Shown here: positions 1 to 64,000 of the stretch, piece after piece | Layout: each line of letters opens with the position of its first letter | Numbering within the stretch: position 1 is the stretch's first letter | Made by a program: the position numbers and the translations under genes | The notes under the pieces: model-generated | Told to the model about the DNA's origin: nothing | Database searches by the model: none | Seen by the model: the letters and a program-made list of their open reading frames with translations, nothing else | NCBI RefSeq assembly: GCF_022662195.1 | Contig: NZ_JAKMCS010000003.1 | Coordinates: 124,001 to 188,000 of the forward strand | Source: Aestuariivivens insulae | Lineage (GTDB): Bacteria; Bacteroidota; Bacteroidia; Flavobacteriales; Flavobacteriaceae | Length of the DNA: 64,000 bases | Direction of reading: 5' to 3'

Positions 1-2
1 AA

Positions 3-290
3 ATGAAGGACAAAGACATTGGAAAAGTTGGAACACCAGAACGAGACAAATACGAATTTGACTTACAAATGGAAGTACTTGGAGATATGATAAAGTCTGT
101 CCGAAAAGAACGGAATTTAACTCAAGGACAACTTGGAGAATTAATTGGAGTACAGAAATCACAAATCTCTAAATTGGAACGAAATGCTAAAAACATGACT
201 ATCGAAACGATTTTAAAAGTATTCAAAGCATTAAAAGCTAACGTTCGATTTAGTGTGGAAATGAATGAATTTGAATTCAAAGTAACATAA
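3..290 (+). CDS. XRE-family helix-turn-helix protein, HigA-like antitoxin
   Basis: This 95-residue protein carries one helix-turn-helix domain at about residues 28-85. The motif TQGQLGELIGVQKSQISKLE is the typical XRE/HigA recognition region. Size and layout match antitoxins of HigBA-type toxin-antitoxin pairs, which bind their own promoter and neutralise an mRNA-cleaving toxin. The partner toxin would lie upstream, outside the window, so the pairing is an inference. The ATG is two bases from the window edge and an earlier start cannot be excluded. No intact gene follows for 120 bases; next comes only the stub of a membrane-protein gene, which suggests that this module was inserted there. Confidence 0.75.
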   Translation: MKDKDIGKVGTPERDKYEFDLQMEVLGDMIKSVRKERNLTQGQLGELIGVQKSQISKLERNAKNMTIETILKVFKALKANVRFSVEMNEFEFKVT

Positions 291-412
291 AGCACTTCTG
301 GCTAGACCTATAACCAGTACAAAAAAACCATGTTTTTTAAGATATAAGATTACCTAGCTCATAGGTTAAATAGGCTTTTCTCCCCTAAATGTAACCTATC
401 CTGCTTTTTATA

Positions 413-586
413 ATGGTAAGAGGTCGTTATTCTGGTTTTTATCCCTATCCATTTCTTAACGTTAATATCATTGGACTTAAACAATCCATCATCAATATTT
501 TAATTATCTTAGTTCTGTCACTCTTCTTGATGGGTATTTTAATACTCGCTGGGAGGACCTTAAAGCCTAAACGACAAATCCATTAA
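413..586 (+). pseudogene. C-terminal remnant of a Pr6Pr-family membrane protein
   Basis: This open frame encodes 57 residues and ends two bases before the next lipoprotein gene. It contains RGRYSGFYPYPFLNV followed by one hydrophobic helix of about 22 residues and a short basic tail. That is how I know Pr6Pr (FAR-17a/AIG1-like) proteins to end: an RG...YPYPF motif and then a last membrane helix. Those proteins are usually near 200 residues, so three quarters of the gene is missing. A stop codon lies seven codons upstream of the ATG and no matching N-terminal sequence is visible in the 120 bases before it. I read it as a decayed gene end; a short functional membrane peptide is the alternative. 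Confidence 0.5.
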
Positions 587-588
587 TT

Positions 589-1014
589 ATGAAAAAAACT
601 GTTTTCACCCCACTGTTTGCACTAATCATTATGATGTTCTCTTGCAATTCATCAAAAAAACAAACCAGTGCGGCACTTTACAACACCACCTGGGAGCTGG
701 AACACATCTCTGGGCCACGCATTGCTTTTGAAGGCCTATTCCCAAATAAAAAGCCTCAAATAACATTCAATAAAGAAACACAAAAAGCAGAAGGCAATAA
801 TGGCTGCAATGGCTATTCGGCCGATTTCAACCTTAACGGCGAAGCCATCTCTTTTGGCGAACCAGGGCCAACCACCATGATGTACTGTGGTGAAGGTGAA
901 CAGGTGTTTTTGAATACTATAAAAAAGATTAAAAAATACAACGTTGATGCTGAAGGCAAATTAAATTTAATGATAGACGATGTGCCTATGATGCGATTTA
1001 AAAAGGTAGAGTAA
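589..1014 (+). CDS. META-domain lipoprotein (HslJ-like)
   Basis: A 141-residue lipoprotein. The N-terminus is a hydrophobic signal ending in the lipobox MMFSC, so it is expected to be anchored in a periplasm-facing or outer membrane. The rest is one META domain (about residues 35-138), recognisable by TWELEHISG near its start, GNNGCNGYSADF in the middle and TTMMYC before the last strands. META/HslJ proteins are small envelope proteins linked to stress or antibiotic tolerance without a known enzymatic role. The next gene, two bases downstream, holds a second META domain, so the two were probably expressed together and may have arisen by duplication. Confidence 0.85.
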   Translation: MKKTVFTPLFALIIMMFSCNSSKKQTSAALYNTTWELEHISGPRIAFEGLFPNKKPQITFNKETQKAEGNNGCNGYSADFNLNGEAISFGEPGPTTMMYCGEGEQVFLNTIKKIKKYNVDAEGKLNLMIDDVPMMRFKKVE

Positions 1015-1016
1015 CA

Positions 1017-1823
1017 ATGAAAAAACTAATAACAATACTACTAGGTGCTTGCTTCGTGGTTTTGTCATGTGTCGATAAAAAAGCCGATAAGAAAATTGAC
1101 GATGCTTCAATTGAAGCAGTTAAACCAGATACCATTGCAAAGGCCTTAGGCGAAAACAAAACTATCACAGAGGCTTATTTTAAGGCCAATGGCACAGAAC
1201 CTTTTTGGAGTTTGACCATTTCAGAAAAAATGATCAAACTTAAAACGATTGCCGATTCCATCTTAACGCCACATACCGAACCCATTTATGCTCAGGATAG
1301 CAATGTGAAACGATATACTTTACATACCGAATTGGCTAAAATGAACATTCAAATTAGTCAAACTGAATGTATCAATGCCATGTCCGGTATGGCATCTCCA
1401 TATTCGGTAACTATTGAATACATGAAAGGAAGGGATACCGAATTTACAAAACTAGAAGGGTGCGGAATATACCTCACCAATTATCGTTTACATGACATCT
1501 GGGTACTGGAAAATCTAAATGGAACGGCAGTATCTCAAGGAGATTTTGGAAAAACACTTCCGTCCATTGAAATAAATTCTGGTAAAAACACCTTCTTTGG
1601 AACAACAGGCTGTAATAAAATTAGAGGTAAATTATTCTCCGAAAGAGATAAACTAAGGTTTCTCAATATTGCATCAACAAAAATGATGTGCCTGCCGGAC
1701 AATAAAAAAGAACAGGAATTTATACAAGCGCTTAATAATTCCGTATCTTATACTATAGCCAACAATAGGTTGTCCTTATCAAATCCTGATAAAATGTTAA
1801 TGACCTTTAAAAAAATTGATTGA
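1017..1823 (+). CDS. Lipoprotein with COG3650-like and META domains
   Basis: A 268-residue lipoprotein with the lipobox VVLSC at about residues 14-18. Two parts follow. Residues 45-155 contain KANGTEPFWSLTI and later AMSGMASPYSV, typical of the COG3650-type domain found in predicted periplasmic lipoproteins. Residues 160-266 form a META domain (WVLENLNGTAV, FFGTTGCNKIRG, STKMMC). This domain pairing is common in Bacteroidota. It starts two bases after the previous META gene and is followed after three bases by a small membrane-protein gene, so all three look like one operon. The function is unknown beyond envelope localisation. Confidence 0.85.
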   Translation: MKKLITILLGACFVVLSCVDKKADKKIDDASIEAVKPDTIAKALGENKTITEAYFKANGTEPFWSLTISEKMIKLKTIADSILTPHTEPIYAQDSNVKRYTLHTELAKMNIQISQTECINAMSGMASPYSVTIEYMKGRDTEFTKLEGCGIYLTNYRLHDIWVLENLNGTAVSQGDFGKTLPSIEINSGKNTFFGTTGCNKIRGKLFSERDKLRFLNIASTKMMCLPDNKKEQEFIQALNNSVSYTIANNRLSLSNPDKMLMTFKKID

Positions 1824-1826
1824 CCC

Positions 1827-2063
1827 ATGAAATATCTAATCGCCATATTGTTTATACTTGCAACAGGAAGTATTGTCACGGGTTATATTCTAAATTCCGA
1901 ATACTCACAAAAACTAATCGGATTTGGAGTTTTAGGGCTTTTTATTGTTGTCTTTCCGCTGTTTGCTTATTATAGATGGAAAGACAAAAACATGAAAGAT
2001 TATATGCTCACCAAAGAGAATTTGGACAAAATGCGAGAAAACCAACGCGAAAAGAAATATTAA
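1827..2063 (+). CDS. Small two-helix membrane protein
   Basis: A 78-residue protein with two hydrophobic stretches (about residues 3-22 and 30-50) and a charged, Lys/Arg-rich C-terminal tail. I do not recognise a family. It starts three bases after the META lipoprotein gene, which supports co-transcription and an envelope role. Its last four bases overlap the end of the convergent FISUMP gene. Confidence 0.65.
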   Translation: MKYLIAILFILATGSIVTGYILNSEYSQKLIGFGVLGLFIVVFPLFAYYRWKDKNMKDYMLTKENLDKMRENQREKKY

Positions 2064-2644
2064 TCTTTAATACACCTGCAATTTTGCATAATACCAGAAC
2101 TAGATATACCACTAGTACTTACGGAAACATCTGGAACAAGTGTAACATTTCTAAACGAATCGGGAAAACCCCCATCTGTTGATGTATAGTAATGGCCTTT
2201 CTCTCCTATCTCCTTGAATTCAGAAAAATACCATCCTCCGGCTAATAAATTAAACCCAACTGGCTTTCCTTGTTGCATGGCATAAGGCTTAAAAAAAATA
2301 TGGGCAGCCTCTATACCCCCTAAATAATCTATAAGCGTATCCCACTCTTCTTTAGAAGGCAAATGCCAACCTTCTGGACATGCCGTTTGTGCAGCATCTC
2401 CTGTATATAAACGCCCATAAATAAAACAATTATCGCTATTATCATCATAGCAAGTACTTAAATTGTCAAGGGTATCGTAATTCAAATTTTCGGCAAACCA
2501 GGTTTGCTCTCCTATGGTTACGATATCGTAAACCTGTCCATCCCTAGGGTCTGTAAATTGATTAGCTAAAACATCATTGTCGTCATTATCTTTAGAACAT
2601 GACAAAAGACATAGAACAATGCCTAATAATAAATAAGATTTCAT
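2060..2644 (-). CDS. FISUMP-domain lipoprotein
   Basis: A 194-residue lipoprotein with the lipobox CLLSC and an Asp-rich linker (SKDNDDND). The body begins FTDPRDGQVYDIVTIG, then QTWFAENLNYD, then GRLYTGDAA and CPEGWHLPSKEEWDTL. That order is the signature of the Fibrobacter succinogenes major paralogous (FISUMP) domain, widespread in Bacteroidota surface lipoproteins and of unknown function. Here one domain occupies nearly the whole protein. The stop overlaps the 3' end of the convergent small membrane-protein gene by four bases. Confidence 0.85.
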   Translation of the reverse strand: MKSYLLLGIVLCLLSCSKDNDDNDVLANQFTDPRDGQVYDIVTIGEQTWFAENLNYDTLDNLSTCYDDNSDNCFIYGRLYTGDAAQTACPEGWHLPSKEEWDTLIDYLGGIEAAHIFFKPYAMQQGKPVGFNLLAGGWYFSEFKEIGEKGHYYTSTDGGFPDSFRNVTLVPDVSVSTSGISSSGIMQNCRCIKD

Positions 2645-2713
2645 TTGTAGTTTGGTGCTTTTTGTAATTTTTTTATTGTTAAAAATACAATTAAATTACT
2701 TAAAGTCAATACA

Positions 2714-3163
2714 TTAATTCAAATTTCGCCTTTCAATAAAAAAGCGTTTTAAGAGGGAAGCCGTTTCTTGCTCCATAATCCCCCCTTTAATAACCGTTTT
2801 TGGATGCAGCTTTGTTTTTAAATTAATACAGCCACGTTCTAAATCCCTTGCACCATACACTATTTTTGATATTTGACTCCAATACAAGGCTCCGGCACAC
2901 ATTTGGCACGGCTCTAAAGTAACGTACAAGGTACAGTTTTGGAGGTACTTACCGCCTAGAAAATTGGCTGCTGCTGTAATGGCCTGCATTTCGGCATGAG
3001 CGGTAACGTCATTGAGCGTTTCAGTTAGGTTATGCCCCCGGGCAATTATTTTATTGTCAATAACAATAACCGCTCCAACAGGAATTTCACCTTTGTCGTA
3101 AGCCAACTCGGCTTCCTGCAAGGCTTTTTTCATAAAGTAATTATCATCAAAAATGTTTTCCAT
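2714..3163 (-). CDS. tadA: tRNA-specific adenosine deaminase
   Basis: A 149-residue enzyme that deaminates adenosine-34 of certain tRNAs to inosine, needed for wobble decoding. The zinc-deaminase motifs are intact: HAEMQAI (HAE at residues 56-58, with catalytic Glu57) and PCQMC (85-89), whose cysteines bind zinc with His56. Length and the tail ending in RRFFIERR fit bacterial TadA. A TATTTTTG -7 element lies six bases before the ATG, which implies an almost leaderless mRNA. Confidence 0.93.
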   Translation of the reverse strand: MENIFDDNYFMKKALQEAELAYDKGEIPVGAVIVIDNKIIARGHNLTETLNDVTAHAEMQAITAAANFLGGKYLQNCTLYVTLEPCQMCAGALYWSQISKIVYGARDLERGCINLKTKLHPKTVIKGGIMEQETASLLKRFFIERRNLN

Positions 3164-3168
3164 AGCAG

Positions 3169-3176
3169 CAAAAATA
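3169..3176 (-). promoter_or_regulatory. Bacteroidota -7 element of tadA
   Basis: On the minus strand this reads TATTTTTG, a full match to the TAnnTTTG -7 consensus of the Bacteroidota primary sigma factor. Transcription would start about seven bases on, at or next to the tadA ATG (3163), so the transcript would be leaderless or nearly so. The -33 element is not clear. Confidence 0.5.
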
Positions 3177-3216
3177 CGATTTCATCCGTTAATATTTATT
3201 GTTTTTAGAGGTCATA

Positions 3217-3237
3217 CCTGCCTTGCCGGCAGGCAGG
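3217..3237. repeat. Short GC-rich palindrome, REP-like
   Basis: A palindrome of the form CCTGCCT-TGCCGGC-AGGCAGG in otherwise AT-rich intergenic DNA. Related cores occur at 46626-46645 and inside the inverted repeat element at 34326-34423. The remaining intergenic bases (about 3240-3400) hold no feature I can support. Confidence 0.55.
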
Positions 3238-3402
3238 TGCAATACCCTAATTATCATATACTCACGTGTTTTTATTTTGAAAATAGGAGTTCGTGAATCT
3301 TCGATTTCAGTTGGGTTTGCAACTTTTGTAAATGTGCATTTCAAAACTAATATCAATCACCAAATAGCTACCTTGAAAATCTTTATGGCACCCTTTATTG
3401 AA

Positions 3403-4818
3403 TTACAATCCTCTGTAATACTCCAATACCTTTACCTGCAAAAGATACTCATACTTTGCTTTATTAAGGTTTAATTGCGCAGTATCCATATTATTTTTAC
3501 TCACTATATATTCTACGATGTTTGAAACACCGTTTTCAAACTTAACTTTATTAATGCGGTACGATTCTTGAAACGCATTTACCTGACTTTTAAACGCTTT
3601 AAACCGCTCGTAAGCCGATTCCATGTTATTATATGTATTTGCAATAGCCTGTTTAAGAAGCCTTTTGGTGTTCTCTAAATCGACAACAGCTTGTTCTAAT
3701 TCTATTTTTTGTAGTGACACCCTATTTTTTGCCGAAAAGCCATTAAAAATAGGAATGTTTATCGATAGTCCTACCACCGAATTTAAGTTGTTATTGAATT
3801 GATCGGCATAACCTATTTTATTGCTCTGGAACTGCGTTTCATTTCTCAAAACAGGAATATCTTGATTATTTATATTTACAAAATCACCTGTTTCTTTAGT
3901 AAGCGTTCCTGTGTCCTGAAATGTTTCAGCAATACTAGAATAATTAGTGCTTAGCTTCCCAAACAAGCCTATATTGGGTAAGTAATAGGACCTTGCGACC
4001 TTAATACTACTCTTAGTGGCTTCAATTTGATACTGTTTCACTTTAAAAGTTGCCAGGTTATTTAGAGCATCATTGTAAACATTATCTATAGAGTGGCCGT
4101 AGGCTTCAATAGCATCCAAATCTGAAAAGGAATTAATAACACGTTCTTTTTGAAGGTCGGTATTTAGTAACTTAATAAGTCGTTGGTTTACAAAATTGAG
4201 TTCATTTTTCACATTAATTATACCTACTTTATCCATGGCCAGCTGCCCCTTAATATCTGTATAGTCGGCTGGATTCCCATAACCTTCATTATAGTTTGCT
4301 TCAATCCGCTTTAACTGTTCTTCCGTTGTACTGTATCTATTCTTTGCAAGAACTAAGGCATCACGACTATTAAGCAATTGAATATAGGTTAAGGTAACCT
4401 CTAGAATAAGGTTTTGTTTCTCTTCCTCCTTTTGCATTTGTGCCGCATACAAACGAAATCTGTTTTGTTTAATTTTATTCATTAGGCGAAACCCATTAAA
4501 AATGGTTGCATTGAGCTGCAGTCCTGCATTCGAAAACGTGAGTTCTTGATTTATAAAATCGTTAGTAAACGGATCTAAACTGCGCCCAGAGCTTTGTCCT
4601 AAATTATAATCCAGGTTAACACTGGGTAATAGTTCTTGCCGGGACTGTTTATAGTTAATTCTAGACGTTTCTGTATCTAAAGTGGCAACCTTGTAATCCA
4701 AATTGTTTTCAAGAGCTATTTTAATACAATCTTCTAAAGTAAGTAATGATTGTGCATGTCCCATACCCAAAAACATACTCCATACAACAATCCATATTCT
4801 AATTATTTTCTTGCCCAT
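3403..4818 (-). CDS. TolC-family outer membrane efflux protein
   Basis: A 471-residue protein with an N-terminal signal peptide ending near GMGHAQ. It then shows the TolC/OEP pattern: two related halves of long amphipathic helices, starting LTLEDCIKIALENNLDYKVA and including the second-half motif GLSINIPIFNGF. Trimeric TolC proteins form the outer membrane channel of tripartite exporters. It is the last gene of a leftward exporter operon, eight bases after an ABC ATPase gene. With the HlyD adaptor and the FtsX permeases it would complete an envelope-spanning pump. The substrate is not indicated. Confidence 0.9.
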   Translation of the reverse strand: MGKKIIRIWIVVWSMFLGMGHAQSLLTLEDCIKIALENNLDYKVATLDTETSRINYKQSRQELLPSVNLDYNLGQSSGRSLDPFTNDFINQELTFSNAGLQLNATIFNGFRLMNKIKQNRFRLYAAQMQKEEEKQNLILEVTLTYIQLLNSRDALVLAKNRYSTTEEQLKRIEANYNEGYGNPADYTDIKGQLAMDKVGIINVKNELNFVNQRLIKLLNTDLQKERVINSFSDLDAIEAYGHSIDNVYNDALNNLATFKVKQYQIEATKSSIKVARSYYLPNIGLFGKLSTNYSSIAETFQDTGTLTKETGDFVNINNQDIPVLRNETQFQSNKIGYADQFNNNLNSVVGLSINIPIFNGFSAKNRVSLQKIELEQAVVDLENTKRLLKQAIANTYNNMESAYERFKAFKSQVNAFQESYRINKVKFENGVSNIVEYIVSKNNMDTAQLNLNKAKYEYLLQVKVLEYYRGL

Positions 4819-4826
4819 TACACTTC

Positions 4827-5495
4827 CTAATTATAAATAATTCTTCCATCCAATAAATTAATTATACGGGAACCATAGGCCGCATTTTTTTCGGAATGCG
4901 TTACCTGGATAATGGTAACCCCCTCCTCGTTTAAGGTCTTGAAAACCTCCATTATTTCTGTTCCTTGTTTTGAATTTAGATTTCCCGTAGGCTCGTCGGC
5001 CAAAATAAGTTTAGGGTTTGCAACAAGCGCCCTAGCAATACCAACCAATTGTTGTTGCCCTCCACTTAACTGCGACGGCAGCAAATCTTTTTTGCCTACC
5101 ATATTGAACCGGTCCAACATATCGGCAACCAAGGCCTTTCGTTCCGATCGCGAATGTTTTTTATACAATAATGGGGTTTCGATATTTTCGTAAACCGTTA
5201 GTTCATCAATTAAATGATACGACTGGAACACAAAACCTATATATTCCTTATATAAATTGGCACGGTGTTTTTCTTTTAAGGTATGCACGGACTTATCTAG
5301 AAACGTATATTCGCCTTCATTAAAATCGTCGAGCATACCAATAACGTTGAGCAAGGTTGTTTTCCCCGAACCCGAAGGCCCCATAATGGAAATAAAATCG
5401 CCTTTGCTTACGGTTAAATCTATATCATTTAATAAGAAAACACGATTCCCTCCAGAGTTTACCCATTTAAACAAATCTTTTATTTGTAGTAGCAT
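4827..5495 (-). CDS. ABC transporter ATP-binding protein (MacB/LolD type)
   Basis: A 222-residue ATPase with Walker A GPSGSGKT (residues 39-46), signature LSGGQ (143-147) and Walker B LILADE (163-168). This is the ATPase class that powers FtsX-like permeases. One oddity: the stretch after the signature reads QQQLVGIARA, whereas nearly all relatives have QQQRVAIARA, so the usual arginine is leucine and an alanine is glycine. The other ATPase of this operon keeps the standard residues. It lies between the 791-residue permease gene (10 bases) and the TolC gene (8 bases). Confidence 0.92.
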   Translation of the reverse strand: MLLQIKDLFKWVNSGGNRVFLLNDIDLTVSKGDFISIMGPSGSGKTTLLNVIGMLDDFNEGEYTFLDKSVHTLKEKHRANLYKEYIGFVFQSYHLIDELTVYENIETPLLYKKHSRSERKALVADMLDRFNMVGKKDLLPSQLSGGQQQLVGIARALVANPKLILADEPTGNLNSKQGTEIMEVFKTLNEEGVTIIQVTHSEKNAAYGSRIINLLDGRIIYN

Positions 5496-5505
5496 GTTAA
5501 ATTTT

Positions 5506-7881
5506 TTATTCTGTTTTTAAACTTTTAATAGGGTTTGCGTTGGCGGCCTTTAACACTTGCATCCCTATGATAAAAATGGCAATGGCAATGGTAACTGCTC
5601 CTGATATAACAAACAATACCCAACTGAGGGTTATTCTATAGGCAAAATTTTGAAGCCAGCCCCATATAAAATAATAAGCAATTGGCACCGCAATAACCAT
5701 AGATAATATGATAAGGACTAAAAACTCTTTTGAAAGCAACCGTAAAATAGTTGTTATAGAGGCTCCCAATACTTTCCGTATACTAATTTCCTTAGCCCTT
5801 TGATTAGTGGTATAGGTAACAAGACTTAAAAGCCCCAAACAGGAAATTAATATGGCAATAATGGTAAAATAGAAAACCATATCCTTAATCAACAATTCAC
5901 TTTTATATTGCCCCTTATACATATCTGAAATAAAATTGTAATTGAATGTTTTACCAGGGTTAAACTTATCGTGAAGTGCTTTTAGAGAAGCTATGGCCTG
6001 TGTGGTTTTATTGGCTTCAACACGCACCAACAATTTAGAAGTCATTGGTAGATCGTACCGAATAATAAAAGGTTCTATTGGCACGTGCAACGAATTGATA
6101 TGCACATTTTCTATCACCCCAATAATTTTACCTTCCCTATCCCAAAACCCTAATCGTTTGCCTATAGGGTCTTTCATTTGCATGACTTTTTGTGCCGCCG
6201 TATTAATAATGAAGTTGGCTGTATCGATAGCCATAGCCCTATTAAAGTTCCTGCCTTCCTTTAATCTTATGCCCGTAGTACTTAAAAAGTCGGGATCAGT
6301 ACACATGATGGTAAAAGAGGTGATTTCATTAAAATCCTTTTCATCCCATTCTGGGTCTGACGTCGAATTACCAATATCTAAAATGTTTTGGTTTATTGGA
6401 GTAACCCCAAGTATTCCCGGTTTTTCCAAAAGCTCTTTTCTATATGCCTGATAATTGCCTGTAGGGTTTATGTCGCCCATACTCACTTCAACCAGGTTCT
6501 CTCTATCGAATCCAATATTCTTATTTTGTATATAACTAACTTGTTTATATACTGAAGTCGCTCCGATAATCATAACCATAGTAATGATAAATTGAAAGAC
6601 CATAAGTGCCTTTCTAAAAAAAGCCTCATTCTTGTTGTGGACACCTCCCCCTGTTAACGAGCGTGTAGGTTTAAGTGCTGATAAATAAAACGCTGGGTAA
6701 ATTCCAGAGGCCAATCCAAGTAAAACAATAAAGGCCACTAACATCATTATAAATTTAGGCGTGAAAAAAGCCAGGCCAATGTCTTTTCCTGTTAAGGCAT
6801 TAAACTCTGGCAACAGCACGGAAACGATACCCATCGCCATTATAAACCCGAAACCTGTAATTAAAACCGATTCTATTAAAAACTGAACCCTTAGGTTAGC
6901 TTTTAAAGCACCCAAGGTTTTTCTAACACCAGTTTCTTTAGATCGTTTTGCTGCTCGAGCTGTAGACAAATTCATAAAATTGATACTGGCTAGCAACAAA
7001 ATCAGGATAGCTGCTACAGATAGGATGCGCACATATTCAATCCGTCCGCCAGCCACTTTACCACCTTCAAAATTAGAATAGAGATAGGTCTCTGAAAACG
7101 GTTGAAGAAAAAGTTCTTCTGTAGTTGCTTCATCGGGGCGGTTATCTATAATGGCATTTTTAATACGGTTATTAGCTTCTTCAACAGAGATACCATCTAC
7201 CAGCTGAACGTACATTTGGTTCTGAAAATTTCCCCAATGGTTTAACCATGGGTTCTTATTCAACTTTTCGGCAAAAGGTATAATAAAGTCGAACTGTAAT
7301 GTTGAATGTACAGGTAAGTTTTTAAAAACACCTACCACTTCATAGGAGTCTTCATTGTCTGTAGTTATAAATTCTCCAATAATGTTTTTGGCATTCCAAT
7401 TTTCACCAAAATAATAACTTGCAAAACGCTCTGAAACAACTATAGTTTTGGTCTTATTATAAAGTTCCTCATGACCTCCCCTAACAAAAGGAAATTGAAA
7501 AATATCGAAAATTTCAGGCGAAGCATAATTGCCATTTTGTTGTAAAAATCCGTTTTCTATTTTAAAATTGGTTGGTGGCTCCCAGGATAATAGAGCCACT
7601 TTATCTACTACCGGATATTTTTCTTCCAGAACAGCTTTTAGTGGTTGTGGTGTTGTAGCCCACGTTTTGATATCGCCACCAGTTATAGGGTGGTTGGTCA
7701 TTACATAGCATACGCTGTCCCCATTTTTAACAAAATCGTTATACTGTAGTTCATCTTGCACCCATAAGTAGATAAGAATACTACAGGTTATACCAAGGGC
7801 CATTCCCATTATGTTAGTCAAGGTAGTGCGCTTTTCCTTTTTGAAAAGCCTAAATGCTATTTTAAAATAATTTCGAATCAT
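5506..7881 (-). CDS. FtsX/MacB-like ABC transporter permease
   Basis: A 791-residue permease of the double FtsX type. There is an N-terminal membrane helix (about residues 20-40), a large periplasmic MacB_PCD domain, three helices starting near residue 285, a second periplasmic domain, and three C-terminal helices. The motifs NLSTARAAKRSKETGVRKTL and RAKEISIRKVLGAS are the paired FtsX hallmarks. Such proteins work as mechanotransmitters that move substrates in the periplasm towards TolC rather than across the inner membrane. Its start is two bases after the end of the upstream permease gene, so both are probably translated together. Confidence 0.9.
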   Translation of the reverse strand: MIRNYFKIAFRLFKKEKRTTLTNIMGMALGITCSILIYLWVQDELQYNDFVKNGDSVCYVMTNHPITGGDIKTWATTPQPLKAVLEEKYPVVDKVALLSWEPPTNFKIENGFLQQNGNYASPEIFDIFQFPFVRGGHEELYNKTKTIVVSERFASYYFGENWNAKNIIGEFITTDNEDSYEVVGVFKNLPVHSTLQFDFIIPFAEKLNKNPWLNHWGNFQNQMYVQLVDGISVEEANNRIKNAIIDNRPDEATTEELFLQPFSETYLYSNFEGGKVAGGRIEYVRILSVAAILILLLASINFMNLSTARAAKRSKETGVRKTLGALKANLRVQFLIESVLITGFGFIMAMGIVSVLLPEFNALTGKDIGLAFFTPKFIMMLVAFIVLLGLASGIYPAFYLSALKPTRSLTGGGVHNKNEAFFRKALMVFQFIITMVMIIGATSVYKQVSYIQNKNIGFDRENLVEVSMGDINPTGNYQAYRKELLEKPGILGVTPINQNILDIGNSTSDPEWDEKDFNEITSFTIMCTDPDFLSTTGIRLKEGRNFNRAMAIDTANFIINTAAQKVMQMKDPIGKRLGFWDREGKIIGVIENVHINSLHVPIEPFIIRYDLPMTSKLLVRVEANKTTQAIASLKALHDKFNPGKTFNYNFISDMYKGQYKSELLIKDMVFYFTIIAILISCLGLLSLVTYTTNQRAKEISIRKVLGASITTILRLLSKEFLVLIILSMVIAVPIAYYFIWGWLQNFAYRITLSWVLFVISGAVTIAIAIFIIGMQVLKAANANPIKSLKTE

Positions 7882-7883
7882 AA

Positions 7884-10316
7884 TTATTCTCCTTTTAAAA
7901 CTCCTATTGGTTTTCTACTTAAAGACCTGTAGAGATTAATCCCAATAACAATTGATGTAATTATTACAATTAAAAATATTGTTGTTGTAAAATGCCAAAC
8001 ACCTATACTTACCCTATATGGGAAATCGGCTAGCCAATCTCCCATAAAATATATAGCTACAGGTATAGAGACACAACTCGCCCCTATTAAAACAACTAAA
8101 AACTCTTTTGATAAGATCCAAAGGATAACAAATTTGTCTGCTCCAAATACTTTTCGAATAGCAATGTCTCTCATTTTCATAAAAGCTATGAATGATGACA
8201 TACCTAAAATCCCAATACAGGCAAGAAAAATAGCTATAACCGAAAATAGTGTAAATACACTTTGGTTTCTATCTTCTTCAACATATTGCTTCTGGAATTT
8301 ATCTTTTAAAATATAATACTCAAAAAGGTCTCCAGGAAAAAACGTATCATAGGTATGCTTTGCCTCCTCTAGAACCTTGTTTATTGGCAAACCACCATTT
8401 GATTTTAGGGAAAAAAATCTTGGAGAACCATACCAATATCCTGTATTGGGAATTAAAACCATTCCTCCTATTTCTGTTTTTAATGAGTTATGGTGGTAGT
8501 CATCAATAACACCTATAACATGAAACACCCTATCCCCAAAAATCTCCAATCTTAATCCTATATCAATAGCATCATTAGGATTATCAATCCCCAGTATTTT
8601 TAATGATTTTTTTGATAGAATGGCAGCACTTTCATCAGCCACCCTATTTTCATCAAAATTTCGACCTGCCAATAATTTTAAATCATAAGCAGGGATATAA
8701 TTAGCATCAACACCATTAACTATATGAACCTGTTGTGTATCTGAATCTTCCGTGCTTTTCCATACAGCCAATCCCCAACTGCCAATTGAAGGTAAACCAA
8801 AACTTGCCGAGACATATTCAGCCTTTGTAGACTTCTGCAATTCCTTTGTGAAGCTATTAAGACGTGATTCGTAAACCTGTTTTTCGACAAAGTTTGGCTT
8901 TTTTATAACAATTACATTATTGATATCAACTCCCAAATCCTGATTTTTCATAAAATCATTTTGGTGCATCATAATAACTGTGCAAGCAATCAAAATAATT
9001 GAAATTGTAAACTGGACACCAACCAAAACCTTTCTAACAGTATTGCTTCCTGTAGTGCTAATTGTCTTTGACTTTAGTATATCTGTTGGTTTAAACGAGG
9101 CTAATACAAAGGCAGGATATAACCCTGAAGCCATAATACCAAATACAACCAATGGTAACAAATAACTCCAAAAACTAGGTTGCATTAATATTTCAATGCT
9201 ATAATCTAAACCTAAAAGACTGCTAAAAGGCGTTATCACTAAAAAAAGTATACCAATTGACAGTAAAGCGGCCATGCAGTTTATTAAACCTGCCTCAAAT
9301 AGAAATTGCTTGGAAATTTGACTTCTGTAAGCTCCAATGAATTTTCGAACCGCCACTTCTTTAGCACGCTCTGTAGAACTGGCTGTTGATAAATTAATAT
9401 AATTAACCCATGATATTACCAATATTAATATCGCAATAATTTTGAGTAGGTTTAAAGTTCTTGCTCTTGAATCTCGCCCCAAAGCTTCCTTTCTAAAATC
9501 GGATTTTAAATGGATATCCTGAATGGGTTGAAAATCGAAAGTCCATGTAACATCTGCTTCTATAGGATTGGTTTTATATTTTTTTATAAATTCTGGAAAT
9601 TGCTTTTTTACATTTTCTAGGTCTCTAGTATTGGAAACGGATACTATTGTTGGATACGACCACCACATCCAATGATGTTCAAACCAGCCCTGCCCTGAAT
9701 AAATGGAGTTGTAGGAACACAAAAAGTCAAAATTAAAGCTTGTATTTAATGGAAGATCTTTTGCTATTCCTGTTATGTTGAATTTTACGCTTCCAAACTC
9801 ATTGGATACTTCCAGCTCTTTTCCAATAACATTTAGTTTTCCGAAATATTTTAAAGCACTGGATTTTGTTAACACCATTGAATTTGGACTTTCTAAAACA
9901 TTACTTGGATTCCCTACTATTAAAGGAAAAGAAAACATTTTAAAAAAATCAGCATCAGCATAAAATATTTTTCCTTCTTCTGCAGTAATGCGTTCATTTT
10001 TTACAATACCACCACCATAAGAAAATCGAGACATGTGTTTAATCCCTAAAATTTCATCTTTAATTTTATATCCTAGCGCTGGCATTACTGCGGGTGAAAC
10101 AGATATCAATTCTTGTCCTTTATATCTTTCAAAAATTATTCTATATAATTGATTCTTGTTCTCTTGAAAGTCGTCGTAATTCTCCTCATATTTCGTATAC
10201 GCCATTAAAAGCAGAAAACAAGACATGCCAATACTTAACCCTAAAATATTGATTAAAGTAAATGGAAGTCTTTTTTTTAAATTTCGTAAGGATATTTTAA
10301 GAAAATTTAAAACCAT
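7884..10316 (-). CDS. FtsX/MacB-like ABC transporter permease
   Basis: An 810-residue paralogue of the next gene with the same plan: an N-terminal helix, MacB_PCD domain, three helices, a second periplasmic domain and three C-terminal helices. The conserved cytoplasmic motifs are STASSTERAKEVAVRKFIGA and KMRDIAIRKVFGADK. It lies 53 bases after an ATPase gene and two bases before the second permease gene. The two permeases could form a heterodimer, or each could pair with its own ATPase; the sequence does not decide this. Confidence 0.9.
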   Translation of the reverse strand: MVLNFLKISLRNLKKRLPFTLINILGLSIGMSCFLLLMAYTKYEENYDDFQENKNQLYRIIFERYKGQELISVSPAVMPALGYKIKDEILGIKHMSRFSYGGGIVKNERITAEEGKIFYADADFFKMFSFPLIVGNPSNVLESPNSMVLTKSSALKYFGKLNVIGKELEVSNEFGSVKFNITGIAKDLPLNTSFNFDFLCSYNSIYSGQGWFEHHWMWWSYPTIVSVSNTRDLENVKKQFPEFIKKYKTNPIEADVTWTFDFQPIQDIHLKSDFRKEALGRDSRARTLNLLKIIAILILVISWVNYINLSTASSTERAKEVAVRKFIGAYRSQISKQFLFEAGLINCMAALLSIGILFLVITPFSSLLGLDYSIEILMQPSFWSYLLPLVVFGIMASGLYPAFVLASFKPTDILKSKTISTTGSNTVRKVLVGVQFTISIILIACTVIMMHQNDFMKNQDLGVDINNVIVIKKPNFVEKQVYESRLNSFTKELQKSTKAEYVSASFGLPSIGSWGLAVWKSTEDSDTQQVHIVNGVDANYIPAYDLKLLAGRNFDENRVADESAAILSKKSLKILGIDNPNDAIDIGLRLEIFGDRVFHVIGVIDDYHHNSLKTEIGGMVLIPNTGYWYGSPRFFSLKSNGGLPINKVLEEAKHTYDTFFPGDLFEYYILKDKFQKQYVEEDRNQSVFTLFSVIAIFLACIGILGMSSFIAFMKMRDIAIRKVFGADKFVILWILSKEFLVVLIGASCVSIPVAIYFMGDWLADFPYRVSIGVWHFTTTIFLIVIITSIVIGINLYRSLSRKPIGVLKGE

Positions 10317-10369
10317 TGAGTCTTATTAAGGTATTAATAATTGAGTTATTGATTAATCTTAAGATGCTA

Positions 10370-11047
10370 TCAAACCAAACTTACTTCGGTTACTTTTTGC
10401 CCATCGAGCATTCTTACAATTCGATGACTGTATTTGGCATCATGCTCGCTATGCGTTACCATAATGATGGTAGCGCCTTGATCGTTTAACTCGGTTAAGA
10501 GTTCCATTACCTCATCACCGTTACTACTATCGAGGTTTCCGGTAGGCTCATCGGCTAAAATTAATTTGGGATTATTCACTACGGCCCTAGCAACCGCAAC
10601 CCGCTGTTGTTGTCCGCCAGACAATTGCTGTGGAAAGTGATTGCGACGGTGCATGATCTGCATTTTTTCCAAGACCTCGTGCACGCGTTTCTTCCTATCG
10701 GCCTTTTTCATACCAATATAAATAAGTGGCAATTCTACATTCTCGAAAACGGTCAACTGATCGATCAAATTAAAACTTTGAAACACAAACCCAATATTAT
10801 GCTTTCGCAGGTTGGCTCTTTTACGCTCATTATAATGCGTTACATCTTCACCATTAAATATAAAACTGCCCCCATCTAAATCGTCTAACAAACCAATGAT
10901 GTTAAGAAGGGTAGATTTACCACACCCCGAAGGCCCCATCACAGCTATAAACTCTCCTTTATTAACCTCGAACGAAAATTGGTTTAACGCAATGGTCTTG
11001 ATTTCTTCGGTACTATAGTATTTTTCTAGATCTGTTACTTTTATCAT
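10370..11047 (-). CDS. ABC transporter ATP-binding protein (MacB/LolD type)
   Basis: A 225-residue ATPase with Walker A GPSGCGKST (about residues 38-46), signature LSGGQQQRVAVARA and Walker B LILADEPTGNLDS, all standard. It belongs to the MacB/LolD family that energises FtsX permeases, and the first permease gene follows 53 bases on. A repeat element at 11068-11142 separates it from the adaptor gene upstream, which may weaken or modulate read-through between them. Confidence 0.93.
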   Translation of the reverse strand: MIKVTDLEKYYSTEEIKTIALNQFSFEVNKGEFIAVMGPSGCGKSTLLNIIGLLDDLDGGSFIFNGEDVTHYNERKRANLRKHNIGFVFQSFNLIDQLTVFENVELPLIYIGMKKADRKKRVHEVLEKMQIMHRRNHFPQQLSGGQQQRVAVARAVVNNPKLILADEPTGNLDSSNGDEVMELLTELNDQGATIIMVTHSEHDAKYSHRIVRMLDGQKVTEVSLV

Positions 11048-11067
11048 TATTTTATATTTATTTATTT

Positions 11068-11142
11068 GTCATTGCGAGGAACGAAGCAATCTGTTTCCAT
11101 TTTACAGATTACATCCCCCGAATACTCGGGATCGTAATGACG
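11068..11142. repeat. Inverted repeat element with GTCATTGCGAG ends
   Basis: A 75-base intergenic element whose ends read GTCATTGCGAGG and CGTAATGACG, with internal GAAGCAATCTG facing CAGATTAC, so it can fold as a long imperfect hairpin. A second copy of the same design lies at 34326-34423 with an extra GC-rich core. These resemble small non-autonomous repeats scattered in flavobacterial genomes. This one lies inside the exporter operon, between the adaptor and ATPase genes. Confidence 0.7.
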
Positions 11143-11143
11143 A

Positions 11144-12394
11144 TTATTTTAATATTAATTCTTCCTTATCTCCAAAATTATCGTAACTGGATGTTACAAC
11201 TTTATCACCAACATTTAAACCTTCCAACACCTCATAGTATGCTGTGTTTTGGCTTCCCAGTTGAATGATTGTTCTATAAGCTGTTTTTCCATCATCGCTT
11301 AACTTAAAAATCCAGTTACCTCCGGTTTGCTGGAAAAACCCTCCCTTAGGAACCATAACAGCCTGTTTCTCTTCGCTTAATGCCAATCGGATCTGTAGCG
11401 ATTGCCCACGTCTAATGCCTTCGGGCACGTCGCTCTCAAACTGCATATCTACCTGAAACCTTCCAGAAGTCACTTGTGTAAATACCTTCTTAATAACTAG
11501 CTTGTATGCTTCTCCATTAAATGTAAAAGTACCTACCTGTCCTGTATATATTCTAGAGATATAGTGTTCATCGACATCCACCCGCACTTTATAGCCACTT
11601 AATACATCTAATTGCCCTAAACGATCTCCTTTATTTTTGGATTGTCCAATTTCGGCATCCAAAGAGGTTAATTGCCCATCGGCAGGCGCACGTACAATGA
11701 GGTCGCCCACTTTTTTCCGCATCAATTCCAAGGCGCTTTGGGTACGTGTCAACAAACTTCTAGACTGTATGGCTTCCTGTCTAACCGAAATAGAATCTTG
11801 TTGCAAGACCTCCCTTGCCAATTCCATACGCTGTTTTTGGTAGACATAATTATTTTTGGCCTCCTTAAACTCTTGACTCCCTATAGCTTTTGCTTCAAAT
11901 AACTTTTTACTAAGCGTGTATTTTCTTTCGGCCTCTACTAGGGCATTTTCTACATCGGTCATTCGGTTCAATTTATTAATGGTATTTTGCCGTGCCGCAT
12001 TTTGTGATATCTGCATTTGGGTGAGGAGATTATATACCGAAGTTTCCTGATTTACCAAACTCAATTCCAAATCGGTGTTGGAAAGCCTTAATATAGGATC
12101 ATTCTGTTTCATAATGGCACCGTCTTCAACAAATAACTCCTCTACGATACCACCTTCCAAAGCATCCAAATAATAAGTGGTAATGGGCAGCACATTACCA
12201 GTCACAGAAATGTTTTCCTGAAAAATTCCAGATTCAACCTCACTAATGGAAATACGCTCCATCTCAACATTCAACCGAGATTTTCCACTGGTAGCAACCA
12301 CCACAAAAGCGATAAGCAAAACCAAAAGGGTTGCCCCTATAATCATGGTGATCTTTGACTTGCTAAATCTTTTTTTCTCTAAAGGGACATCCAT
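11144..12394 (-). CDS. HlyD-family periplasmic adaptor of an ABC exporter
   Basis: A 416-residue membrane fusion protein. A single membrane helix (about residues 15-36) anchors it in the inner membrane. Next comes a lipoyl/barrel-sandwich half (GGIVEELFVEDGAIMKQND), a long helical hairpin (about 105-230), the second lipoyl half (DLIVRAPADGQLTSL) and beta-barrel domains. Adaptors of this kind link MacB/FtsX permeases to TolC, which fits the downstream genes. It is the first gene of the exporter operon and is transcribed away from the NtrC-type regulator, with two candidate operator dyads between them. Confidence 0.9.
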   Translation of the reverse strand: MDVPLEKKRFSKSKITMIIGATLLVLLIAFVVVATSGKSRLNVEMERISISEVESGIFQENISVTGNVLPITTYYLDALEGGIVEELFVEDGAIMKQNDPILRLSNTDLELSLVNQETSVYNLLTQMQISQNAARQNTINKLNRMTDVENALVEAERKYTLSKKLFEAKAIGSQEFKEAKNNYVYQKQRMELAREVLQQDSISVRQEAIQSRSLLTRTQSALELMRKKVGDLIVRAPADGQLTSLDAEIGQSKNKGDRLGQLDVLSGYKVRVDVDEHYISRIYTGQVGTFTFNGEAYKLVIKKVFTQVTSGRFQVDMQFESDVPEGIRRGQSLQIRLALSEEKQAVMVPKGGFFQQTGGNWIFKLSDDGKTAYRTIIQLGSQNTAYYEVLEGLNVGDKVVTSSYDNFGDKEELILK

Positions 12395-12418
12395 TGCGCA
12401 TTAATTTACCTTATAGAT

Positions 12419-12434
12419 AGAGATAATTATGCCA
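12419..12434 (-). promoter_or_regulatory. Weak sigma-54-like promoter for the exporter operon
   Basis: On the minus strand this reads TGGCAT-AATTA-TCTCT. The -24 part matches the sigma-54 consensus TGGCAC well, but the -12 part matches TTGCT at only three of five positions. It lies 25 bases before the adaptor ATG and downstream of the two dyads, where an NtrC-type activator would need it. Offered only as a candidate. Confidence 0.22.
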
Positions 12435-12486
12435 ACAAATCAACATTCTTAATATCAATACATTAAGTTTAATCATAAATATAAAA

Positions 12487-12526
12487 GTGTTCGGTTTTGA
12501 TACACTTGGTGTTCGAAATGAGACAC
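12487..12526. promoter_or_regulatory. Two tandem GTGTTCG...ACAC dyads, likely activator sites
   Basis: Two imperfect palindromes lie side by side: GTGTTCGGTTTTGATACAC (12487-12505) and GTGTTCGAAATGAGACAC (12509-12526). Their starts are 22 bases apart, two helical turns, so two bound dimers would sit on the same DNA face. They lie between the exporter operon and the gene of an NtrC-type regulator with a Fis-type DNA-binding helix-turn-helix. That is where enhancer-like upstream activating sites are expected. Binding by this regulator is an inference. Confidence 0.5.
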
Positions 12527-12590
12527 TTTTTGCTCTTAAACATTTTCTACATTAAAATACTTCTAAGCACGACAATAAAATTGTAATATT

Positions 12591-13943
12591 GTGATTATGC
12601 TATTAAAAAATGCCTCTATATTAGTTGTCGATGATGATAAGGATGTACTCACAGCTATGCGGATTCTTCTTAAATCCCAGGTAAAAGACATCGTTGTAGA
12701 ACAATATCCCGACAATATTCTGCCCTTACTTAAGCAACAAACCTTCGATCTTGTTATTTTGGACATGAACTTTAACAGTGTGGTCAATACAGGTAATGAA
12801 GGTATTTATTGGCTCAATAAAATTAGAGGTGTTAATAAAGACGTTAATGTGATTTTAATAACGGCTTTTGGGGATATGGATTTAGCGATTAGATCCCTTA
12901 AGGAAGGTGCCTCCGATTTTTTAGTAAAGCCATGGCAAAACAATAAATTAATACAATCCATACGAGAGGTTCTTACTCCCAAAAAAAGTAAAAAAGACAA
13001 AAAATGGCTGCCACAAGTAGACGGTGTTAAACTTTTAGGCGAAAGCTATCCCATGGAACGCGTCTTATTTAAAGTTAAAAAAATAGCACCTACCGATGCC
13101 AATGTTTTAATTTTAGGTGAAAATGGAACGGGAAAAGACCTTATTGCCAGAGCCATTCATGATAATTCTTTACGAAAAGACAAGCCCTTTGTTAAGGTTG
13201 ATGTTGGTGCCTTAACTACCTCTCTGTTTGAAAGCGAGTTATTTGGTTACAAAAAAGGAGCTTTTACTGATGCCCGTACCGATAGAACAGGTCGATTTGA
13301 AGCCGCTAATGGTGGCACTTTATTTTTAGATGAAATAAGCAATATAAGCCTACAACAGCAAGCCCGTTTGTTAACAGCTTTGCAAAATAGATTGATTACT
13401 CCATTAGGGTCTAATACCGAAATCCCTATTGATATTCGGCTTATCTGTGCCACCAATGCCCCCTTAGAACATCTGGCAGACGAATCAAAATTCAGGAAAG
13501 ATTTAATTTATCGTATCAATACTGTTGAAGTTGATATTCCTCCCCTTAGGGATAGAGGCAAAGATATTATGGTATTGGCAAAACATTTTATTGAACTATA
13601 CAGTGAAAAATATTTTAAGCCCAACCTAACAGCTAACGAAAACTTTTTTAATAAGCTAAAAACCTATGCCTTCCCAGGTAACGTTAGAGAACTTCAATAT
13701 GCTTTGGAGAGAGCCGTTATTATGACCGAAAGTGATACGCTAATCGAAAGTGATCTGGTATTTTCTCCTATTGAAAAATACTCAAAAAGAACAGAAACCG
13801 ACAATCTAAAATTAGAAACGGTAGAAAAAAACACCATTCTAAAAGTTATCGAAAAACATAACGGCAATATTTCAAAATCTGCTAAAGAATTGGGTATAAC
13901 GCGATCTGCACTTTATAGAAGACTCGATAAACATGGCTTATAA
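12591..13943 (+). CDS. Sigma-54-dependent response regulator (NtrC family)
   Basis: A 450-residue regulator in three parts. The receiver domain (residues 7-128) has acidic residues 14-16, phosphoacceptor Asp58 and Lys113. The AAA+ domain (about 145-380) has Walker A GENGTGKD (176-183), the sigma-54 contact loop GAFTDA (223-228) and Walker B LFLDE. The C-terminus is a Fis-type helix-turn-helix ending RSALYRRLDKHGL. The loop is GAFTDA rather than the classic GAFTGA. The start drawn here is GTG; ATG at 12597 would shorten it by two residues. It overlaps the kinase gene by 11 bases, so the two form a pair that probably controls the divergent exporter. Confidence 0.93.
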   Translation: MIMLLKNASILVVDDDKDVLTAMRILLKSQVKDIVVEQYPDNILPLLKQQTFDLVILDMNFNSVVNTGNEGIYWLNKIRGVNKDVNVILITAFGDMDLAIRSLKEGASDFLVKPWQNNKLIQSIREVLTPKKSKKDKKWLPQVDGVKLLGESYPMERVLFKVKKIAPTDANVLILGENGTGKDLIARAIHDNSLRKDKPFVKVDVGALTTSLFESELFGYKKGAFTDARTDRTGRFEAANGGTLFLDEISNISLQQQARLLTALQNRLITPLGSNTEIPIDIRLICATNAPLEHLADESKFRKDLIYRINTVEVDIPPLRDRGKDIMVLAKHFIELYSEKYFKPNLTANENFFNKLKTYAFPGNVRELQYALERAVIMTESDTLIESDLVFSPIEKYSKRTETDNLKLETVEKNTILKVIEKHNGNISKSAKELGITRSALYRRLDKHGL

Positions 13944-15303
13944 AAAACACAAATGGGGTCTCATTTTTCGAGTGGTTATCCTATTGATATGGCTTATAGC
14001 ATTGGCATTTGCCATAAACAAGCTACTTCTTACAGCTACCAACACAGCCCTTACCATTATAGTATTATTCCCCATTATTGTCCTGATAGTTTTTAGTATT
14101 AGAAATCTATTAAAATATATCACCAAGCGGTTTTACGAAATGGATGATTTTTTTGAATCTACCAAATACAAAGACTTTTCCAGATGGTACCCAGAAAAAA
14201 GTGGTCCAGAAGACATTAGACAACTCCACAAAGGATTTAACAGTGTAAACAAAACCATTATTTCCTTAAATAAAGAAAAAGAAGAACAGCATTTATACCT
14301 AAAAAAAATATTGGAACTTATTGATACGGGTATTATTGCCTTTAATATGGAATCTGGAACCGTTTTATGGGTTAATGAGGCCTTTAAAAACACTTTAAAT
14401 TTACCTTCTTTCAAATCGGTTCATTTTGTTGAGAAAAGGCATCCCAAGCTATATAAAGATATTTTCCAAACCAATTATAGCGAACACACGCATATTAGTA
14501 TCTCTGTCAATAATGAAAAAATCGAAGTGCTTATTTCGAACACAGTATTTTATGTAAAGGACGATAAATTTAAATTGATTGTGCTCCAGAATATTGATGA
14601 AACACTAACTCGTACAGAATCGGAGGCCTGGAAAAAACTTTTAAGCGTCATGACTCATGAAATTATGAATTCCATTGCACCTATTTCTTCTTTGGCAGAC
14701 ACACTCCAATCCAAGATACAATTAGCCTTAAAGGATACTTCAAAAGAGGAGTTAAATATAAATGACCTTGACGCTGGTATTGAAAGCATAAAAAGCAGAA
14801 GTGAAGGCCTTTTAAGATTTGCAAAAACCTACAGAAGCCTCAATAAAGTGACTACCTTAAACAAAAATAATGTTATAGTTGATTATTTGTTTGAAAACAT
14901 AAAAACATTGATGCAATCGTCTTTGGAAAGTAAAAATATTGAACTCCACTTTAAAAATGACATGCCCGATCTACAAATAGAAATGGATAGGTACTTAATT
15001 GAGCAAGTTATTATTAACCTTATTCTTAATGCCGTTGAAGCTTGTAAAAACAATCACAACCCTAAAATTGTGGTAGCTGCCGAAAAAAGCATTGGCGCTC
15101 GTGGCATTATAAAAGTTATCGATAATGGCAAAGGCATCCCCGAGGATATTTTAGACAACATTTTCATCCCTTTTTTCAGTACCAAAAAGAATGGAAGCGG
15201 TATTGGTTTAAGCCTTTCTAAAGAAATTATGTTGTTACACCACGGCAAGATTCAAATTAAAAGCAAAGAGAATCAAGGTACAAGCGTTCAATTGGTCTTT
15301 TAA
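13933..15303 (+). CDS. Sensor histidine kinase, partner of the NtrC-type regulator
   Basis: A 456-residue kinase. Two membrane helices (about residues 10-30 and 38-56) are joined by only a few residues, so there is almost no extracellular sensor; the signal is probably sensed in the membrane or cytoplasm. A PAS-like domain follows (about 125-225), then the phosphoacceptor His242 in MTHEIMNS, and the ATPase domain with NLILNAVEA, DNGKGIP and GSGIGLSLS. The start overlaps the regulator gene by 11 bases. Small-loop kinases next to exporters often detect envelope stress, but the signal is unknown here. Confidence 0.9.
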   Translation: MAYKKHKWGLIFRVVILLIWLIALAFAINKLLLTATNTALTIIVLFPIIVLIVFSIRNLLKYITKRFYEMDDFFESTKYKDFSRWYPEKSGPEDIRQLHKGFNSVNKTIISLNKEKEEQHLYLKKILELIDTGIIAFNMESGTVLWVNEAFKNTLNLPSFKSVHFVEKRHPKLYKDIFQTNYSEHTHISISVNNEKIEVLISNTVFYVKDDKFKLIVLQNIDETLTRTESEAWKKLLSVMTHEIMNSIAPISSLADTLQSKIQLALKDTSKEELNINDLDAGIESIKSRSEGLLRFAKTYRSLNKVTTLNKNNVIVDYLFENIKTLMQSSLESKNIELHFKNDMPDLQIEMDRYLIEQVIINLILNAVEACKNNHNPKIVVAAEKSIGARGIIKVIDNGKGIPEDILDNIFIPFFSTKKNGSGIGLSLSKEIMLLHHGKIQIKSKENQGTSVQLVF

Positions 15304-15381
15304 TTTACAAATCTGCAAACCCTAAAATCATTAAAACACTTTCGGCAAGAAGTTTGCTGTTGCAATAAAAAGGCAAACATC

Positions 15382-16305
15382 ATGAAAAACTACTATGCCA
15401 TTTCAATTCCCAACCCTTGCCATGAAGACTGGAATACCATGACGCCAAAAGAAAAAGGCAAATTTTGCGATTCCTGTGCTAAAACGGTTATTGACTTCAC
15501 AAAAATGAGTACTTACGAAATTCAGGATTTTATAAGTGAAAACCAAAGTCAGCGCATATGTGGTCATTTCAAACAAACCCAACTGGATAGTATTAACTTA
15601 TTTATCCCAAAAGAAGTAATAGAAGAACAAAAAAGTTTCCACAAAGCATTCTTGCTCATATTACTAATAGTTATGGGAACTACCTTTTTTAATTGCACAA
15701 ACAATAATGGAAAACAAAAAAAGATTGATAGTATTGAAATTATAGACAGCATTAACAACAACTGTGTTGATGTTACCTTAGGACTCCCTGCTATAGATAA
15801 AGTCGATTCGATTTCTTCATCTAATTACCCTAAAAAGGAAATTGAATCCCCTACAAAAGAACAAAAAAACATAGACGAACCTATTATTACTGGTGATATA
15901 GTTGAAGTTTTAGGATTGACTATACCTACAATAGATTTGAACAATCCTATTCCATTTGCCTTAGTTGAACAAGTTCCTCAATTCAAAAACACACCCAAAG
16001 GCTTAAATGCTGAAGAAAAACGAAAATACTTTACGAATCAAATAGCCAAAATCGTTTCTAAAAACTTCATGGTTACACAAGGGGCATTAGGCTTCGCTGG
16101 AAAGCAAAAAATATACACACAATTTAAGATTAATGAAAGGGGGAATGTTGTAGACATTAAAGTTCGTGCACCCCATCCAAAATTTGAATCTGAAGCAGTA
16201 CGCGTCCTAAAACTTTTGCCCCAGTTCATTCCAGCTATACAAGGAAATAAGCCAATAACTGTAATTTATAGTTTGCCCATCGTTTTTCAAGCAGAAGAAC
16301 AATAA
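15382..16305 (+). CDS. TonB C-terminal domain protein with N-terminal Cys motif
   Basis: A 307-residue protein. The first 70 residues carry a Bacteroidota-type module, PCHEDWNTM...GKFCDSCAKTVIDFT, with cysteines at 13, 29 and 32 and a later CGHF, which could bind a metal. A membrane helix follows near residues 92-112, then a disordered linker, then a TonB-like C-terminal domain (about 215-303; QFKINERGNVVDIKV and AVRVLKLLPQFIPA). TonB domains couple inner membrane energy to outer membrane receptors. The module preceding the membrane helix would be cytoplasmic. It stands alone between the kinase gene and dxs. Confidence 0.75.
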   Translation: MKNYYAISIPNPCHEDWNTMTPKEKGKFCDSCAKTVIDFTKMSTYEIQDFISENQSQRICGHFKQTQLDSINLFIPKEVIEEQKSFHKAFLLILLIVMGTTFFNCTNNNGKQKKIDSIEIIDSINNNCVDVTLGLPAIDKVDSISSSNYPKKEIESPTKEQKNIDEPIITGDIVEVLGLTIPTIDLNNPIPFALVEQVPQFKNTPKGLNAEEKRKYFTNQIAKIVSKNFMVTQGALGFAGKQKIYTQFKINERGNVVDIKVRAPHPKFESEAVRVLKLLPQFIPAIQGNKPITVIYSLPIVFQAEEQ

Positions 16306-16312
16306 ATTCTCG

Positions 16313-16320
16313 TACTTTTG
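16313..16320 (+). promoter_or_regulatory. Bacteroidota -7 element of dxs
   Basis: TACTTTTG matches the TAnnTTTG -7 consensus. Transcription would begin about seven bases downstream, on the GTG start codon of dxs (16325), so the message would be leaderless or nearly so. No clear -33 element was found. Confidence 0.4.
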
Positions 16321-16324
16321 CGTC

Positions 16325-18085
16325 GTGAAAAGCAAACTTTTACATACTATAAATTCGCCAGAGGAGTTACGTCTTTTAGACCAAAATGAGTTAGCTCAAT
16401 TGGCTCAGGAACTGCGCCATTTTATCATTAATATTGTTGCTACAAAAGAAGGTCATTTAGGGGCAAGTTTGGGTGTAGTAGAACTAACCATTGCACTTCA
16501 TTATGTGTTTAACACCCCAGACGATTTACTCATTTGGGATGTTGGGCACCAAGCCTACGGGCATAAAATTTTAACTGGAAGACGGGACCAATTCCATACC
16601 AACCGCCAATGGGGAGGAATAAGTGGATTCCCAAAACGCGATGAAAGTGAGTATGATGCCTTTGGTGTTGGGCATTCCTCGACATCCATATCGGCAGCAT
16701 TGGGCATGGCCATAGCCTCTCAATTAAAAGGTGAAGACAAACACCACATTGCTGTAATTGGCGATGCCAGTATCGCTAGCGGTATGGCCTTTGAAGGCTT
16801 AAACCATGCTGGGGTTACAGAGGCCAACCTTCTGGTTATTTTAAACGACAATGCTATTGGCATTGACCCCAGTGTTGGGGCTTTAAAGCAGTATTTAACC
16901 AACGTTAAAAAGGGCACACAAAAACAGGACAATATTTTTGAGGCTTTAAATTTTAATTACTCTGGCCCTATAGATGGTCATGATTTAGAGGCTATAATTT
17001 CAGAACTACAACGCTTAAAAACCGTAAAAGGGCCTAAGTTCCTGCATATAATTACCACCAAGGGTAAAGGCCTAAAACAGGCCGAAAGAGACCAAGTTAA
17101 ATACCATGCCCCTGGAAAGTTCGATGCCATTACAGGGGAACTTATTGCCAAATCCAGCTCTAACCAGCAACCACCTAAATATCAAGATGTTTTTGGCCAT
17201 ACCATCGTTGAACTGGCCCAAAATAATAAGAACATTGTAGGCATAACCCCAGCCATGCCTACGGGAAGTTCTTTAAAGTATATGATGGATAAAATCCCAG
17301 ACCGAGCTTTCGACGTGGGTATTGCCGAACAACATGCTGTGACTTTAGCTGCTGGGATGGCTACACAAGGCCTTATACCATTTTGCAACATCTATTCTAC
17401 ATTTTTGCAACGTGCTTACGACCAAGTTATCCATGATGTGGCCTTACAAAAGCTACCCGTTATATTTTGCCTGGATAGGGCTGGTTTGGTTGGTGAAGAT
17501 GGGGCTACTCACCACGGCGTTTTCGATTTGGCCTATTTAAGGTGCATTCCAAACCTTATTGTATTTGCCCCAAGAAACGAGGTGGAATTACGTAACATGA
17601 TGTATACTGCGCAATTAGGGTTGAACACTCCTATAGCTATTCGGTACCCTAGAGGTAGAGGTGTTACCATTGATTGGATACAGCCTTTTTCTAAAATTGA
17701 AATTGGTAAAGGCGTTACTTTAAAAAAGGGTATTAAGATTGCGGTATTAAGCCTTGGAAGCATCGCTAAAAATGTTACAGAAGCCATTAAAAATATGGAC
17801 ATTTCACATTACGATATGCGCTTTGCGAAACCTTTAGATGAAGTTTTGTTACATCACATTTTCAACACCTATGAAACCATAGTTACTATTGAAGACGGTA
17901 CCATTAAAGGCGGTTTTGGTAGTGCCATTTTAGAATTTGCTTCAGAGCACAACTACACAAACCCTATAAAGCTCTTAGGGGTTCCTGATGAATTTATTGA
18001 GCAAGGTAGTGTTGATGAGTTACAGATTGCTATAGGTTTAGACACTATAAGCATAGCTAATTATCTTAACAGGATGCTTGACTAA
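16325..18085 (+). CDS. dxs: 1-deoxy-D-xylulose-5-phosphate synthase
   Basis: A 586-residue thiamine-diphosphate enzyme that joins pyruvate and glyceraldehyde 3-phosphate in the first step of the non-mevalonate isoprenoid pathway. Visible motifs include GHLGASLGVVELTIALHYVF, DVGHQAYGHKILTGR, the cofactor-binding GDASIASG...NDN, and in the pyrimidine domain DVGIAEQHAVTLAAGMA. The C-terminal transketolase domain contains VTIEDGTIKGGFGSA. Length fits the Bacteroidota form. The start is GTG; the residues after it match where I expect family members to begin. The gene stands alone. Confidence 0.95.
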   Translation: MKSKLLHTINSPEELRLLDQNELAQLAQELRHFIINIVATKEGHLGASLGVVELTIALHYVFNTPDDLLIWDVGHQAYGHKILTGRRDQFHTNRQWGGISGFPKRDESEYDAFGVGHSSTSISAALGMAIASQLKGEDKHHIAVIGDASIASGMAFEGLNHAGVTEANLLVILNDNAIGIDPSVGALKQYLTNVKKGTQKQDNIFEALNFNYSGPIDGHDLEAIISELQRLKTVKGPKFLHIITTKGKGLKQAERDQVKYHAPGKFDAITGELIAKSSSNQQPPKYQDVFGHTIVELAQNNKNIVGITPAMPTGSSLKYMMDKIPDRAFDVGIAEQHAVTLAAGMATQGLIPFCNIYSTFLQRAYDQVIHDVALQKLPVIFCLDRAGLVGEDGATHHGVFDLAYLRCIPNLIVFAPRNEVELRNMMYTAQLGLNTPIAIRYPRGRGVTIDWIQPFSKIEIGKGVTLKKGIKIAVLSLGSIAKNVTEAIKNMDISHYDMRFAKPLDEVLLHHIFNTYETIVTIEDGTIKGGFGSAILEFASEHNYTNPIKLLGVPDEFIEQGSVDELQIAIGLDTISIANYLNRMLD

Positions 18086-18148
18086 ACCGCTAAAATCCTG
18101 TAAACTTAACCGTCTGGCAGACCTATAAGAATTTTAGTCTTTGAAATG

Positions 18149-18196
18149 GTTCTCGATACATACCAACAGTAAACGTCGGCACACTCGAACTGACAT
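18149..18196. repeat. Dispersed repeat, copy 1 (TCTCGATACATACC type)
   Basis: About 48 bases that recur at 50762-50811 in similar form: TTCTCGATACATACC, then a short variable part with CGTCGGCACACTCGAA and TGACA. In the second copy the centre is a clear GACG-TTTACCGTC hairpin; here it is degraded. It lies between dxs and a T9SS gene and contains no gene. Confidence 0.6.
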
Positions 18197-18242
18197 TTTT
18201 GGAACTAGTTTAACCCAAAACACACAACAGGATTGATTACTC

Positions 18243-21200
18243 TTAATTAACAATAATTTTTTTGGTGGCCTTTAAATTCCCCGAAGTCAATTCTACCAAA
18301 TACAATCCACTTGATACTTGAATATCTACTTTATGAATTTGTTCTTTAAAATCTATTTTTGAATGATATACTTGCCTACCATTAATATCAAAAATATATA
18401 CGAATCCTTTTCCTAAACTTCCATCTGAAGCTATATTAAAACTTCCATTAGATACTGTTGGATAAATTTTTATGGCCTTACTCAACGTTGTATCTTCTAT
18501 AGACAATGTACTTGGAGCAGCAGTAAATTGGCCTGTAAACATCCCCCTTCCATAAGTTGAAGCCAACACAGTATTATCTGCAGTTCTTAAATCAAAACTA
18601 GTGACTTTCACATCTTTCATCCCGTTTTGTGCTTGATACCAATTAGGATTCGCATCACTAAAATTAGGAGTGGCCCAAACACCTAAATCGGTACCCAATA
18701 TAACTTCATTGGCATTTAATGGATTTGGCATTATGGCCTTAACGGGCAAATCGGGCAAATCGCCTTCTTTATTTTGCCAAGTTGTACCACCATCTGAAGA
18801 ATAGAACACATTAGTAACACCATAATTATGAAACGAAACATAAATATCATTTTCGGTTGCTCCCAATTCCACACACGAAATGCTTCCATAAAAATCGATT
18901 CCTGTAATTTCTGACCACCCTTGATTGGAGTTGTTTGTTGGGTCTGTAAGCTTGAACAACTTACCATTATCGGTTCCTACGAACAAGACACCAGATGACG
19001 ACGATTTAAAAGCAGACGGCGCACCATTCATTGCTGCATCACTTAAAGTACTTGGCGGTGGCGCAGAACCTACCCCTAATTTATACCTGTTAATTTGGTA
19101 GGTTGTCGTTCCTATTGGAGTACCATTGGTATAAAGGTAATTTGCATCGCTATCTAAAGTTGCAGGATTAATAAAATCCCCAGTAGTTTGGTCGGAATCT
19201 ATAGTATATTGAAAGCTACCGTCGGCATAACTTCTCCTAACGTAGCTATTATAAACATAAGAAGCAATAACAAATTCATTATCCCTATCGACAAACACAT
19301 AAGCTCCATCACCTCCATTAATAATATTAAATCCATTCAACCCACCAACACCATTCTCTTCATACAACGTGCCATTATCTTGCGACCCACCAAGAATTTT
19401 TACATTTCCTACTTCTTGTCCAATACCTCCTTTATAAAACTGTACGGTATTATAACTATTATTTCTAGCTTCAATTACGGCAGGCGATGAAGATAAGGTC
19501 GAGGCATAATACACCCCTCCATCATTTCCTAATACTGCCTTATCATTATCTGTTGGATGAAATACCAAAGCATGCTGATCGGCATGCACCAGTGGCTGAT
19601 TAAGGGTTGCTAAATCATTATTATTGGACCACTTCGAAATTTGGCCCCATGTTGCTCCAGAATCTGAAGACCTAAATAAATCTATACCTCCAACATATAA
19701 AACAGCATCGTTAGAAGGGTCTACCTCAAGCATTAAATCATAGAAGGCTTGACCCCGTGTAAAGTCATTAGCTTCAATATCTGTATCTGCATCATCGGGC
19801 AACGTTAAATTGGTTTCATTTGCAAAAGCGTCTGTTGTTTTGGACATGTATAAAAATGGTGCTATAAGACTTCCATCATTTACATCAACAGTATTTACTT
19901 CCGCTAGCACATAAATGGTATTGGCATTACTTGATGAAACTGCTATTTGGGTACGGGAACCATTGGTTATCGTTTTTTTCAAAGTAAAGCTAGTGCCATT
20001 GCTTGATGATAAAATAGCCCCACCACCTGCACCATACAAATTATCTTTAGTAGCCACCCAAACAGAATTATCTGCACTAATTTCAATGTCATTAGGCTCA
20101 TAGCCCCCAGAAACAGCAGGTAAATTTATTTTAGCCCAACTCGCACCATCATTACTGGATCTATAAAGCCCAAAATCTTCTACCCCAAATAAAGAAGCTG
20201 GATTAGCATCTGGATAAAACGCAGCCCCAGCAGCTACATATAATTCACTAGTACCACCATTGTCTCTTATTTTAATATCATTTATATGATGAATCCCCGG
20301 TGTTACAAAACTTGCCTGAACTGGTGATGCAACCGATTGAAGGGTTACATTAACCCCACCGCCCAAAAGACTAATCAAATCCTGTCCTTCATCCCTGGAA
20401 ATCATAACAGATGGAATAGTAATTGTGGCATCTTCACCTCCAAGTATAATGGGAGCACCCGCAACATTGTTAACAACAACTACAGCAATAGCTCCAGCAT
20501 CTTGTGCCTGCTTTACTTTAACCGTAAAATTACAGCTTCCCCGTTCTACAACTGCTACTTTCCCACTTATAGAGGCTCCATTTACCAATGCGTTACACCC
20601 TAATGTTGGATCTGCCGTACCATCATCTACCAAAGCAAGATCTCCAGTAACTATTGTTAACGCAGGTCCAAAAACAGCTGTAGTAACCACAAATTCATTG
20701 GGGGACATTGCAGGCGAATTAACTGTAAGCTTAGCACTGGTTTCAAAAGTAGTTTCACCCGTAACACCCCCAAATACTCTTGCCCAATTGACTCCACCAT
20801 CAGTAGATTTCCAAACACCATTACCGTTAACATCTCCCTGAACATAAGATTCTCCTGTGCCAATATAAAAAGTCATGGTGTCATTAGGATCGTAAGTCAT
20901 ACAGGAAACGGCCAAATTTTGCGGAATATCAACTTCTGTCCAAGACGAGTTAGCATCGGTGATATCATCATTAACCCATAAACCACCGCTTACACCTCCT
21001 GCAAATACCCGAGTATGATTTGTATCATTAGGATCGAACATAACGGCCCGGGTTCTACCGCCTACATTATTAGGCCCTCTTTCTGTCCAATCATTATTTT
21101 TTTCCCCTGGTAATTTGCTCGCAATAGACTTGGAATTACTACTTCTTAATTCATCTTGAAGTTTGAATAATTTTTCCGGTTCTGGCTTGCCCGTGGCGGG

Positions 21201-21437
21201 ATTCATAGTTAACTCCCATTCTCGTTCAAAATATTTATTTGGAGGAATACCTTTAGCTTTACGCTCTTCCTTTGAAAGTTTAAGCGTTTCTTTAAATGGA
21301 CTGTTCTTTAAGAAATGCTCATGCTGCTTTCTTAATGCTACCATTTTATGAACCTGTTCTTGGGAACGATTTACAAAAAAGGTTATTGAAACAATCACGA
21401 TGATAATTGCCGAAAGAAAAATTAGAATTTTTTTCAT
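18243..21437 (-). CDS. Secreted BNR/VPS10-repeat protein with PA domain and T9SS tail
   Basis: A 1064-residue exported protein with a signal anchor (residues 4-22). The body has many sortilin/BNR-type repeats of the form SxDGGxxW (for example STDGGVNWARV and SSDGGTTWQNK), as found in beta-propellers. A protease-associated (PA) domain is inserted at about residues 240-370 (GKVAVVERGSCNFTVKVKQA). The last 85 residues form a type A T9SS sorting domain (IYPTVSNGSFNI ... GLYLVELTSGN ... KKIIVN), so it should be secreted and attached at the cell surface. No catalytic residues are evident; adhesion or binding of extracellular polymers is plausible. It resembles the protein at 47195-50656, which lacks the PA domain. 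Confidence 0.85.
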   Translation of the reverse strand: MKKILIFLSAIIIVIVSITFFVNRSQEQVHKMVALRKQHEHFLKNSPFKETLKLSKEERKAKGIPPNKYFEREWELTMNPATGKPEPEKLFKLQDELRSSNSKSIASKLPGEKNNDWTERGPNNVGGRTRAVMFDPNDTNHTRVFAGGVSGGLWVNDDITDANSSWTEVDIPQNLAVSCMTYDPNDTMTFYIGTGESYVQGDVNGNGVWKSTDGGVNWARVFGGVTGETTFETSAKLTVNSPAMSPNEFVVTTAVFGPALTIVTGDLALVDDGTADPTLGCNALVNGASISGKVAVVERGSCNFTVKVKQAQDAGAIAVVVVNNVAGAPIILGGEDATITIPSVMISRDEGQDLISLLGGGVNVTLQSVASPVQASFVTPGIHHINDIKIRDNGGTSELYVAAGAAFYPDANPASLFGVEDFGLYRSSNDGASWAKINLPAVSGGYEPNDIEISADNSVWVATKDNLYGAGGGAILSSSNGTSFTLKKTITNGSRTQIAVSSSNANTIYVLAEVNTVDVNDGSLIAPFLYMSKTTDAFANETNLTLPDDADTDIEANDFTRGQAFYDLMLEVDPSNDAVLYVGGIDLFRSSDSGATWGQISKWSNNNDLATLNQPLVHADQHALVFHPTDNDKAVLGNDGGVYYASTLSSSPAVIEARNNSYNTVQFYKGGIGQEVGNVKILGGSQDNGTLYEENGVGGLNGFNIINGGDGAYVFVDRDNEFVIASYVYNSYVRRSYADGSFQYTIDSDQTTGDFINPATLDSDANYLYTNGTPIGTTTYQINRYKLGVGSAPPPSTLSDAAMNGAPSAFKSSSSGVLFVGTDNGKLFKLTDPTNNSNQGWSEITGIDFYGSISCVELGATENDIYVSFHNYGVTNVFYSSDGGTTWQNKEGDLPDLPVKAIMPNPLNANEVILGTDLGVWATPNFSDANPNWYQAQNGMKDVKVTSFDLRTADNTVLASTYGRGMFTGQFTAAPSTLSIEDTTLSKAIKIYPTVSNGSFNIASDGSLGKGFVYIFDINGRQVYHSKIDFKEQIHKVDIQVSSGLYLVELTSGNLKATKKIIVN

Positions 21438-21612
21438 CTATTTAAAATTTCATTGTTCTTTATAGAAGATACTACACTTCGTCCATATTCAGTAATCATA
21501 ACCATACTCAATACGGCATGTGACATGTATGTCAACAATCATTTTATTCAGATAGTTCTGGGGAGGTATTAACTTAACTATTATAACTTATTTAATAGGA
21601 TTTAAAGACCTA

Positions 21613-22959
21613 TCAATGCTTTAAATCAATCCCTTTTATTTTATTAAACAACAAGATAGCAAATCTATCAGACATATTCGAAACAAAACTACAAACGGAC
21701 AATAATCTGGCATATAACGACCCTTTAATATCTTTAAAGTTTTCTGGTAAAAGGTGCAAGATTAGTTTGTCGTAATTGGAAGCCTTATTATCATGTGTGT
21801 TGTTTACCGCCGTAATAAACACCTCCAATAAATCGGATAAAACCCTATATCCAGCTATTTCCTTTTCAACAACTTCTTTGCTTTGGTATACATTTTCAAT
21901 GCTAACCTTTATAATATCCTTTATTTGAGCGTCGTAGCTACTCTTATCAAGTAACGCACAATCAAAGGTTCCGTTTAAAATAGCATCCTCATACTTCATA
22001 AATATGTCTACAGCTTCATTAATAAGGGTTCCTATGGCCAAAGCTCGTAAATAGCCTATACGGTCTTTTTTAGTTGAAAGCGCATAATAATTTTCAGGTC
22101 TTATGGTATTCCTAATTATTTTCGATAGATATTCCAACGCAAATTCCTCTTGGATCAACCCTAAATTGATCCCGTCTTCGAAATCTATAATGGTGTAACA
22201 AATGTCATCAGCAGCTTCAACCAAATAGGCTAATGGGTGACGGGAAAAACTAATATCGGTTTGGCTTCTTTTTAATAGCCCTAATTCATTAATAACATCA
22301 ATAAAAACGTCTTTTTCACTTTGAAAAAATCCATACTTTTTATCAGCAATATGGTTGGTTGGTTTTTTAGGCAACGACTCCTTAGGATATTTCATAAAAG
22401 CACCCAAAGTGGCGTAGCTTAAACGCAAACCGCCTTGACGCCCCGCCCTGCTTTCGGTTAGAATTTTAAATCCGTTAGCATTACCTTCAAAGTCACATAA
22501 ATCTTGATATTCTTTAGGCGTTAACTCATTTTTAAACGACTGTCCTAAGCCATTTTTAAAAAATTCACCTATTGCTTTTTCGCCTGAATGCCCAAATGGC
22601 GGATTACCTATATCGTGTGCTAAAGCAGCTGCTGCAACGATAGCTCCAAAATCATTGGCCTGATAGCCATGGATGCTTTGCAAATGGGGATGTTTTTCCA
22701 ATAGCCTTTGGCCTACCAAACGCCCCAAAGATCGCCCCACAACACTCACTTCCAAACTGTGCGTTAAACGAGTATGCACAAAATCGGTATTAGACAATGG
22801 AATAACCTGGGTTTTATCTTGTAGGCTTCTAAATTCCGATGAAAAAATAATACGGTCGTAATCCACTTCAAAGCCCAATCGGGTTTCATCTTGCTCTTTT
22901 CGAATACGTTTATTGGTGTCTCCAAAACGTTTTAAGGATAATAATTGCTCCCAGTTCAT
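21613..22959 (-). CDS. dgt: Deoxyguanosinetriphosphate triphosphohydrolase (dGTPase)
   Basis: A 448-residue HD-domain enzyme that splits dGTP, or dNTPs more generally, into the nucleoside and triphosphate, controlling dNTP pools. Motifs include FRSLQDKTQVIPL, THSLEVS (metal-binding His67), HDIGNPPFGHSGEKAI (His115-Asp116) and PLAYLVEAADDICY with a further metal ligand. Length fits the dGTPase subfamily. A -7-like element reading TATCTTGT on the minus strand lies at 22979-22986. It is not co-directional with its neighbours. Confidence 0.92.
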   Translation of the reverse strand: MNWEQLLSLKRFGDTNKRIRKEQDETRLGFEVDYDRIIFSSEFRSLQDKTQVIPLSNTDFVHTRLTHSLEVSVVGRSLGRLVGQRLLEKHPHLQSIHGYQANDFGAIVAAAALAHDIGNPPFGHSGEKAIGEFFKNGLGQSFKNELTPKEYQDLCDFEGNANGFKILTESRAGRQGGLRLSYATLGAFMKYPKESLPKKPTNHIADKKYGFFQSEKDVFIDVINELGLLKRSQTDISFSRHPLAYLVEAADDICYTIIDFEDGINLGLIQEEFALEYLSKIIRNTIRPENYYALSTKKDRIGYLRALAIGTLINEAVDIFMKYEDAILNGTFDCALLDKSSYDAQIKDIIKVSIENVYQSKEVVEKEIAGYRVLSDLLEVFITAVNNTHDNKASNYDKLILHLLPENFKDIKGSLYARLLSVCSFVSNMSDRFAILLFNKIKGIDLKH

Positions 22960-23020
22960 TGTATCAATTTAAGTGGCGACAAGATAGTTAAATTCAACCT
23001 AAGCTTAAAGGCTAAATTTG

Positions 23021-23098
23021 TTAACATTAAGGTAACATTTTAATGACACCGATTTAAAAATCGCTTAACACACGCATCATAATAATGCCCTTTATTTG
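23021..23098 (+). promoter_or_regulatory. Six-unit Pho-box-like array and -7 element
   Basis: Six 7-mers start exactly 11 bases apart: TTAACAT (23021), GTAACAT (23032), ATGACAC (23043), TTAAAAA (23054), TTAACAC (23065) and ATCATAA (23076). Eight bases later comes TTTATTTG (23091-23098), a degenerate -7 element. Seven-base direct repeats at 11-bp spacing with a nearby core promoter are the layout of PhoB-binding Pho boxes. The transcript would start near 23105, 15 bases before the ATG at 23120. The same geometry recurs at four other promoters in the next 7 kb. Confidence 0.7.
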
Positions 23099-23119
23099 CA
23101 AGTGATAAGTTTAAATCAA

Positions 23120-23515
23120 ATGAAGAACCTTTTATTAATCGCCGTATGTTTTGTTTCAGCCATAACTTTTGCCCAAAACAAGGGAACTATAAGTGGTACT
23201 TTAATGGACGACGACGCCATTAACGAGCCTTTGGTTTTTGCGAAAGTTAAGGTAAAAGAAACTGGAGCTGAGGTCTTATCGGACGACAAAGGTTTTTTTA
23301 AACTTGAAAACTTAAGTGAAGGAACCTACACTTTGGTTTGCAGCTTTGTAGGTTACGACAGCAAAGCGATTAAGGCCAACATAGTTAATGGTAAAACAAG
23401 CAACGTTAGATTATCTTTATCTGCAAGCACTATTTCCCTTGACGATTTAGCTCTTACATTGGCTAGTGCTGATAACGACACAAGCACTTCAAACACATCT
23501 TCGGTTACGCAGTAA
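23120..23515 (+). CDS. Secreted carboxypeptidase-like regulatory domain protein
   Basis: Starting at the ATG at 23120 the protein has a clean signal peptide (MKNLLLIAVCFVSAITFAQ); a longer frame from a TTG at 23096 would spoil it. The mature part is one carboxypeptidase regulatory-like domain (GTISGTLMDDDAINEPL ... GFFKLENLSEGTYTLVCSFV) and a short Ser/Thr-rich tail. This is the same domain that opens the TonB-dependent receptor encoded downstream, and the two share much sequence, but here no plug or barrel follows. It may be an accessory of that receptor. Its promoter carries a Pho-box-like array. Confidence 0.8.
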   Translation: MKNLLLIAVCFVSAITFAQNKGTISGTLMDDDAINEPLVFAKVKVKETGAEVLSDDKGFFKLENLSEGTYTLVCSFVGYDSKAIKANIVNGKTSNVRLSLSASTISLDDLALTLASADNDTSTSNTSSVTQ

Positions 23516-23710
23516 AATAAATCCTCCTCTTATTTATTAACCAGTATCTTTTTCATTTTTTCAGTAAAGGTTGCTAGCCTAAACTCTGTTCGCCCCTAAG
23601 TTCTCTTTTCCTTTTACACATTGAACTTTCCTTTATAAAATCTTAAATTCCAAAAGCAAAAATCCAATGTTAACTAATTGTAATCTATGCGTACTAGATC
23701 TGTTAACACG

Positions 23711-23788
23711 ATAACATTGAGCTAACACTTTTATTACGGTTCTTTAATCTCCAGGTAACACTAGGTTTACACAACGGCAGTTTCTTTG
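23711..23788 (+). promoter_or_regulatory. Six-unit Pho-box-like array and -7 element before the receptor gene
   Basis: Units at 11-base steps: ATAACAT (23711), CTAACAC (23722), ATTACGG (23733), TTAATCT (23744), GTAACAC (23755) and TTTACAC (23766). After eight bases comes TTTCTTTG (23781-23788). Total span and spacing are identical, base for base, to the array at 23021-23098, although most units differ in sequence. The first two and last two are the best matches. Start of transcription is expected near 23795, just before the receptor ATG at 23812. The rest of the 23516-23710 gap shows nothing I can support. Confidence 0.7.
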
Positions 23789-23811
23789 CGCCATAATTGA
23801 CATAAAAACTA

Positions 23812-26592
23812 ATGAGACATTTTATACTACTATTGGCGCTTTTAATAGCTTCGTTTTCAAGCGCTCAAAACACCGGAACCATCGCCGGAAAATTAACAGA
23901 CAAAGAATTTAACAACGAACCTTTAGCCTTTGCTAACGTTTTAATTAAAGGCACAACCAAAGGCACAACCTCAGATTTTGACGGTCTTTATGGTTTCGAA
24001 AATTTAGAACCAGGTAGCTATACCTTAGTATATAGCTTTGTAGGTTACGAAACCCGAGAAATAAACGTTGCTGTTGTTGCTGGAAAAGTATCGGAAGTTA
24101 ACGTAACTATGGCTGCCAGCGCCGCTTCTTTAGATGAAGTGGTGATAACCACCACTACCAAAAGAGAAAGTGAAACGGCCTTGCTATTGGAACAAAAGAA
24201 GGCGGTTGGTTTTAAAACAGCAATCGGTTCAGACGAGCTTTCAAGAAAAGGTGTTGGAGATGTTGCTACTGCAGTTACTAAAGTAACAGGTATTTCTAAA
24301 CAAGAAGGGTCTGGCAATATATTTGTACGTGGCTTAGGAGACCGTTATAATATTACAACTTTAAACGGATTGCCTCTCCCTTCAAACAATCCTTCCAATA
24401 AAAATATTGATTTAGATATTTTCTCAACAGACATTGTTGGGTCCATTGACATAGACAAGACCTATGACACTAAAAACTATGGTGATTTTGCAGGAGCAAA
24501 CATCAATATAGCCTCAAAAAACTATACTGGTAAAGGTATGGCAGAAATACAATTGGAATCTGGCGTTAGCACAAATGCTATTTCCCAAAAAGATTTTTAT
24601 TTAAACGATGGCCCTAATCAAACAGGTTTTTACTCAAAAACATATCCTGCTTTTCCTTTAAACAACTATAACTTTACAACAAGCTGGGACAGGGAAAAAG
24701 TTGGGACTCCAATAAATTCTGGGGCATCCTTAAAGTTGGGCGACTCTTACGTGATTAACGATGACACTAAAATTAATTTCTTTGGTGTTGCATCCTTTAA
24801 CAATGACTACGACTATAAAGAAGGAATCTCAAGAGGAAGTGTAAATGTCTCTGGTGTACCAAGAAAAGATTACACTTTTTCTAGTTACTCTTATAATACC
24901 AACACAACCTTAATGGGTAATGCAGGTATAAAATTCAAGGATCATAAGTTAAAATACAACGGATTATATGTAAATACTTCCAGCCAAGATCAAGATGAAT
25001 ATTTTGGTACGGTTGATGCCTTTGATTATGCTCCTGAAGGTGGCGCCTTTTTACAAAGACAAACTTTTGAAAGAACCCAACTTGTTGTACATCAAATTTT
25101 AGGTGACCATGAAATTGGTGAAAGTTTTGAAATTAATTGGGGAGCTTCTTACAACTTTGTTAAGAATAACATTCCTAACAGAAGACAAAATATCTTAACC
25201 CCTAATAATTGGGATGATCCAGAAGGCCCAAAGTCGTTTTTACAGACCAATAACGCGTCAGATAACCATAGATTCTATCAGGATTTAGAAGAAGAAGAAA
25301 TTGCTGCTAATTTTTCGGCTTCATATCATTTCAATAAAGATGAAGAAGACTCCTATAAAGGCAAAATAACTGTTGGTTATAGTGGAAGGTTTAAAAATGT
25401 AGATTTCGATGCTACCCAATTCAATTTCAGAATTAACAGAAAAGTATCTCAACCCTTAATATCTGATATCTATAACTTAGACAGCTATTTTAACCAAAAC
25501 AACCTAAATGCTGGTTTATTTAGTATTGAAACCTTTAGGGGGAACGCTTCTATTACCAATGCACTAGACCCTCAAACTTTTGATGGCCCTCAAGATATCC
25601 ATGCAGCCTTTCTTTCTTTAGAATATGCCTTAACTCCTAAACTTACAATGTTGGTAGGTGTAAGAGGAGAAAAAATAAGTCAGACGATAAATTGGAATAC
25701 TTCCCTATCGGCTGGATCAAGCGTGCTTGACGAAACCGAAATTTTACCGTCCTTGTCATTAAAATACCAATTGAACGACAAACAAAACTTAAAACTTGCT
25801 GCTAGTAAGACATACACTTTGCCTCAATATATTGAAAGAGCCTTTTTTCAATTTGTAGGTGCTACTCAATCATTTATAGGTAACCCTAGCTTATACGCTT
25901 CTACCGATTACAATGCCGATTTAAAATGGGAAATTTTTCCTAAAAACGGAGAGTTGATATCTATTGGAGCCTTTGGTAAATACATTCAAGACCCCATAAA
26001 CGAATCCATTATAAATTCAGCTTCAAATGATATTAGCTATGTGAATTCCGGTGATTGGGCCTTAGCCATTGGAGGAGAATTTGAAGCAAGAAAAAATATC
26101 TTTGAGAGTGATGACGAATTAAAAAACGACTTTTCTGTGGGCGTTAATGCTTCTTACATGTATACAAATCAGGAACTGGATAAAGACAAAGTTATCGAGG
26201 AAACCACAGCAGCAGGCTCCCCTATTAGTGTTGATTTTACAAACAAAGAAGATAAACTCTCTGGTGCCTCCGATTTATTATTAAATGCCGACCTTACCTA
26301 TACTAAAGAATATAAAAACGATAAAAGTATACAAACCACTATAGCTTACAACTATTTTTCAGACAGGGTATTTGCTTTAGGCACTGAAGGCAAAGGTGAT
26401 TTGATAGATAAAGGTATTGGTACTTTAGACTTTGTTTTTAAAAGCAAACTAAACAAAAACTTGGGTGTTAACCTATCAGCTAAAAACTTATTAAACCCCA
26501 CAATAGAAAGACATCAGGAAGTTCAAAATGTATTGGTTTCTTCCTATAAAAGAGGTGTAAATTTAAAACTATCCCTTATTTACAGCTTTTAA
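23812..26592 (+). CDS. TonB-dependent outer membrane receptor
   Basis: A 926-residue receptor: signal peptide (about 1-18), carboxypeptidase-like domain (20-110; GTIAGKLTDKEFNNEPLAFA), then a plug domain (about 120-235; FVRGLGDRYNITTLNGLPLP) and a 22-strand-type barrel to the C-terminus, ending in an aromatic strand (KLSLIYSF). These receptors import large or scarce nutrients using TonB energy. No SusD-like gene accompanies it. The neighbours are a homologous small secreted protein, a duplicated beta-helix lipoprotein and phosphate transporters, and the promoter has Pho-type repeats. Uptake of a phosphorus-containing compound is the reasonable guess; the substrate is unknown. Confidence 0.9.
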   Translation: MRHFILLLALLIASFSSAQNTGTIAGKLTDKEFNNEPLAFANVLIKGTTKGTTSDFDGLYGFENLEPGSYTLVYSFVGYETREINVAVVAGKVSEVNVTMAASAASLDEVVITTTTKRESETALLLEQKKAVGFKTAIGSDELSRKGVGDVATAVTKVTGISKQEGSGNIFVRGLGDRYNITTLNGLPLPSNNPSNKNIDLDIFSTDIVGSIDIDKTYDTKNYGDFAGANINIASKNYTGKGMAEIQLESGVSTNAISQKDFYLNDGPNQTGFYSKTYPAFPLNNYNFTTSWDREKVGTPINSGASLKLGDSYVINDDTKINFFGVASFNNDYDYKEGISRGSVNVSGVPRKDYTFSSYSYNTNTTLMGNAGIKFKDHKLKYNGLYVNTSSQDQDEYFGTVDAFDYAPEGGAFLQRQTFERTQLVVHQILGDHEIGESFEINWGASYNFVKNNIPNRRQNILTPNNWDDPEGPKSFLQTNNASDNHRFYQDLEEEEIAANFSASYHFNKDEEDSYKGKITVGYSGRFKNVDFDATQFNFRINRKVSQPLISDIYNLDSYFNQNNLNAGLFSIETFRGNASITNALDPQTFDGPQDIHAAFLSLEYALTPKLTMLVGVRGEKISQTINWNTSLSAGSSVLDETEILPSLSLKYQLNDKQNLKLAASKTYTLPQYIERAFFQFVGATQSFIGNPSLYASTDYNADLKWEIFPKNGELISIGAFGKYIQDPINESIINSASNDISYVNSGDWALAIGGEFEARKNIFESDDELKNDFSVGVNASYMYTNQELDKDKVIEETTAAGSPISVDFTNKEDKLSGASDLLLNADLTYTKEYKNDKSIQTTIAYNYFSDRVFALGTEGKGDLIDKGIGTLDFVFKSKLNKNLGVNLSAKNLLNPTIERHQEVQNVLVSSYKRGVNLKLSLIYSF

Positions 26593-26666
26593 CCTTTAGT
26601 TAACCTTAGAGTAATGAAATCATAAATTTTAGAACATGATTAGTTTACACTAGAGTTATTTATTTG
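26589..26666 (+). promoter_or_regulatory. Pho-box-like array and -7 element before the beta-helix lipoprotein gene
   Basis: Units at 11-base steps: TTAACCT (26589), TTAACCT (26600), GTAATGA (26611), ATAAATT (26622), a non-matching AACATGA (26633) and TTTACAC (26644). Eight bases later comes TTTATTTG (26659-26666), the same -7 sequence as at 23091. The span of 78 bases equals the two upstream arrays. The first unit overlaps the stop codon of the receptor gene, so the lipoprotein gene has its own promoter despite the tight packing. Only five of six units match, which makes this weaker than the first two arrays. Confidence 0.55.
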
Positions 26667-26698
26667 CTGAAAATTCAAAAAAACTAAAAAACAAAAAA

Positions 26699-28933
26699 AT
26701 GAAATTTAAAACCCAATTATTAACACTAATATTTGCAATAACAAGTTCAGCTTTTATTGTATCATGTACATCAGACGATAGCCCTAGCTATACTGCCACT
26801 TGTGGTGACGGCATTCAAAATGGAGATGAAACAGGAGTTGATTGCGGAGGATCTGCTTGCGAACCTTGTGCTGCAAATAGCACATTAGAAGGTGATGTAA
26901 CAGGAGATATAACTTTAGATGCTTCTATTGAATACCAATTAACTTCTGCTTATGTCGTAAGAGATGGAGCATCCTTGACCATTCCTGCTGGAACTGTCAT
27001 TAAAGCAACAGGAGGTACAGCAGCTTATATAGCTGTTGCTCAAGGAGGGAAGATTTATGTGCAAGGAACTGCAGACAAGCCCGTTGTAATGACCTCTGGC
27101 GCCACCTCTCCCGCTGCAGGAAACTGGGGTGGGTTAGTTGTATGCGGTAAGGCACCAACCAATGTCGCTATTGGTGGGACAACAGCAACTTCAGAAGTTG
27201 CCGACTTAACTTATGGAGGAAGCATAGCAAATGACAACTCAGGTTCCATTAGATACTTAAGAATTGAATACACAGGAGCTACGTTTACGAATGACAAAGA
27301 ATTTAACGGGTTATCTTTATTTGGTGTTGGATCGGGAACCACATTAGAGTATGTACAATCTTACGAAGGCGGGGATGACGGTATTGAGTTCTTTGGAGGA
27401 ACTGTTAACGGACGATACCTAGTTTCAACAAGAAGTGGGGATGACTCTATTGATTTTGCTGATGGATGGAACGGTACTGGTGAATATTGGTATATCTCAG
27501 AAGGAGCAAAAGCTGGTATTGAAGGCTCAAACAATGGCGATAACGGTGACGCTGCTCCAGTAACCAATGCCACGCTTAAAAATATCACAGTAGTTGGTCC
27601 TGTTGGAGAAGGAGCCCTATATTACAAAGAAGGTGGAGGAAATTTCAATATTGACAATTTCTATATTGCTGGTGTTAATTTAGGCGTAAAAGTAAAAGAT
27701 ACCGATGCAGAAGCAGGTGTTAGAATTGAAGCTGATAACTTAGTTATGACTAATGTTCAATTTGCTGAAAATACGTCTGGGTTTACTTATACCGATTATA
27801 CTGGAGCCAATCAAGATTTTATACAAGAAGGAATTGCAACAGGTGCCGGTAATGGTGCTGCCGCTCCAGATTGGGCCGCTGGATGGACCAAAGGCCTTGA
27901 TAACAGTGGTGTAACCAGTGAAAACTTAGCTGGTATAGTTACAGGAAATGTGTCATTAAATGCTTCTATTGAATATAAATTAACTAGCTCCTTTGTAGTA
28001 AAAGATGGAGGTTCTTTAACCATTCCAGCAGGAACTGTAATTAAAGCCACAGGAGGAACAGCTTCATATATTGCCGTTGCTCAAGGAGGTAAAATATTTG
28101 TAGAAGGTACAGCAACTAATCCGGTTGTAATGACCTCTGGAGCTGCATCTCCTGCAGCTGCAGATTGGGGTGGCCTAGTTGTTTGTGGCAAAGCGCCAAC
28201 AAATGTGACAGCACCAGCAACCTCTGAAGTTGCTGACCTAACATACGGAGGATCTATTTCAGACGACAATTCCGGTTCAATTAGATATTTAAGATTAGAG
28301 TATACAGGTGCTAACTTTACGCCAAACAAAGAATTTAACGGTCTATCATTATTTGGGGTAGGCTCTGGTACAACTGTTGAATATGTGCAATCCTACGAAG
28401 GTAGTGATGATGGTATCGAGTTCTTTGGAGGTACTGTAAATGGTAAATATTTAGTGTCTACCAACAGCCAGGATGACGGTATTGATTTTGCCGATGGTTG
28501 GGCTGGAACAGGAGAAAACTGGTATATTACTGGTGCCGCTAAAGCTGGTGTTGAAGGTTCTAACAACGGCGACAACGGTAATGCGACTCCTGTTACCAAT
28601 GCCACTTTAAAGAACATAACAGTTATAGGCCCTGTTTCTGAAGGTGCGCTTTACTATAAAGAAGGCGGAGGAAAATTCAATATTGATAATTTCTATACAT
28701 CTGGCATCAATTTAGGCATTAAAGTTAAAAGTACCGATGCTGAAGCAGCTGTAAGAATTGAAGCTGGAGATTTAGTAATCACCAACATAGAATTTGCAAA
28801 TCAGGCCACAGGTTTTAACGCAACAGATTACGCTGGAGCGAACCAAAGTTTCTATACTACAGGAACTGCAACTGGAGCTGGAAATGGTGCTTCTGCACCA
28901 GATTGGGCAGCTGGTTGGACAAAAGGTCTATAA
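26699..28933 (+). CDS. Lipoprotein of two fused right-handed beta-helix-like repeats
   Basis: A 744-residue lipoprotein with lipobox IVSC (Cys23) and a short Cys-rich module (CGDGIQNGDETGVDCGG) common at the N-terminus of Bacteroidota surface lipoproteins. Residues 62-400 and 407-744 are two copies of one domain, each starting near GDITLDASIEYQL or GNVSLNASIEYKL and ending DWAAGWTKGL. Gly/Asn/Asp-rich short strands (IPAGTVIKATGG, YVQSYEGGDDGIEFFGG) suggest a parallel beta-helix. Relatives I recall have one copy and are encoded next to TonB-dependent receptors. It probably works with the receptor at the cell surface; no catalytic site is recognised. A strong terminator follows. Confidence 0.8.
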   Translation: MKFKTQLLTLIFAITSSAFIVSCTSDDSPSYTATCGDGIQNGDETGVDCGGSACEPCAANSTLEGDVTGDITLDASIEYQLTSAYVVRDGASLTIPAGTVIKATGGTAAYIAVAQGGKIYVQGTADKPVVMTSGATSPAAGNWGGLVVCGKAPTNVAIGGTTATSEVADLTYGGSIANDNSGSIRYLRIEYTGATFTNDKEFNGLSLFGVGSGTTLEYVQSYEGGDDGIEFFGGTVNGRYLVSTRSGDDSIDFADGWNGTGEYWYISEGAKAGIEGSNNGDNGDAAPVTNATLKNITVVGPVGEGALYYKEGGGNFNIDNFYIAGVNLGVKVKDTDAEAGVRIEADNLVMTNVQFAENTSGFTYTDYTGANQDFIQEGIATGAGNGAAAPDWAAGWTKGLDNSGVTSENLAGIVTGNVSLNASIEYKLTSSFVVKDGGSLTIPAGTVIKATGGTASYIAVAQGGKIFVEGTATNPVVMTSGAASPAAADWGGLVVCGKAPTNVTAPATSEVADLTYGGSISDDNSGSIRYLRLEYTGANFTPNKEFNGLSLFGVGSGTTVEYVQSYEGSDDGIEFFGGTVNGKYLVSTNSQDDGIDFADGWAGTGENWYITGAAKAGVEGSNNGDNGNATPVTNATLKNITVIGPVSEGALYYKEGGGKFNIDNFYTSGINLGIKVKSTDAEAAVRIEAGDLVITNIEFANQATGFNATDYAGANQSFYTTGTATGAGNGASAPDWAAGWTKGL

Positions 28934-28956
28934 AGGATAACGGCTCATTAAAAAAC

Positions 28957-28993
28957 AAAAAGCATCCGCCTTGGCGGATGCTTTTTGTTTTTT
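28957..28993. terminator. Bidirectional rho-independent terminator
   Basis: AAAAAGCATCCGCC and GGCGGATGCTTTTT pair over 14 bases around a two-base loop, with T-rich sequence after it and A-rich sequence before it. It lies between convergent genes and can serve both. Close relatives of this hairpin (GCATCCGC core) occur at 33323-33354 and 36686-36715. Confidence 0.85.
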
Positions 28994-29007
28994 AACTTAC
29001 TATACTG

Positions 29008-29328
29008 CTATAGCGAAGCTACATTATCAGTATAATTGACGATCTTTTTTTCCCCGTCAATCCAATAAATCCATTTGCCGACTTTTTTACCATTATCATA
29101 ATTTGCCGAAACCGTTTTTTTGCCTTCTTTGTTAAAGCTTAACCACTCACCTTGTAATTTACCATCTAATGTGTAAAATCCTGTTTGACTTACAACACCA
29201 TTGTCATGATAATAAACCACTTCAATTAAATTGGTATCCTTGTTAAGCTTTAATTCTCTCTTTTGCTTGTCTTGGGCAAAAGCTACCACTGTAATTAAGA
29301 AGGCAAACAATAAAAATAATTTCTTCAT
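29008..29328 (-). CDS. Secreted MORN/YwqK-like repeat protein
   Basis: From the ATG at 29328 the protein has 106 residues with a signal peptide (KKLFLLFAFLITVVAFAQ); an earlier frame start would add 13 residues before it. The mature part consists of repeats such as YHDNGVVSQTGFY, GKLQGEWLSFNKEGKK and NGKKVGKWIYW, the YwqK/MORN-like pattern. These form small beta-sheets; despite the name YwqK antitoxin, most have no shown toxin partner. Its promoter has a perfect TATATTTG and, directly upstream, four 11-base-phased repeats in inverted orientation. It lies between the receptor/lipoprotein and porin genes. Confidence 0.75.
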   Translation of the reverse strand: MKKLFLLFAFLITVVAFAQDKQKRELKLNKDTNLIEVVYYHDNGVVSQTGFYTLDGKLQGEWLSFNKEGKKTVSANYDNGKKVGKWIYWIDGEKKIVNYTDNVASL

Positions 29329-29352
29329 AATTATGGGTTTTACATTATATAT

Positions 29353-29408
29353 CAAATATACAAACAACTTTACATTAAAGCAACATTATCTTAACGTTAA
29401 GTTAACAT
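29353..29408 (-). promoter_or_regulatory. Promoter with inverted Pho-like repeat array
   Basis: On the minus strand TATATTTG (29353-29360) is a full -7 match, with TTG 20 bases upstream (29381-29383). Starting eight bases upstream of the -7 lie four units at an 11-base period, but the TTAACAT-like sequence is on the plus strand: TTTACAT (29369), GCAACAT (29380), TTAACGT (29391) and TTAACAT (29402). No -7 element follows them in the plus direction. The regulator would therefore bind facing away from this gene; it could repress or act differently here. Confidence 0.5.
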
Positions 29409-29466
29409 TGGACCCGTAACCAGCTGACTTTCTTCACTGTATTTTTTAAAATTTAACATTACAATA

Positions 29467-29522
29467 TTAATGTTTACTTAATATTGGGGTTACATTTAAC
29501 TTAACTTGAACATTGATATTTG
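29467..29522 (+). promoter_or_regulatory. Pho-like promoter of a candidate small RNA
   Basis: Units at 11-base steps: TTAATGT (29467), TTAATAT (29478), GTTACAT (29489) and a poorer CTTAACT (29500). Eight bases later comes GATATTTG (29515-29522) in the position of the -7 element. The geometry is the same as at the protein-coding Pho-like promoters, but no open frame follows before a terminator at 29602-29632. Confidence 0.45.
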
Positions 29523-29526
29523 TGCT

Positions 29527-29632
29527 TGTCTTAAGACAAAACAATTAGTATATCATATAATCTATTAGTTTTTGTCGACTACATTATTATGATGCCTAAT
29601 GAGACTGCCTTTGGCCAAGGCAGTCTTTTTTT
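29527..29632 (+). ncRNA. Candidate phosphate-regulated small RNA (about 105 nt)
   Basis: This stretch starts seven bases after a -7 element with Pho-like repeats and ends in a strong intrinsic terminator. Near the 5' end TTGTCTTAAGACAA (29526-29539) can form a short hairpin; the middle is unstructured and AU-rich, a common layout for base-pairing RNAs. The only ATG-started frame inside would give 22 residues running through the terminator, with no sign of being coding. The porin gene has its own array further on, so this is not simply its leader. Expression is not shown by sequence alone. Confidence 0.4.
29602..29632 (+). terminator. Rho-independent terminator of the candidate small RNA
   Basis: AGACTGCCTT and AAGGCAGTCT form a perfect 10-base stem with a five-base loop (TGGCC), followed by seven T residues. 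No protein-coding gene on the plus strand ends just upstream; the nearest one ends near 28.9 kb and has its own terminator. Confidence 0.85.
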
Positions 29633-29635
29633 AAT

Positions 29636-29691
29636 TAAACTCAACAATAACAATTAGGAAACATTTAGTTAACATTGGTTTTAGTTCTTTG
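29636..29691 (+). promoter_or_regulatory. Pho-box-like array before the porin-PiT operon
   Basis: Units at 11-base steps: TAAACTC (29636), ATAACAA (29647), GAAACAT (29658) and TTAACAT (29669). Eight bases later comes GTTCTTTG (29684-29691), similar to TTTCTTTG at the receptor promoter. Transcription should start near 29698, about 20 bases before the porin ATG at 29718. The downstream genes are a phosphate-selective porin and a phosphate permease, which fits Pho control. Confidence 0.65.
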
Positions 29692-29717
29692 CAGCGACAA
29701 AAACTAATACTTATATT

Positions 29718-30926
29718 ATGAATACTAAATATACCTTAATAGGTATTTTAATACTTGCGGTTATCTCATTAAATGCGCAAGAGGTCCAATCTGGAAAATT
29801 CGGCAAAGGCTTATTCAACATCGTAGGAAAAGATAGTTCTTGGACTATGAAAGTTGGCTTAAGGGCACAACTGTTAGGCACCTCAACTTGGGGAGAAGGC
29901 GAAAGCAATGAAACCAGTTTTCTCGTTAGAAGATCAAGATTAAAATTTGATGGTTACGCCTATAGTCCTAAATTAAAATATAAAATTGAATTAGGGCTGT
30001 CCAACAGAGATCAATCTGGAGCTTCACTTTTTACCAGCAATGCGCCTAGATATATTTTGGATGCCGTTTTAATGTGGAACTTTTACGAAAATTTCGAAAT
30101 TTGGTTCGGACAAACCAAATTACCAGGAAACAGGGAGCGTGTTATTTCTTCAGCAAACCTACAACAAGTCGATCGTTCTCTATTAAACAAACGTTTTACT
30201 ATTGACCGCGATTTTGGTTTTCAGTTAAGACACCATTTTAATTTAACCGACAAATTTGTTGTAAAAGAAATATTTTCCTTAGCACAAGGTGAAGGCAGAA
30301 ACATAACAACAGGCAACCTTGGAGGTTATCAATATACCGGTAGGATTGAACTTTTCCCTTTTGGCACTTTCGCCAGCAAAGGCGATTATAAAGGTGGTGA
30401 TTTAAAACGTGAAAAACAACCTAAACTATCATTAGCAGCAAGTTACGACCATAATAACAATGCGGTAAAAACACGAAGTAACCAAGGCTCTTACATGGTT
30501 ACGGATACTGGCTTTTTTGAAACCAATATCAATACGCTTTTTATCGATGCCATGCTTAAATACCAAGGTTTTTCACTTATGGCCGAATATGCCGATAGGG
30601 ATGCTAAAGACCCATATGCCAAAAACTCTGATGGCTCTCCTTTATTAGATAGCAAAGGGAAACAAGTTGCTGTTCAGGTGGGCAAAGGTTTAAACCTTCA
30701 AGCTGGTTATTTATTCACCAACAATTGGGAAATATCTGCTAGATATACCAATATAGAACTAGATCAAACCATTACAGGCAAAAACCCTGAAAACCAATAC
30801 ACATTGGGCCTCTCCAAATACATAGTTGGACATAGCCTTAAAGTACAGACCGACATTAGCCATTTAGAAGTAGACGGCGGAAACAATGAACTAATGTATC
30901 GTTTACAGGTTGACATCCACTTTTAA
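29718..30926 (+). CDS. Phosphate-selective porin (OprO/OprP family)
   Basis: A 402-residue outer membrane protein with a signal peptide ending near LNAQ. The pattern FLVRRSRLKFDGYAYSPKLKYKIELGLS, then LMWNFYENFEIWFGQTKLPGNRERVIS, is that of OprO/OprP-type porins, 16-stranded trimeric barrels selective for phosphate or polyphosphate. The C-terminal strand LMYRLQVDIHF ends in Phe as expected for outer membrane assembly. The PiT gene follows after 39 bases, so the pair would move phosphate across both membranes. The promoter holds a Pho-like array. Confidence 0.88.
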   Translation: MNTKYTLIGILILAVISLNAQEVQSGKFGKGLFNIVGKDSSWTMKVGLRAQLLGTSTWGEGESNETSFLVRRSRLKFDGYAYSPKLKYKIELGLSNRDQSGASLFTSNAPRYILDAVLMWNFYENFEIWFGQTKLPGNRERVISSANLQQVDRSLLNKRFTIDRDFGFQLRHHFNLTDKFVVKEIFSLAQGEGRNITTGNLGGYQYTGRIELFPFGTFASKGDYKGGDLKREKQPKLSLAASYDHNNNAVKTRSNQGSYMVTDTGFFETNINTLFIDAMLKYQGFSLMAEYADRDAKDPYAKNSDGSPLLDSKGKQVAVQVGKGLNLQAGYLFTNNWEISARYTNIELDQTITGKNPENQYTLGLSKYIVGHSLKVQTDISHLEVDGGNNELMYRLQVDIHF

Positions 30927-30965
30927 AAAGATAACAATTATATAACAATCTAATAAATAATAATC

Positions 30966-33299
30966 ATGATATTTGCAAACATTTTACAATTAAACCCAAT
31001 GGATAATATCTATTTGTACATGATTATTGCACTAGCCATTTTAGCAATTGCCGATTTGGTTGTAGGTGTAAGTAACGATGCGGTTAACTTCTTAAATTCC
31101 GCTATAGGCTCTAAAGCCATTTCATTTAAAACCATCATGATAGTCGCTAGTTTAGGGGTAGCTGTAGGAGCTGTATTTTCCAGTGGCATGATGGAAGTGG
31201 CCAGAAAGGGTATTTTTAACCCTGGAGAGTTTATGTTTGATGAAATCATGATTATTTTCATGGCCGTTATGATAACGGACATCCTCTTGCTGGATTTCTT
31301 CAATTCGGTAGGGATGCCAACCTCTACTACGGTTTCTATTGTATTTGAATTATTAGGTGCGGCCGTGGCCATAGCCTTGATTAAAATAGGGCACGACGGT
31401 GGCAACTTTAGTGATGTTATAAACTATATAAACACCTCCAAGGCCTCCCAGATTATATTTGGCATATTACTCTCGGTGATTGTCGCCTTTACCATTGGCG
31501 CTATTATACAATGGTTCTCAAGACTTTTGTTGTCTTATAATTTTGAAAAGAAAGCGGCCTGGGTTGGTGCTTTATTTGGCGGTGTAGCTTTAACCGCAAT
31601 TACCTATTTCATTTTTATGAAAGGATTAAAGGGTACTTCTTATGCCAGCCAAAACTTTGATTTACTAGGCGGCAACACCATGAAAGACTTTCTAGAGGCT
31701 CAAGTACTTCCCATTGTTTTGGTAAGCTCTGTCTTTTGGTCTTTATTATCTTATGCTTTAATTAGCTTCTTAAAAACCAACATTTACAAACTCATTATAA
31801 TAGTAGGCACCTTTGCTTTAGCTTTAGCTTTTGCCGGTAACGACTTGGTTAACTTTATTGGTGTACCTGTTGCAGCCTATAATTCATTTTTAGAGTGGAC
31901 AGCTTCTGGTTTACCTGCATCCGATTTTTCAATGGGTGTGTTAGCCAAAAAAGTACCTACAAACAACTGGTTACTTTTTGGAGCCGGAATGATCATGGTT
32001 TTAACACTTTGGTTTTCAACAAAAGCTAAGAATGTAGTAAAAACATCTTTGGACCTATCAAGCCAAGGGGAAACCAAAGAACGCTTTCAACCAAACTTCT
32101 TATCAAGAGGATTTGTGAGATCTGCCATGTTAATGTCGCAAATGTCTTCATATATATTACCGGAATCGTGGCAAGCAAAAATTGACAAACAATTTGAAGC
32201 TCCCGTTATAAAATTAGCAAAGGACAAAAAATATGAATTACCTGCTTTCGATTTAGTAAGAGCCGCTGTAAACCTTATGGTAGCCGCTGTACTAATTTCT
32301 ATAGCTACGTCATACAAATTACCTTTATCTACCACCTACGTAACCTTTATGGTGGCTATGGGTACTTCCTTGGCCGATAGGGCTTGGGGTGCAGAAAGCG
32401 CCGTTTACCGCGTTGCTGGTGTTATAAACGTTATTGGAGGATGGTTTTTTACTGCAATTAGTGCATTTACTGCAGCTGCTTTAGTGGCCTACTTATTGAA
32501 TTTGAACGTAAGTATTATGTTCCCTATTCTGTTAGTAGTAGCATTCGCATTACTTATTAGAAGCACCATAGTACACAACAAAAAGTCTAAAGAAATCAAA
32601 GCCGAGGACAGCTTGATAAAAGCTGAAAGCAGCTCTATACAAGGTGTTATACATGAAAGTGCCAACAACATTGCTAATGTTGTAAAACGAGGTAACAAAA
32701 TATATACTACTGCCATAAACGGACTTGCCAAGCAAGATTTGGCCTTATTGAAAAAGAACAAAAAACAAATATTAAAACTCTCTGACGAAGTTGATGGTTT
32801 AAGGGACAATATTTTCTATTTCATTAAAAATTTGGATGAGTCCAGTGTGGGAGCAAGTAATTTCTATATTAATATTTTAGGGTACCTACAGGATATGACC
32901 CAATCTTTGGAATACATTTCCAAAGTAAGCCATAAACACGTAAACAACAACCATAAAAAATTAAAATTCAACCAAATAAAAGAACTAAAAGAAGTTGATG
33001 GCGATCTCGAAAAGCTACTAAACGAAATTAAAGAGGCTTTCGATACGCGTTCTTTTGAACAGATAGGATACATTTTAAATAATGAAAAAGCTATTTTTAG
33101 TGTTGTTTCCGAAAAAATCCAAAAACAGGTCGAGCGTACCCGCACCGAAGAGTCTAGCCCCAAGAACACGACACTTTACTTTGGTCTATTATTGGAAACC
33201 AAAGATTTGCTTACTGCCACTATGAATCTTTTAGAAGAATACCATAATGCACACGATGCATCGGTTAAGCCTGCTACAATAAGCACAGAAGAAGAGTAA
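30966..33299 (+). CDS. PiT-type phosphate transporter with fused PhoU-like domain
   Basis: A 777-residue inner membrane protein, longer than ordinary PiT transporters (about 400-500). The membrane part contains both PiT signatures, VVGVSNDAVNFLNSAIGSKA near the N-terminus and AFAGNDLVNFIGVPVAA in the middle, separated by the usual helices. From about residue 550 a soluble helical domain follows (KRGNKIYTTAINGLAKQDLALLKKN...), resembling PhoU/DUF47 proteins that tune phosphate uptake. Such PiT-DUF47 fusions are known in Bacteroidota. It imports inorganic phosphate with H+ or Na+ and is probably co-transcribed with the porin gene. A terminator follows at 33323. Confidence 0.92.
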   Translation: MIFANILQLNPMDNIYLYMIIALAILAIADLVVGVSNDAVNFLNSAIGSKAISFKTIMIVASLGVAVGAVFSSGMMEVARKGIFNPGEFMFDEIMIIFMAVMITDILLLDFFNSVGMPTSTTVSIVFELLGAAVAIALIKIGHDGGNFSDVINYINTSKASQIIFGILLSVIVAFTIGAIIQWFSRLLLSYNFEKKAAWVGALFGGVALTAITYFIFMKGLKGTSYASQNFDLLGGNTMKDFLEAQVLPIVLVSSVFWSLLSYALISFLKTNIYKLIIIVGTFALALAFAGNDLVNFIGVPVAAYNSFLEWTASGLPASDFSMGVLAKKVPTNNWLLFGAGMIMVLTLWFSTKAKNVVKTSLDLSSQGETKERFQPNFLSRGFVRSAMLMSQMSSYILPESWQAKIDKQFEAPVIKLAKDKKYELPAFDLVRAAVNLMVAAVLISIATSYKLPLSTTYVTFMVAMGTSLADRAWGAESAVYRVAGVINVIGGWFFTAISAFTAAALVAYLLNLNVSIMFPILLVVAFALLIRSTIVHNKKSKEIKAEDSLIKAESSSIQGVIHESANNIANVVKRGNKIYTTAINGLAKQDLALLKKNKKQILKLSDEVDGLRDNIFYFIKNLDESSVGASNFYINILGYLQDMTQSLEYISKVSHKHVNNNHKKLKFNQIKELKEVDGDLEKLLNEIKEAFDTRSFEQIGYILNNEKAIFSVVSEKIQKQVERTRTEESSPKNTTLYFGLLLETKDLLTATMNLLEEYHNAHDASVKPATISTEEE

Positions 33300-33322
33300 A
33301 CTAAGCATTATATATACGTTTT

Positions 33323-33354
33323 AAAAAAGCATCCGCAAAGGCGGATGCTTTTTT
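33323..33354. terminator. Rho-independent terminator after the PiT gene
   Basis: AAAAAAGCATCCGC pairs with GCGGATGCTTTTTT around a four-base loop (AAAG). It has the same GCATCCGC core as the hairpins at 28957 and 36686. Confidence 0.85.
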
Positions 33355-33434
33355 ATTTCAAAATAAATTTACCTTTTAACATCTGTACCTGCCTTTTCCT
33401 CGTAAATAGAAAAAACCTAAAGATTATTACTATT

Positions 33435-34295
33435 ATGAAGAAAATTTCAGTTTTATTAGCATTAACCATGATTACCTTTTCATGTGTATCAAAGAAAAAA
33501 TACTTAGCCCTGGAACATGAAAATGGAGAAATTAAAAGTGAACTGCAAAAGACCAGAGTAGCAAAAGAAGACTTAGAAGCTAAATTTGAAAAAATTCAAA
33601 AGCGTGTTGATGACTACAACAATAAAATAGCTTCCCTCAAGCAAGAAAACGATTCGAAATTAGACCTCGTAGAAAACGTTGGTGTTATCTCTAACGATAC
33701 CAAAACCAAAATGAGAGAAACCTTAAAACACGTGGATGCCGATAAGTTAAGCCAAGCCAAGACACTTAAAGATTCTATGAACTTAGCTATTGCCTACAAC
33801 CTAGAAAAAACCATAAGCGAAAGTAACATGAACGAAGATGAAGACTTTGCTGTTAACATTAACGAAACGGTTGTTATGATTTCTATCGCAGACAATATGT
33901 TGTTTAATACAGCTAGCTACAGATTAAGTTCTAAGGCTGATACCATTTTACAAAAATTAGCCGATGTCATAAACTCTGAGCCTAGCTTAGATGTAATGGT
34001 TGAAGGCCATACCGATTCTAGAACTATCAACACAGCAAACATTGCAGACAACTGGGACTTAAGTGTACTTAGAGCAACATCGGTAGTGCGCAAACTACAG
34101 GAAAAATACAACGTAGCTCCAGAAAAAATGATTGCTGCGGGAAGAAGTTCTTACCAACCTCTTGTTGAAAATAGCTCTCGTGAAAACATGGCTAAAAACA
34201 GAAGAACACGTATAATCATATTACCGAATATCGACAAGTTTTTTGCCTTAATGGCAGAAGATAATGCTGTTGCTGAAAATACGATTTTGGATTAA
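33435..34295 (+). CDS. OmpA-family lipoprotein
   Basis: From the ATG at 33435 the protein has 286 residues and a proper lipoprotein signal with lipobox TFSC; the longer frame from 33345 would bury it and run through the preceding terminator. A coiled-coil region (about residues 25-95) is followed by an OmpA C-terminal domain (about 160-275) with VEGHTDSRTI and NRRTRIIILP, which binds peptidoglycan. It probably tethers the outer membrane to the cell wall. It lies between two phosphate transporter genes but has no Pho-like array of its own that I can see. Confidence 0.88.
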   Translation: MKKISVLLALTMITFSCVSKKKYLALEHENGEIKSELQKTRVAKEDLEAKFEKIQKRVDDYNNKIASLKQENDSKLDLVENVGVISNDTKTKMRETLKHVDADKLSQAKTLKDSMNLAIAYNLEKTISESNMNEDEDFAVNINETVVMISIADNMLFNTASYRLSSKADTILQKLADVINSEPSLDVMVEGHTDSRTINTANIADNWDLSVLRATSVVRKLQEKYNVAPEKMIAAGRSSYQPLVENSSRENMAKNRRTRIIILPNIDKFFALMAEDNAVAENTILD

Positions 34296-34325
34296 ATTTA
34301 CACTTAGAACTAAGCGTTCTTTGAA

Positions 34326-34423
34326 GACGTCATTGCGAGCCTGCCTGCCGATAGGCAGGCGAAACGAAGCAATCTAATTTGATGACCAGATTACTTCGAA
34401 ATAAATTTTCTCGTAATGACGTT
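34326..34423. repeat. Inverted repeat element with GACGTCATTGCGAG ends
   Basis: Ends GACGTCATTGCGAG and CTCGTAATGACGT are near-perfect inverted repeats; inside, CGAAGCAATCT faces AGATTACTTCG. A GC-rich palindrome (CCTGCCTGCCGATAGGCAGG) is inserted near the left end. It is the same family as 11068-11142 and can fold into one long hairpin. It lies between the convergent OmpA and Na/Pi cotransporter genes. Confidence 0.75.
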
Positions 34424-34451
34424 TCCATTTTTATAACCCAATACTTATATA

Positions 34452-36224
34452 TCAGGCAGAACCATTACCATTGTCCTCGAACAATGCATCTTTCTTACCA
34501 TAAAGTAACTCTGCTACTTCTATCAACTTTTTTATCATATCATTTACATTGGCATAATCATTAAACAATGACGAGGCCATTTCAACAGTAATTAAATTTT
34601 TACGAATTAATTTATCAATAGATTTATTGCTCTGCCTAATATTGGTTTTGGCTTCATTCTTTAACTTTTTAAGTTTCAATTCGTGATTTTTACTATCATC
34701 CTCCTTCCTAAACAAATAGATTGTACGCAATACGTTAACCAACTTTTTTCTGTAGCTATCATATTCTTTAGCTAAATAAGCATTCTTAGTATTTAATGCG
34801 ATGGTAATATTTTTATTGAGCTCCCTGGCATCCTTAATGATTTCCACCATTTTTCTATTAGCAATCTTTATATCGGTAATAGCTTTGTTTTGCCTGTTAT
34901 TTAACTTTAAGGTACTCTGGGCTGTGGTGGCGTAGGTTATTATTTTACCGTAAATTGACTTAACTTTGGTATAGTATAAACCTTCTACATCAATATGGAA
35001 ATCGGTTTGGGATGTCTTAATGACAGTCTTCAACTTTTTATCCGATTTCACATCTTCCCTATGAATGCTTAAGGCATGTGTTACGATTTCAAAAACACTG
35101 TTTTGGTATAAATATTTAGACTCCTTAATTAATGCAGAAATAACCGTCCAGGGAAATCCTAAAACAGATGGGGTTAAATATTTAGGCTCATCAATATCCT
35201 TATCACCTTTTTCAATATAAAAACGCAACAAAGTCCGCTCAAGAACCTTAATAAAAGGGATCATTAAAACAACGCCCAATACATTAAAAAAGGTATGGAA
35301 CAACGCTAGTTTTAATGTATAATTAGTAGAGGCTATGTTTAGTAAATTAGAGGTGTTATTAACAAGATTGGCCAAAGGATAAATAAAAGCAATAGCGACC
35401 AAACCAGTTAGCACATTAAATATAAAATGTGCTGTTGCCAAGCGTTTTCCCGCACTATTGGAACTAATGGCCCCTAAAATAGCGGTTATGGTAGTACCTA
35501 CATTGGCTCCAATAGCCAAAGCCAAAGCATTTTCATACTCTATTTGTCCTACCGAAAGCGCCGTTAAAATCAAAGCCAGGGTAGCGCTGCTTGACTGTAA
35601 AATGGTGGTAATAATAATACCAAGTCCCGTATAAACAAAAACTCCCAAAAAACCGGATACCGCATATTGCGATAGGTCGATGTGATCTTTAAAAACATCG
35701 AACCCTTCTTTCATATAATGGATCCCCAAAAAGAAAAAGCCCAATCCTGCCAATATATTACCAAGACCTTTAAGCGATACTTTCTTCTGAAAGGAAAAAA
35801 TAATCCCAAAAACCAACATGGGCAATGCCAAGGCAGATATCTTGACTTTAAGCCCAAAACCAGCTACTAACCATGCGGTAGCCGTCGTTCCAATATTGGC
35901 TCCAAAAATAAGTCCCAGACCACCCGATAATGATATCAATCCGGCACTTATAAACGAAATGGTAATGACTGAGACCAACGAACTAGACTGTATTAAAGCC
36001 GTAACCAAAGCCCCAGTTGTAATACCCTTATAAAGCTTATTGGTTGCTGCCTTTAATATATTTTGAAGAGGTCCTTTAGTAAAAACCTTAAACCCTTCTT
36101 CCAGCATAATCATACCAAACAGTAATACTGCAACCCCAGCCGATATGGTTTCAAAGTTTGGATAGGCATAAAGCAAAATAGCCAAGACAAATAAAAGTCC
36201 GTAGAAAATAGACTTCCTAATCAT
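34452..36224 (-). CDS. Na/Pi-cotransporter family protein with PhoU-like tail
   Basis: A 590-residue membrane protein. The first 330 residues hold the two repeated NaPi-II/NptA halves, each with the QSSS motif (ALIQSSSLVSVI and TTILQSSSATLAL) that shapes the phosphate and sodium site, plus FGANIGTTATAWLV and IGANVGTTITAI. The last 220 residues are a helical PhoU-like domain. Bacterial members couple phosphate import or export to sodium. It is convergent with the OmpA gene and forms the right edge of the phosphate locus. I found no 11-base-phased repeats in the 140 bases upstream of its start. Confidence 0.9.
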   Translation of the reverse strand: MIRKSIFYGLLFVLAILLYAYPNFETISAGVAVLLFGMIMLEEGFKVFTKGPLQNILKAATNKLYKGITTGALVTALIQSSSLVSVITISFISAGLISLSGGLGLIFGANIGTTATAWLVAGFGLKVKISALALPMLVFGIIFSFQKKVSLKGLGNILAGLGFFFLGIHYMKEGFDVFKDHIDLSQYAVSGFLGVFVYTGLGIIITTILQSSSATLALILTALSVGQIEYENALALAIGANVGTTITAILGAISSNSAGKRLATAHFIFNVLTGLVAIAFIYPLANLVNNTSNLLNIASTNYTLKLALFHTFFNVLGVVLMIPFIKVLERTLLRFYIEKGDKDIDEPKYLTPSVLGFPWTVISALIKESKYLYQNSVFEIVTHALSIHREDVKSDKKLKTVIKTSQTDFHIDVEGLYYTKVKSIYGKIITYATTAQSTLKLNNRQNKAITDIKIANRKMVEIIKDARELNKNITIALNTKNAYLAKEYDSYRKKLVNVLRTIYLFRKEDDSKNHELKLKKLKNEAKTNIRQSNKSIDKLIRKNLITVEMASSLFNDYANVNDMIKKLIEVAELLYGKKDALFEDNGNGSA

Positions 36225-36751
36225 ATATATAATTTTTTTAGGAATATGAGTCTGAAGTTACCTGATAATTGGCTATTCATTCCACACATAGGCTATAACT
36301 TTATTGATATAAATATAGACATAATATCAAGAAAACAACTATTGAAAGAACATCAATAATTTAGTCATCCAACAGGATTTTGGAACCTGCTAACCAAGTT
36401 TCTTTCCTAAAAAAATAAATATTCGTGATTTGCCATTTCCACAAAGTCCTGACGTTTACAGTCATAACGGCTGAAAACAAAAGGGCTAAACATAGTTGAG
36501 TCTCATAAAATAATGAACATGATGGGATTCCTCCTCGTTTGCTCTGCAAAGTACTTTCAATCAAAATATATTTTGATTTCAGTAAGGTTCGTAATTGACA
36601 ACCTAACCTAAATCAAGTCTAAATCAATTCATTTTAAGTGTGTGAAAATCGAACTCAAGCCTATTGGTTCTTATATCGTTAAATCAAAAAAGCACCCGCT
36701 TGGCGGATGCTTTTTGTTCAACACTTAATAAAATAGTGTTCCTATTAAGAT
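36225..36751. other. Gene-poor gap between the Na/Pi transporter and nrdA genes
   Basis: About 527 bases without a supported gene. The left 140 bases are AT-rich upstream sequence of the Na/Pi gene. At roughly 36400-36560 lies compositionally different sequence (GAGGAATCCCATC, ATGAGACTC) that may be a remnant of a dispersed repeat. A 67-residue frame on the minus strand there (36361-36564) shows no family features and was not annotated. The right end holds the nrdA terminator. Confidence 0.5.
36686..36715 (-). terminator. Rho-independent terminator of nrdA
   Basis: Read on the minus strand: AAAAAGCATCCGC, loop CAA, GCGGGTGCTTTTTT. One G-U pair makes the stem continuous in this direction, whereas the plus-strand reading has a mismatch, so it serves the leftward nrdA gene. 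Confidence 0.8.
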
Positions 36752-39238
36752 TTAAGACCCACACATGAGACAGTCGTCCCCTTCACTGGCTTTTGCCTGT
36801 GCAATAAGTGCTTTCATTTCTTCGGCACTCATGGGTTCAACTTCAACCGGTGTACTTTGTTTTGCGAATTTGGCTGCATTTTGGACTGCCAATTTCTTTT
36901 TCTTAGCCTCTTCCTGTTGTACCGAAGCACTATTAACCTCGACTGCTTCAGCAGTTGGCTCTTCCTTTTTAGAAGTCTGCAAGGTAAACTTAATCGCATC
37001 AACAGCACTCTTGGTACGCAAATAGTACATTCCCGTTTTTAGTCCACTCTTCCAAGCATAGAAATGCATTGATGTTAATTTAGCCATCGTAGCGCCTTCC
37101 ATAAACAGGTTAAGCGATTGCGATTGATCTATAAAATAACCACGCTGACGGGACATATCTATAATATCCTTCATGCTCAATTCCCAAACGGTTCGGTACA
37201 GTTCTTTTATATCTTGAGGTATAATATCTATGTTTTGTATAGAACCATTGGCCCTCATGATATCCTGCTTTAAATTTTCATCCCATAGCCCTAGTTCTAC
37301 AAGATCTTCCAACAAATGCTTATTGACCACAATAAACTCACCCGAAAGCACACGACGTGTATAAATATTTGAAGTATAAGGCTCGAAGCACTCATTATTC
37401 CCCAATATTTGAGACGTTGAAGCGGTTGGCATAGGCGCTACCAATAACGAGTTACGTACCCCATTCTTAAGCACTTGCTTACGCAATTTCGCCCAATCCC
37501 AATTACCACTTAATTCTTCATCTTTTAGCCCCCAAAGATTGTGCTGGAACTCACCTTTACTTATTGGGGAACCTTCATACGTTTCATATGGCCCATCGGC
37601 CTTGGCTTCTTCCATACTTGCTGTAACCGCAGCATAATATAGGGTTTCAAAAATATCTTGGTTTAATTGCTTAGCTTCATCACTAGTAAATGGCAAACGC
37701 AATTGAATAAAGGTATCGGCTAGACCTTGCACCCCTAGACCAATAGGACGGTGGCGCATATTAGAATTTTCGGCCTCAGGTACTGGATAGTAATTTCTAT
37801 CTATTACCCTATTCAAGTTTTTAGTTACGCGCTTTGTTATACGGAACAGTTCTTTATGATCGAATGCACCATTTTTAACAAACATAGGTAACGCAATAGA
37901 GGCTAAGTTACATACTGCCACTTCATCTGGAGAAGTATATTCCAAAATCTCGGTACATAAGTTAGAAGAACGAATAGTCCCTAAGTTTTGCTGGTTGGAT
38001 TTACGATTGGCCGCATCTTTATACAACATGTAAGGCGTTCCTGTTTCGATTTGGGATTCTAAAATCTTTTCCCAAAGCTCGCGTGCCTTAACGGTTTTTC
38101 TCCCTTGCCCTTCGGCTTCATATTTAAGATATAAGGCCTCGAACGCTTCGCTATGCGTTTCTGGCAAGCCAGGACATTCGTTAGGACACATGAGGGTCCA
38201 ATTACCATCTTCCTGCACACGTTTCATGAACAAGTCCGGAATCCACATGGCATAAAATAGATCGCGTGCACGCATTTCTTCTTTACCATGGTTTTTCTTC
38301 AGTTCTAAGAAATCGAAAATATCGGCATGCCATGGCTCTAAGTATATTGCAAAACTACCTTTACGCTTACCTCCACCTTGGTCTACATAACGTGCTGTAT
38401 CATTAAATACACGAAGCATTGGTACAATTCCATTACTGGTACCATTGGTACCTGCAATATAACTACCTGTGGCACGCACATTATGCATAGCTAAACCAAT
38501 ACCTCCTGCAGATTGTGATATTTTAGCAGTTTGCTTTAAGGTATCGTAAATCCCATCAATACTGTCTTCCTTCATGGTCAATAAGAAACAAGACGACATT
38601 TGTGGTTTTGGCGTACCCGAATTGAATAAGGTTGGTGTAGCGTGTGTAAAATATTTTTTGGACATAAGCTCATAGGTCTCTATGGCCGATTCAATGTCAT
38701 CTAAATGAATACCAACCGAAACGCGCATAAGCATGTGTTGAGGACGTTCTGCTATTTTTCCATTAAGTTTTAATAAGTAAGAACGCTCCAAGGTTTTAAA
38801 CCCAAAATAGTCGTATCCAAAATCGCGATTGTAAATAATGGTAGAATCGAGACGGTCTTTATGTTCCATGATAACGTTGTAAACCTCATCAGAAAGTAAC
38901 GGAGCATCTTTACCTGTTCTTGGGTTTACATAGGTGTATAGGTCTTGCATGACCTCGCTAAACGTTTTTTTCGTGTTTTTATGTAGGTTCGACACCGAAA
39001 TTCGCGCCGCCAAACGTGCATAGTCGGGATGCGTTGTAGTCATCGTTGCTGCAATTTCTGCAGCCAAGTTATCCAATTCACTGGTGGTTACACCATCGTA
39101 CAATCCTTCTATTACCCGCATGGTAACTTTTAATGGATCTACCAATTCGTTTAATCCATAACACAATTTTCTCACCCTTGCGGTGATTTTGTCGAACATG
39201 ACCTGCTCTTTTCTTCCGTCTCTTTTTACTACATACAT
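36752..39238 (-). CDS. nrdA: Ribonucleoside-diphosphate reductase, large subunit
   Basis: An 828-residue class Ia alpha subunit that reduces ribonucleotides to deoxyribonucleotides. It has an N-terminal ATP-cone (about residues 1-92; [20 protein letters not shown]) for allosteric control, the catalytic barrel with [21 protein letters not shown] and [10 protein letters not shown], and a C-terminal redox tail ending in CLMCGS, whose cysteine pair passes electrons from thioredoxin. The family members I know best in this group resemble the eukaryotic type. The nrdB gene lies upstream, 189 bases away, in the same direction. Confidence 0.95.
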
Positions 39239-39427
39239 TGTTTTACACGTTTTTTAGATTTCCTGATACACCTTCAGAAAAATGGTTAGTTAGTTGTTCT
39301 AAATTTGAAACTAACATATTATTAGGTTCAAATCCAGTTAATTTAAATAGTTACTTATGGTTGAAATCGCTTCCCTTTAAGAACTCAAAGAGATGACGAC
39401 ATTTTTTGTTGTTACTTTAGAATCTTC

Positions 39428-40408
39428 TTAGAAGTCTTCATCAAAACTAAACTTGTTCTCATTCTCTTCTTTATTGAGAACACCTGCCTTTTGATATTCT
39501 GAAACTCGCTTTTCAAAGAAATTGGTTTTTCCTTGCAAGGAAATCATGTCCATAAAATCAAACGGATTGGTCGAATTGTAGACTTTATCACAACCAAACT
39601 CCGTCAATAATCTATCGGCTACAAATTCCAGATACTGTGTCATTAGTTTAGCATTCATCCCTATCAAACTAACGGGCAAGGATTCTGTAATAAATCCGCG
39701 CTCAATATCAAGCGCATTGGTAATAATTTCTGTAATACGCTCTTTTGGCACCTTATTTACTATATGGTTGTTATGCAAATGCACGGCAAAATCGCAATGC
39801 AAGCCTTCATCTCTTGAAATAAGTTCGTTAGAGAAGGTTAACCCAGGCATAAGCCCTCGTTTCTTCAACCAAAATATGGAGCAGAAACTTCCAGAGAAAA
39901 AGATACCTTCTACCGCTGCGAACGCAATTAAACGCTCAGCAAAGCTTGGCGATTCAATCCATTTTAAGGCCCATTCCGCTTTTTCCCTTATAGCAGGAAA
40001 ATTTTCTATAGCCTTAAAAAGAATGTCTTTTTCTTTTTCGTCCTTCACATAGGTATCAATAAGTAATGAATACACTTCGGAGTGAATGTTCTCCATCATG
40101 ATTTGAAATCCGTAGAAAAATTTAGCTTCGCTATACTGTACTTCACTAACAAAGTTTTCGGCTAAATTTTCATTAACAATACCATCACTAGCTGCAAAAA
40201 AGGCTAAGATATGTTTGATAAAATAACGTTCGTCATCATTTAATTTAGTTGCCCAATCTGTAATGTCCTGATGCAAATCTATCTCTTCAGCAGTCCAAAA
40301 ACTAGCTTCTTGCTTTTTATACCATTCCCAAATATCATGGTGTTGAATAGGAAAAATTACAAAACGGTCTTTGTTTTCTTGAAGGATAGGCTCTACTGCT
40401 TGAGACAT
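39428..40408 (-). CDS. nrdB: Ribonucleoside-diphosphate reductase, small subunit
   Basis: A 326-residue beta subunit that supplies the tyrosyl radical. Residues 106-113 read ENIHSEVY, the ExxHxxxY arrangement of two iron ligands (Glu106, His109) and radical Tyr113. Upstream FWTAEEIDL provides the first Asp ligand. The radical tyrosine is present, so this is a classical Fe-Tyr (class Ia) enzyme. The C-terminal tail (NKFSFDEDF) is the alpha-binding peptide. It precedes nrdA. The 293 bases before its start (40409-40701) are very AT-rich and show nothing else I can support. Confidence 0.95.
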
Positions 40409-40701
40409 AGTTGAAATGGATTTTTTTATAAAAGTTTGACGAAAATACGTGTCGATTTGAGATTAACAAAGATTGTAAAATGATTGCTATTTTTTTTAAA
40501 AAACCTAGAAACCTTTTCAACAAGTTTTTAACAAAATTGAAAAACACTAAGAAACAGAAGTTTACACAAAAAAATAGTTATTATTCTGATTTTCAGCATT
40601 TTATAATTTTTTGATCTTGAAAAAGTTATCAAAAAAATTAAGCTTCAAAAATTAAAATCCTTAATAAGGACAGGTAGTTTAAGCGGTTTTAATTGACTTC
40701 C

Positions 40702-41265
40702 CTAAAGTGTTTTGGCAACCTTTTCCAATTCGGTATACCAATCGGCTCCAAACTTTCTAATAAGTGCCTCTTTTACGAATTTATAAATAGGGACCTGAAG
40801 TTCTTTTCCTAAGATACAAGCATCATCACAAACTTGCCACCTATGGTAATTGACTGCCGAAAATTCGGAGTAATCTTTAACCCGTACAGGATACAAATGG
40901 CAGGACACTGGTTTTTTAAACGCTACCTCACCCTGGTTATAAGCCTCTTCAATGGCACAAAGTGCCACTTTATTGTCATCAAAAATAACATAGGCACAAT
41001 CGGCACCATTAATTAATGGCGTTTCCAATTCACCTTCCTCAGTCTTAATGGATGTGCCTTGCTTTTCAATAGCCTCTATCCCTTCTCGCCTTAAAAAAGG
41101 TTTAACCTTAGGATAAATAGACTCAAGCACCTTTGCCTCTTCTTCCTCTAATGGCGCACCGGCATCACCATCGATACAGCAAGCCCCCTTGCAGGCCGAA
41201 AGGTTGCAAACAAAATCCTTTTCAATAATATCTTCTGAAACTATGGTTTTTCCTAACTGAAACAT
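40702..41265 (-). CDS. DUF3109 family protein (Cys-cluster protein)
   Basis: Starting at the ATG at 41265 (MFQLGKTIVSEDI) the protein has 187 residues; the longer frame starts with TTG and overlaps the promoter. Motifs CNLSACKGACCIDGDAGAPL, CAYVIFDD and later CHLYPVRV, with a final CDDACI, give a set of conserved cysteines likely to bind a metal. This is DUF3109, related to the YkgJ-type zinc/iron proteins, widespread in Bacteroidota and of unknown function. A TATTTTTG element on the minus strand (41283-41290) gives a leader of about ten bases. Confidence 0.85.
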   Translation of the reverse strand: MFQLGKTIVSEDIIEKDFVCNLSACKGACCIDGDAGAPLEEEEAKVLESIYPKVKPFLRREGIEAIEKQGTSIKTEEGELETPLINGADCAYVIFDDNKVALCAIEEAYNQGEVAFKKPVSCHLYPVRVKDYSEFSAVNYHRWQVCDDACILGKELQVPIYKFVKEALIRKFGADWYTELEKVAKTL

Positions 41266-41282
41266 AACGCGCTTACTTGCCG

Positions 41283-41290
41283 CAAAAATA
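41283..41290 (-). promoter_or_regulatory. Bacteroidota -7 element of the DUF3109 gene
   Basis: Reads TATTTTTG on the minus strand, a full TAnnTTTG match, 18 bases before the ATG at 41265. It supports that start over the upstream TTG. Confidence 0.5.
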
Positions 41291-41366
41291 GACAAACTTT
41301 ACATTTATTCTACTTGTTATTTAATAATTAATATAGACCTTTGCAGCGGATTTTAACTGTAAAACC

Positions 41367-41948
41367 ATGCATTTAAATTTTAAACAAATATTTACTGCAT
41401 TTATGGTGCTCTTTGCCGTGATAGATATTATCGGCAATATTCCCATTGTTATCGATCTACGTAAAAAAGTAGGACACATCCAAAGTGAAAAAGCAGCTAT
41501 TATTGCAGGTATTATCATGATCCTTTTCCTGTTTTTAGGAAAAAGCATTTTAAACCTTATAGGCATTGACGTGAATTCGTTTGCCGTAGCCGGTGCTTTT
41601 ATTTTGTTCTTTATTGCCCTAGAAATGATATTGGGCATAACACTCTATAAAGAAGAAAGCACAAACGCTATGACGGCTTCTGTTTTTCCTTTGGCATTCC
41701 CACTAATTGCTGGCCCAGGTAGCTTAACCACACTACTCTCATTACGGGCAGAATTTGAAGTTGAAAATATCATTGTAGCCATAATAGCAAATGTTATATT
41801 CATTTATATTGTCCTGAAGACTTCTTCCAGGATTGAGCGTTTTTTAGGCGCCAATGGCATTAACATTATACGGAAAGTTTTTGGCGTGGTCCTATTGGCC
41901 ATTGCCGTTAAACTATTTGCACACAACATTAAAGTTTTATTTAATTAA
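41367..41948 (+). CDS. MarC-family inner membrane protein
   Basis: A 193-residue protein with six predicted membrane helices. Motifs include FAVIDIIGNIPIVIDLRKK, VAGAFILFFIALEMILG and PLAFPLIAGPGSLTTLLSL, the MarC/UPF0056 hallmarks. Despite the gene name, MarC proteins have no proven role in drug resistance and the transported substrate is unknown. Three rightward genes follow or overlap closely (41960 and 42163), probably one operon. Confidence 0.9.
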   Translation: MHLNFKQIFTAFMVLFAVIDIIGNIPIVIDLRKKVGHIQSEKAAIIAGIIMILFLFLGKSILNLIGIDVNSFAVAGAFILFFIALEMILGITLYKEESTNAMTASVFPLAFPLIAGPGSLTTLLSLRAEFEVENIIVAIIANVIFIYIVLKTSSRIERFLGANGINIIRKVFGVVLLAIAVKLFAHNIKVLFN

Positions 41949-41959
41949 GCCTTTATAAA

Positions 41960-42163
41960 ATGAAGTACCTTTCAATCGTAATCATCATCATAGCCATAGG
42001 GCTTAGTATTTTTAACATTACTAAAGTAGACCTAAGCAACCCTTTTGAAGGCGACAGCATTGTAGCACTAATTACCATACTGGCAGCGTTATGTGCCATT
42101 GTTCTGATGTTTATTTTAAGAATATCGAAACGTATTGAGGAAAAAGTAAAAAACAAAAAGTAA
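41960..42163 (+). CDS. Small two-helix membrane protein
   Basis: A 67-residue protein with two hydrophobic helices (about 3-20 and 32-53) and a Lys-rich C-terminus (KRIEEKVKNKK). No family recognised. It starts 11 bases after marC and its stop overlaps the next ATG in TAATG, so it is translationally coupled to the oxidoreductase gene, which supports it being real. Confidence 0.7.
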   Translation: MKYLSIVIIIIAIGLSIFNITKVDLSNPFEGDSIVALITILAALCAIVLMFILRISKRIEEKVKNKK

Positions 42164-42771
42164 TGTTTGACGCTTTAATAGTTGGTGGTGGTGCAGCAGG
42201 CTTGTCCTGCGCTTTAGTTTTAGGTTCTGCCAAAGACAAACCTTTTGCTAAAGACAAACGCATTGGCATTATTGTTCATCAAAAAGCATCCCATTTACAG
42301 GACGCCTTGTTTAACAATGTATTGGGGCTTACACCCGGCACTACAGGCATTTCTATTTTGGAAGGTGGCAAATTACAGTTATCGACTCTCTATCCTCATG
42401 TTGAACAAATTGACAAAGAAAAAGTTTTAGAAGTATCAAAAACCAAAGATTATTTTACTATAAAAACCAATAAGAATACTTATAGTTCAAAAATTGTTGT
42501 CATTGCCGTAGGCTATACCAATTTAATGCGTATTACAGGCTTAGAACAGTATATAGAGCCACATCCAAGGGCTGCAATCGAAAAAAACCGTATCTGGCTA
42601 AAGAATACCGATCACTTAATTGAAGACAACTTATATGTTGCTGGTTCGTTAGCCGGTTGGCGCAGCCAGTTTGCCATAACAAGTGGCAGTGGCGCCCATG
42701 TGGCTACCGATATTTTAACGCTTTGGAATGGTGGGAAACATACAAAGGTGCATGATAAGATGTCACCTTAA
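42163..42771 (+). CDS. Short FAD-dependent oxidoreductase (thioredoxin-reductase fold)
   Basis: A 202-residue protein with an N-terminal FAD-binding Rossmann motif (ALIVGGGAAGLSCALVL) and a C-terminal flavin contact like LYVAGSLAGWRSQFAITSGSGAH. It lacks the second, NAD(P)-binding domain and the CxxC of thioredoxin reductase, so it is about 100 residues shorter. Similar short proteins exist in Flavobacteriaceae; the reaction is unknown. It is translationally coupled to the small gene before it and its end overlaps the convergent parE gene by four bases. Confidence 0.75.
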   Translation: MFDALIVGGGAAGLSCALVLGSAKDKPFAKDKRIGIIVHQKASHLQDALFNNVLGLTPGTTGISILEGGKLQLSTLYPHVEQIDKEKVLEVSKTKDYFTIKTNKNTYSSKIVVIAVGYTNLMRITGLEQYIEPHPRAAIEKNRIWLKNTDHLIEDNLYVAGSLAGWRSQFAITSGSGAHVATDILTLWNGGKHTKVHDKMSP

Positions 42772-43070
42772 AAATGCTTTGGCAAATCTTTGCTACCATG
42801 AAGTACTCTTACAATTCTTATATGGTCTTTTAAAATTCTATAAAAAATAACGTGCTCTTGTTCCGGTATACTATAAAGCCCTTTTTTAATTTCGTCCCGC
42901 TTTCTTCCAATTTGAGGGTTTAAAACCAATGCATCAAAAACCAAATCTAAATCGGTAAGATATTTAGCTGCTTGTGAAATACCATGATGATATTCAGAAT
43001 AATCAAAAATATCTTCTAAATCTATATCTGCACTTTCAGATAATTTATAACCCTTTAACTTAGGTTTCAT
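42768..43070 (-). CDS. ParE/RelE-family toxin
   Basis: A 100-residue toxin of the RelE/ParE fold. It starts YKLSESADIDLEDIFDYSEY and continues with LVLNPQIGRKRDEIKKGLYSIPEQEHVIFYRI and IRIVRVLHGSKD, matching ParE-type proteins that inhibit DNA gyrase; RelE-type mRNA cleavage is less likely given the YRI...RVLHG pattern. The antitoxin gene lies two bases upstream. The pair fits a type II toxin-antitoxin module. Confidence 0.88.
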   Translation of the reverse strand: MKPKLKGYKLSESADIDLEDIFDYSEYHHGISQAAKYLTDLDLVFDALVLNPQIGRKRDEIKKGLYSIPEQEHVIFYRILKDHIRIVRVLHGSKDLPKHF

Positions 43071-43072
43071 TA

Positions 43073-43297
43073 TTATTTTGAAAGTTTGCCTTTAATAATA
43101 TCCTTTACAGAACGGCTACTTGACGCTCCCGACCAACCCTTTTCAATTTCAGCTTTTAAATCCAAAATAACACGATGCCTATAGGTTTCATGCAACCGCA
43201 ACGCATCCCTAACCAGTTCACTAGCATTTTGAAAATCGCCAGACTCAATCTGACTTGCAATATAGGCTTCTTGTTTTTTTGTTAGACTTACATTCAT
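43073..43297 (-). CDS. ParD-family antitoxin
   Basis: A 74-residue protein starting MNVSLTKKQEAYIASQIESG, with NASELVRDALRL, the ribbon-helix-helix pattern of ParD/CopG antitoxins. The flexible C-terminus would wrap around the toxin encoded two bases downstream. ParD dimers normally repress their own promoter. The usual gene order, antitoxin first, is kept. Confidence 0.88.
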   Translation of the reverse strand: MNVSLTKKQEAYIASQIESGDFQNASELVRDALRLHETYRHRVILDLKAEIEKGWSGASSSRSVKDIIKGKLSK

Positions 43298-43397
43298 TAT
43301 TGATTACTTTGATATATAAAAATACTAAAAATGTCTATATTTAACAAATATAGACATTGCTTTCGTTTTCAAATTTCTGGACCCGTAATTGAAGTGT

Positions 43398-44987
43398 CTA
43401 CTCCCCCTCACTCAACCGAATCACCTCATCGACCATAATATCGCTTTTATTGAACACCTCTTCAAAAGCGCCATCACCGTAGAGCTGATCTGCCAGGGAA
43501 GCTTTAATATATTGGCGAATCTCTTCGTAATAAGCCACAAAGGTAACATCTGTATCCGATCTCACATTTAGGTAATCTTGAAAGGACGTAACCAAATCGT
43601 CACTCACTTTAAAATTATCAATAAAATCCTGTCGTAAAATACCATCATACAGGTGCCTGTCTTTTTCCAGTTCTTCAAATACGAAGTACCCCATATAACC
43701 GCGACGCAACAAATAGCTTAGGGTTTCATTGAATAACCCTTTGTCTATAGGCACAAACACATCGGGGATAATACCGCCACCGCCATAGACTATTTTACCA
43801 GCTGGGGTCGTATATTTTAATGAATCGGCTACTTTTATGTTTTCCGAATCCAACAGCTCACCACTCTCTATACGTTCCAGATATTCATCATAATAATCTT
43901 TATGCCCATTTACATAAGGCCGTTGTATGGAACGTCCCGTTGGTGTGTAATATCTAGACACGGTTAAGCGTACGGCACTACCATCGCCCAAATCCATTTC
44001 GCGCTGCACCAAGCCCTTCCCGTAGGACCTACGCCCCACAATAGTCCCTTTGTCGTTGTCTTGAAGCGCCCCAGCAACAATCTCACTGGCCGACGCCGAA
44101 TTTTCGTTGATAAGCACGTACAGCTTACCATCTTCAAAGTCTCCTCTACGAGTAGCATAGCTTTCCTCTACGTCCCCACGTTTATTTTTGGTAAACAAAA
44201 TGAGCTTATCTTCTTCCAGAAATTCATCGACTATTTTTTCGGCAACATCTAAAAATCCGCCTGGGTTATCACGCAAATCCAAGGCTATTTCGGTTGCTCC
44301 TTTCCCTTTTAGTTTTTTTAAGGCCTTTTTAAATTCCTTGTATGTCGTTTCAGCAAATCGATTAACTTTTATATAACCCAACTTATCCGTTAACATATAA
44401 GCTGCATCAACACTCTTTATGGGTATTACGCCGCGCTTTACGGTAAAATCCAAAAGTTCCGGTTCGCCCCTTCTATATACTTTTAAATGCACCTTTGAGT
44501 TAATAGGCCCTTTCAATTTTTTCACAAGACTATCATCTGCCATACGCTTACCAACAAGGGAATCGCCATTGGCCATAATAATCCGGTCCCCACCTTTTAT
44601 GCCCGCTTTTTCACTGGGGCCATTAACCAAAGGACGTATAACGGTAATAGTATCTTTATAAGGATAAAAACTAATCCCTATGCCCACAAAATCACCACGC
44701 ATCTCCTCTGCCACACGCTCCATATCCTTTTTTGGAATATACACCGAATGGGGATCCAGATTTTCCAGAATACCGTTCACCGTAACATCAACAATGCTAT
44801 CGGTATTGATATCGTCTACATAGTCGTATTCTATATAATCTATAAGCCTGTTAAGTTTATCCTTCTTGCTGTTGGTAGAAAATAATCGGTCTGGCGAATC
44901 GGTAAAGTTCAACTTTCCACCAATTAAAATTCCGGCCGCAATAGCGATACCTAAAACTAAGGGTAAATATTTTTTTTGATAGGGCAT
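43398..44987 (-). CDS. S41-family C-terminal processing peptidase
   Basis: A 529-residue periplasmic protease with an N-terminal membrane anchor (about 8-24). A PDZ domain (about 85-175; GPSEKAGIKGGDRIIMANGD) precedes the S41 catalytic domain. The active site is visible: Ser299 in NENSASASEI, then Lys324 and Gln328 in SYGKGLVQ, the Ser-Lys-Gln arrangement of CtpA/Prc. It trims C-termini of envelope proteins. The gene overlaps the dCMP deaminase gene upstream by one base, so both are in one operon. Confidence 0.93.
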   Translation of the reverse strand: MPYQKKYLPLVLGIAIAAGILIGGKLNFTDSPDRLFSTNSKKDKLNRLIDYIEYDYVDDINTDSIVDVTVNGILENLDPHSVYIPKKDMERVAEEMRGDFVGIGISFYPYKDTITVIRPLVNGPSEKAGIKGGDRIIMANGDSLVGKRMADDSLVKKLKGPINSKVHLKVYRRGEPELLDFTVKRGVIPIKSVDAAYMLTDKLGYIKVNRFAETTYKEFKKALKKLKGKGATEIALDLRDNPGGFLDVAEKIVDEFLEEDKLILFTKNKRGDVEESYATRRGDFEDGKLYVLINENSASASEIVAGALQDNDKGTIVGRRSYGKGLVQREMDLGDGSAVRLTVSRYYTPTGRSIQRPYVNGHKDYYDEYLERIESGELLDSENIKVADSLKYTTPAGKIVYGGGGIIPDVFVPIDKGLFNETLSYLLRRGYMGYFVFEELEKDRHLYDGILRQDFIDNFKVSDDLVTSFQDYLNVRSDTDVTFVAYYEEIRQYIKASLADQLYGDGAFEEVFNKSDIMVDEVIRLSEGE

Positions 44988-45418
44988 TATGCTGTTAAAT
45001 CTTCTATTAATTTTAATTTGATCCCTGCCTTTTCCAAAAAGCGCAATCCAGAATCATCTTTATAAGCTTGGTTATATACCACTCTAACAATCCCTGCCTG
45101 GTGAATTAACTTGCTACACTCCTTACAGGGCGATAAGGTAATGTATAACGTTGCCCCCTTACACGATTGGGTAGAGGAAGCCACCTTTAATATGGCATTG
45201 GCCTCGGCATGCAAAACGTACCATTTGGTATAACCAGCTTCATCTTCACAAAAATTTTCAAAACCTGTTGGTGTTCCATTGTATCCATCAGATATAATCA
45301 TTCTATCCTTTACAATAAGCGCGCCAACTTGTTTGCGCTTGCAATACGATAGCTTACCCCATTCTTTCGCTATTCTTAAGTAAGCCTTATCGTATTTTAG
45401 TTGTTTATGTTCTGGCAT
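44987..45418 (-). CDS. dCMP deaminase family protein
   Basis: A 143-residue zinc deaminase. HAEANAI (HAE at 70-72) and PCKEC (97-101) are the metal and catalytic motifs, and YNGTPTGFEN is the substrate loop typical of deoxycytidylate deaminases (ComEB-like), which make dUMP for thymidylate synthesis. The extra Cys/His upstream in the family, seen here as CEDEAG, also fits. Its stop codon overlaps the start of the protease gene. Upstream lies a repeat element. Confidence 0.88.
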   Translation of the reverse strand: MPEHKQLKYDKAYLRIAKEWGKLSYCKRKQVGALIVKDRMIISDGYNGTPTGFENFCEDEAGYTKWYVLHAEANAILKVASSTQSCKGATLYITLSPCKECSKLIHQAGIVRVVYNQAYKDDSGLRFLEKAGIKLKLIEDLTA

Positions 45419-45437
45419 TAATATGTTTTAAATTATG

Positions 45438-45551
45438 GCGTGTTGCCTTAGGGCAATCAGGCTTTCCGCTATATCTTATATTTTATTCTGGTACTTCGAG
45501 AGCCTCAGCCACCAGAATAAAATATAAGGATGCCGCTGCAATCCTTCACGC
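45438..45551. repeat. Long hairpin repeat element (GCGTG ends)
   Basis: Ends GCGTG and CACGC bracket a 114-base element. The centre holds a perfect 18-base inverted repeat, CTTATATTTTATTCTGGT (45475-45492) against 45511-45528, around an 18-base loop. Flanking parts (AGGCTTTCCGCTATATC and GATGCCGCTGCAATCC) look like a dispersed flavobacterial repeat. A related, shorter element lies at 54150-54240. Confidence 0.7.
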
Positions 45552-45702
45552 AAACGTTATAACGAATATAATTGGTTCGTATTTTAATTACAACCCCAGG
45601 GCGTTAAAGTTTTATGAAAGTTTTACGCAATAATCGAGTACAAATCCCCATTAATAACCTTCAAAATTCACAAAATCTTTTCCTCGAATATCTTACTACC
45701 CA

Positions 45703-46293
45703 TTACTTAAAAAAACCACTATTAAGTAACATCGGGATGACCAGTCCAATCACTACAGATGAAATGACCATTACCCAATCACGCTTAGAAAACCTAAAAA
45801 TGGTTTGCCCCAAATACCCTAAAAAGAGGACCATAAACACAATAATAATTTGTGATATTTCTATACCTAGGGCAAATTCAAGAAGCAATACCAATTTATT
45901 ATCCGAGTCGCCTAAAAGCATTCTAAACTCTCGAGCAAAACCCAAACCATGAATCAGTCCAAAGAACAAGGTCGTAAAAAACAAAACCCCAACACGTTCT
46001 TTTTGCGCGCCTTTCCCAGCAGTAAACACGTTGTAAACCGCAACTACCAAAATAGTAACGGGAATTAAAAATTCCACCAATTGGGCGTCGAAACTCACTA
46101 TGCCATAAGCAGCCAATATCAACGACAAGGTATGCCCCAAAGTAAACATAGAAACCAATAAAACAACCCGTTTCCAGTCCTTAAAAGCATAAGGCACCGT
46201 TAGGCTTATTAAAAAAAGTACATGGTCGTAGGCATTAATATCAAGAACATGGTTTATACCGTATTCTACATTAAACCAAAAATTTTCAAGCAT
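45703..46293 (-). CDS. HupE/UreJ-family membrane protein
   Basis: A 196-residue protein with about six membrane helices. Conserved polar motifs inside helices, GHTLSLILA and FGLIHGLGFA with intramembrane histidines, are typical of the HupE/UreJ_2 family, some members of which carry nickel or cobalt. The N-terminal NAYDHVLFLISL also matches. Metal transport here is a family-level inference; no hydrogenase or urease genes are nearby. Confidence 0.82.
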   Translation of the reverse strand: MLENFWFNVEYGINHVLDINAYDHVLFLISLTVPYAFKDWKRVVLLVSMFTLGHTLSLILAAYGIVSFDAQLVEFLIPVTILVVAVYNVFTAGKGAQKERVGVLFFTTLFFGLIHGLGFAREFRMLLGDSDNKLVLLLEFALGIEISQIIIVFMVLFLGYLGQTIFRFSKRDWVMVISSVVIGLVIPMLLNSGFFK

Positions 46294-46451
46294 GGTATAT
46301 CTTTTTATTCAAGTTGCTAAATATACGATTTTAGTTGATAGTTCGGATGGCAATTTCAAAACCAAAATCAGAAACCATCACATAGCTACAGTTGTAGTTT
46401 ACAATTTCAAATTATATGATCTGAAGACGAACAACCTACAAGCAATATAAG

Positions 46452-46507
46452 TTCCACATTTCCAATATCTAGCATCTAGCTTTTAACTTCTAGCCTCTAA
46501 TCTCAAG
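46452..46507. repeat. Degenerate heptanucleotide repeat block
   Basis: Eight consecutive 7-base units: TTCCACA, TTTCCAA, TATCTAG, CATCTAG, CTTTTAA, CTTCTAG, CCTCTAA and TCTCAAG. The phase is exact although units diverge. A similar pyrimidine-rich heptad block lies at 54259-54304. No coding frame or palindrome explains it. Confidence 0.6.
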
Positions 46508-46537
46508 CAACCCCATGAAACAAATAAAATATTCCTA

Positions 46538-46545
46538 TATCTTTG
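46538..46545 (+). promoter_or_regulatory. Bacteroidota -7 element before the lipoprotein/T9SS gene pair
   Basis: TATCTTTG is a full TAnnTTTG match. Transcription would start near 46552, giving a leader of about 128 bases that includes the GC-rich palindrome at 46626-46645. A -33 element is not clear. Confidence 0.5.
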
Positions 46546-46625
46546 TAGAGACTCATAATTCACAAGAGGCCCATGAAATGTCCATTAATATTAATCAACC
46601 AATCGATAATAATTTGGGCATTACA

Positions 46626-46645
46626 CCTGCCTGCCGGCAAGGCAG
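46626..46645. repeat. Short GC-rich palindrome, REP-like
   Basis: CCTGCCTGCCGGCAAGGCAG, the near mirror image of the palindrome at 3217-3237. Its place between a promoter and a start codon means it would be transcribed as a hairpin in the leader. Confidence 0.55.
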
Positions 46646-46679
46646 ATCAGTCCTTTGAAAAACATATATTATATAACAG

Positions 46680-47195
46680 ATGAAATTTTTATATATTCTC
46701 AGTCTACTTGTATTGCTTTGTTCCTGTAAAAAGCAGGAAGCCACTCAAACTGATAATGAGACAGAACAAACCCTTAATCGGTCTATTACCGAAAGTGACG
46801 TCTCCAAAATTAAATATACCGAATTCGTTCTAAGCCCCGAAGCCCAAAAAGCCATCGAAAACTGGGCAGAATACAGCCAACTGCAAGAACAAATTGGCTA
46901 TGTTAAAAAAGGGGATTTAAGTTATTTTAACGACAACAAAAAAGCCATTGAAACCCTGTTGAAGGGCTTGAATAAAAATATCCCAGACCACCTTAACGAC
47001 AACGCCATATTAGCCAGGTTAAAAGCCATTGAAACCATAACATACAAACTTGAAGGCCTGGTACAGCTTTCTACATCTACAAAACCAGAACTTATAGATG
47101 GTATTAAAGAACTTTTAATTGCCGTCTCTAATTTAGACCTACAACTCAACAAGCTTATGGAGTTTAAACGCAATGATAGTATCCAAAAACCTTAA
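46680..47195 (+). CDS. Lipoprotein of unknown function
   Basis: A 171-residue lipoprotein (lipobox LLCSC near residues 12-16). The mature part is charged and mostly helical, with helices such as LSPEAQKAIENWAEYSQLQE. I do not recognise a domain. Its last base overlaps the ATG of the 1153-residue T9SS gene, so the two are translationally coupled, which hints that it may support export or anchoring of that protein. Confidence 0.7.
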   Translation: MKFLYILSLLVLLCSCKKQEATQTDNETEQTLNRSITESDVSKIKYTEFVLSPEAQKAIENWAEYSQLQEQIGYVKKGDLSYFNDNKKAIETLLKGLNKNIPDHLNDNAILARLKAIETITYKLEGLVQLSTSTKPELIDGIKELLIAVSNLDLQLNKLMEFKRNDSIQKP

Positions 47196-50100
47196 TGGTT
47201 ATGAAATCCTTAATCTATACGGTTGCCATTTTATTATCGCTTGTAGCCCAAGCACAATACAACCCCGATGCGCCTTGGATGAAAAACTTAAACACAACTT
47301 CCAAGAACCAAGCTTCAAAAGCTAACAAAGTTACTTTTAACACTATTGTTGAAGCCTTCAACACTTATTGGAAGGATAAAGACCCCAACACCAAAGGAAG
47401 CGGCCATAAACCCTTTAAGCGATGGGAAAATTACTGGGAACATTTTGTGAAGGATGATGGCACCCTACCATCTTCAAACGAACTTTGGAACACCTGGCTT
47501 GAAGTGCAACAGGCTAAAACAAGTAGTGTTAAGGCAGACTTAAGCGATTGGCAACCGGTAGGGCCGTTTAGCCATACCAATACCGGATCGTGGAGCTCGG
47601 GCCAAGGCCGTATCAATGCCATTATTGTAGATCCCAACAATAGCAATACGTATTATACAGGCGCCCCAGCAGGTGGTATCTGGAAATCTACAGATGCCGG
47701 CAGCAACTGGACACCCTTATCGGACAACTTACCGCAAATTGGTGTTTCGGGAATTGCCATTGACTATAACAATTCTGATATTATTTATATTGCCACTGGC
47801 GATGATGACAACGCAGACACCTATAGTGTTGGGGTGATGAAGTCAACCGATGGCGGTACCACATGGAATACTACGGGTCTAAATACAACCGCAGGACATC
47901 CAACCAATATGAACGACATTTATATGCACCCCTCCAATTCACAAATTCTTTGGGTAGCTACCAATAAAGGCGTTTACAAAACCATTGACGGCGGCACTAA
48001 TTGGACCAACGCTAACGGCACGCAAAATTTGAATATTAAGGACCTTAAACTTAAACCAGGTGACCCTAACACCCTCTATGCTGTTACAGCAGACGCCTTT
48101 TATGTGTCTACCGATGGTGGGGACACTTTTACCACAAGTGGTTTTGGGTCCAACTTACCAGCATCCTCAAATCGATTAGTTATAGATGTTACACCTAACA
48201 ACAATAGTGTGGTTTATGTATTAAGCGCATTAAACAATAATTTTCAGGGACTCTACAAGTCAACCGACTCTGGAGTCTCCTTTACACAAATGGCTGCCAG
48301 CACACCTTCTAATGTAGATCTTTTTGACGACAGTAAACAAGCGTACTACGATATGGCATTGGCTGTATCTAACACGAATGAAAATGAAATTTATGTTGGT
48401 GTACTAAATATTTGGAAATCCATTAACGGAGGAGCCAATTTCACTAAGGTCAACGAATGGTCGCAACCCAGTTCGGCCTCGTATTCGCATGCCGACATCC
48501 ATTTGTTGCGTTTTTATGATGGTGTATTATTTGCCGGTACCGATGGCGGATTTTATAAAACCACAGATGGCGGCACCAATTTCACCGATTTAAGCAGCGG
48601 CTTACAAATTGGGCAGTTTTACAGGCTTAGTGTTTCTAAAGAAACATCAAATACAATGGTTGGCGGCTTGCAGGATAATGGGGGCTACGCCTATAATAAC
48701 AATAACTGGCAAGTATATTATGGCGCAGACGGTATGGATACCGCTATACACCCCAGCAACACCAACTTGATGTACGGTTTTATACAATATGGAAGCAACC
48801 TATACCTATCAAATACAACAGGAGCTAGTAACGATGCTTATGTCCCTGCTCCTGATAACGAAACTGGAACTGATGATAGTGGTGGCAATTGGATAACCCC
48901 CTTAACCATGGATAAGGATGGCATATTGTATGCTGGTTATTCGAGCTTATATAAACTATGCGGTACAGAATGGGAAGCCATATCGCCTTCATTTGGAAAT
49001 AATGTGAATATCGATTTTTTGGAAATTGATGACATTAACACCAATAACATATATATTGCCATCGACAAAACCTTAAGGAAAAGCACCGATAAGGGACAAT
49101 CGTTTTCTACCGTTTATACGTTCTCTACAAACATCACTTCTATTGAAGTCAATAACAACGACAGCAATACCGTATACGTTACAACTGCTGGTGCTTCAAG
49201 TGGTGGTGTATACAAATCAACTGATGGCGGCACTACTTTTAACAGCATCACAGGCTCCCTCCCCAGCATAACCAAAAACATCATTAAACACCAGCCTTTA
49301 CATAGCCAAAACCCTTTATTTTTAGGTACCAGCTTAGGTGTTTACAGATACGATGATACCATGGGCGATTGGGAAGCCTTTGGCAATAATTTACCTAACG
49401 TTTCGGTTAGGGATTTAGAGATTAATGTAAACGATGGCAATATCTCTGCAGCCACTTATGGCAGGGGCATATGGCAATCGGATATCCCAACAACATCCCA
49501 ATCCGATGAAATTAGCCTAGAAGCCATACAGGGCATTGATGAACAAGTGGTTTGTGGTTCTATTGGTTCTATAAAAGCACTCGTAAAGAATAGAGGCACC
49601 AATACCATCAATTCGGTAACCGTAACCTATACCCTAGAAGGCAATAGCAACCAAACCGTTTGGAATGGCGCAATAACTTCCGGTAGCATACAATTGATTG
49701 ACATTCCATCCATGAATGTTTCTGGCAGTGGCTTACAGGAATTAAAAATCAACACCACCATTACCAACGATGGCTTTTTAAGCAATAACGAGCTAACCGC
49801 TTCGTTTTACGCAAATACTTCAGGCATCATCAATACCGTAAATACTTTTGAAGCACCTTCTGATGACATCATTAATTTCAATGCCATGAGCAACTGCGAT
49901 AGTAGCAGTGGTTATTGGGACCGTGGCATAGCTACGGGAAGTGTATTAAACACTGAAACTTCCAGCAATAATGTTTTTGGAACAAATTTAAGTGGCAATT
50001 ATGACAATAATATAAAAAGCTATTTGGTTACCAATTGTTATGATTTATCCATTTTGGGCAGCCCCATGCTCAAATTCAAAATGGCTTTTGATTTAGAGGA

Positions 50101-50656
50101 AGATTGGGACATCCTTTATGTTGAATATTCTACCGATGCCGGTTTAAATTGGAACGTTTTAGGAACTGCCAATGACCCCAACTGGTACAATAGCGATACC
50201 TTACCGGAAACCAACTGCTTTAATTGCCCCGGCAAACAATGGACAGGAACCAATGCTACCCTGAAAGAATACAGTTACGATTTAACAGCCTTAAATAATG
50301 AAACCAACATCGTCTTTAGGTTTGTATTCCATTCCGATGAATATACGGTTAATGAAGGCGTTCTTATTGATGACTTAAGCATAGAAGGCACACTAAACGT
50401 TTCTGGTTTTGCTCCAGAAGTATTCAGGATATATCCCAATCCTTCCGAGTACCGCTTTAACATCAATACCAAAACCATGCAACACTTTGGTTTTAGCGTT
50501 ACCGATATAACCGGAAAGTTAGTCATGCAACATCCGAAGGTAGAAGTCAAAAACAACAACTATACCTTAGATATGAGCCACTATGCTTCAGGAATTTACT
50601 TTTTGAATATCACTTCAGAACGTGGAAAAATCACCAAAAAACTGATTCTTAAGTAA
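47195..50656 (+). CDS. Secreted VPS10/BNR-repeat protein with T9SS tail
   Basis: An 1153-residue exported protein with a signal peptide ending near VAQAQ. Residues 115-790 contain many SxDGGxxW-type repeats (STDAGSNWTPL, STDGGTTWNTT, TTDGGTNFTDL), suggesting one or two large beta-propellers of the sortilin/BNR kind. Next come CARDB-like and jelly-roll-like regions (about 815-1060). The C-terminal T9SS type A sorting domain includes FRIYPNPSEYRFNIN, GIYFLNITS and KKLILK. It is probably a surface adhesin or binding protein; no catalytic residues are evident. ATG at 47201 is an alternative start. A hairpin at 50664 follows. Confidence 0.85.
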   Translation: MVMKSLIYTVAILLSLVAQAQYNPDAPWMKNLNTTSKNQASKANKVTFNTIVEAFNTYWKDKDPNTKGSGHKPFKRWENYWEHFVKDDGTLPSSNELWNTWLEVQQAKTSSVKADLSDWQPVGPFSHTNTGSWSSGQGRINAIIVDPNNSNTYYTGAPAGGIWKSTDAGSNWTPLSDNLPQIGVSGIAIDYNNSDIIYIATGDDDNADTYSVGVMKSTDGGTTWNTTGLNTTAGHPTNMNDIYMHPSNSQILWVATNKGVYKTIDGGTNWTNANGTQNLNIKDLKLKPGDPNTLYAVTADAFYVSTDGGDTFTTSGFGSNLPASSNRLVIDVTPNNNSVVYVLSALNNNFQGLYKSTDSGVSFTQMAASTPSNVDLFDDSKQAYYDMALAVSNTNENEIYVGVLNIWKSINGGANFTKVNEWSQPSSASYSHADIHLLRFYDGVLFAGTDGGFYKTTDGGTNFTDLSSGLQIGQFYRLSVSKETSNTMVGGLQDNGGYAYNNNNWQVYYGADGMDTAIHPSNTNLMYGFIQYGSNLYLSNTTGASNDAYVPAPDNETGTDDSGGNWITPLTMDKDGILYAGYSSLYKLCGTEWEAISPSFGNNVNIDFLEIDDINTNNIYIAIDKTLRKSTDKGQSFSTVYTFSTNITSIEVNNNDSNTVYVTTAGASSGGVYKSTDGGTTFNSITGSLPSITKNIIKHQPLHSQNPLFLGTSLGVYRYDDTMGDWEAFGNNLPNVSVRDLEINVNDGNISAATYGRGIWQSDIPTTSQSDEISLEAIQGIDEQVVCGSIGSIKALVKNRGTNTINSVTVTYTLEGNSNQTVWNGAITSGSIQLIDIPSMNVSGSGLQELKINTTITNDGFLSNNELTASFYANTSGIINTVNTFEAPSDDIINFNAMSNCDSSSGYWDRGIATGSVLNTETSSNNVFGTNLSGNYDNNIKSYLVTNCYDLSILGSPMLKFKMAFDLEEDWDILYVEYSTDAGLNWNVLGTANDPNWYNSDTLPETNCFNCPGKQWTGTNATLKEYSYDLTALNNETNIVFRFVFHSDEYTVNEGVLIDDLSIEGTLNVSGFAPEVFRIYPNPSEYRFNINTKTMQHFGFSVTDITGKLVMQHPKVEVKNNNYTLDMSHYASGIYFLNITSERGKITKKLILK

Positions 50657-50663
50657 AAAAAGA

Positions 50664-50722
50664 GCTGTCTAAAAAATTATTTATTTTGTCTAGAAGACAA
50701 CTTTCAGTAATTTTTAAACAGC
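50664..50722. terminator. Nested hairpin after the T9SS gene
   Basis: Outer arms GCTGTCTAAAAAATTA and TAATTTTTAAACAGC pair with one offset base; an inner TTGTCT-AGA-AGACAA hairpin sits in the loop. It lies eight bases after the stop codon. It could act as a transcription end or 3' stabiliser, although it lacks a classical T-run directly after the stem. Confidence 0.5.
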
Positions 50723-50761
50723 CTATAAAACTATTGTAACAAGTAAATTTTGGCTAAACAA

Positions 50762-50811
50762 ACTTCTCGATACATACCGACGTTTACCGTCGGCACACTC
50801 GAAGTGACACC
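50762..50811. repeat. Dispersed repeat, copy 2 (TCTCGATACATACC type)
   Basis: Matches the 18149-18196 repeat: TTCTCGATACATACC, a GACG-TTTAC-CGTC hairpin, then GGCACACTCGAA and TGACA. Both copies lie next to a T9SS gene end, perhaps by chance. Confidence 0.6.
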
Positions 50812-50862
50812 CAGAACTCTTATCCTAGACTCACCTTATTATTAATTATTAATTCTTAATTA

Positions 50863-51576
50863 TTAATTCTTAGGCTGCGCCTCTTGTGCTTGCAATACTT
50901 GTTTTTGTCTTAACAGCTCATTCTTACTAATATTCACCAAGTTGAAGTTTGGTGCTATTTTTAATGTGGCATCCAAAATATCCACCGCAGCATCAATATT
51001 CGCTTTAGGATCTCTATTGTAGGTCAACAAGGCATTTAAATACATAAACGCCGATTTAAGCGATACTTGGTATGGCGTTTGGGTTTCGTAAAATGCTTTG
51101 GTTTCTTCTGGTTTTGAATTTGCTAAACCATAATTAATGTGCTCTTGGGCACCGGTAAGGTTTTTTAATTGCAGATTAAGCTCAGCCAATTCATAGGCAA
51201 TTAAAGCACTAGGGCTTCTTTTAAATAGCTCTTCAAAATGCCCCACGGCCAATTGCGGTTGCTTAACGGCTTTTAGGGCAATGGCCTTCACCTCAACAGC
51301 AATATCAGAATCTGTTGCTGCTTTATCTATCCCAATGGTGTTTAAGGCTTGCACATGCTGCCCCTCACTCATATAAATATAAGCCAAGGTATCTTTTCTG
51401 GCCTGTGATGGCGCAATGACATTTAAATGCGTCATGGCATTGATAATACCCTGAACATCACCCTGGGCTTTCATTTGGGCATAATAGCCTTCAAAATGTT
51501 TTACTAACTCTGAATTACTCTGTGCATTTAAGTTAACTGCACTTACCATCAAAATCAACAGCAATAATCGTTTCAT
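50863..51576 (-). CDS. Secreted TPR-like repeat protein
   Basis: A 237-residue protein with a signal peptide ending near VNLNAQ. The mature part is alpha-helical with spaced Ala/Leu/Tyr residues, for example LVKHFEGYYAQMKAQGDVQG, LAYIYMSEGQHVQAL, AVGHFEELFKRSPSALIAYELAEL and HINYGLANSKPEETKAFYE, consistent with four or five degenerate TPR units. It may scaffold envelope proteins. It stands alone. Confidence 0.7.
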   Translation of the reverse strand: MKRLLLLILMVSAVNLNAQSNSELVKHFEGYYAQMKAQGDVQGIINAMTHLNVIAPSQARKDTLAYIYMSEGQHVQALNTIGIDKAATDSDIAVEVKAIALKAVKQPQLAVGHFEELFKRSPSALIAYELAELNLQLKNLTGAQEHINYGLANSKPEETKAFYETQTPYQVSLKSAFMYLNALLTYNRDPKANIDAAVDILDATLKIAPNFNLVNISKNELLRQKQVLQAQEAQPKN

Positions 51577-51792
51577 GTGTTTATTTTTAATTGTTCTTAA
51601 TTGTCATACTTCGACTGAATTCCTATTTTACAGACTCTCAGTACAAGTATGTAACCTTACCTGTTTTCAATAATTATTCCTTTTCTTAATTAATAATTAT
51701 TTCAAGATGAAGGTTTCATCTCTACTTATTTAAAAATTTTGCTAAATCTATAAAAATTTACCTATTAAACTCTTAAAAGAATGCTAATTAAT

Positions 51793-54072
51793 TTATGGGA
51801 CTGATATCGTTTTTTGAACTACAACGGCATCATTAAGCACAAAAGGCTTCGGCATCATAGCTGCTTCCCGTTTTGGGATTTCAAAAGTGCCATCCTGTAA
51901 CAAATCGTATGACGCCTCTAAAAGTGTAAAACGCGTCTTTTGATTTTTAGGCACCTCAAATTCCAATGCCAACGAATCGTTATCGGCAACAAAGTAGCTA
52001 AGCAGTCTATTACTTTTAAATTTACCCTTGTTTTTCAATACCTGGCCATTGGCTTTAAACGATTGAAATGTAGTTAAGCTATCGGCAAACAATTCCATTC
52101 TATTAATAGGCCTTTGCGGTATTATGGCAAGCCTTACCTGCCTATACTCCCCAATAATTGTATCTTTAAAAACTTGAACGATAGGTTCACTTAACGCCTT
52201 TACTGGGGCGGCTTTAGTAAATGTAAACCCCGAATTGTATTTACTGTCAATAATATTGTTGTTCAGTGTTGAAGCATCTTCTGGCTGTTCCCCAAAAAAT
52301 GGTGTGGTCCAATTATCCAACATCTTATCGTAAGTAGCCCAAATGGCTGTATTATCATCGGCATTATAAACATACAATAAGCTATTGGGTTTGGGGCGTT
52401 CACTGGAAAACCCAGATTGCAAATGTGCTGAAACAAAAAAATACAACGTTACCAATACACACAAATACCCCCACAGCTTTTTATGCTTAAAAAAGCCAAA
52501 TACGGTAATGAGCAATCCAAAAATCAAAACCACCAAAGCGGTATTGGCAACCATCATTTTTAAACCAAGACCAACGGGAAAGAGTTTTACCAAAGGCACC
52601 AAAATAACCAACATGGGGACACTCAATAAAGCCATGGCAATACTATTGGGCTGTTTTTGCCGAATTATAACAAACAAACTCAATAATGCAAAGTAGACTG
52701 GAACAATAAAAAAGCTAGCACCCTTCAACTTTAAAGCGACGCCCAAACAAATGATTATCCATACCATTAGTGGCGCCACAAGCAAGCTTGCCGTATTGTT
52801 ATTTCTATACACTTTATGGTAGACCCCCAAACAAATGGCAAGCGATAAAAACGTAAAGGCTGTAATATAAGCATAACCATTATAGGTAAACCCATGTAAC
52901 ATTTCGTTGTAATGCGGATAGATTGCTTTAAACATGGGCCATCCAAAATAACCAACCACTGCTGCCAGAATTAAGGCCGAAAAAATTGCCAAAAACCCCT
53001 TTCCTATTTCCTTAACCCTAAGCACTTCTTGTTTGAATCCATAAACCAACAATATGATAAATACAACCATGGCTATGATTAGCATAGGATAAATCCAAGA
53101 AAACGGATAGGACACCATTTTAAAAATAGGCGTATTAAAATAGACCTGCTCCTGGTCACTCTTTAAGTCCTCTAGGTTAGCTTCAGAAAAATAATGTAGC
53201 ATAGGCATTAAGTAACGGCCTTGGTGTTCCAGGGTATTTCTATCCAAACGGTCGTAGTTATCCAGTTGGGTATGGTAGTCGAAATGATCGTCGATAAATG
53301 CAAAATTAAAGCCATCGATATCGCCATCTTCACGAAAAACAGTTAAATCGGTATCGTTAGGCAAAATTTTATAGATACTGTAAAATAGTGAGCTACTTAC
53401 AGGAAAATCGGGATTGGCCTCGATAAACCCTTTTATTAACTTAGCATTCCCTTGATTAGTTTCAATAAACATCAAACTCGGGCCTCCACTACCCCTGGCT
53501 TCAAAATTTACTGCCAATCCAATATCTTTGGCCCATTCATGTTGGTTTACAAAAGTACTGGCGCCATTTAAACCTAATTCTTCAGCATCTGAAATTAAAA
53601 CAACAATATCATTTTTTGGCGTTTTGTTGGCTTTCAAAAACGCCCTAAGTCCTTCTAAAATAGTTACTACGCCCGACCCTGCATCGCTTGCTCCTACGGA
53701 AGAATGCGGGTCGCTATCGTAATGGGTTAACAGCAAAAGGGCCTTGCCTTTTTCCCTCCCGCGTAAACACCCAATAATATTTTTAGGCTTTGCCAAGTTC
53801 CCAGAATCGTCAATAGAAAAATGCGTTTGAATTTGGGTTTCCAAACCTAAATCCTGTAATTGCTTTACAATATAATCCCGTACCCTATCATGCTCCTTGC
53901 TCCCTAAATAATGTGGGGCTTGGGCAATTTCCTTAAGATGAAGGAGCGCCCGATGTGTTGAGAATTGGGTCTCTGGACTGTCTATAGACGTTACTTCACT
54001 AGGCATAAGTGTTGAGAAACTCCAATATACAGTACAAATTATTACTGCTAAGGCTATGGCTTTTTTGATCAT
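51793..54072 (-). CDS. M28-family zinc peptidase with C-terminal membrane domain
   Basis: A 759-residue protein. After an N-terminal membrane helix (3-22) comes an M28 aminopeptidase domain (about 40-320) with the metal-site motifs THYDS (His117), SDAGSG (Asp130) and DAEELG (Glu164/Glu165), and a later His near DDHFDYH. The second half has about eight membrane helices (345-560), followed by a soluble domain of about 180 residues. This architecture resembles the Fxna/ERMP1-like peptidases found across Bacteroidota. The substrates are unknown. Confidence 0.9.
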   Translation of the reverse strand: MIKKAIALAVIICTVYWSFSTLMPSEVTSIDSPETQFSTHRALLHLKEIAQAPHYLGSKEHDRVRDYIVKQLQDLGLETQIQTHFSIDDSGNLAKPKNIIGCLRGREKGKALLLLTHYDSDPHSSVGASDAGSGVVTILEGLRAFLKANKTPKNDIVVLISDAEELGLNGASTFVNQHEWAKDIGLAVNFEARGSGGPSLMFIETNQGNAKLIKGFIEANPDFPVSSSLFYSIYKILPNDTDLTVFREDGDIDGFNFAFIDDHFDYHTQLDNYDRLDRNTLEHQGRYLMPMLHYFSEANLEDLKSDQEQVYFNTPIFKMVSYPFSWIYPMLIIAMVVFIILLVYGFKQEVLRVKEIGKGFLAIFSALILAAVVGYFGWPMFKAIYPHYNEMLHGFTYNGYAYITAFTFLSLAICLGVYHKVYRNNNTASLLVAPLMVWIIICLGVALKLKGASFFIVPVYFALLSLFVIIRQKQPNSIAMALLSVPMLVILVPLVKLFPVGLGLKMMVANTALVVLIFGLLITVFGFFKHKKLWGYLCVLVTLYFFVSAHLQSGFSSERPKPNSLLYVYNADDNTAIWATYDKMLDNWTTPFFGEQPEDASTLNNNIIDSKYNSGFTFTKAAPVKALSEPIVQVFKDTIIGEYRQVRLAIIPQRPINRMELFADSLTTFQSFKANGQVLKNKGKFKSNRLLSYFVADNDSLALEFEVPKNQKTRFTLLEASYDLLQDGTFEIPKREAAMMPKPFVLNDAVVVQKTISVP

Positions 54073-54149
54073 GGTTTAAAAGCTAACATGGTTATGCCAT
54101 AAATGTACACAAATAAAGCCTGTTTTGAAACCAACTCCAAAAGAATGGA

Positions 54150-54240
54150 TCAGGGCAAATGGCAAGCCACCGCGCTATCCGCTATAGTTTTTTAAAATTT
54201 TTGAATTTTAAAAAAGCTGCCGCTCCTATCGCTTTTGCAG
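54150..54240. repeat. Hairpin repeat element related to 45438-45551
   Basis: Contains AGGGCAA, then CCGCTATAG, a perfect central inverted repeat TTTTTTAAAATT-TTTG-AATTTTAAAAAA, then GCCGCTCCTATC. The flanks match the corresponding parts of the larger element at 45438, while the central arms differ completely in sequence yet keep the pairing. Confidence 0.55.
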
Positions 54241-54258
54241 AATTTCAGGCATTAAAAG

Positions 54259-54304
54259 CTAGTCCCAAACTTCCAGCCTCCAACCTCCAACTTCCAATCC
54301 CTAA
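54259..54304. repeat. Degenerate heptanucleotide repeat block
   Basis: Units at a 7-base step, best seen as ACTTCCA, GCCTCCA, ACCTCCA, ACTTCCA and ATCCCTA, with a weaker start at CTAGTCC. It is related in composition and period to the block at 46452-46507. Confidence 0.6.
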
Positions 54305-54378
54305 CATGCAGTAATCTTCGTTTTTTAGGAAAACTCAAAAAAAATAATTACATTTAGTTTTCTTAAAATTCAGTAATT

Positions 54379-54867
54379 ATGGGAATAAAAAGTTTTCAAG
54401 GTGCTAGAAGGCAACAGGCCAATGCAATAGACGATACGCCTTTAAAGGTTAGTGATTATATGACACGGAATTTGATTACGTTTACCCCAGACCAAACCAT
54501 TGAAAGCGTGATGCAAACGCTTATAAAAAACCGTATTTCCGGTGGACCGGTGGTTAATGACAAGAATGAACTTGTGGGCATAATCTCAGAAGGCGACTGT
54601 ATTAAACAGATTAGCGAAAGCCGTTACTACAATATGCCCATGCAAGATAAAACCATTGAAAAGCATATGGTAACCAATGTTGAGACTATTGATGGCGACA
54701 TGAATATTTTTGATGCAGCCAACAAGTTTTTAAATGCCAAGAGACGTCGGTTCCCTATTGTTGAAAACGGCAAATTAGTGGGACAGATAAGCCAAAAGGA
54801 TGTGCTCAAGGCCGCTATGAAATTAAAAGGCCAAAATTGGTGGAATAAATCAAACCCCTCTATATAA
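54379..54867 (+). CDS. CBS-domain pair protein
   Basis: A 162-residue cytoplasmic protein with two CBS domains, about residues 22-82 (VSDYMTRNLITFTPDQTIES ... GIISEGDCIKQI) and 95-150 (HMVTNVETIDGDMNIFDAAN ... GQISQKDVLKAAM). A tandem CBS pair forms a Bateman module that usually senses adenine nucleotides. No effector domain is attached, so it may act on a partner protein. Its 3' end overlaps the convergent gene by 18 bases. Confidence 0.87.
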   Translation: MGIKSFQGARRQQANAIDDTPLKVSDYMTRNLITFTPDQTIESVMQTLIKNRISGGPVVNDKNELVGIISEGDCIKQISESRYYNMPMQDKTIEKHMVTNVETIDGDMNIFDAANKFLNAKRRRFPIVENGKLVGQISQKDVLKAAMKLKGQNWWNKSNPSI

Positions 54868-55557
54868 AGGCGTTACAGCTTTGGGATAATCGGTAAAGAT
54901 AAGCTTTTGATTGGGACCGCTTTCCAGTGCCGCAATTTTAGAATAGTTATGGCCATTAATGGGTTCGGTTACTGCTTTCCATTTGGCAATCCCTCCTACC
55001 GTTATGGTTTCACCAATTTCTATGATCCGTTCGGTATATTTTAATGTTTTATTGAATCCCAACCAGGTTTCACTTGTTACCCCTAAATCATTTAGCACCT
55101 CCTTAAATTCTGGTGTTGGACTATTAAAGACCCCTGACTTTACGCTTTGGTCTTCTACCATATAACTGTAAAAATTATTGGCACGCATTGAAGGCTTCAC
55201 CATAACCAACTCGCCTTTTTGTTCTATAAAAAAATCCTGTATGTCTTCTTTTTTCACCAAGGTTTTCCAATGGGAACTCTTTCCTGTACTCACTTTCTGT
55301 TTGACTTCAAAAATATAGGCAACACAGGGCCGCTTGCTAAATGGGGCTATAAATGGTGTTGCTACTTCCAAAACTTTTCCCGTTACTTTGGTAGGTTCGT
55401 CATTTCGAAACTGGCTTACCCGCTTGTGCTTAAATTTGGCCAACTTTCTTAGCACCATATTTTTTCGGTTGAACACAACAGCCAGTATAATAATTAAGGC
55501 AATGGCACTAAAAGCCAGAACTGGAATAATTGGAAAAACTTTGGGACTTAAAAACAT
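54850..55557 (-). CDS. Membrane-anchored GIDE-like domain protein
   Basis: A 235-residue protein with one N-terminal helix (about 8-30) and a soluble domain. Motifs such as VTGKVLEVATPFIAPFSKRP, CVAYIFEVKQK and a late YTERIIEIGETITVGGIA resemble the GIDE domain (as in MUL1-like proteins) found in many bacterial membrane proteins; I make this call with moderate certainty. The function is unknown. It is convergent with, and overlaps, the CBS gene. Confidence 0.6.
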   Translation of the reverse strand: MFLSPKVFPIIPVLAFSAIALIIILAVVFNRKNMVLRKLAKFKHKRVSQFRNDEPTKVTGKVLEVATPFIAPFSKRPCVAYIFEVKQKVSTGKSSHWKTLVKKEDIQDFFIEQKGELVMVKPSMRANNFYSYMVEDQSVKSGVFNSPTPEFKEVLNDLGVTSETWLGFNKTLKYTERIIEIGETITVGGIAKWKAVTEPINGHNYSKIAALESGPNQKLIFTDYPKAVTPLYRGV

Positions 55558-55608
55558 AAAGCGATGGTTATAACTATTGGTAAATATTTTATTAAAAATG
55601 TTACAATT

Positions 55609-55959
55609 TTAATTGTCCCGTTTTACCAAGGCATAATAATCACCTTCCAAGGGCAAATAGCCTTGATCGTACACAAAGTAATAGACCGTACCTGTTTTGG
55701 TGGTATATATACTGGTAAAATAATTAAAATCGAATCCTGCCTCTATGAGTTTTGCCCGTGAGGTCTTTGTTTTTTGTTCTGGGTTTAGGGCCTCTAATAT
55801 CCGGTAATTTTTTCGCAAGCGGTTATTGGTATTCCGAATTAGGTTTTTACTGTCTTTGTTCACCCTATTGTTATAGGCATTCCTACAGGCATCGTCGCAG
55901 AATTTTTTATCTATTCTACCCACAATCTTTTCGCCGCATTCTAAACACAGTCTTTCCAT
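55609..55959 (-). CDS. Small zinc-ribbon-like protein
   Basis: A 116-residue protein. The N-terminus MERLCLECGEKIVGRIDKKF followed by CDDACRNAYNNR gives a CxxC-x15-CxxxC arrangement, likely a zinc finger. The rest is basic, then a small beta-rich end (YTTKTGTVYYFVYDQGYLPL). I know similar uncharacterised proteins from Flavobacteriaceae. It ends two bases before a DinB gene on the same strand, so the three leftward genes 55609-57038 may be one unit. Confidence 0.72.
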   Translation of the reverse strand: MERLCLECGEKIVGRIDKKFCDDACRNAYNNRVNKDSKNLIRNTNNRLRKNYRILEALNPEQKTKTSRAKLIEAGFDFNYFTSIYTTKTGTVYYFVYDQGYLPLEGDYYALVKRDN

Positions 55960-55961
55960 AA

Positions 55962-56486
55962 TTATCGGCTTAAAATTGGAATAAAGGCTTGCCAGGGCCC
56001 AACTTCATCTTTGTACTGCTTTGCCATCACCCTTACAATTTGGCCTATATGCCCTAAATCGTGCGTGACCCATGTAGCCAGTAATTGCCTTAAGGTAACA
56101 CTGCCCAATTGAGGGTGCTTGCCTTTTAAATCGAGCTGGTCTTCGGTAAGGTTTAAAGCTTTAAACTGTTCTAAATTGTTGGCTCTAAACTCTGAAAACT
56201 CTTGTAGCAAGTCTGCAAGGCTTTTGCCTTTAGAGGCTTCAAATTGGGCAAACCTGTCAAAAGATTCAAAAGTTTTGTCGGCATTATCACTTAAAATTAC
56301 CATTGTGCGTTCAATCCAATCGGTTTTTTCACCATGGATTAAGTGCCCAACAACATCAAAAGGGCTCCATGTGTTTTCTCCCTCATTCTGACCGATCCAT
56401 TCTTCGGATAAATCTAAAAGAAGGATATTTAGGATTTTTGGCGTGCGTTCCAAAATTTCAAGTGCTTTTTCTATAGTATACTTCAT
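55962..56486 (-). CDS. DinB-family protein
   Basis: A 174-residue four-helix-bundle protein of the DinB/YfiT superfamily. The putative metal histidines are visible in VVGHLIHGE and in ATWVTHDLGHIGQIVRV. Members include thiol-dependent transferases (bacillithiol-type), but most are uncharacterised. It lies nine bases from another DinB gene, though the two are not close in sequence. Confidence 0.85.
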   Translation of the reverse strand: MKYTIEKALEILERTPKILNILLLDLSEEWIGQNEGENTWSPFDVVGHLIHGEKTDWIERTMVILSDNADKTFESFDRFAQFEASKGKSLADLLQEFSEFRANNLEQFKALNLTEDQLDLKGKHPQLGSVTLRQLLATWVTHDLGHIGQIVRVMAKQYKDEVGPWQAFIPILSR

Positions 56487-56495
56487 AATTAAATG

Positions 56496-57038
56496 TTACC
56501 AGTTTCCCGCATAATTTAAGTCAAGTCCGCTTTTGGCCTTTAAAAAATGGTAATCCAAGCTTACTATTTGCCGAATGTGCAAATAATCGTGGGCGAGCCA
56601 ATTGGCGAGGAACACACCTGCCGTCATCTCCCCTAATTTGGGATGTATAATGCTTTGGTTCCAATTTGCATCAATCCGTTCACGCAACCAAGCCACCGAC
56701 AGTTGGCGTTCGTTTAAAAAAGCTGCTACAACTTCATGATAATCCCTAGACCTATAGCTGTGTTGAACCACCCAAGCTTCCGGATTAATGGAAGGCATTG
56801 GGTAATCTGGTTTTTCAAAAATATACCGAATACGTGCTTTAAAGTCTCTTTGTTCTTCGTCCAACAAATGACAGGTAATTTCCAAAAGATTCCATTTATT
56901 AACTTTTGGTCGCCAGAAGTATTCCTCTGTTGTCTTGTTTTGCAACAACCCCCTAAAAACGGTTTGGTTGCGCTCTAATGTGTTGGTAATGGCTTCTGGT
57001 TTCATGGGAACTAATGCATTAAAAAGCCTACGCTTCAA
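56496..57038 (-). CDS. DinB-family protein
   Basis: A 180-residue DinB superfamily protein with histidines in EITCHLLDEEQRDFKAR and in ANWLAHDYLHIRQIVSLDYH, forming the usual three-His metal site. It precedes the second DinB gene by nine bases. The enzymatic activity is unknown. Confidence 0.85.
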   Translation of the reverse strand: MKRRLFNALVPMKPEAITNTLERNQTVFRGLLQNKTTEEYFWRPKVNKWNLLEITCHLLDEEQRDFKARIRYIFEKPDYPMPSINPEAWVVQHSYRSRDYHEVVAAFLNERQLSVAWLRERIDANWNQSIIHPKLGEMTAGVFLANWLAHDYLHIRQIVSLDYHFLKAKSGLDLNYAGNW

Positions 57039-57128
57039 TTAGTATATAATTTCAATACTGTGAATTTAAGAAAATTACCGCTTTCCAGGAGATGATTTTG
57101 TTATATATTTACTTACAAAATTTTCAAT

Positions 57129-57359
57129 ATGATTAAACTTATGAAGCTTTTGCTTTTAGCTTTAATGGTCTTCACGTTTTTGAATTGTTCTTCAGACGGC
57201 AATGATTGTCCAGATATTATAGAAATAAACCTAAATGATCCTGAAAGTATTAAACAGGCAGAAGATTGTGGATTAGCTCCAGCCGAGCCACTGGGAACCG
57301 TATGGGTTTCTGAACGTTATAGACAGCAACTTGAGTTAGAGACATTGAAAGTTGATTAA
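57129..57359 (+). CDS. Small lipoprotein
   Basis: A 76-residue protein with a hydrophobic signal and lipobox FLNC, then an acidic mature part with three more cysteines (NDCPD, EDCGL and the lipid Cys). No family recognised. The ATG at 57141 gives an equally good signal. It is the last gene before the accessory region. Confidence 0.6.
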   Translation: MIKLMKLLLLALMVFTFLNCSSDGNDCPDIIEINLNDPESIKQAEDCGLAPAEPLGTVWVSERYRQQLELETLKVD

Positions 57360-57373
57360 AATACTAAATAAGA

Positions 57374-57403
57374 ATCAAGAAGGGTTTGAAAAGTTTTTTA
57401 GGC
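57374..57403 (+). pseudogene. Scrap of an IS1595-type transposase end
   Basis: The bases TCAAGAAGGGTTTGAAAAGT repeat, with one change, a stretch inside the transposase remnant at 61647-61876, and encode NQEGFEKFF versus SQERFEKFL. The match is only about 27 bases, so it may be a tiny relic of the same element or chance. Nothing else is seen in 57404-57491. Confidence 0.3.
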
Positions 57404-57491
57404 ACCTGAACTTCACAAAACACAAAGCTCCTTTAAGCATATAGGTTTAGAGGCTGTGTTTCTGTTTTTTATTGTATTTTTATTTACTTGC

Positions 57492-57857
57492 TTATACGCT
57501 CCTTAGAATTTTCTCCATCTTTCGGCCTTTCGCCAACTCATCGACTAATTTGTCAAGATACCTGACTTGTCTTGTTAAGTGGTTTTCAATTTCTTCTATC
57601 CGGTATCCACAAATAACACCAGTAATCAAATGAGCGTTAGGGTTCAATTTTGCCCGCTTAAAAAAAGTTTCAAAAGTTACTTTTTCGTCAATAAGCTCGG
57701 CTATCGTATTTTTATCAAACCCTGTGAGCCATTCAATAACCTGATGCAACTCTTCTTTTGTCCTTCCTTTTTTTTCGACTTTGGTAACGTAGTGAGGATA
57801 GACAGATGCAAATGTCAACTTTGCTATTCGTTCATTATGTTCTGCTGTGATTTTCAT
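57492..57857 (-). CDS. DUF2200 family protein
   Basis: A 121-residue protein that matches DUF2200: the start includes NERIAKLTFASVYPHYVTKV, then EELHQVIEWLTGFD, FFKRAKLNPNAHLITGVICG and EIENHLTRQVRYLDKLVDEL. The family is helical and uncharacterised. It is preceded after one base by the DUF1801 gene, so both may be one unit. It is the leftmost gene of the cassette-like region. Confidence 0.85.
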   Translation of the reverse strand: MKITAEHNERIAKLTFASVYPHYVTKVEKKGRTKEELHQVIEWLTGFDKNTIAELIDEKVTFETFFKRAKLNPNAHLITGVICGYRIEEIENHLTRQVRYLDKLVDELAKGRKMEKILRSV

Positions 57858-57858
57858 A

Positions 57859-58251
57859 TTACTTGAGTCTTTCTAATTTCCCTTTTCTTTTTATCAGGTT
57901 TTTATAATCCCACTGAATTTCTCTAGATTTTTGAAGCCATCTTTTTAAGTCGTTCGTATTAACGCTAGAAAGTGTGTTGTAAAAAATTGACGCGTCTTTA
58001 AATGTTTCGCCTTTGATATGCAATGCTTCTTCGTCGAAGTCGGAACCGCTCCAAAACATCAGTCTTACTCCTTTTTTCTGTCTGCTGTAACCAACTGTAG
58101 GGTTGCCGTCCAAGAACCAAACAGGATGAGCGTGCCAAATTTTACTTTCGGCTTCAGTTAATTCACTGTCAATAGTTTTAGCCAGTAAATCACAAATATT
58201 TTTGTCTTCCAAGGTTTGCCTGTCGTTGAATGCTTGAATGTCTGGATTCAT
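57859..58251 (-). CDS. DUF1801 domain protein (YdhG-like)
   Basis: A 130-residue protein with the DUF1801/YdhG pattern: IDSELTEAESKIWHAHPVWFL, then NPTVGYSRQKKGVRLMFWSG and later DLKRWLQKSREIQWDYKNL. These small cytoplasmic proteins resemble the iron-chaperone-like frataxin fold, and their function is unsettled. Immediately upstream lies attC-like repeat A, with its degenerate core 24 bases before the ATG. Confidence 0.85.
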   Translation of the reverse strand: MNPDIQAFNDRQTLEDKNICDLLAKTIDSELTEAESKIWHAHPVWFLDGNPTVGYSRQKKGVRLMFWSGSDFDEEALHIKGETFKDASIFYNTLSSVNTNDLKRWLQKSREIQWDYKNLIKRKGKLERLK

Positions 58252-58274
58252 TTTTTGTTGCTTTATTTTGACAT

Positions 58275-58414
58275 AGCTAATGTGCTTGCATATGATTAGT
58301 AGCGATGTTAAGTAACTAATTTAACAAATAAAAAAACGAATAGAAAATTCTCGAGGATTTTCCGAATAGGTTAGAACCAAGCAATTATATATACACTGCT
58401 TACCACACGTTTTT
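58275..58414 (-). repeat. attC-like palindromic repeat A
   Basis: An imperfect palindrome of about 140 bases after the stop codon of one leftward gene and before the start of the next. On the minus strand it begins AACGTGTGGTAAGC, has a central hairpin (GAAAATTC-TCGA-GGATTTTC in plus sense) and ends at a core-like ATTAGCT. Its left and right halves are loosely complementary, as in integron attC sites. The part AGAACCAAGCAATTATAT is shared with repeat C. Confidence 0.55.
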
Positions 58415-58423
58415 ATTTTATTT

Positions 58424-58792
58424 TCAGAAAATCAGTTGTTCGAGTTGATTTCTAATTGAAAATAGAAAAATTAAAATCAAAAGTGTAATCAGATTCGTTT
58501 TGAATTTCACTTTTTCTTGTTTTCTATATTCTAATATTATTCTATAAACTAAAAACCCACCAACAAATAAAATGGGCAGATAATTTAAAATCAAGTCAAC
58601 ATACCATAATTCCGCAATTCTACTTGAACTAGCTCCAGAGCCATATATTAGGAAAAAAGTCAAAATCTCAATAAAAATCATAAGTAGCAGAACTCCAAAA
58701 AATAGAATTGTCCTAATTCCAATTCCGAGATAATTTGTCTTAATTTTCAAAAAATCGGTAGTGTTCAATTCATCCAGCTTATTAGTTATCAT
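58424..58792 (-). CDS. Small membrane protein, three helices
   Basis: From ATG 58792 a protein of 122 residues (a TTG at 58801 would add three). Three hydrophobic segments (about residues 22-48, 58-78 and 95-113) with charged loops; no family recognised. It starts right after the copied 3' flank of the radC gene and ends ten bases before repeat A, so it looks like a single-gene cassette. Confidence 0.6.
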   Translation of the reverse strand: MITNKLDELNTTDFLKIKTNYLGIGIRTILFFGVLLLMIFIEILTFFLIYGSGASSSRIAELWYVDLILNYLPILFVGGFLVYRIILEYRKQEKVKFKTNLITLLILIFLFSIRNQLEQLIF

Positions 58793-58840
58793 TTTTTTCA
58801 AATGTGTGGCAACTATAAATATACATCATAAAACAAAAGC

Positions 58841-59131
58841 TTACATCTCCAGTCCTACTAAACTCGTAAATGCCTTACCATCGCATATAATGATATGGTC
58901 TAATAATTCTATGTTCAGTACTTCTGCTCCTTTCTTTATTTTTTGCGTGATTTTTATATCGGCTTCACTTGGCGTTGTGTCTCCCGATGGGTGGTTATGG
59001 CAAAGAATTAATCGTTTACATTTTTTGGCCACTGCAAAATTAAATACCTCAACAGGGTCTATATTGTTTTGGTTCAGTATCCCTATGGTGAGCAGTTCAA
59101 TATATTCTATATCGTTCTTAATGTTAAGCAT
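58841..59131 (-). pseudogene. Truncated RadC-like JAB domain copy
   Basis: This 96-residue frame is identical, from LNIKNDIEYIELL to the end, to the C-terminal two thirds of the protein encoded at 61138-61557; the first 43 residues are missing. The metal-site motif HNHPSG and downstream Asp are intact. The DNA differs at a few positions, all silent. Its ATG overlaps the core-like GTTGTAG of repeat B. It may still be expressed as a minimal JAB domain, but loss of the N-terminus argues for a duplicated fragment. Confidence 0.7.
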
Positions 59132-59273
59132 CTACAACGTTTTTGTATGGTTAGTTGCGTGTTTAAGCAACTAATTTAGCAAACAAAGACGTGCCAGAGA
59201 AAATTCCGAAGGAATTTTCCAAGTAGGCAATTGCTCAAGCAATGAATTATACACGTCTTACCCACTGTTTTTT
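59132..59273 (-). repeat. attC-like palindromic repeat B
   Basis: The most complete of the three repeats. On the minus strand it starts ACAGTGGGTAAGACGTG, has the hairpin GAAAATTCC-TTC-GGAATTTTC and ends at AACGTTGTAG, near the GTTRRRY integron core. The radC fragment starts directly at this core. On its other side no leftward gene is present. Confidence 0.6.
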
Positions 59274-59629
59274 ATTTCGTTATTTTTAAATTTTATTGAA
59301 TTCTATTTCAACATTTAGAAATCTGACTATTAAAATAAAAAGCTTTAAATTAACTACTAAATCAAAAAATTAGGTGGCGTTAAATAAATAGCGTATCTTT
59401 GCAGTTCAATAAAATATACTCTATTAGAGTTTTAAGGTAGTATTTAGTACAATTAGTTTTTACGAGTTTATCTCTTCTTTCCAATTTTATTTTTACAATT
59501 ACTTTTTCAATAGTGTTATTAAGTTAATAGATTGTTTTTTCAGTCTAATTATAATTCTTTAGTATGCTTTTCTTAACTGGGATGTTTTTTATTGAGAAAA
59601 AATAATTAATAATTTAAAATTAAGTAAAG
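59274..59629. other. AT-rich gap and cspA leader
   Basis: About 356 bases. The left 120 bases show nothing I can support. From the promoter at 59394 on, this is the untranslated leader of the cold-shock gene, roughly 220 bases, T-rich and likely to be structured. Confidence 0.5.
59394..59401 (+). promoter_or_regulatory. Bacteroidota -7 element of the cold-shock gene
   Basis: TATCTTTG is a full TAnnTTTG match. Transcription from about 59408 gives a leader of some 222 bases, the length expected of thermo-responsive cspA leaders. Confidence 0.55.
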
Positions 59630-59824
59630 ATGCAAGAAGGCACAGTAAAATTTTTCAACAATTCAAAAGGATTCGGATTTATTAAATCATCAGAAACAGG
59701 CGAAGAAATTTTCGTACATAATTCTGGTTTAACTGATGAAATTAGAGAAGACGACAAAGTAAAGTATAATACTGAACAAGGAAGAAAAGGATTAAATGCT
59801 ATTAACGTAGAAGTTATAGATTAA
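59630..59824 (+). CDS. Cold-shock domain protein
   Basis: A 64-residue CspA-type protein with both RNA-binding motifs, GFGFIKS (RNP1 as KGFGFI) and EIFVHNSGL (RNP2 as IFVHNS, usually VFVHFS). It binds single-stranded RNA or DNA and melts RNA structure. It is rightward while all neighbours are leftward, and has a long leader and its own terminator at 59870. It could be a cassette inserted in reverse or a resident gene. Confidence 0.92.
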   Translation: MQEGTVKFFNNSKGFGFIKSSETGEEIFVHNSGLTDEIREDDKVKYNTEQGRKGLNAINVEVID

Positions 59825-59869
59825 TTCATAAAAATATTTTATCCTTTAAAGATAAAAATTTGTTACAAG

Positions 59870-59899
59870 AAGACCGTTTTATTTAAGCGGTCTTTTTTT
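59870..59899 (+). terminator. Rho-independent terminator of the cold-shock gene
   Basis: AAGACCG and CGGTCTT form the stem with an AT-rich loop of 11 bases and a run of seven T residues follows. Confidence 0.75.
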
Positions 59900-59979
59900 A
59901 TGAATTAAAATAATTTTTATAAAAATCAGATTGGTTAAAACTCAACTTATTTCAATACGACTCTTGTTTTCAAGCTTTT

Positions 59980-60118
59980 GGGAACCGTTTATATGCAAGG
60001 ATAGTTACGCGTGCAGGCAAATAACTTACTAAGATGGAACAAACCAGAGTAAAATCCATAGGATTTTCCTAGTAGACTAGAACCAAGCAATTATATTTAC
60101 TCGGCTTGGCACACGTTT
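59980..60118 (-). repeat. attC-like palindromic repeat C
   Basis: On the minus strand it starts ACGTGTGCCAAGCC directly after the stop of the thioredoxin-like gene, has the hairpin AAAATCC-TAT-GGATTTT and ends near GGTTCCC, a poor match to the integron core. It shares AGAACCAAGCAATTATAT and ACACGTTTTTA with repeat A. Confidence 0.55.
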
Positions 60119-61099
60119 TTATTTTTCTAAATTCAAAAAATCTTCGAATAATTTAATATCCGTTGTGTATCCTTGTTCCTTTATTTTATTACCGTTTTTA
60201 TCTAATATTACAAAGTATGGTTGATAATTATTCTTGAATTTTGTTTCTTGTAATTCAGAATGTTTTTGTCCAACATACTTGAGTGATTTCCCGTTTAATT
60301 TAGATTCCGTTCGCTCATTTTCGGGCAAACATTTTTTGTCATCAACATATAAGTTTACAAAATAAAATTCATTTTTAAGTTTCTCTTTAATTGAATTATC
60401 AGATAAGACGTAATGCTCAATTTTTCTTGCGTTTACACAAGCATATCCTGTGAAATAGAGCAGTAATGGCCTTTTTAGTTCAATGGATTTTTTTAAAAGA
60501 TCCTCATAATTGACATTGCCTGCATTTTTAAAGATTCCGTCAAATTCTTGATTGTTTGACTTATTTTCTAATTGTTTAGGTTTTTGGGTTTCTCTGAAAT
60601 TTGCAAAAACTTCTTTGTATGTTTTTTCTGGATTAGAATGTTCTTTTAAATAATCATAAAATTTATCCGTAAAATCAGAAGAAACTTGTAGTTTTTGAAA
60701 AAGAGGTTTGTCTTCTTCCCAGTTATTTATATCCGCTTTTCTTTTCTCTAGCTCATTAGAAATTTTAAAGAGTTCAATTGTCTTTTCATATTGCGGAGTT
60801 TTTTTAAATTCAATTATTTTGTCAAACAAGTTTTGGTAGGTTACCTTCCCGTTATTTTCGCTTATTAAAGGGACTAATAATGTCGCCAAAATAGGTCCGT
60901 TAGCTAAAAAATCAACATCAATTTGTTCCAACCCACACTCTATTAATTTGGAAAAAGTACCGTTCAAGATGTCTAAATCACTTTTCTCTGAAAAAGTTAA
61001 ATTAATTTCTTCAGATAGAATTTTTTCACATTCTGTTTGGGAGTGAGATATTTCTGTCAAGAATTGAAATAATATAATGATTAGCAATATTCTTTTCAT
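60119..61099 (-). CDS. Secreted thioredoxin-fold protein with altered CxxC
   Basis: A 326-residue protein with a signal peptide (ending near ISHSQ), a helical middle of about 170 residues without known family, and a C-terminal thioredoxin-like domain (about 195-326) similar to the tail of DsbD-type proteins: KRPLLLYFTGYACVNARKIE, then FYFVNLYVDDKK and QPYFVILDKNGNKI. The active-site pair is CVNA instead of CVNC (Cys221, Ala224), so a normal disulfide exchange is impossible; it could act as a monothiol enzyme or have lost redox function. Immediately upstream is radC's 3' flank, immediately downstream repeat C. Confidence 0.72.
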   Translation of the reverse strand: MKRILLIIILFQFLTEISHSQTECEKILSEEINLTFSEKSDLDILNGTFSKLIECGLEQIDVDFLANGPILATLLVPLISENNGKVTYQNLFDKIIEFKKTPQYEKTIELFKISNELEKRKADINNWEEDKPLFQKLQVSSDFTDKFYDYLKEHSNPEKTYKEVFANFRETQKPKQLENKSNNQEFDGIFKNAGNVNYEDLLKKSIELKRPLLLYFTGYACVNARKIEHYVLSDNSIKEKLKNEFYFVNLYVDDKKCLPENERTESKLNGKSLKYVGQKHSELQETKFKNNYQPYFVILDKNGNKIKEQGYTTDIKLFEDFLNLEK

Positions 61100-61137
61100 A
61101 AGTGTGGTAACTAAATATACATCATAAAAACAAAAAC

Positions 61138-61557
61138 TTACATCTCCAGTCCAACTAAACTCGTAAATGCCTTACCATCGCATATAATGATATGGTCTAA
61201 TAATTCTATGTTCAGTACTTCTGCTCCTTTCTTTATTTTCTGCGTGATTTTTATATCGGCTTCACTGGGTGTTGTATCTCCCGATGGGTGGTTATGGCAA
61301 AGAATTAATCGTTTACATTTTTTGGCCACTGCAAAATTAAATACCTCAACAGGGTCTATATTGTTTTGGTTCAGTATCCCTATGGTTAGCAGTTCAATAT
61401 ATTCTATATCGTTCTTAATGTTTAGTCCTATGGTCCAGAAATATTCCTTTTTCCTGTGTAATTTATTCTGTCTTAGAAGAATCTTGCGCATGATACGGGC
61501 AATATCCCGCGAATCCTCTATGCGTGTACTTTCATTTTTTGGAATGCGTACGTTCAT
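61138..61557 (-). CDS. RadC-like JAB-domain protein
   Basis: A 139-residue JAB/MPN metalloprotease-fold protein. HNHPSGDTTPSEAD carries the metal-binding histidines, Ser and Asp of the JAMM motif, and LDHIIICDGKAFTSL the usual end. RadC-like genes of this size are common in Bacteroidota mobile elements; a role in DNA repair is no longer supported. A nearly identical partial copy lies 2 kb downstream. It is the first gene of the leftward cassette-like series. Confidence 0.87.
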   Translation of the reverse strand: MNVRIPKNESTRIEDSRDIARIMRKILLRQNKLHRKKEYFWTIGLNIKNDIEYIELLTIGILNQNNIDPVEVFNFAVAKKCKRLILCHNHPSGDTTPSEADIKITQKIKKGAEVLNIELLDHIIICDGKAFTSLVGLEM

Positions 61558-61646
61558 TTCATTTTAGTTTTATCAAATATAAGATTATTCCGAATAAAGT
61601 TAAAAGAAACATCTAGCAGCTTAAAATTCTTAGTGTCAAGGCTGAT

Positions 61647-61876
61647 TTTATATTGAAGGTTCAGTTCACACCAATACTATAGAGAACTTTTGGAGTGTTT
61701 TAAAGCGTGGTCTTTATGGTGTTTACCACCAAGTAAGCGACAAGCATTTAGAGCGCTATTTAGATGAGTTTAGCGCACGTTTTAACACACGCTCCTTGAC
61801 AAGTCAAGAAAGGTTTGAAAAGTTTTTGTTAGAAAGTGAAAGTACTTTGAGCTATAAGAGATTAACTTCAAAATAA
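61647..61876 (+). pseudogene. C-terminal remnant of an IS1595-family transposase
   Basis: An open frame without start codon reads VHTNTIENFWSVLKRGLYGV, then YHQVSDKHLERYLDEFSARF and NTRSLTSQERFEKFLL to a stop. NTIENFWSxLKRG...HLxRYLDEFxxRFN is the C-terminal part of ISXO2-like (IS1595) DDE transposases; the Glu in ENFW is the last catalytic residue. About 75 of some 300 residues remain, preceded by an in-frame stop. It marks past insertion in this accessory region. Confidence 0.75.
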
Positions 61877-61936
61877 GTAAAAAGATTTGTACTTTTACAG
61901 AAGTATATATTTATAACCACACTTATAAAATAAGAA

Positions 61937-61977
61937 ACGCACCATTTCTGGTGCGTCGGGCTAAGGATACTATCCTT
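61937..61977. repeat. Two adjacent palindromes upstream of the NYN gene
   Basis: ACGCACCA-TTTC-TGGTGCGT is a perfect 8-base hairpin, followed at once by CTAAGGATA-C-TATCCTTAG, a near-perfect 9-base palindrome. They may be remnants of insertion-element ends, a terminator, or an operator for the downstream gene. Confidence 0.45.
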
Positions 61978-61991
61978 AGTGATGTTTTGTA

Positions 61992-62645
61992 GTGCAAAAA
62001 TACAAAAAAAAGTTGGCAATCTTCAAAAAAAATGTTAAAAAACAACGTGTGATAGTATATGTAGATGGTTTTAACCTGTATTTTGGCATGACATCTAAGT
62101 ATAAGAAAATTAAATGGTTAGACTTACTTTCACTATCAAAAGAACTACTAAAACCTCACCAAGAATTAGTAGAGGTTAAGTACTTCACAGCAAGAATAAA
62201 AAAGGATCCTCTAAAGCAAAAAAGACAATCAACCTATATAGATGCCTTAGAGGATTCTGGCGTAAAAATAATACCTGGGAAATATCTATCAAAACCTAAA
62301 ATATGTTTTAATTGTGGGTCAAAATGGAAAAGCAACGAAGAAAAGATGACAGATGTTAATATTTCTGTTAGTTTGATTATTGATGCTATGAATAATAGGT
62401 ACGATAAAGCAATTTTAATCTCTGGTGATAGTGATTTAGCCCCTCCAATTAAAGCTGTGCATGATAATTTTAATAACAAACATGTCATTGTATTTTTTCC
62501 GCCTAATAGAGCAAATAAAGCTATTCAAAAAGTAGCAAGAAGTTCATTTGTATTGGGTAGAAAAAACTTATCAGATAATCAATTTAAGGAAAAAATAACA
62601 CTTAAAAATGGTGTTGAAATTGAAATTCCAAATGAATGGAAATGA
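61992..62645 (+). CDS. NYN-domain (PIN-like nuclease) protein
   Basis: Up to 217 residues. The NYN fold is clear: VIVYVDGFNLYFGM with the first acidic residue, a mid CFNCGSKWKSNEEKMTDVN (CxxC and the family's EEKxTDV motif), and YDKAILISGDSDLAPPIKAV with the second acidic cluster. NYN proteins are metal-dependent RNases; stand-alone ones appear in variable regions. The start is unclear: GTG 61992 gives a Lys-rich leader, GTG 62049 would begin just before VIVYVDGF. A 36-residue gene follows 13 bases on. Confidence 0.8.
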   Translation: MQKYKKKLAIFKKNVKKQRVIVYVDGFNLYFGMTSKYKKIKWLDLLSLSKELLKPHQELVEVKYFTARIKKDPLKQKRQSTYIDALEDSGVKIIPGKYLSKPKICFNCGSKWKSNEEKMTDVNISVSLIIDAMNNRYDKAILISGDSDLAPPIKAVHDNFNNKHVIVFFPPNRANKAIQKVARSSFVLGRKNLSDNQFKEKITLKNGVEIEIPNEWK

Positions 62646-62658
62646 TTAACTTTGTACT

Positions 62659-62769
62659 ATGAACAAAGAAAAAGGCAAAAAGCCAAAAGAAAAGCCTTTA
62701 CACGTTAAGGGAACTTTGGACGACGTATTAAAGGTTTCCGTACCAAAGAAACCAAAGGACAAAAAATAG
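62659..62769 (+). CDS. 36-residue Lys-rich partner of the NYN gene
   Basis: A short gene that begins 13 bases after the NYN stop codon: MNKEKGKKPKEKPLHVKG, then TLDDVLKVSVPKKPK and a Lys-rich end. I recall similar tiny proteins (…KGSFEDVIKASV…) next to NYN genes in other Bacteroidota, which is why I accept it despite its size. The central TLDDVLKVSV could be a docking helix; the rest is basic and could bind nucleic acid. Its role is unknown. Confidence 0.55.
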   Translation: MNKEKGKKPKEKPLHVKGTLDDVLKVSVPKKPKDKK

Positions 62770-62886
62770 TCCTACGCTCATTGACTGCAATAGTTTGGTC
62801 AGGCTTTGGATAGCTAGCAAGAGCGCAACTGGGAATCGTTGAATTAGTAACGGTCAAAGGTGGGTCAAATGAATTGCGTACTTCTC

Positions 62887-62911
62887 AAAAAAACGGACTT
62901 TCCCGTTTTTA
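62887..62911. terminator. Rho-independent terminator
   Basis: AAAAACGG-ACTTTC-CCGTTTTT is a perfect 8-base stem with flanking A and T runs. It can end the NYN pair transcript on the plus strand, or the doubtful minus-strand frame, whose stop lies inside it. Confidence 0.7.
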
Positions 62912-63070
62912 TAAAATCTCTTTATAATCTTGTGGTAAATTGTATATAGATGCCATACTAAGCATCAAAATATCCATTTCCAAACGACTACAAACATTTA
63001 CAAACGAATCTAAACAAGTAACACCCGAATAAGCCCGAAAAACCATTCCAAATTTGCACTGTCGATACAT
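62909..63070 (-). CDS. Doubtful 53-residue open frame
   Basis: An ATG-started frame on the minus strand encoding MYRQCKFGMVFRAYSGV, then FVNVCSRLEMDILMLSMASI and YNLPQDYKEIL. The composition looks protein-like (a hydrophobic helix, charged end) and the stop coincides with a terminator, but I recognise no family. It may be the end of a lost gene. Confidence 0.25.
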   Translation of the reverse strand: MYRQCKFGMVFRAYSGVTCLDSFVNVCSRLEMDILMLSMASIYNLPQDYKEIL

Positions 63071-63135
63071 AAGAACTCGATAGTATCAATTGTTTAACGT
63101 TCCTGAAATAAATTCAGGATAAAAAAATTAAAATT

Positions 63136-63468
63136 ATGAACACGCTTAGAAACAAAGTACAGTTGATTGGTAGATTAGGGCAAGACCCAGAAATTATCAC
63201 TTTTGAAGATGGTGCTAAAATGGCACGGTTTAATTTGGCTACAGACGATAGCTACAAAGACAAAGAAGGCAACAAGGTAGAACGCACTTACTGGCACCAA
63301 GTTGTTGTTAAAGGTGGCTTAGTAAAGGTGGTTGAAAACTATATCACCAAAGGCAAAGAAATTGCCATCGAGGGAAAACTAGTCTCTCGCACTTATGATG
63401 ATAAGGATGGGAACAAACGTTACCTAACAGAAATTGCATGTCATGAGCTATTAATGCTTAGTAAATAA
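63136..63468 (+). CDS. ssb: Single-stranded DNA-binding protein, short form
   Basis: A 110-residue OB-fold protein: MNTLRNKVQLIGRLGQDPEI, ARFNLATDDSYKDKEG, TYWHQVVVKGGLVKVVENYI and YLTEIACHELLMLSK. It covers the DNA-binding domain only; the acidic tail (DxxPF-like) through which SSB recruits other proteins is absent. It is therefore probably an accessory paralogue rather than the main replicative SSB. It has its own terminator at 63489 and lies beside the accessory region. Confidence 0.9.
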   Translation: MNTLRNKVQLIGRLGQDPEIITFEDGAKMARFNLATDDSYKDKEGNKVERTYWHQVVVKGGLVKVVENYITKGKEIAIEGKLVSRTYDDKDGNKRYLTEIACHELLMLSK

Positions 63469-63488
63469 TATCTCCGGTATTTTTTTGT

Positions 63489-63520
63489 AAACGGGACTCG
63501 TGGTTACGGGTCCCGTTTTT
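63489..63520 (+). terminator. Rho-independent terminator of ssb
   Basis: AAACGGGAC and GTCCCGTTT form a 9-base stem around a 12-base loop, followed by T residues, about 20 bases after the ssb stop codon. Confidence 0.8.
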
Positions 63521-63590
63521 GATAATCTGTGCCCCGATAATTAATTTAACCGTTATTAATGTTATGCGCTAAAGCAGAATTCCGTCAAAG

Positions 63591-63623
63591 AAAAACACCT
63601 TTCGAATTTGAGAAAGGTGTTTT
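63591..63623. terminator. Bidirectional rho-independent terminator
   Basis: AAAACACCTTTC and GAAAGGTGTTTT pair over 12 bases around a short loop. It lies just after the stop of the leftward amidohydrolase gene and is symmetric enough to serve both directions. Confidence 0.8.
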
Positions 63624-63640
63624 ATTTAATTTATCCGTTG

Positions 63641-64000
63641 CTAATCCTGGATGTCTAATTGAAGAAAATTTGCGGCATTGTTATATAGAATGTCTCTTTT
63701 TTGTTCCTCGGTCAAAAAGTCGGCTTCTTCAATGGCCTCAATGCCTTTTTCAATCATTTCGGGCCAACGCATTTGATCTGAACCAAACATCAACCTTTTT
63801 CCAAGACCTGCATTTACAAGTGCTTTAAGGTGATTGTAAAAAGCTGGTCGGGGAATCACCCAGGTAATAGTCGATACATCTCCATAGAGTTGTGGATATT
63901 GGTACATCATGGCAATCATTTCATTTAGATAGGGATATCCCGAATTCTCCACAAAAAGCCTAAGTTTAGGATGGCGCACCAAGACGTCTTCCAACAGCAA
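63641..64000 (-). CDS. Amidohydrolase (metal-dependent hydrolase), C-terminal part
   Basis: The 3' end of a gene that continues beyond the right edge; 119 residues are visible and the leading Met is probably internal. RHPKLRLFVENSGYPYLNEM, then YGDVSTITWVIP and LMFGSDQMRWPEM match the C-terminal half of amidohydrolase-2 (ACMSD-like) TIM-barrel hydrolases; the Asp in GSD is the last metal ligand. The end, DILYNNAANFLQL, is typical. The substrate cannot be told from this part. Confidence 0.82.
   Translation of the reverse strand: MLLEDVLVRHPKLRLFVENSGYPYLNEMIAMMYQYPQLYGDVSTITWVIPRPAFYNHLKALVNAGLGKRLMFGSDQMRWPEMIEKGIEAIEEADFLTEEQKRDILYNNAANFLQLDIQD

Follow-up and report, generated by a model that had tools for sequence, protein, structure and literature searches.

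Which regulator is served by the phased repeats ahead of a cluster of phosphate genes in Aestuariivivens insulae, and what lies behind the one array that faces no annotated gene? In the window, i.e. the whole stretch of 64,000 nucleotides that was analysed, direct repeats resembling TTAACAT/GTAACAC recur at 11-bp steps at five places on the plus strand, each time ending 8 bp ahead of a -7 element. Array A (23021-23098; units TTAACAT, GTAACAT, ATGACAC, TTAAAAA, TTAACAC and ATCATAA, the 8-bp gap, then the -7 element TTTATTTG) stands upstream of a 131-aa CarbopepD_reg protein (23120), and array B (23711-23788; ATAACAT, CTAACAC, ATTACGG, TTAATCT, GTAACAC, TTTACAC, 8-bp gap, -7 element TTTCTTTG) upstream of a TonB-dependent receptor (23812-26592, plus strand; PF00593 and PF07715). 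Array C (26589-26666; TTAACCT, TTAACCT, GTAATGA, ATAAATT, AACATGA, TTTACAC, 8-bp gap, TTTATTTG), whose first unit shares bases with this receptor's stop codon, has six in-phase units, three of them good, and precedes a 744-aa protein (26699-28933, plus strand) with a tandem repeat, a lipoprotein-like N-terminus and no family match. Array D (29467-29522; TTAATGT, TTAATAT, GTTACAT, CTTAACT, 8-bp gap, GATATTTG) is the candidate promoter of a small RNA (sRNA). Array E (29647-29691; ATAACAA, GAAACAT, TTAACAT, 8-bp gap, GTTCTTTG) forms the promoter of a Porin_O_P family porin (29718-30926, plus strand; PF07396, E 3.7e-8), which is followed by a PHO4/PiT phosphate transporter (30966-33299, plus strand; PF01384, E 2.5e-30). 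Units A4, A6 and C3 to C5 are weak, and arrays D and E are shorter than A, B and C. The first-pass annotation had placed phased 7-mers upstream of the genes at 23120, 23812, 26699 and 29718 and of position 29527, with the last unit always 8 bp before an 8-mer ending in TTTG, three arrays (A, B and C) of equal 78-bp span, and a porin and PiT among the genes; all of this is borne out, the gene assignments by the PF07396 and PF01384 matches.

Such repeats might be due to chance or to a compositional periodicity of AT-rich intergenic DNA. Within the window alone the evidence against this is weak, as the excess at lag 11 is unremarkable (23 on the plus strand with one mismatch allowed, against 6-27 at other lags). 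The highest-scoring runs of 3, 4 and 6 units within the window lie on the plus strand at A, B, E and a further array, D2 (29369-29408), and none of those listed falls at C or D. Across the genome, triplets of phased units with no more than two mismatches occur 11 times against 2 for the reversed pattern, and three of the 11 are inside the window (A, E and D2). The pattern TAACAYN5TAACAY has 8 matches (two of them at A and B) against 2 in the control; the exact pair TTAACAN5TTAACA has 7 against 1, none at the five arrays annotated earlier. Since lag 11 was unremarkable in the window, relatives were examined, and conservation there is the decisive test that the arrays are real. The relatives' TonB receptor promoters hold 41 lag-11 pairs against a shuffle mean of 2.15 (maximum 8; minus strand 5), and their porin promoters, taken as 300 bp ahead of the porin and including part of array D, hold 37 against 2.2 (maximum 6; minus strand 4), i.e. 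direct 7-bp half-sites with an 11-bp period. In the array D promoters of 76 sRNA loci, lag 11 reached 122, with 8 at lag 10, 13 at lag 12 and 15 on the minus strand. An array is also present in 25 phoB intergenic regions of relatives (lag 11 of 36, median 6), as it is in that of this genome, and in 26 PlcP promoters (16, median 2). Array B is conserved in relatives; array C is not conserved among the 29 examined (lag 11 of 3, median lag 2). Units are located 22, 33, 44, 66 and 77 bp from the TTTG end, and the TonB set has smaller additional peaks at 85 and 96 bp; in 64 named porin leaders, 55, 61 and 26 units were counted at 22, 33 and 44 bp, respectively. The commonest bases of the three proximal units are TTAAC(A/C)T, GTAACAT and TT(A/T)ACAT. 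Together with the genome scans, these tests on the relatives' promoters, the 76 sRNA loci and the 64 leaders refute chance, which keeps a practically negligible probability, and the earlier observation of the arrays is confirmed as real.

A genome-wide scan, proposed in the first-pass annotation together with an inspection of the genes behind the matches, gave a favourable result. Model R3, trained on relatives only and run across this 4.2-Mb genome, ranked the porin first (array E, 40.9 bits), the TonB receptor second (array B, 34.7 bits) and the phoB locus third; in ten other genomes, 23 of 27 matches lay in the phosphate cluster or at phoB and 4 were without assignment. The fourth match (L289) lies some 0.5 kb ahead of phoB, where it extends over the 3' end of the T9SS-type gene; no separate gene belongs to it. 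With the same model, arrays C (9.4 bits) and D (8.1 bits only) scored poorly, and in A the upper part gave 14.4 bits and the lower part 7.9. Model R1, built on arrays A, B and C only, was overfitted and recovered its own training sites; its next match was the promoter of a PlcP-like metallophosphoesterase (16.7 bits), which has an array upstream. The genes behind the matches are thus the porin with PiT, the TonB receptor, phoB and the PlcP-like gene. Among the R1 and R3 matches inspected, which include part of the 32 R3 matches, L031, L032, L033, L034, L290, L294, L295 and L296 had no convincing promoter. The match L292 (E 0.12) has a 5'-nucleotidase pair about 90 bp downstream but is itself located within another gene.

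Direct 7-bp half-sites at 11 bp ahead of phosphate genes, overlapping the -35/-33 region in front of a weak core promoter, are likewise what is generally described for the PhoB Pho box of E. coli and the PhoP box of B. subtilis. Here too, phosphate genes stand downstream genome-wide, and the arrays keep a fixed position beside a weak core promoter and cover the -35/-33 region. The letters differ: the TTAACAT/GTAACAC units do not match the CTGTCAT consensus of E. coli and are nearer to the TTAACA half-site of Bacillus. Moreover, the arrays here have up to six units and stand at a constant 8 bp from a -7 element of the Bacteroidota type, and their targets are a TonB receptor, a lipoprotein, a porin and PiT. 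Pho-box letters vary in other phyla too, and the promoter code of Bacteroidota is itself unusual. Its -7 consensus is given as TAnnTTTG (PMC9723704). Poor -7 elements with TT for TA, as described earlier for all five arrays, are found in A, B and C, whereas E has GT and D has GA; TA occurs in only 1 of 35 aligned promoters, so that the poor -7 is conserved. An array of this kind hints at how promoters with a defective -7 element could be strong on demand.

The Pho-box reading is also in line with published work. In F. johnsoniae, the phoBR cluster (PUSIV) likewise joins phoBR, a TonB transporter, a lipoprotein and OprP; phosphate starvation strongly induces this TonB transporter, the lipoprotein and PlcP, though the OprP of the cluster is not induced (-1.3, not significant) (PMC8115612). 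The 744-aa protein is, by position, the counterpart of that starvation lipoprotein (PMC8115612). The terms Pho box, promoter, motif and sRNA are absent from the main text of PMC8115612. A survey of marine bacteria that includes Bacteroidetes carriers of PlcP predicted putative PhoB sites before plcP clusters (PMC4796936), a likeness by description that leaves aside the phylum of the marked sites, and we count PMC3547664 as further literature support. In the literature searched, part of it available as excerpts, we found no worked-out Pho box for Bacteroidota. The reading as Pho boxes bound by PhoB, already suggested in the first-pass annotation, is strongly supported by the phosphate-gene context, the array in the phoB intergenic region, the genome-wide scan and the conserved poor -7; these spaced docking sites very probably let one starvation regulator switch phosphate-uptake genes on together. 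From this context we infer that PhoB would be the binder and phosphate the signal. The arrays would thereby provide a concrete Bacteroidota Pho box, defined by its half-site, period and distance, together with a model that selects the phosphate cluster genome-wide.

Another OmpR-family response regulator (ArcA-, RprY- or PorX-like) might bind the arrays, the phosphate genes being part of its targets. Many regulators of this family are known to bind direct repeats, and the match list of this genome at E<=10 contains many weak matches of other kinds. Riemerella anatipestifer belongs to the Flavobacteriales. Its PhoP, likewise of the OmpR family, binds ahead of the operon that encodes it, and TTTAACA are the best-conserved letters of its DAP-seq motif (PMC9603813). 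Unlike the arrays here, that motif resembles E. coli ArcA and is tied to virulence and aerotolerance; its listed targets are mostly non-phosphate, its authors discuss that PhoP may not respond to phosphate, and 11-bp arrays, a fixed promoter distance and a phosphate regulon are not reported in the available part of the article (PMC9603813). Against a regulator of this kind, the strong matches lie nearly all in the phosphate cluster or at phoB, as the 23 of 27 in ten genomes indicate, and phoB stands beside an array. It is also near the receptor: in 17 of the 42 genomes holding both, no more than 5 kb separates phoB from the best TonB receptor match, and 12 of these 17 pairs are divergent and within about 320 bp. 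Against PhoB, its protein stays below the curated cut-offs of TIGR02154 and NF053854 (220.5 of 296.2 and 212.8 of 270 bits), which are its two best families among all listed, and a PDB search assigned the regulator to the OmpR/PhoB family. We regard a regulator other than PhoB as unlikely.

The stretch at 29527 had been called gene-free in the first-pass annotation; this does not hold, as a conserved small-RNA gene is found there (29529-29632, plus strand, ends approximate). It consists of a 5' palindrome TTGTCTTAAGACAA, an antisense segment TATTAGTTTTTGTCG (29563-29577) and an intrinsic terminator (29603-29632; GACTGCC...GGCAGTC and then seven T in a row), in which 7 of 8 consensus pairs show compensatory changes among 20 sequences. 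Covariance model R2 matched 123 of 249 family genomes at E<=0.001; since this cut-off admits false matches, as with an opposite-strand match in the own genome (3e-4), the stricter count at E<=1e-6, made by hand from the match table, is 109. In Rfam 15, the interval 29300-29760 gave no match on the sRNA strand at E<=5; the two weak ones obtained (E 1.5 and E 4.5) lie on the opposite strand. A coding reading was rejected, as alignment A3 showed by eye no conserved frame. The locus thus combines a promoter of its own, an intrinsic terminator, a non-coding sequence and conservation, and it is presumably transcribed.

In the window, the 15-nt antisense segment is the exact reverse complement of CGACAAAAACTAATA (29695-29709, plus strand), with which the leader of the porin mRNA presumably begins at a putative transcription start, and the duplex would end about 8 nt before the porin start codon. 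This complementarity is conserved, with compensatory changes: 80 distinct sRNA/leader pairs covary in register at three positions, and at -5, -3 and -2 the matrix of double changes peaks in register both along the row and down the column. There is no in-register peak at -4 and -6, and +8 is highest in its row and not in its column. The longest perfect match averages 14.35 with the own leader against 13.29 with swapped ones (maximum 13.7 in 300 swaps, without correction for descent). The true register did not stand out in a simple register-slide test (of 63 cells, 27 at offset 0 and 35 at -1) or in its converse (of 69, 27 at 0 and 40 at +1); the probable reason is that invariant columns of A and T can also pair when shifted. 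By RNAduplex energy, the porin leader is the best of 29 leaders in the window (-27.1 kcal/mol); among 3,000 random 46-mers, at least 10 form a stronger duplex, and some of these overlap the complement of the sRNA itself. The constancy of the 8-nt core is partly by construction, the core having been the search query, and loci L183 and L201 carry TTTTAGTC in its place. When the 64 named leaders are compared with one fixed sRNA sequence, all six further positions match in 28 only, and 8 of the 76 core-bearing loci have no matching leader within 330 nt, one of them at a contig end. Genome-wide, GACAAAAACTAA occurs 6 times against 5 for the reversed control, and the other 4 sites are not in a porin-like leader. 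The TonB leader behind array B (AAAAACTAATG), second in duplex energy, was dropped as a further target, as it is not kept in the relatives displayed.

Taken together, we consider it probable that the arrays are Flavobacteriaceae Pho boxes and that array D drives an sRNA which pairs with the porin mRNA as a brake. When phosphate is scarce, phosphorylated PhoB would probably bind the repeats head to tail, one subunit per 11 bp on a single helix face, such that a six-unit array would hold three dimers. It would cover the -33 place and hold RNA polymerase on a core promoter with a poor -7 (TTnnTTTG or GTnnTTTG), thereby turning on the TonB receptor, its companion lipoprotein, the porin, the phosphate transporter, the PlcP-like phosphodiesterase and phoB-linked genes. 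From array D, an RNA of about 100 nt would be made and end at its own terminator, and its antisense segment may pair with the porin mRNA over the initial ~15 nt, thereby hindering translation initiation. PhoB would thereby activate the porin and the porin's brake together, and the sRNA is read as a PhoB-driven tuner of the porin.

Two other readings of the paired segments were weighed. The inverted copies could be DNA sites of a looping protein, or read-through from D could bring the pairing into one long leader, with no trans-acting sRNA. Indeed, the segments are merely ~110-210 bp apart (20 loci compared), and the segment middle is nearly invariant as in a protein site, partly owing to the search construction. 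This is quite improbable, as a conserved intrinsic terminator and the porin's own conserved promoter lie between the segments, the double changes at -5, -3 and -2 are in register, and non-Watson-Crick cases at -1 are G-U in 7 of 8, though at +8 only in 12 of 21. The sRNA could instead activate the porin, if pairing at the 5' end prevented decay or exposed the ribosome site; the two Pho signals would then have to coincide. The duplex would span the message's presumed 5' end without reaching the start codon, sRNA and porin are under the same kind of switch, which would fit a coherent loop, and Rfp18 of Flavobacterium is needed for full mRNA of two proteases (PMC9723704), so that sRNAs with a positive effect are present in the family. 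Because the porin leader is very short, a duplex on it should rather hinder ribosome loading; activation thus appears possible but doubtful, and we infer repression.

Porin-repressing sRNAs are familiar from MicF and MicC, and NcS25 of Burkholderia and cis-encoded sRNAs of Bacteroides reportedly belong to the same field of comparison. The sRNA described here differs from these in that it would pair with the presumed 5' end of a message and share a response-regulator box with its target. Rfp18 and other Rfp RNAs of Flavobacterium psychrophilum are likewise short and conserved, with their own promoter and terminator and predicted mRNA pairing; by their description they are set apart from the present sRNA, which lies on the same strand directly ahead of its target (PMC9723704). 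A relative of it could nevertheless be among the Rfp RNAs. If true, this would be the first phosphate-regulated Bacteroidota sRNA with a defined target, as far as the literature searched shows, and it would add a base-pairing regulator with one predicted target to a family having few defined targets. In some parts of the sea growth is limited by phosphate, and the sea is presumably home to most of the named carriers.

A further-reaching reading is evenly balanced in our view: widely in the Flavobacteriaceae, PhoB might act through twin arrays in a feed-forward loop on the porin and on an sRNA, located on the same strand between the porin and its neighbour, that limits translation of the porin by pairing at the very 5' end of its mRNA, and D2 might let PhoB repress the minus-strand gene at the same time. 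That gene (29008-29328) encodes a 106-aa, probably exported protein without family match, which neighbours the sRNA in relatives; copies 71-88% identical stand beside 8 of 9 porin promoters. Array D2, absent from the five arrays listed earlier, reads TTTACAT, GCAACAT, TTAACGT and TTAACAT on the plus strand and scores 15.5 bits with the relatives-trained model. It ends 8 bp from TATATTTG, the canonical -7 element of the promoter of this gene (29360-29353, minus strand), and its units and the 8-bp spacing are visible by eye in 7 of 7 relatives displayed.

The first-pass annotation had proposed five rows of TTAACAT/GTAACAC-like 7-mers at 11-bp steps as Pho boxes, and all five were recovered on the plus strand: array A (23021-23098) before a CarbopepD_reg protein gene (23120), B (23711-23788) before a TonB receptor gene (23812), C (26589-26666) before the gene of a 744-aa protein (26699-28933), D (29467-29522) before a predicted sRNA gene (~29529-29632) and E (29647-29691) before a porin gene (29718), next to which lies a PHO4/PiT transporter. 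A, B and C are each exactly 78 bp long, measured from their first unit through the -7 element: six 7-mers follow one another at 11-bp steps, and after a gap of 8 bp comes an 8-mer with TTTG at its end. The gap is identical in D and E, which contain fewer units. Units A4, A6 and C3-C5 are poor. The 744-aa protein has two similar halves and a lipoprotein-like N-terminus, and matched nothing in Pfam or NCBIfam. Within the window alone, with one mismatch allowed, the excess of unit pairs 11 bp apart (lag 11) is modest (23 vs 6-27 at other lags); the top-scoring multi-unit runs are all plus-strand ones, namely those at A, B, E and one further array, D2 (29369-29408).

The period is much clearer among relatives. 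Porin and TonB receptor homologues were taken from 60 genomes, that of A. insulae included, and units (TAACAY, at most one mismatch) were counted in 29 upstream regions per gene, leaving this genome out. The TonB receptor and porin regions contained 41 and 37 lag-11 pairs, respectively, vs means of 2.15 and 2.2 and maxima of 8 and 6 in 40 dinucleotide shuffles, and 5 and 4 pairs on the minus strand. Units peaked 22, 33, 44, 66 and 77 bp from the TTTG end in TonB receptor promoters, with smaller maxima at 85 and 96 (28 used), and at 22, 33 and 44 bp in porin promoters (29 used).

The genome-wide scan that the annotation had suggested was run on the 4.23-Mb genome with R3, a 56-bp promoter model trained on 35 promoters of relatives only, and its top three sites were porin array E (40.9 bits), TonB receptor array B (34.7) and an array in the phoB intergenic region (20.0). 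Another site near phoB came fourth (16.5), D2 sixth, tied with the fifth (15.5), and A eighth (14.4), while C and D reached 9.4 and 8.1 bits within the window. Ten further genomes, chosen from the sRNA list and outside the training set, gave 27 matches at E<=0.01: nine before a porin, which is expected since the genomes were picked from that list, and others not expected from it, namely nine before a TonB receptor, two before a CarbopepD_reg protein, one before a relative of the 744-aa protein, one at phoB, one directly behind a porin and four without assignment. The array directly behind the porin (L360, genome G085, C1:644749-644800) is additional, as though it served to switch the following gene separately. 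A Na/Pi cotransporter gene (34452-36224, minus strand) adjoins the cluster; at its start the R3 match is weak (7.2 bits, 36240-36270), and the gene may therefore lie outside the regulon.

Outside the window, the clearest unit run from a genome-wide pattern search, two overlapping matches with four units, lies in the gap that separates phoB-phoR from a T9SS-type gene. The regulator scored best against TIGR02154 PhoB and a Bacteroides PhoB model, in both cases below the cut-off; phoB was matched in 53 of the 60 genomes, A. insulae included. In the 42 genomes with both genes (best receptor match per genome, identity down to 29%), phoB and the TonB receptor lie at most 5 kb apart in 17 and are divergent within about 320 bp in 12, so that the array stands between both. 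In genomes with the receptor located elsewhere, the period persists in the intergenic region of phoB (lag 11 = 36 vs a median lag of 6; 25 of the 30 phoB loci fetched, A. insulae included), with the array facing away from phoB. In A. insulae, two T9SS sorting-domain proteins of 108 and 268 aa, one weakly similar to a lamin-tail domain, are encoded divergently from phoB behind the conserved array (L024:181-1416, contig C30) and are likely Pho targets. A PlcP-like metallophosphoesterase gene (PF12850; L299, C32:84167-85114, minus strand) has a complete six-unit 78-bp array, read by eye, with the -7 element GTTATTTA. As a set, 26 such loci keep the period (lag 11 = 16 vs a median of 2, minus strand 3); the array is kept in part of the relatives, and distant loci mostly have none. 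Among the values given for phosphate-depleted F. johnsoniae, PlcP is induced (log2 8.6), as are the TonB transporter (8.0) and lipoprotein (9.9) of the phoBR cluster, and OprP of that cluster is not (-1.3, n.s.) (PMC8115612). B. fragilis PhoB is described as binding the pstC promoter (PMC3547664).

The Pho-box idea is already known in other phyla. Our literature search, with subscription journals mostly outside it, found no description of the Bacteroidota Pho-box letters, six-unit layout or fixed distance, except for a Riemerella PhoP motif with the core TTTAACA, compared there to ArcA (PMC9603813); putative Pho boxes are marked before plcP in a survey of marine bacteria (PMC4796936). At the level of titles, the same search found no phosphate sRNA of Flavobacteriaceae; for F. 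psychrophilum, 85 new RNAs are reported from a transcriptome study (PMC9723704).

PhoB probably lines up along the repeats, where it would mask the -33 region and compensate for a -7 element deviating in its first two letters from the consensus TAnnTTTG reported in PMC9723704; TA is present in only one of the 35 aligned promoters. D2 differs in orientation. With its -7 element (29353-29408) it is conserved, with four inverted units 8 bp from a canonical minus-strand TAnnTTTG, near a minus-strand 106-aa gene (29008-29328). Its second unit contains CAAC, seen by eye in six of the seven relatives printed; on the minus strand this reads GTTG and would provide a -33 element some 20 bp ahead of the -7. 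D2 is thus a possible operator for PhoB repression of the 106-aa gene; alternatively, it may be an activator site in reverse.

The stretch between D and E had been taken as gene-free; judged from conserved sequence, it is very probably a sRNA gene with a terminator. Relatives keep a segment of about 100 nt in which a 5' palindrome is followed by an antisense segment and then by a terminator showing compensatory changes in seven of eight pairs (20 sequences). Its covariance model matched 123 of 249 family genomes at E<=0.001, a cut that lets in some false matches, and 109 at E<=1e-6. An exact 31-base pattern found the sRNA in 67 named records, including Algibacter, Tamlana, Olleya, Lacinutrix, Flavivirga, Mariniflexile and Seonamhaeicola, and 54 of the 66 of sufficient length have a run of five T at the expected terminator end. 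Rfam gave no match on the sRNA's own strand.

The porin leader contains CGACAAAAACTAATA (29695-29709), whose perfect reverse complement, TATTAGTTTTTGTCG (29563-29577), stands in the sRNA. This leader segment starts 3 nt past the porin -7 element, presumably at the message start, and leaves 8 nt to the start codon. The complementary pair is present in 20 of 25 porin loci (of 30, the five most distant being left out). The exact 8-nt antisense core stands at the searched place in 76 of 81 sRNA loci, and two of the other five (L183, L201) have the variant TTTTAGTC. Among 88 sRNA/leader pairs (80 distinct) obtained after adding porin loci, own partners are complementary at 5.09 of six variable positions vs 4.58 when swapped, a value reached in none of 20,000 shuffles, by a statistic that ignores descent. 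To allow for descent, the true register was set against every other combination of positions: at -5, -3 and -2 double changes reach their maximum precisely at the in-register partner, both by row and by column; +8 is highest in its row only, and -4 and -6 show no peak. A cruder slide test of these pairs did not separate registers. At -1, 7 of the 8 non-Watson-Crick pairs are G-U; at +8, 12 of 21 are. In 64 of 66 named loci of sufficient length the antisense core lies directly behind TTTG, the other two carrying the core but no exact TTTG; all six further leader positions match in only 28 of the 64, which counts against tight covariation, as the search pattern fixes the sRNA letters in all named loci.

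Array D would bring the sRNA into the regulon. Since the leader appears to be about 23 nt long and the duplex would cover its first 15 nt, pairing most likely hinders initiation, which would make an incoherent feed-forward loop; as the main alternative, the same position would let pairing protect the 5' end of the porin message. Our preferred reading is hindered initiation. A matching leader is absent within 330 nt in 8 of the 76 core-bearing sRNA loci, one owing to a contig end; the remaining copies (L160, L176, L185, L193, L207, L209, L211) may have a different target or work purely in trans. One genome (G167) carries the sRNA twice, at loci some 117 kb from each other (L162, L163), with an identical leader and gene start downstream of both, and the longest perfect sRNA/leader matches reach 21 nt (L180, L189).
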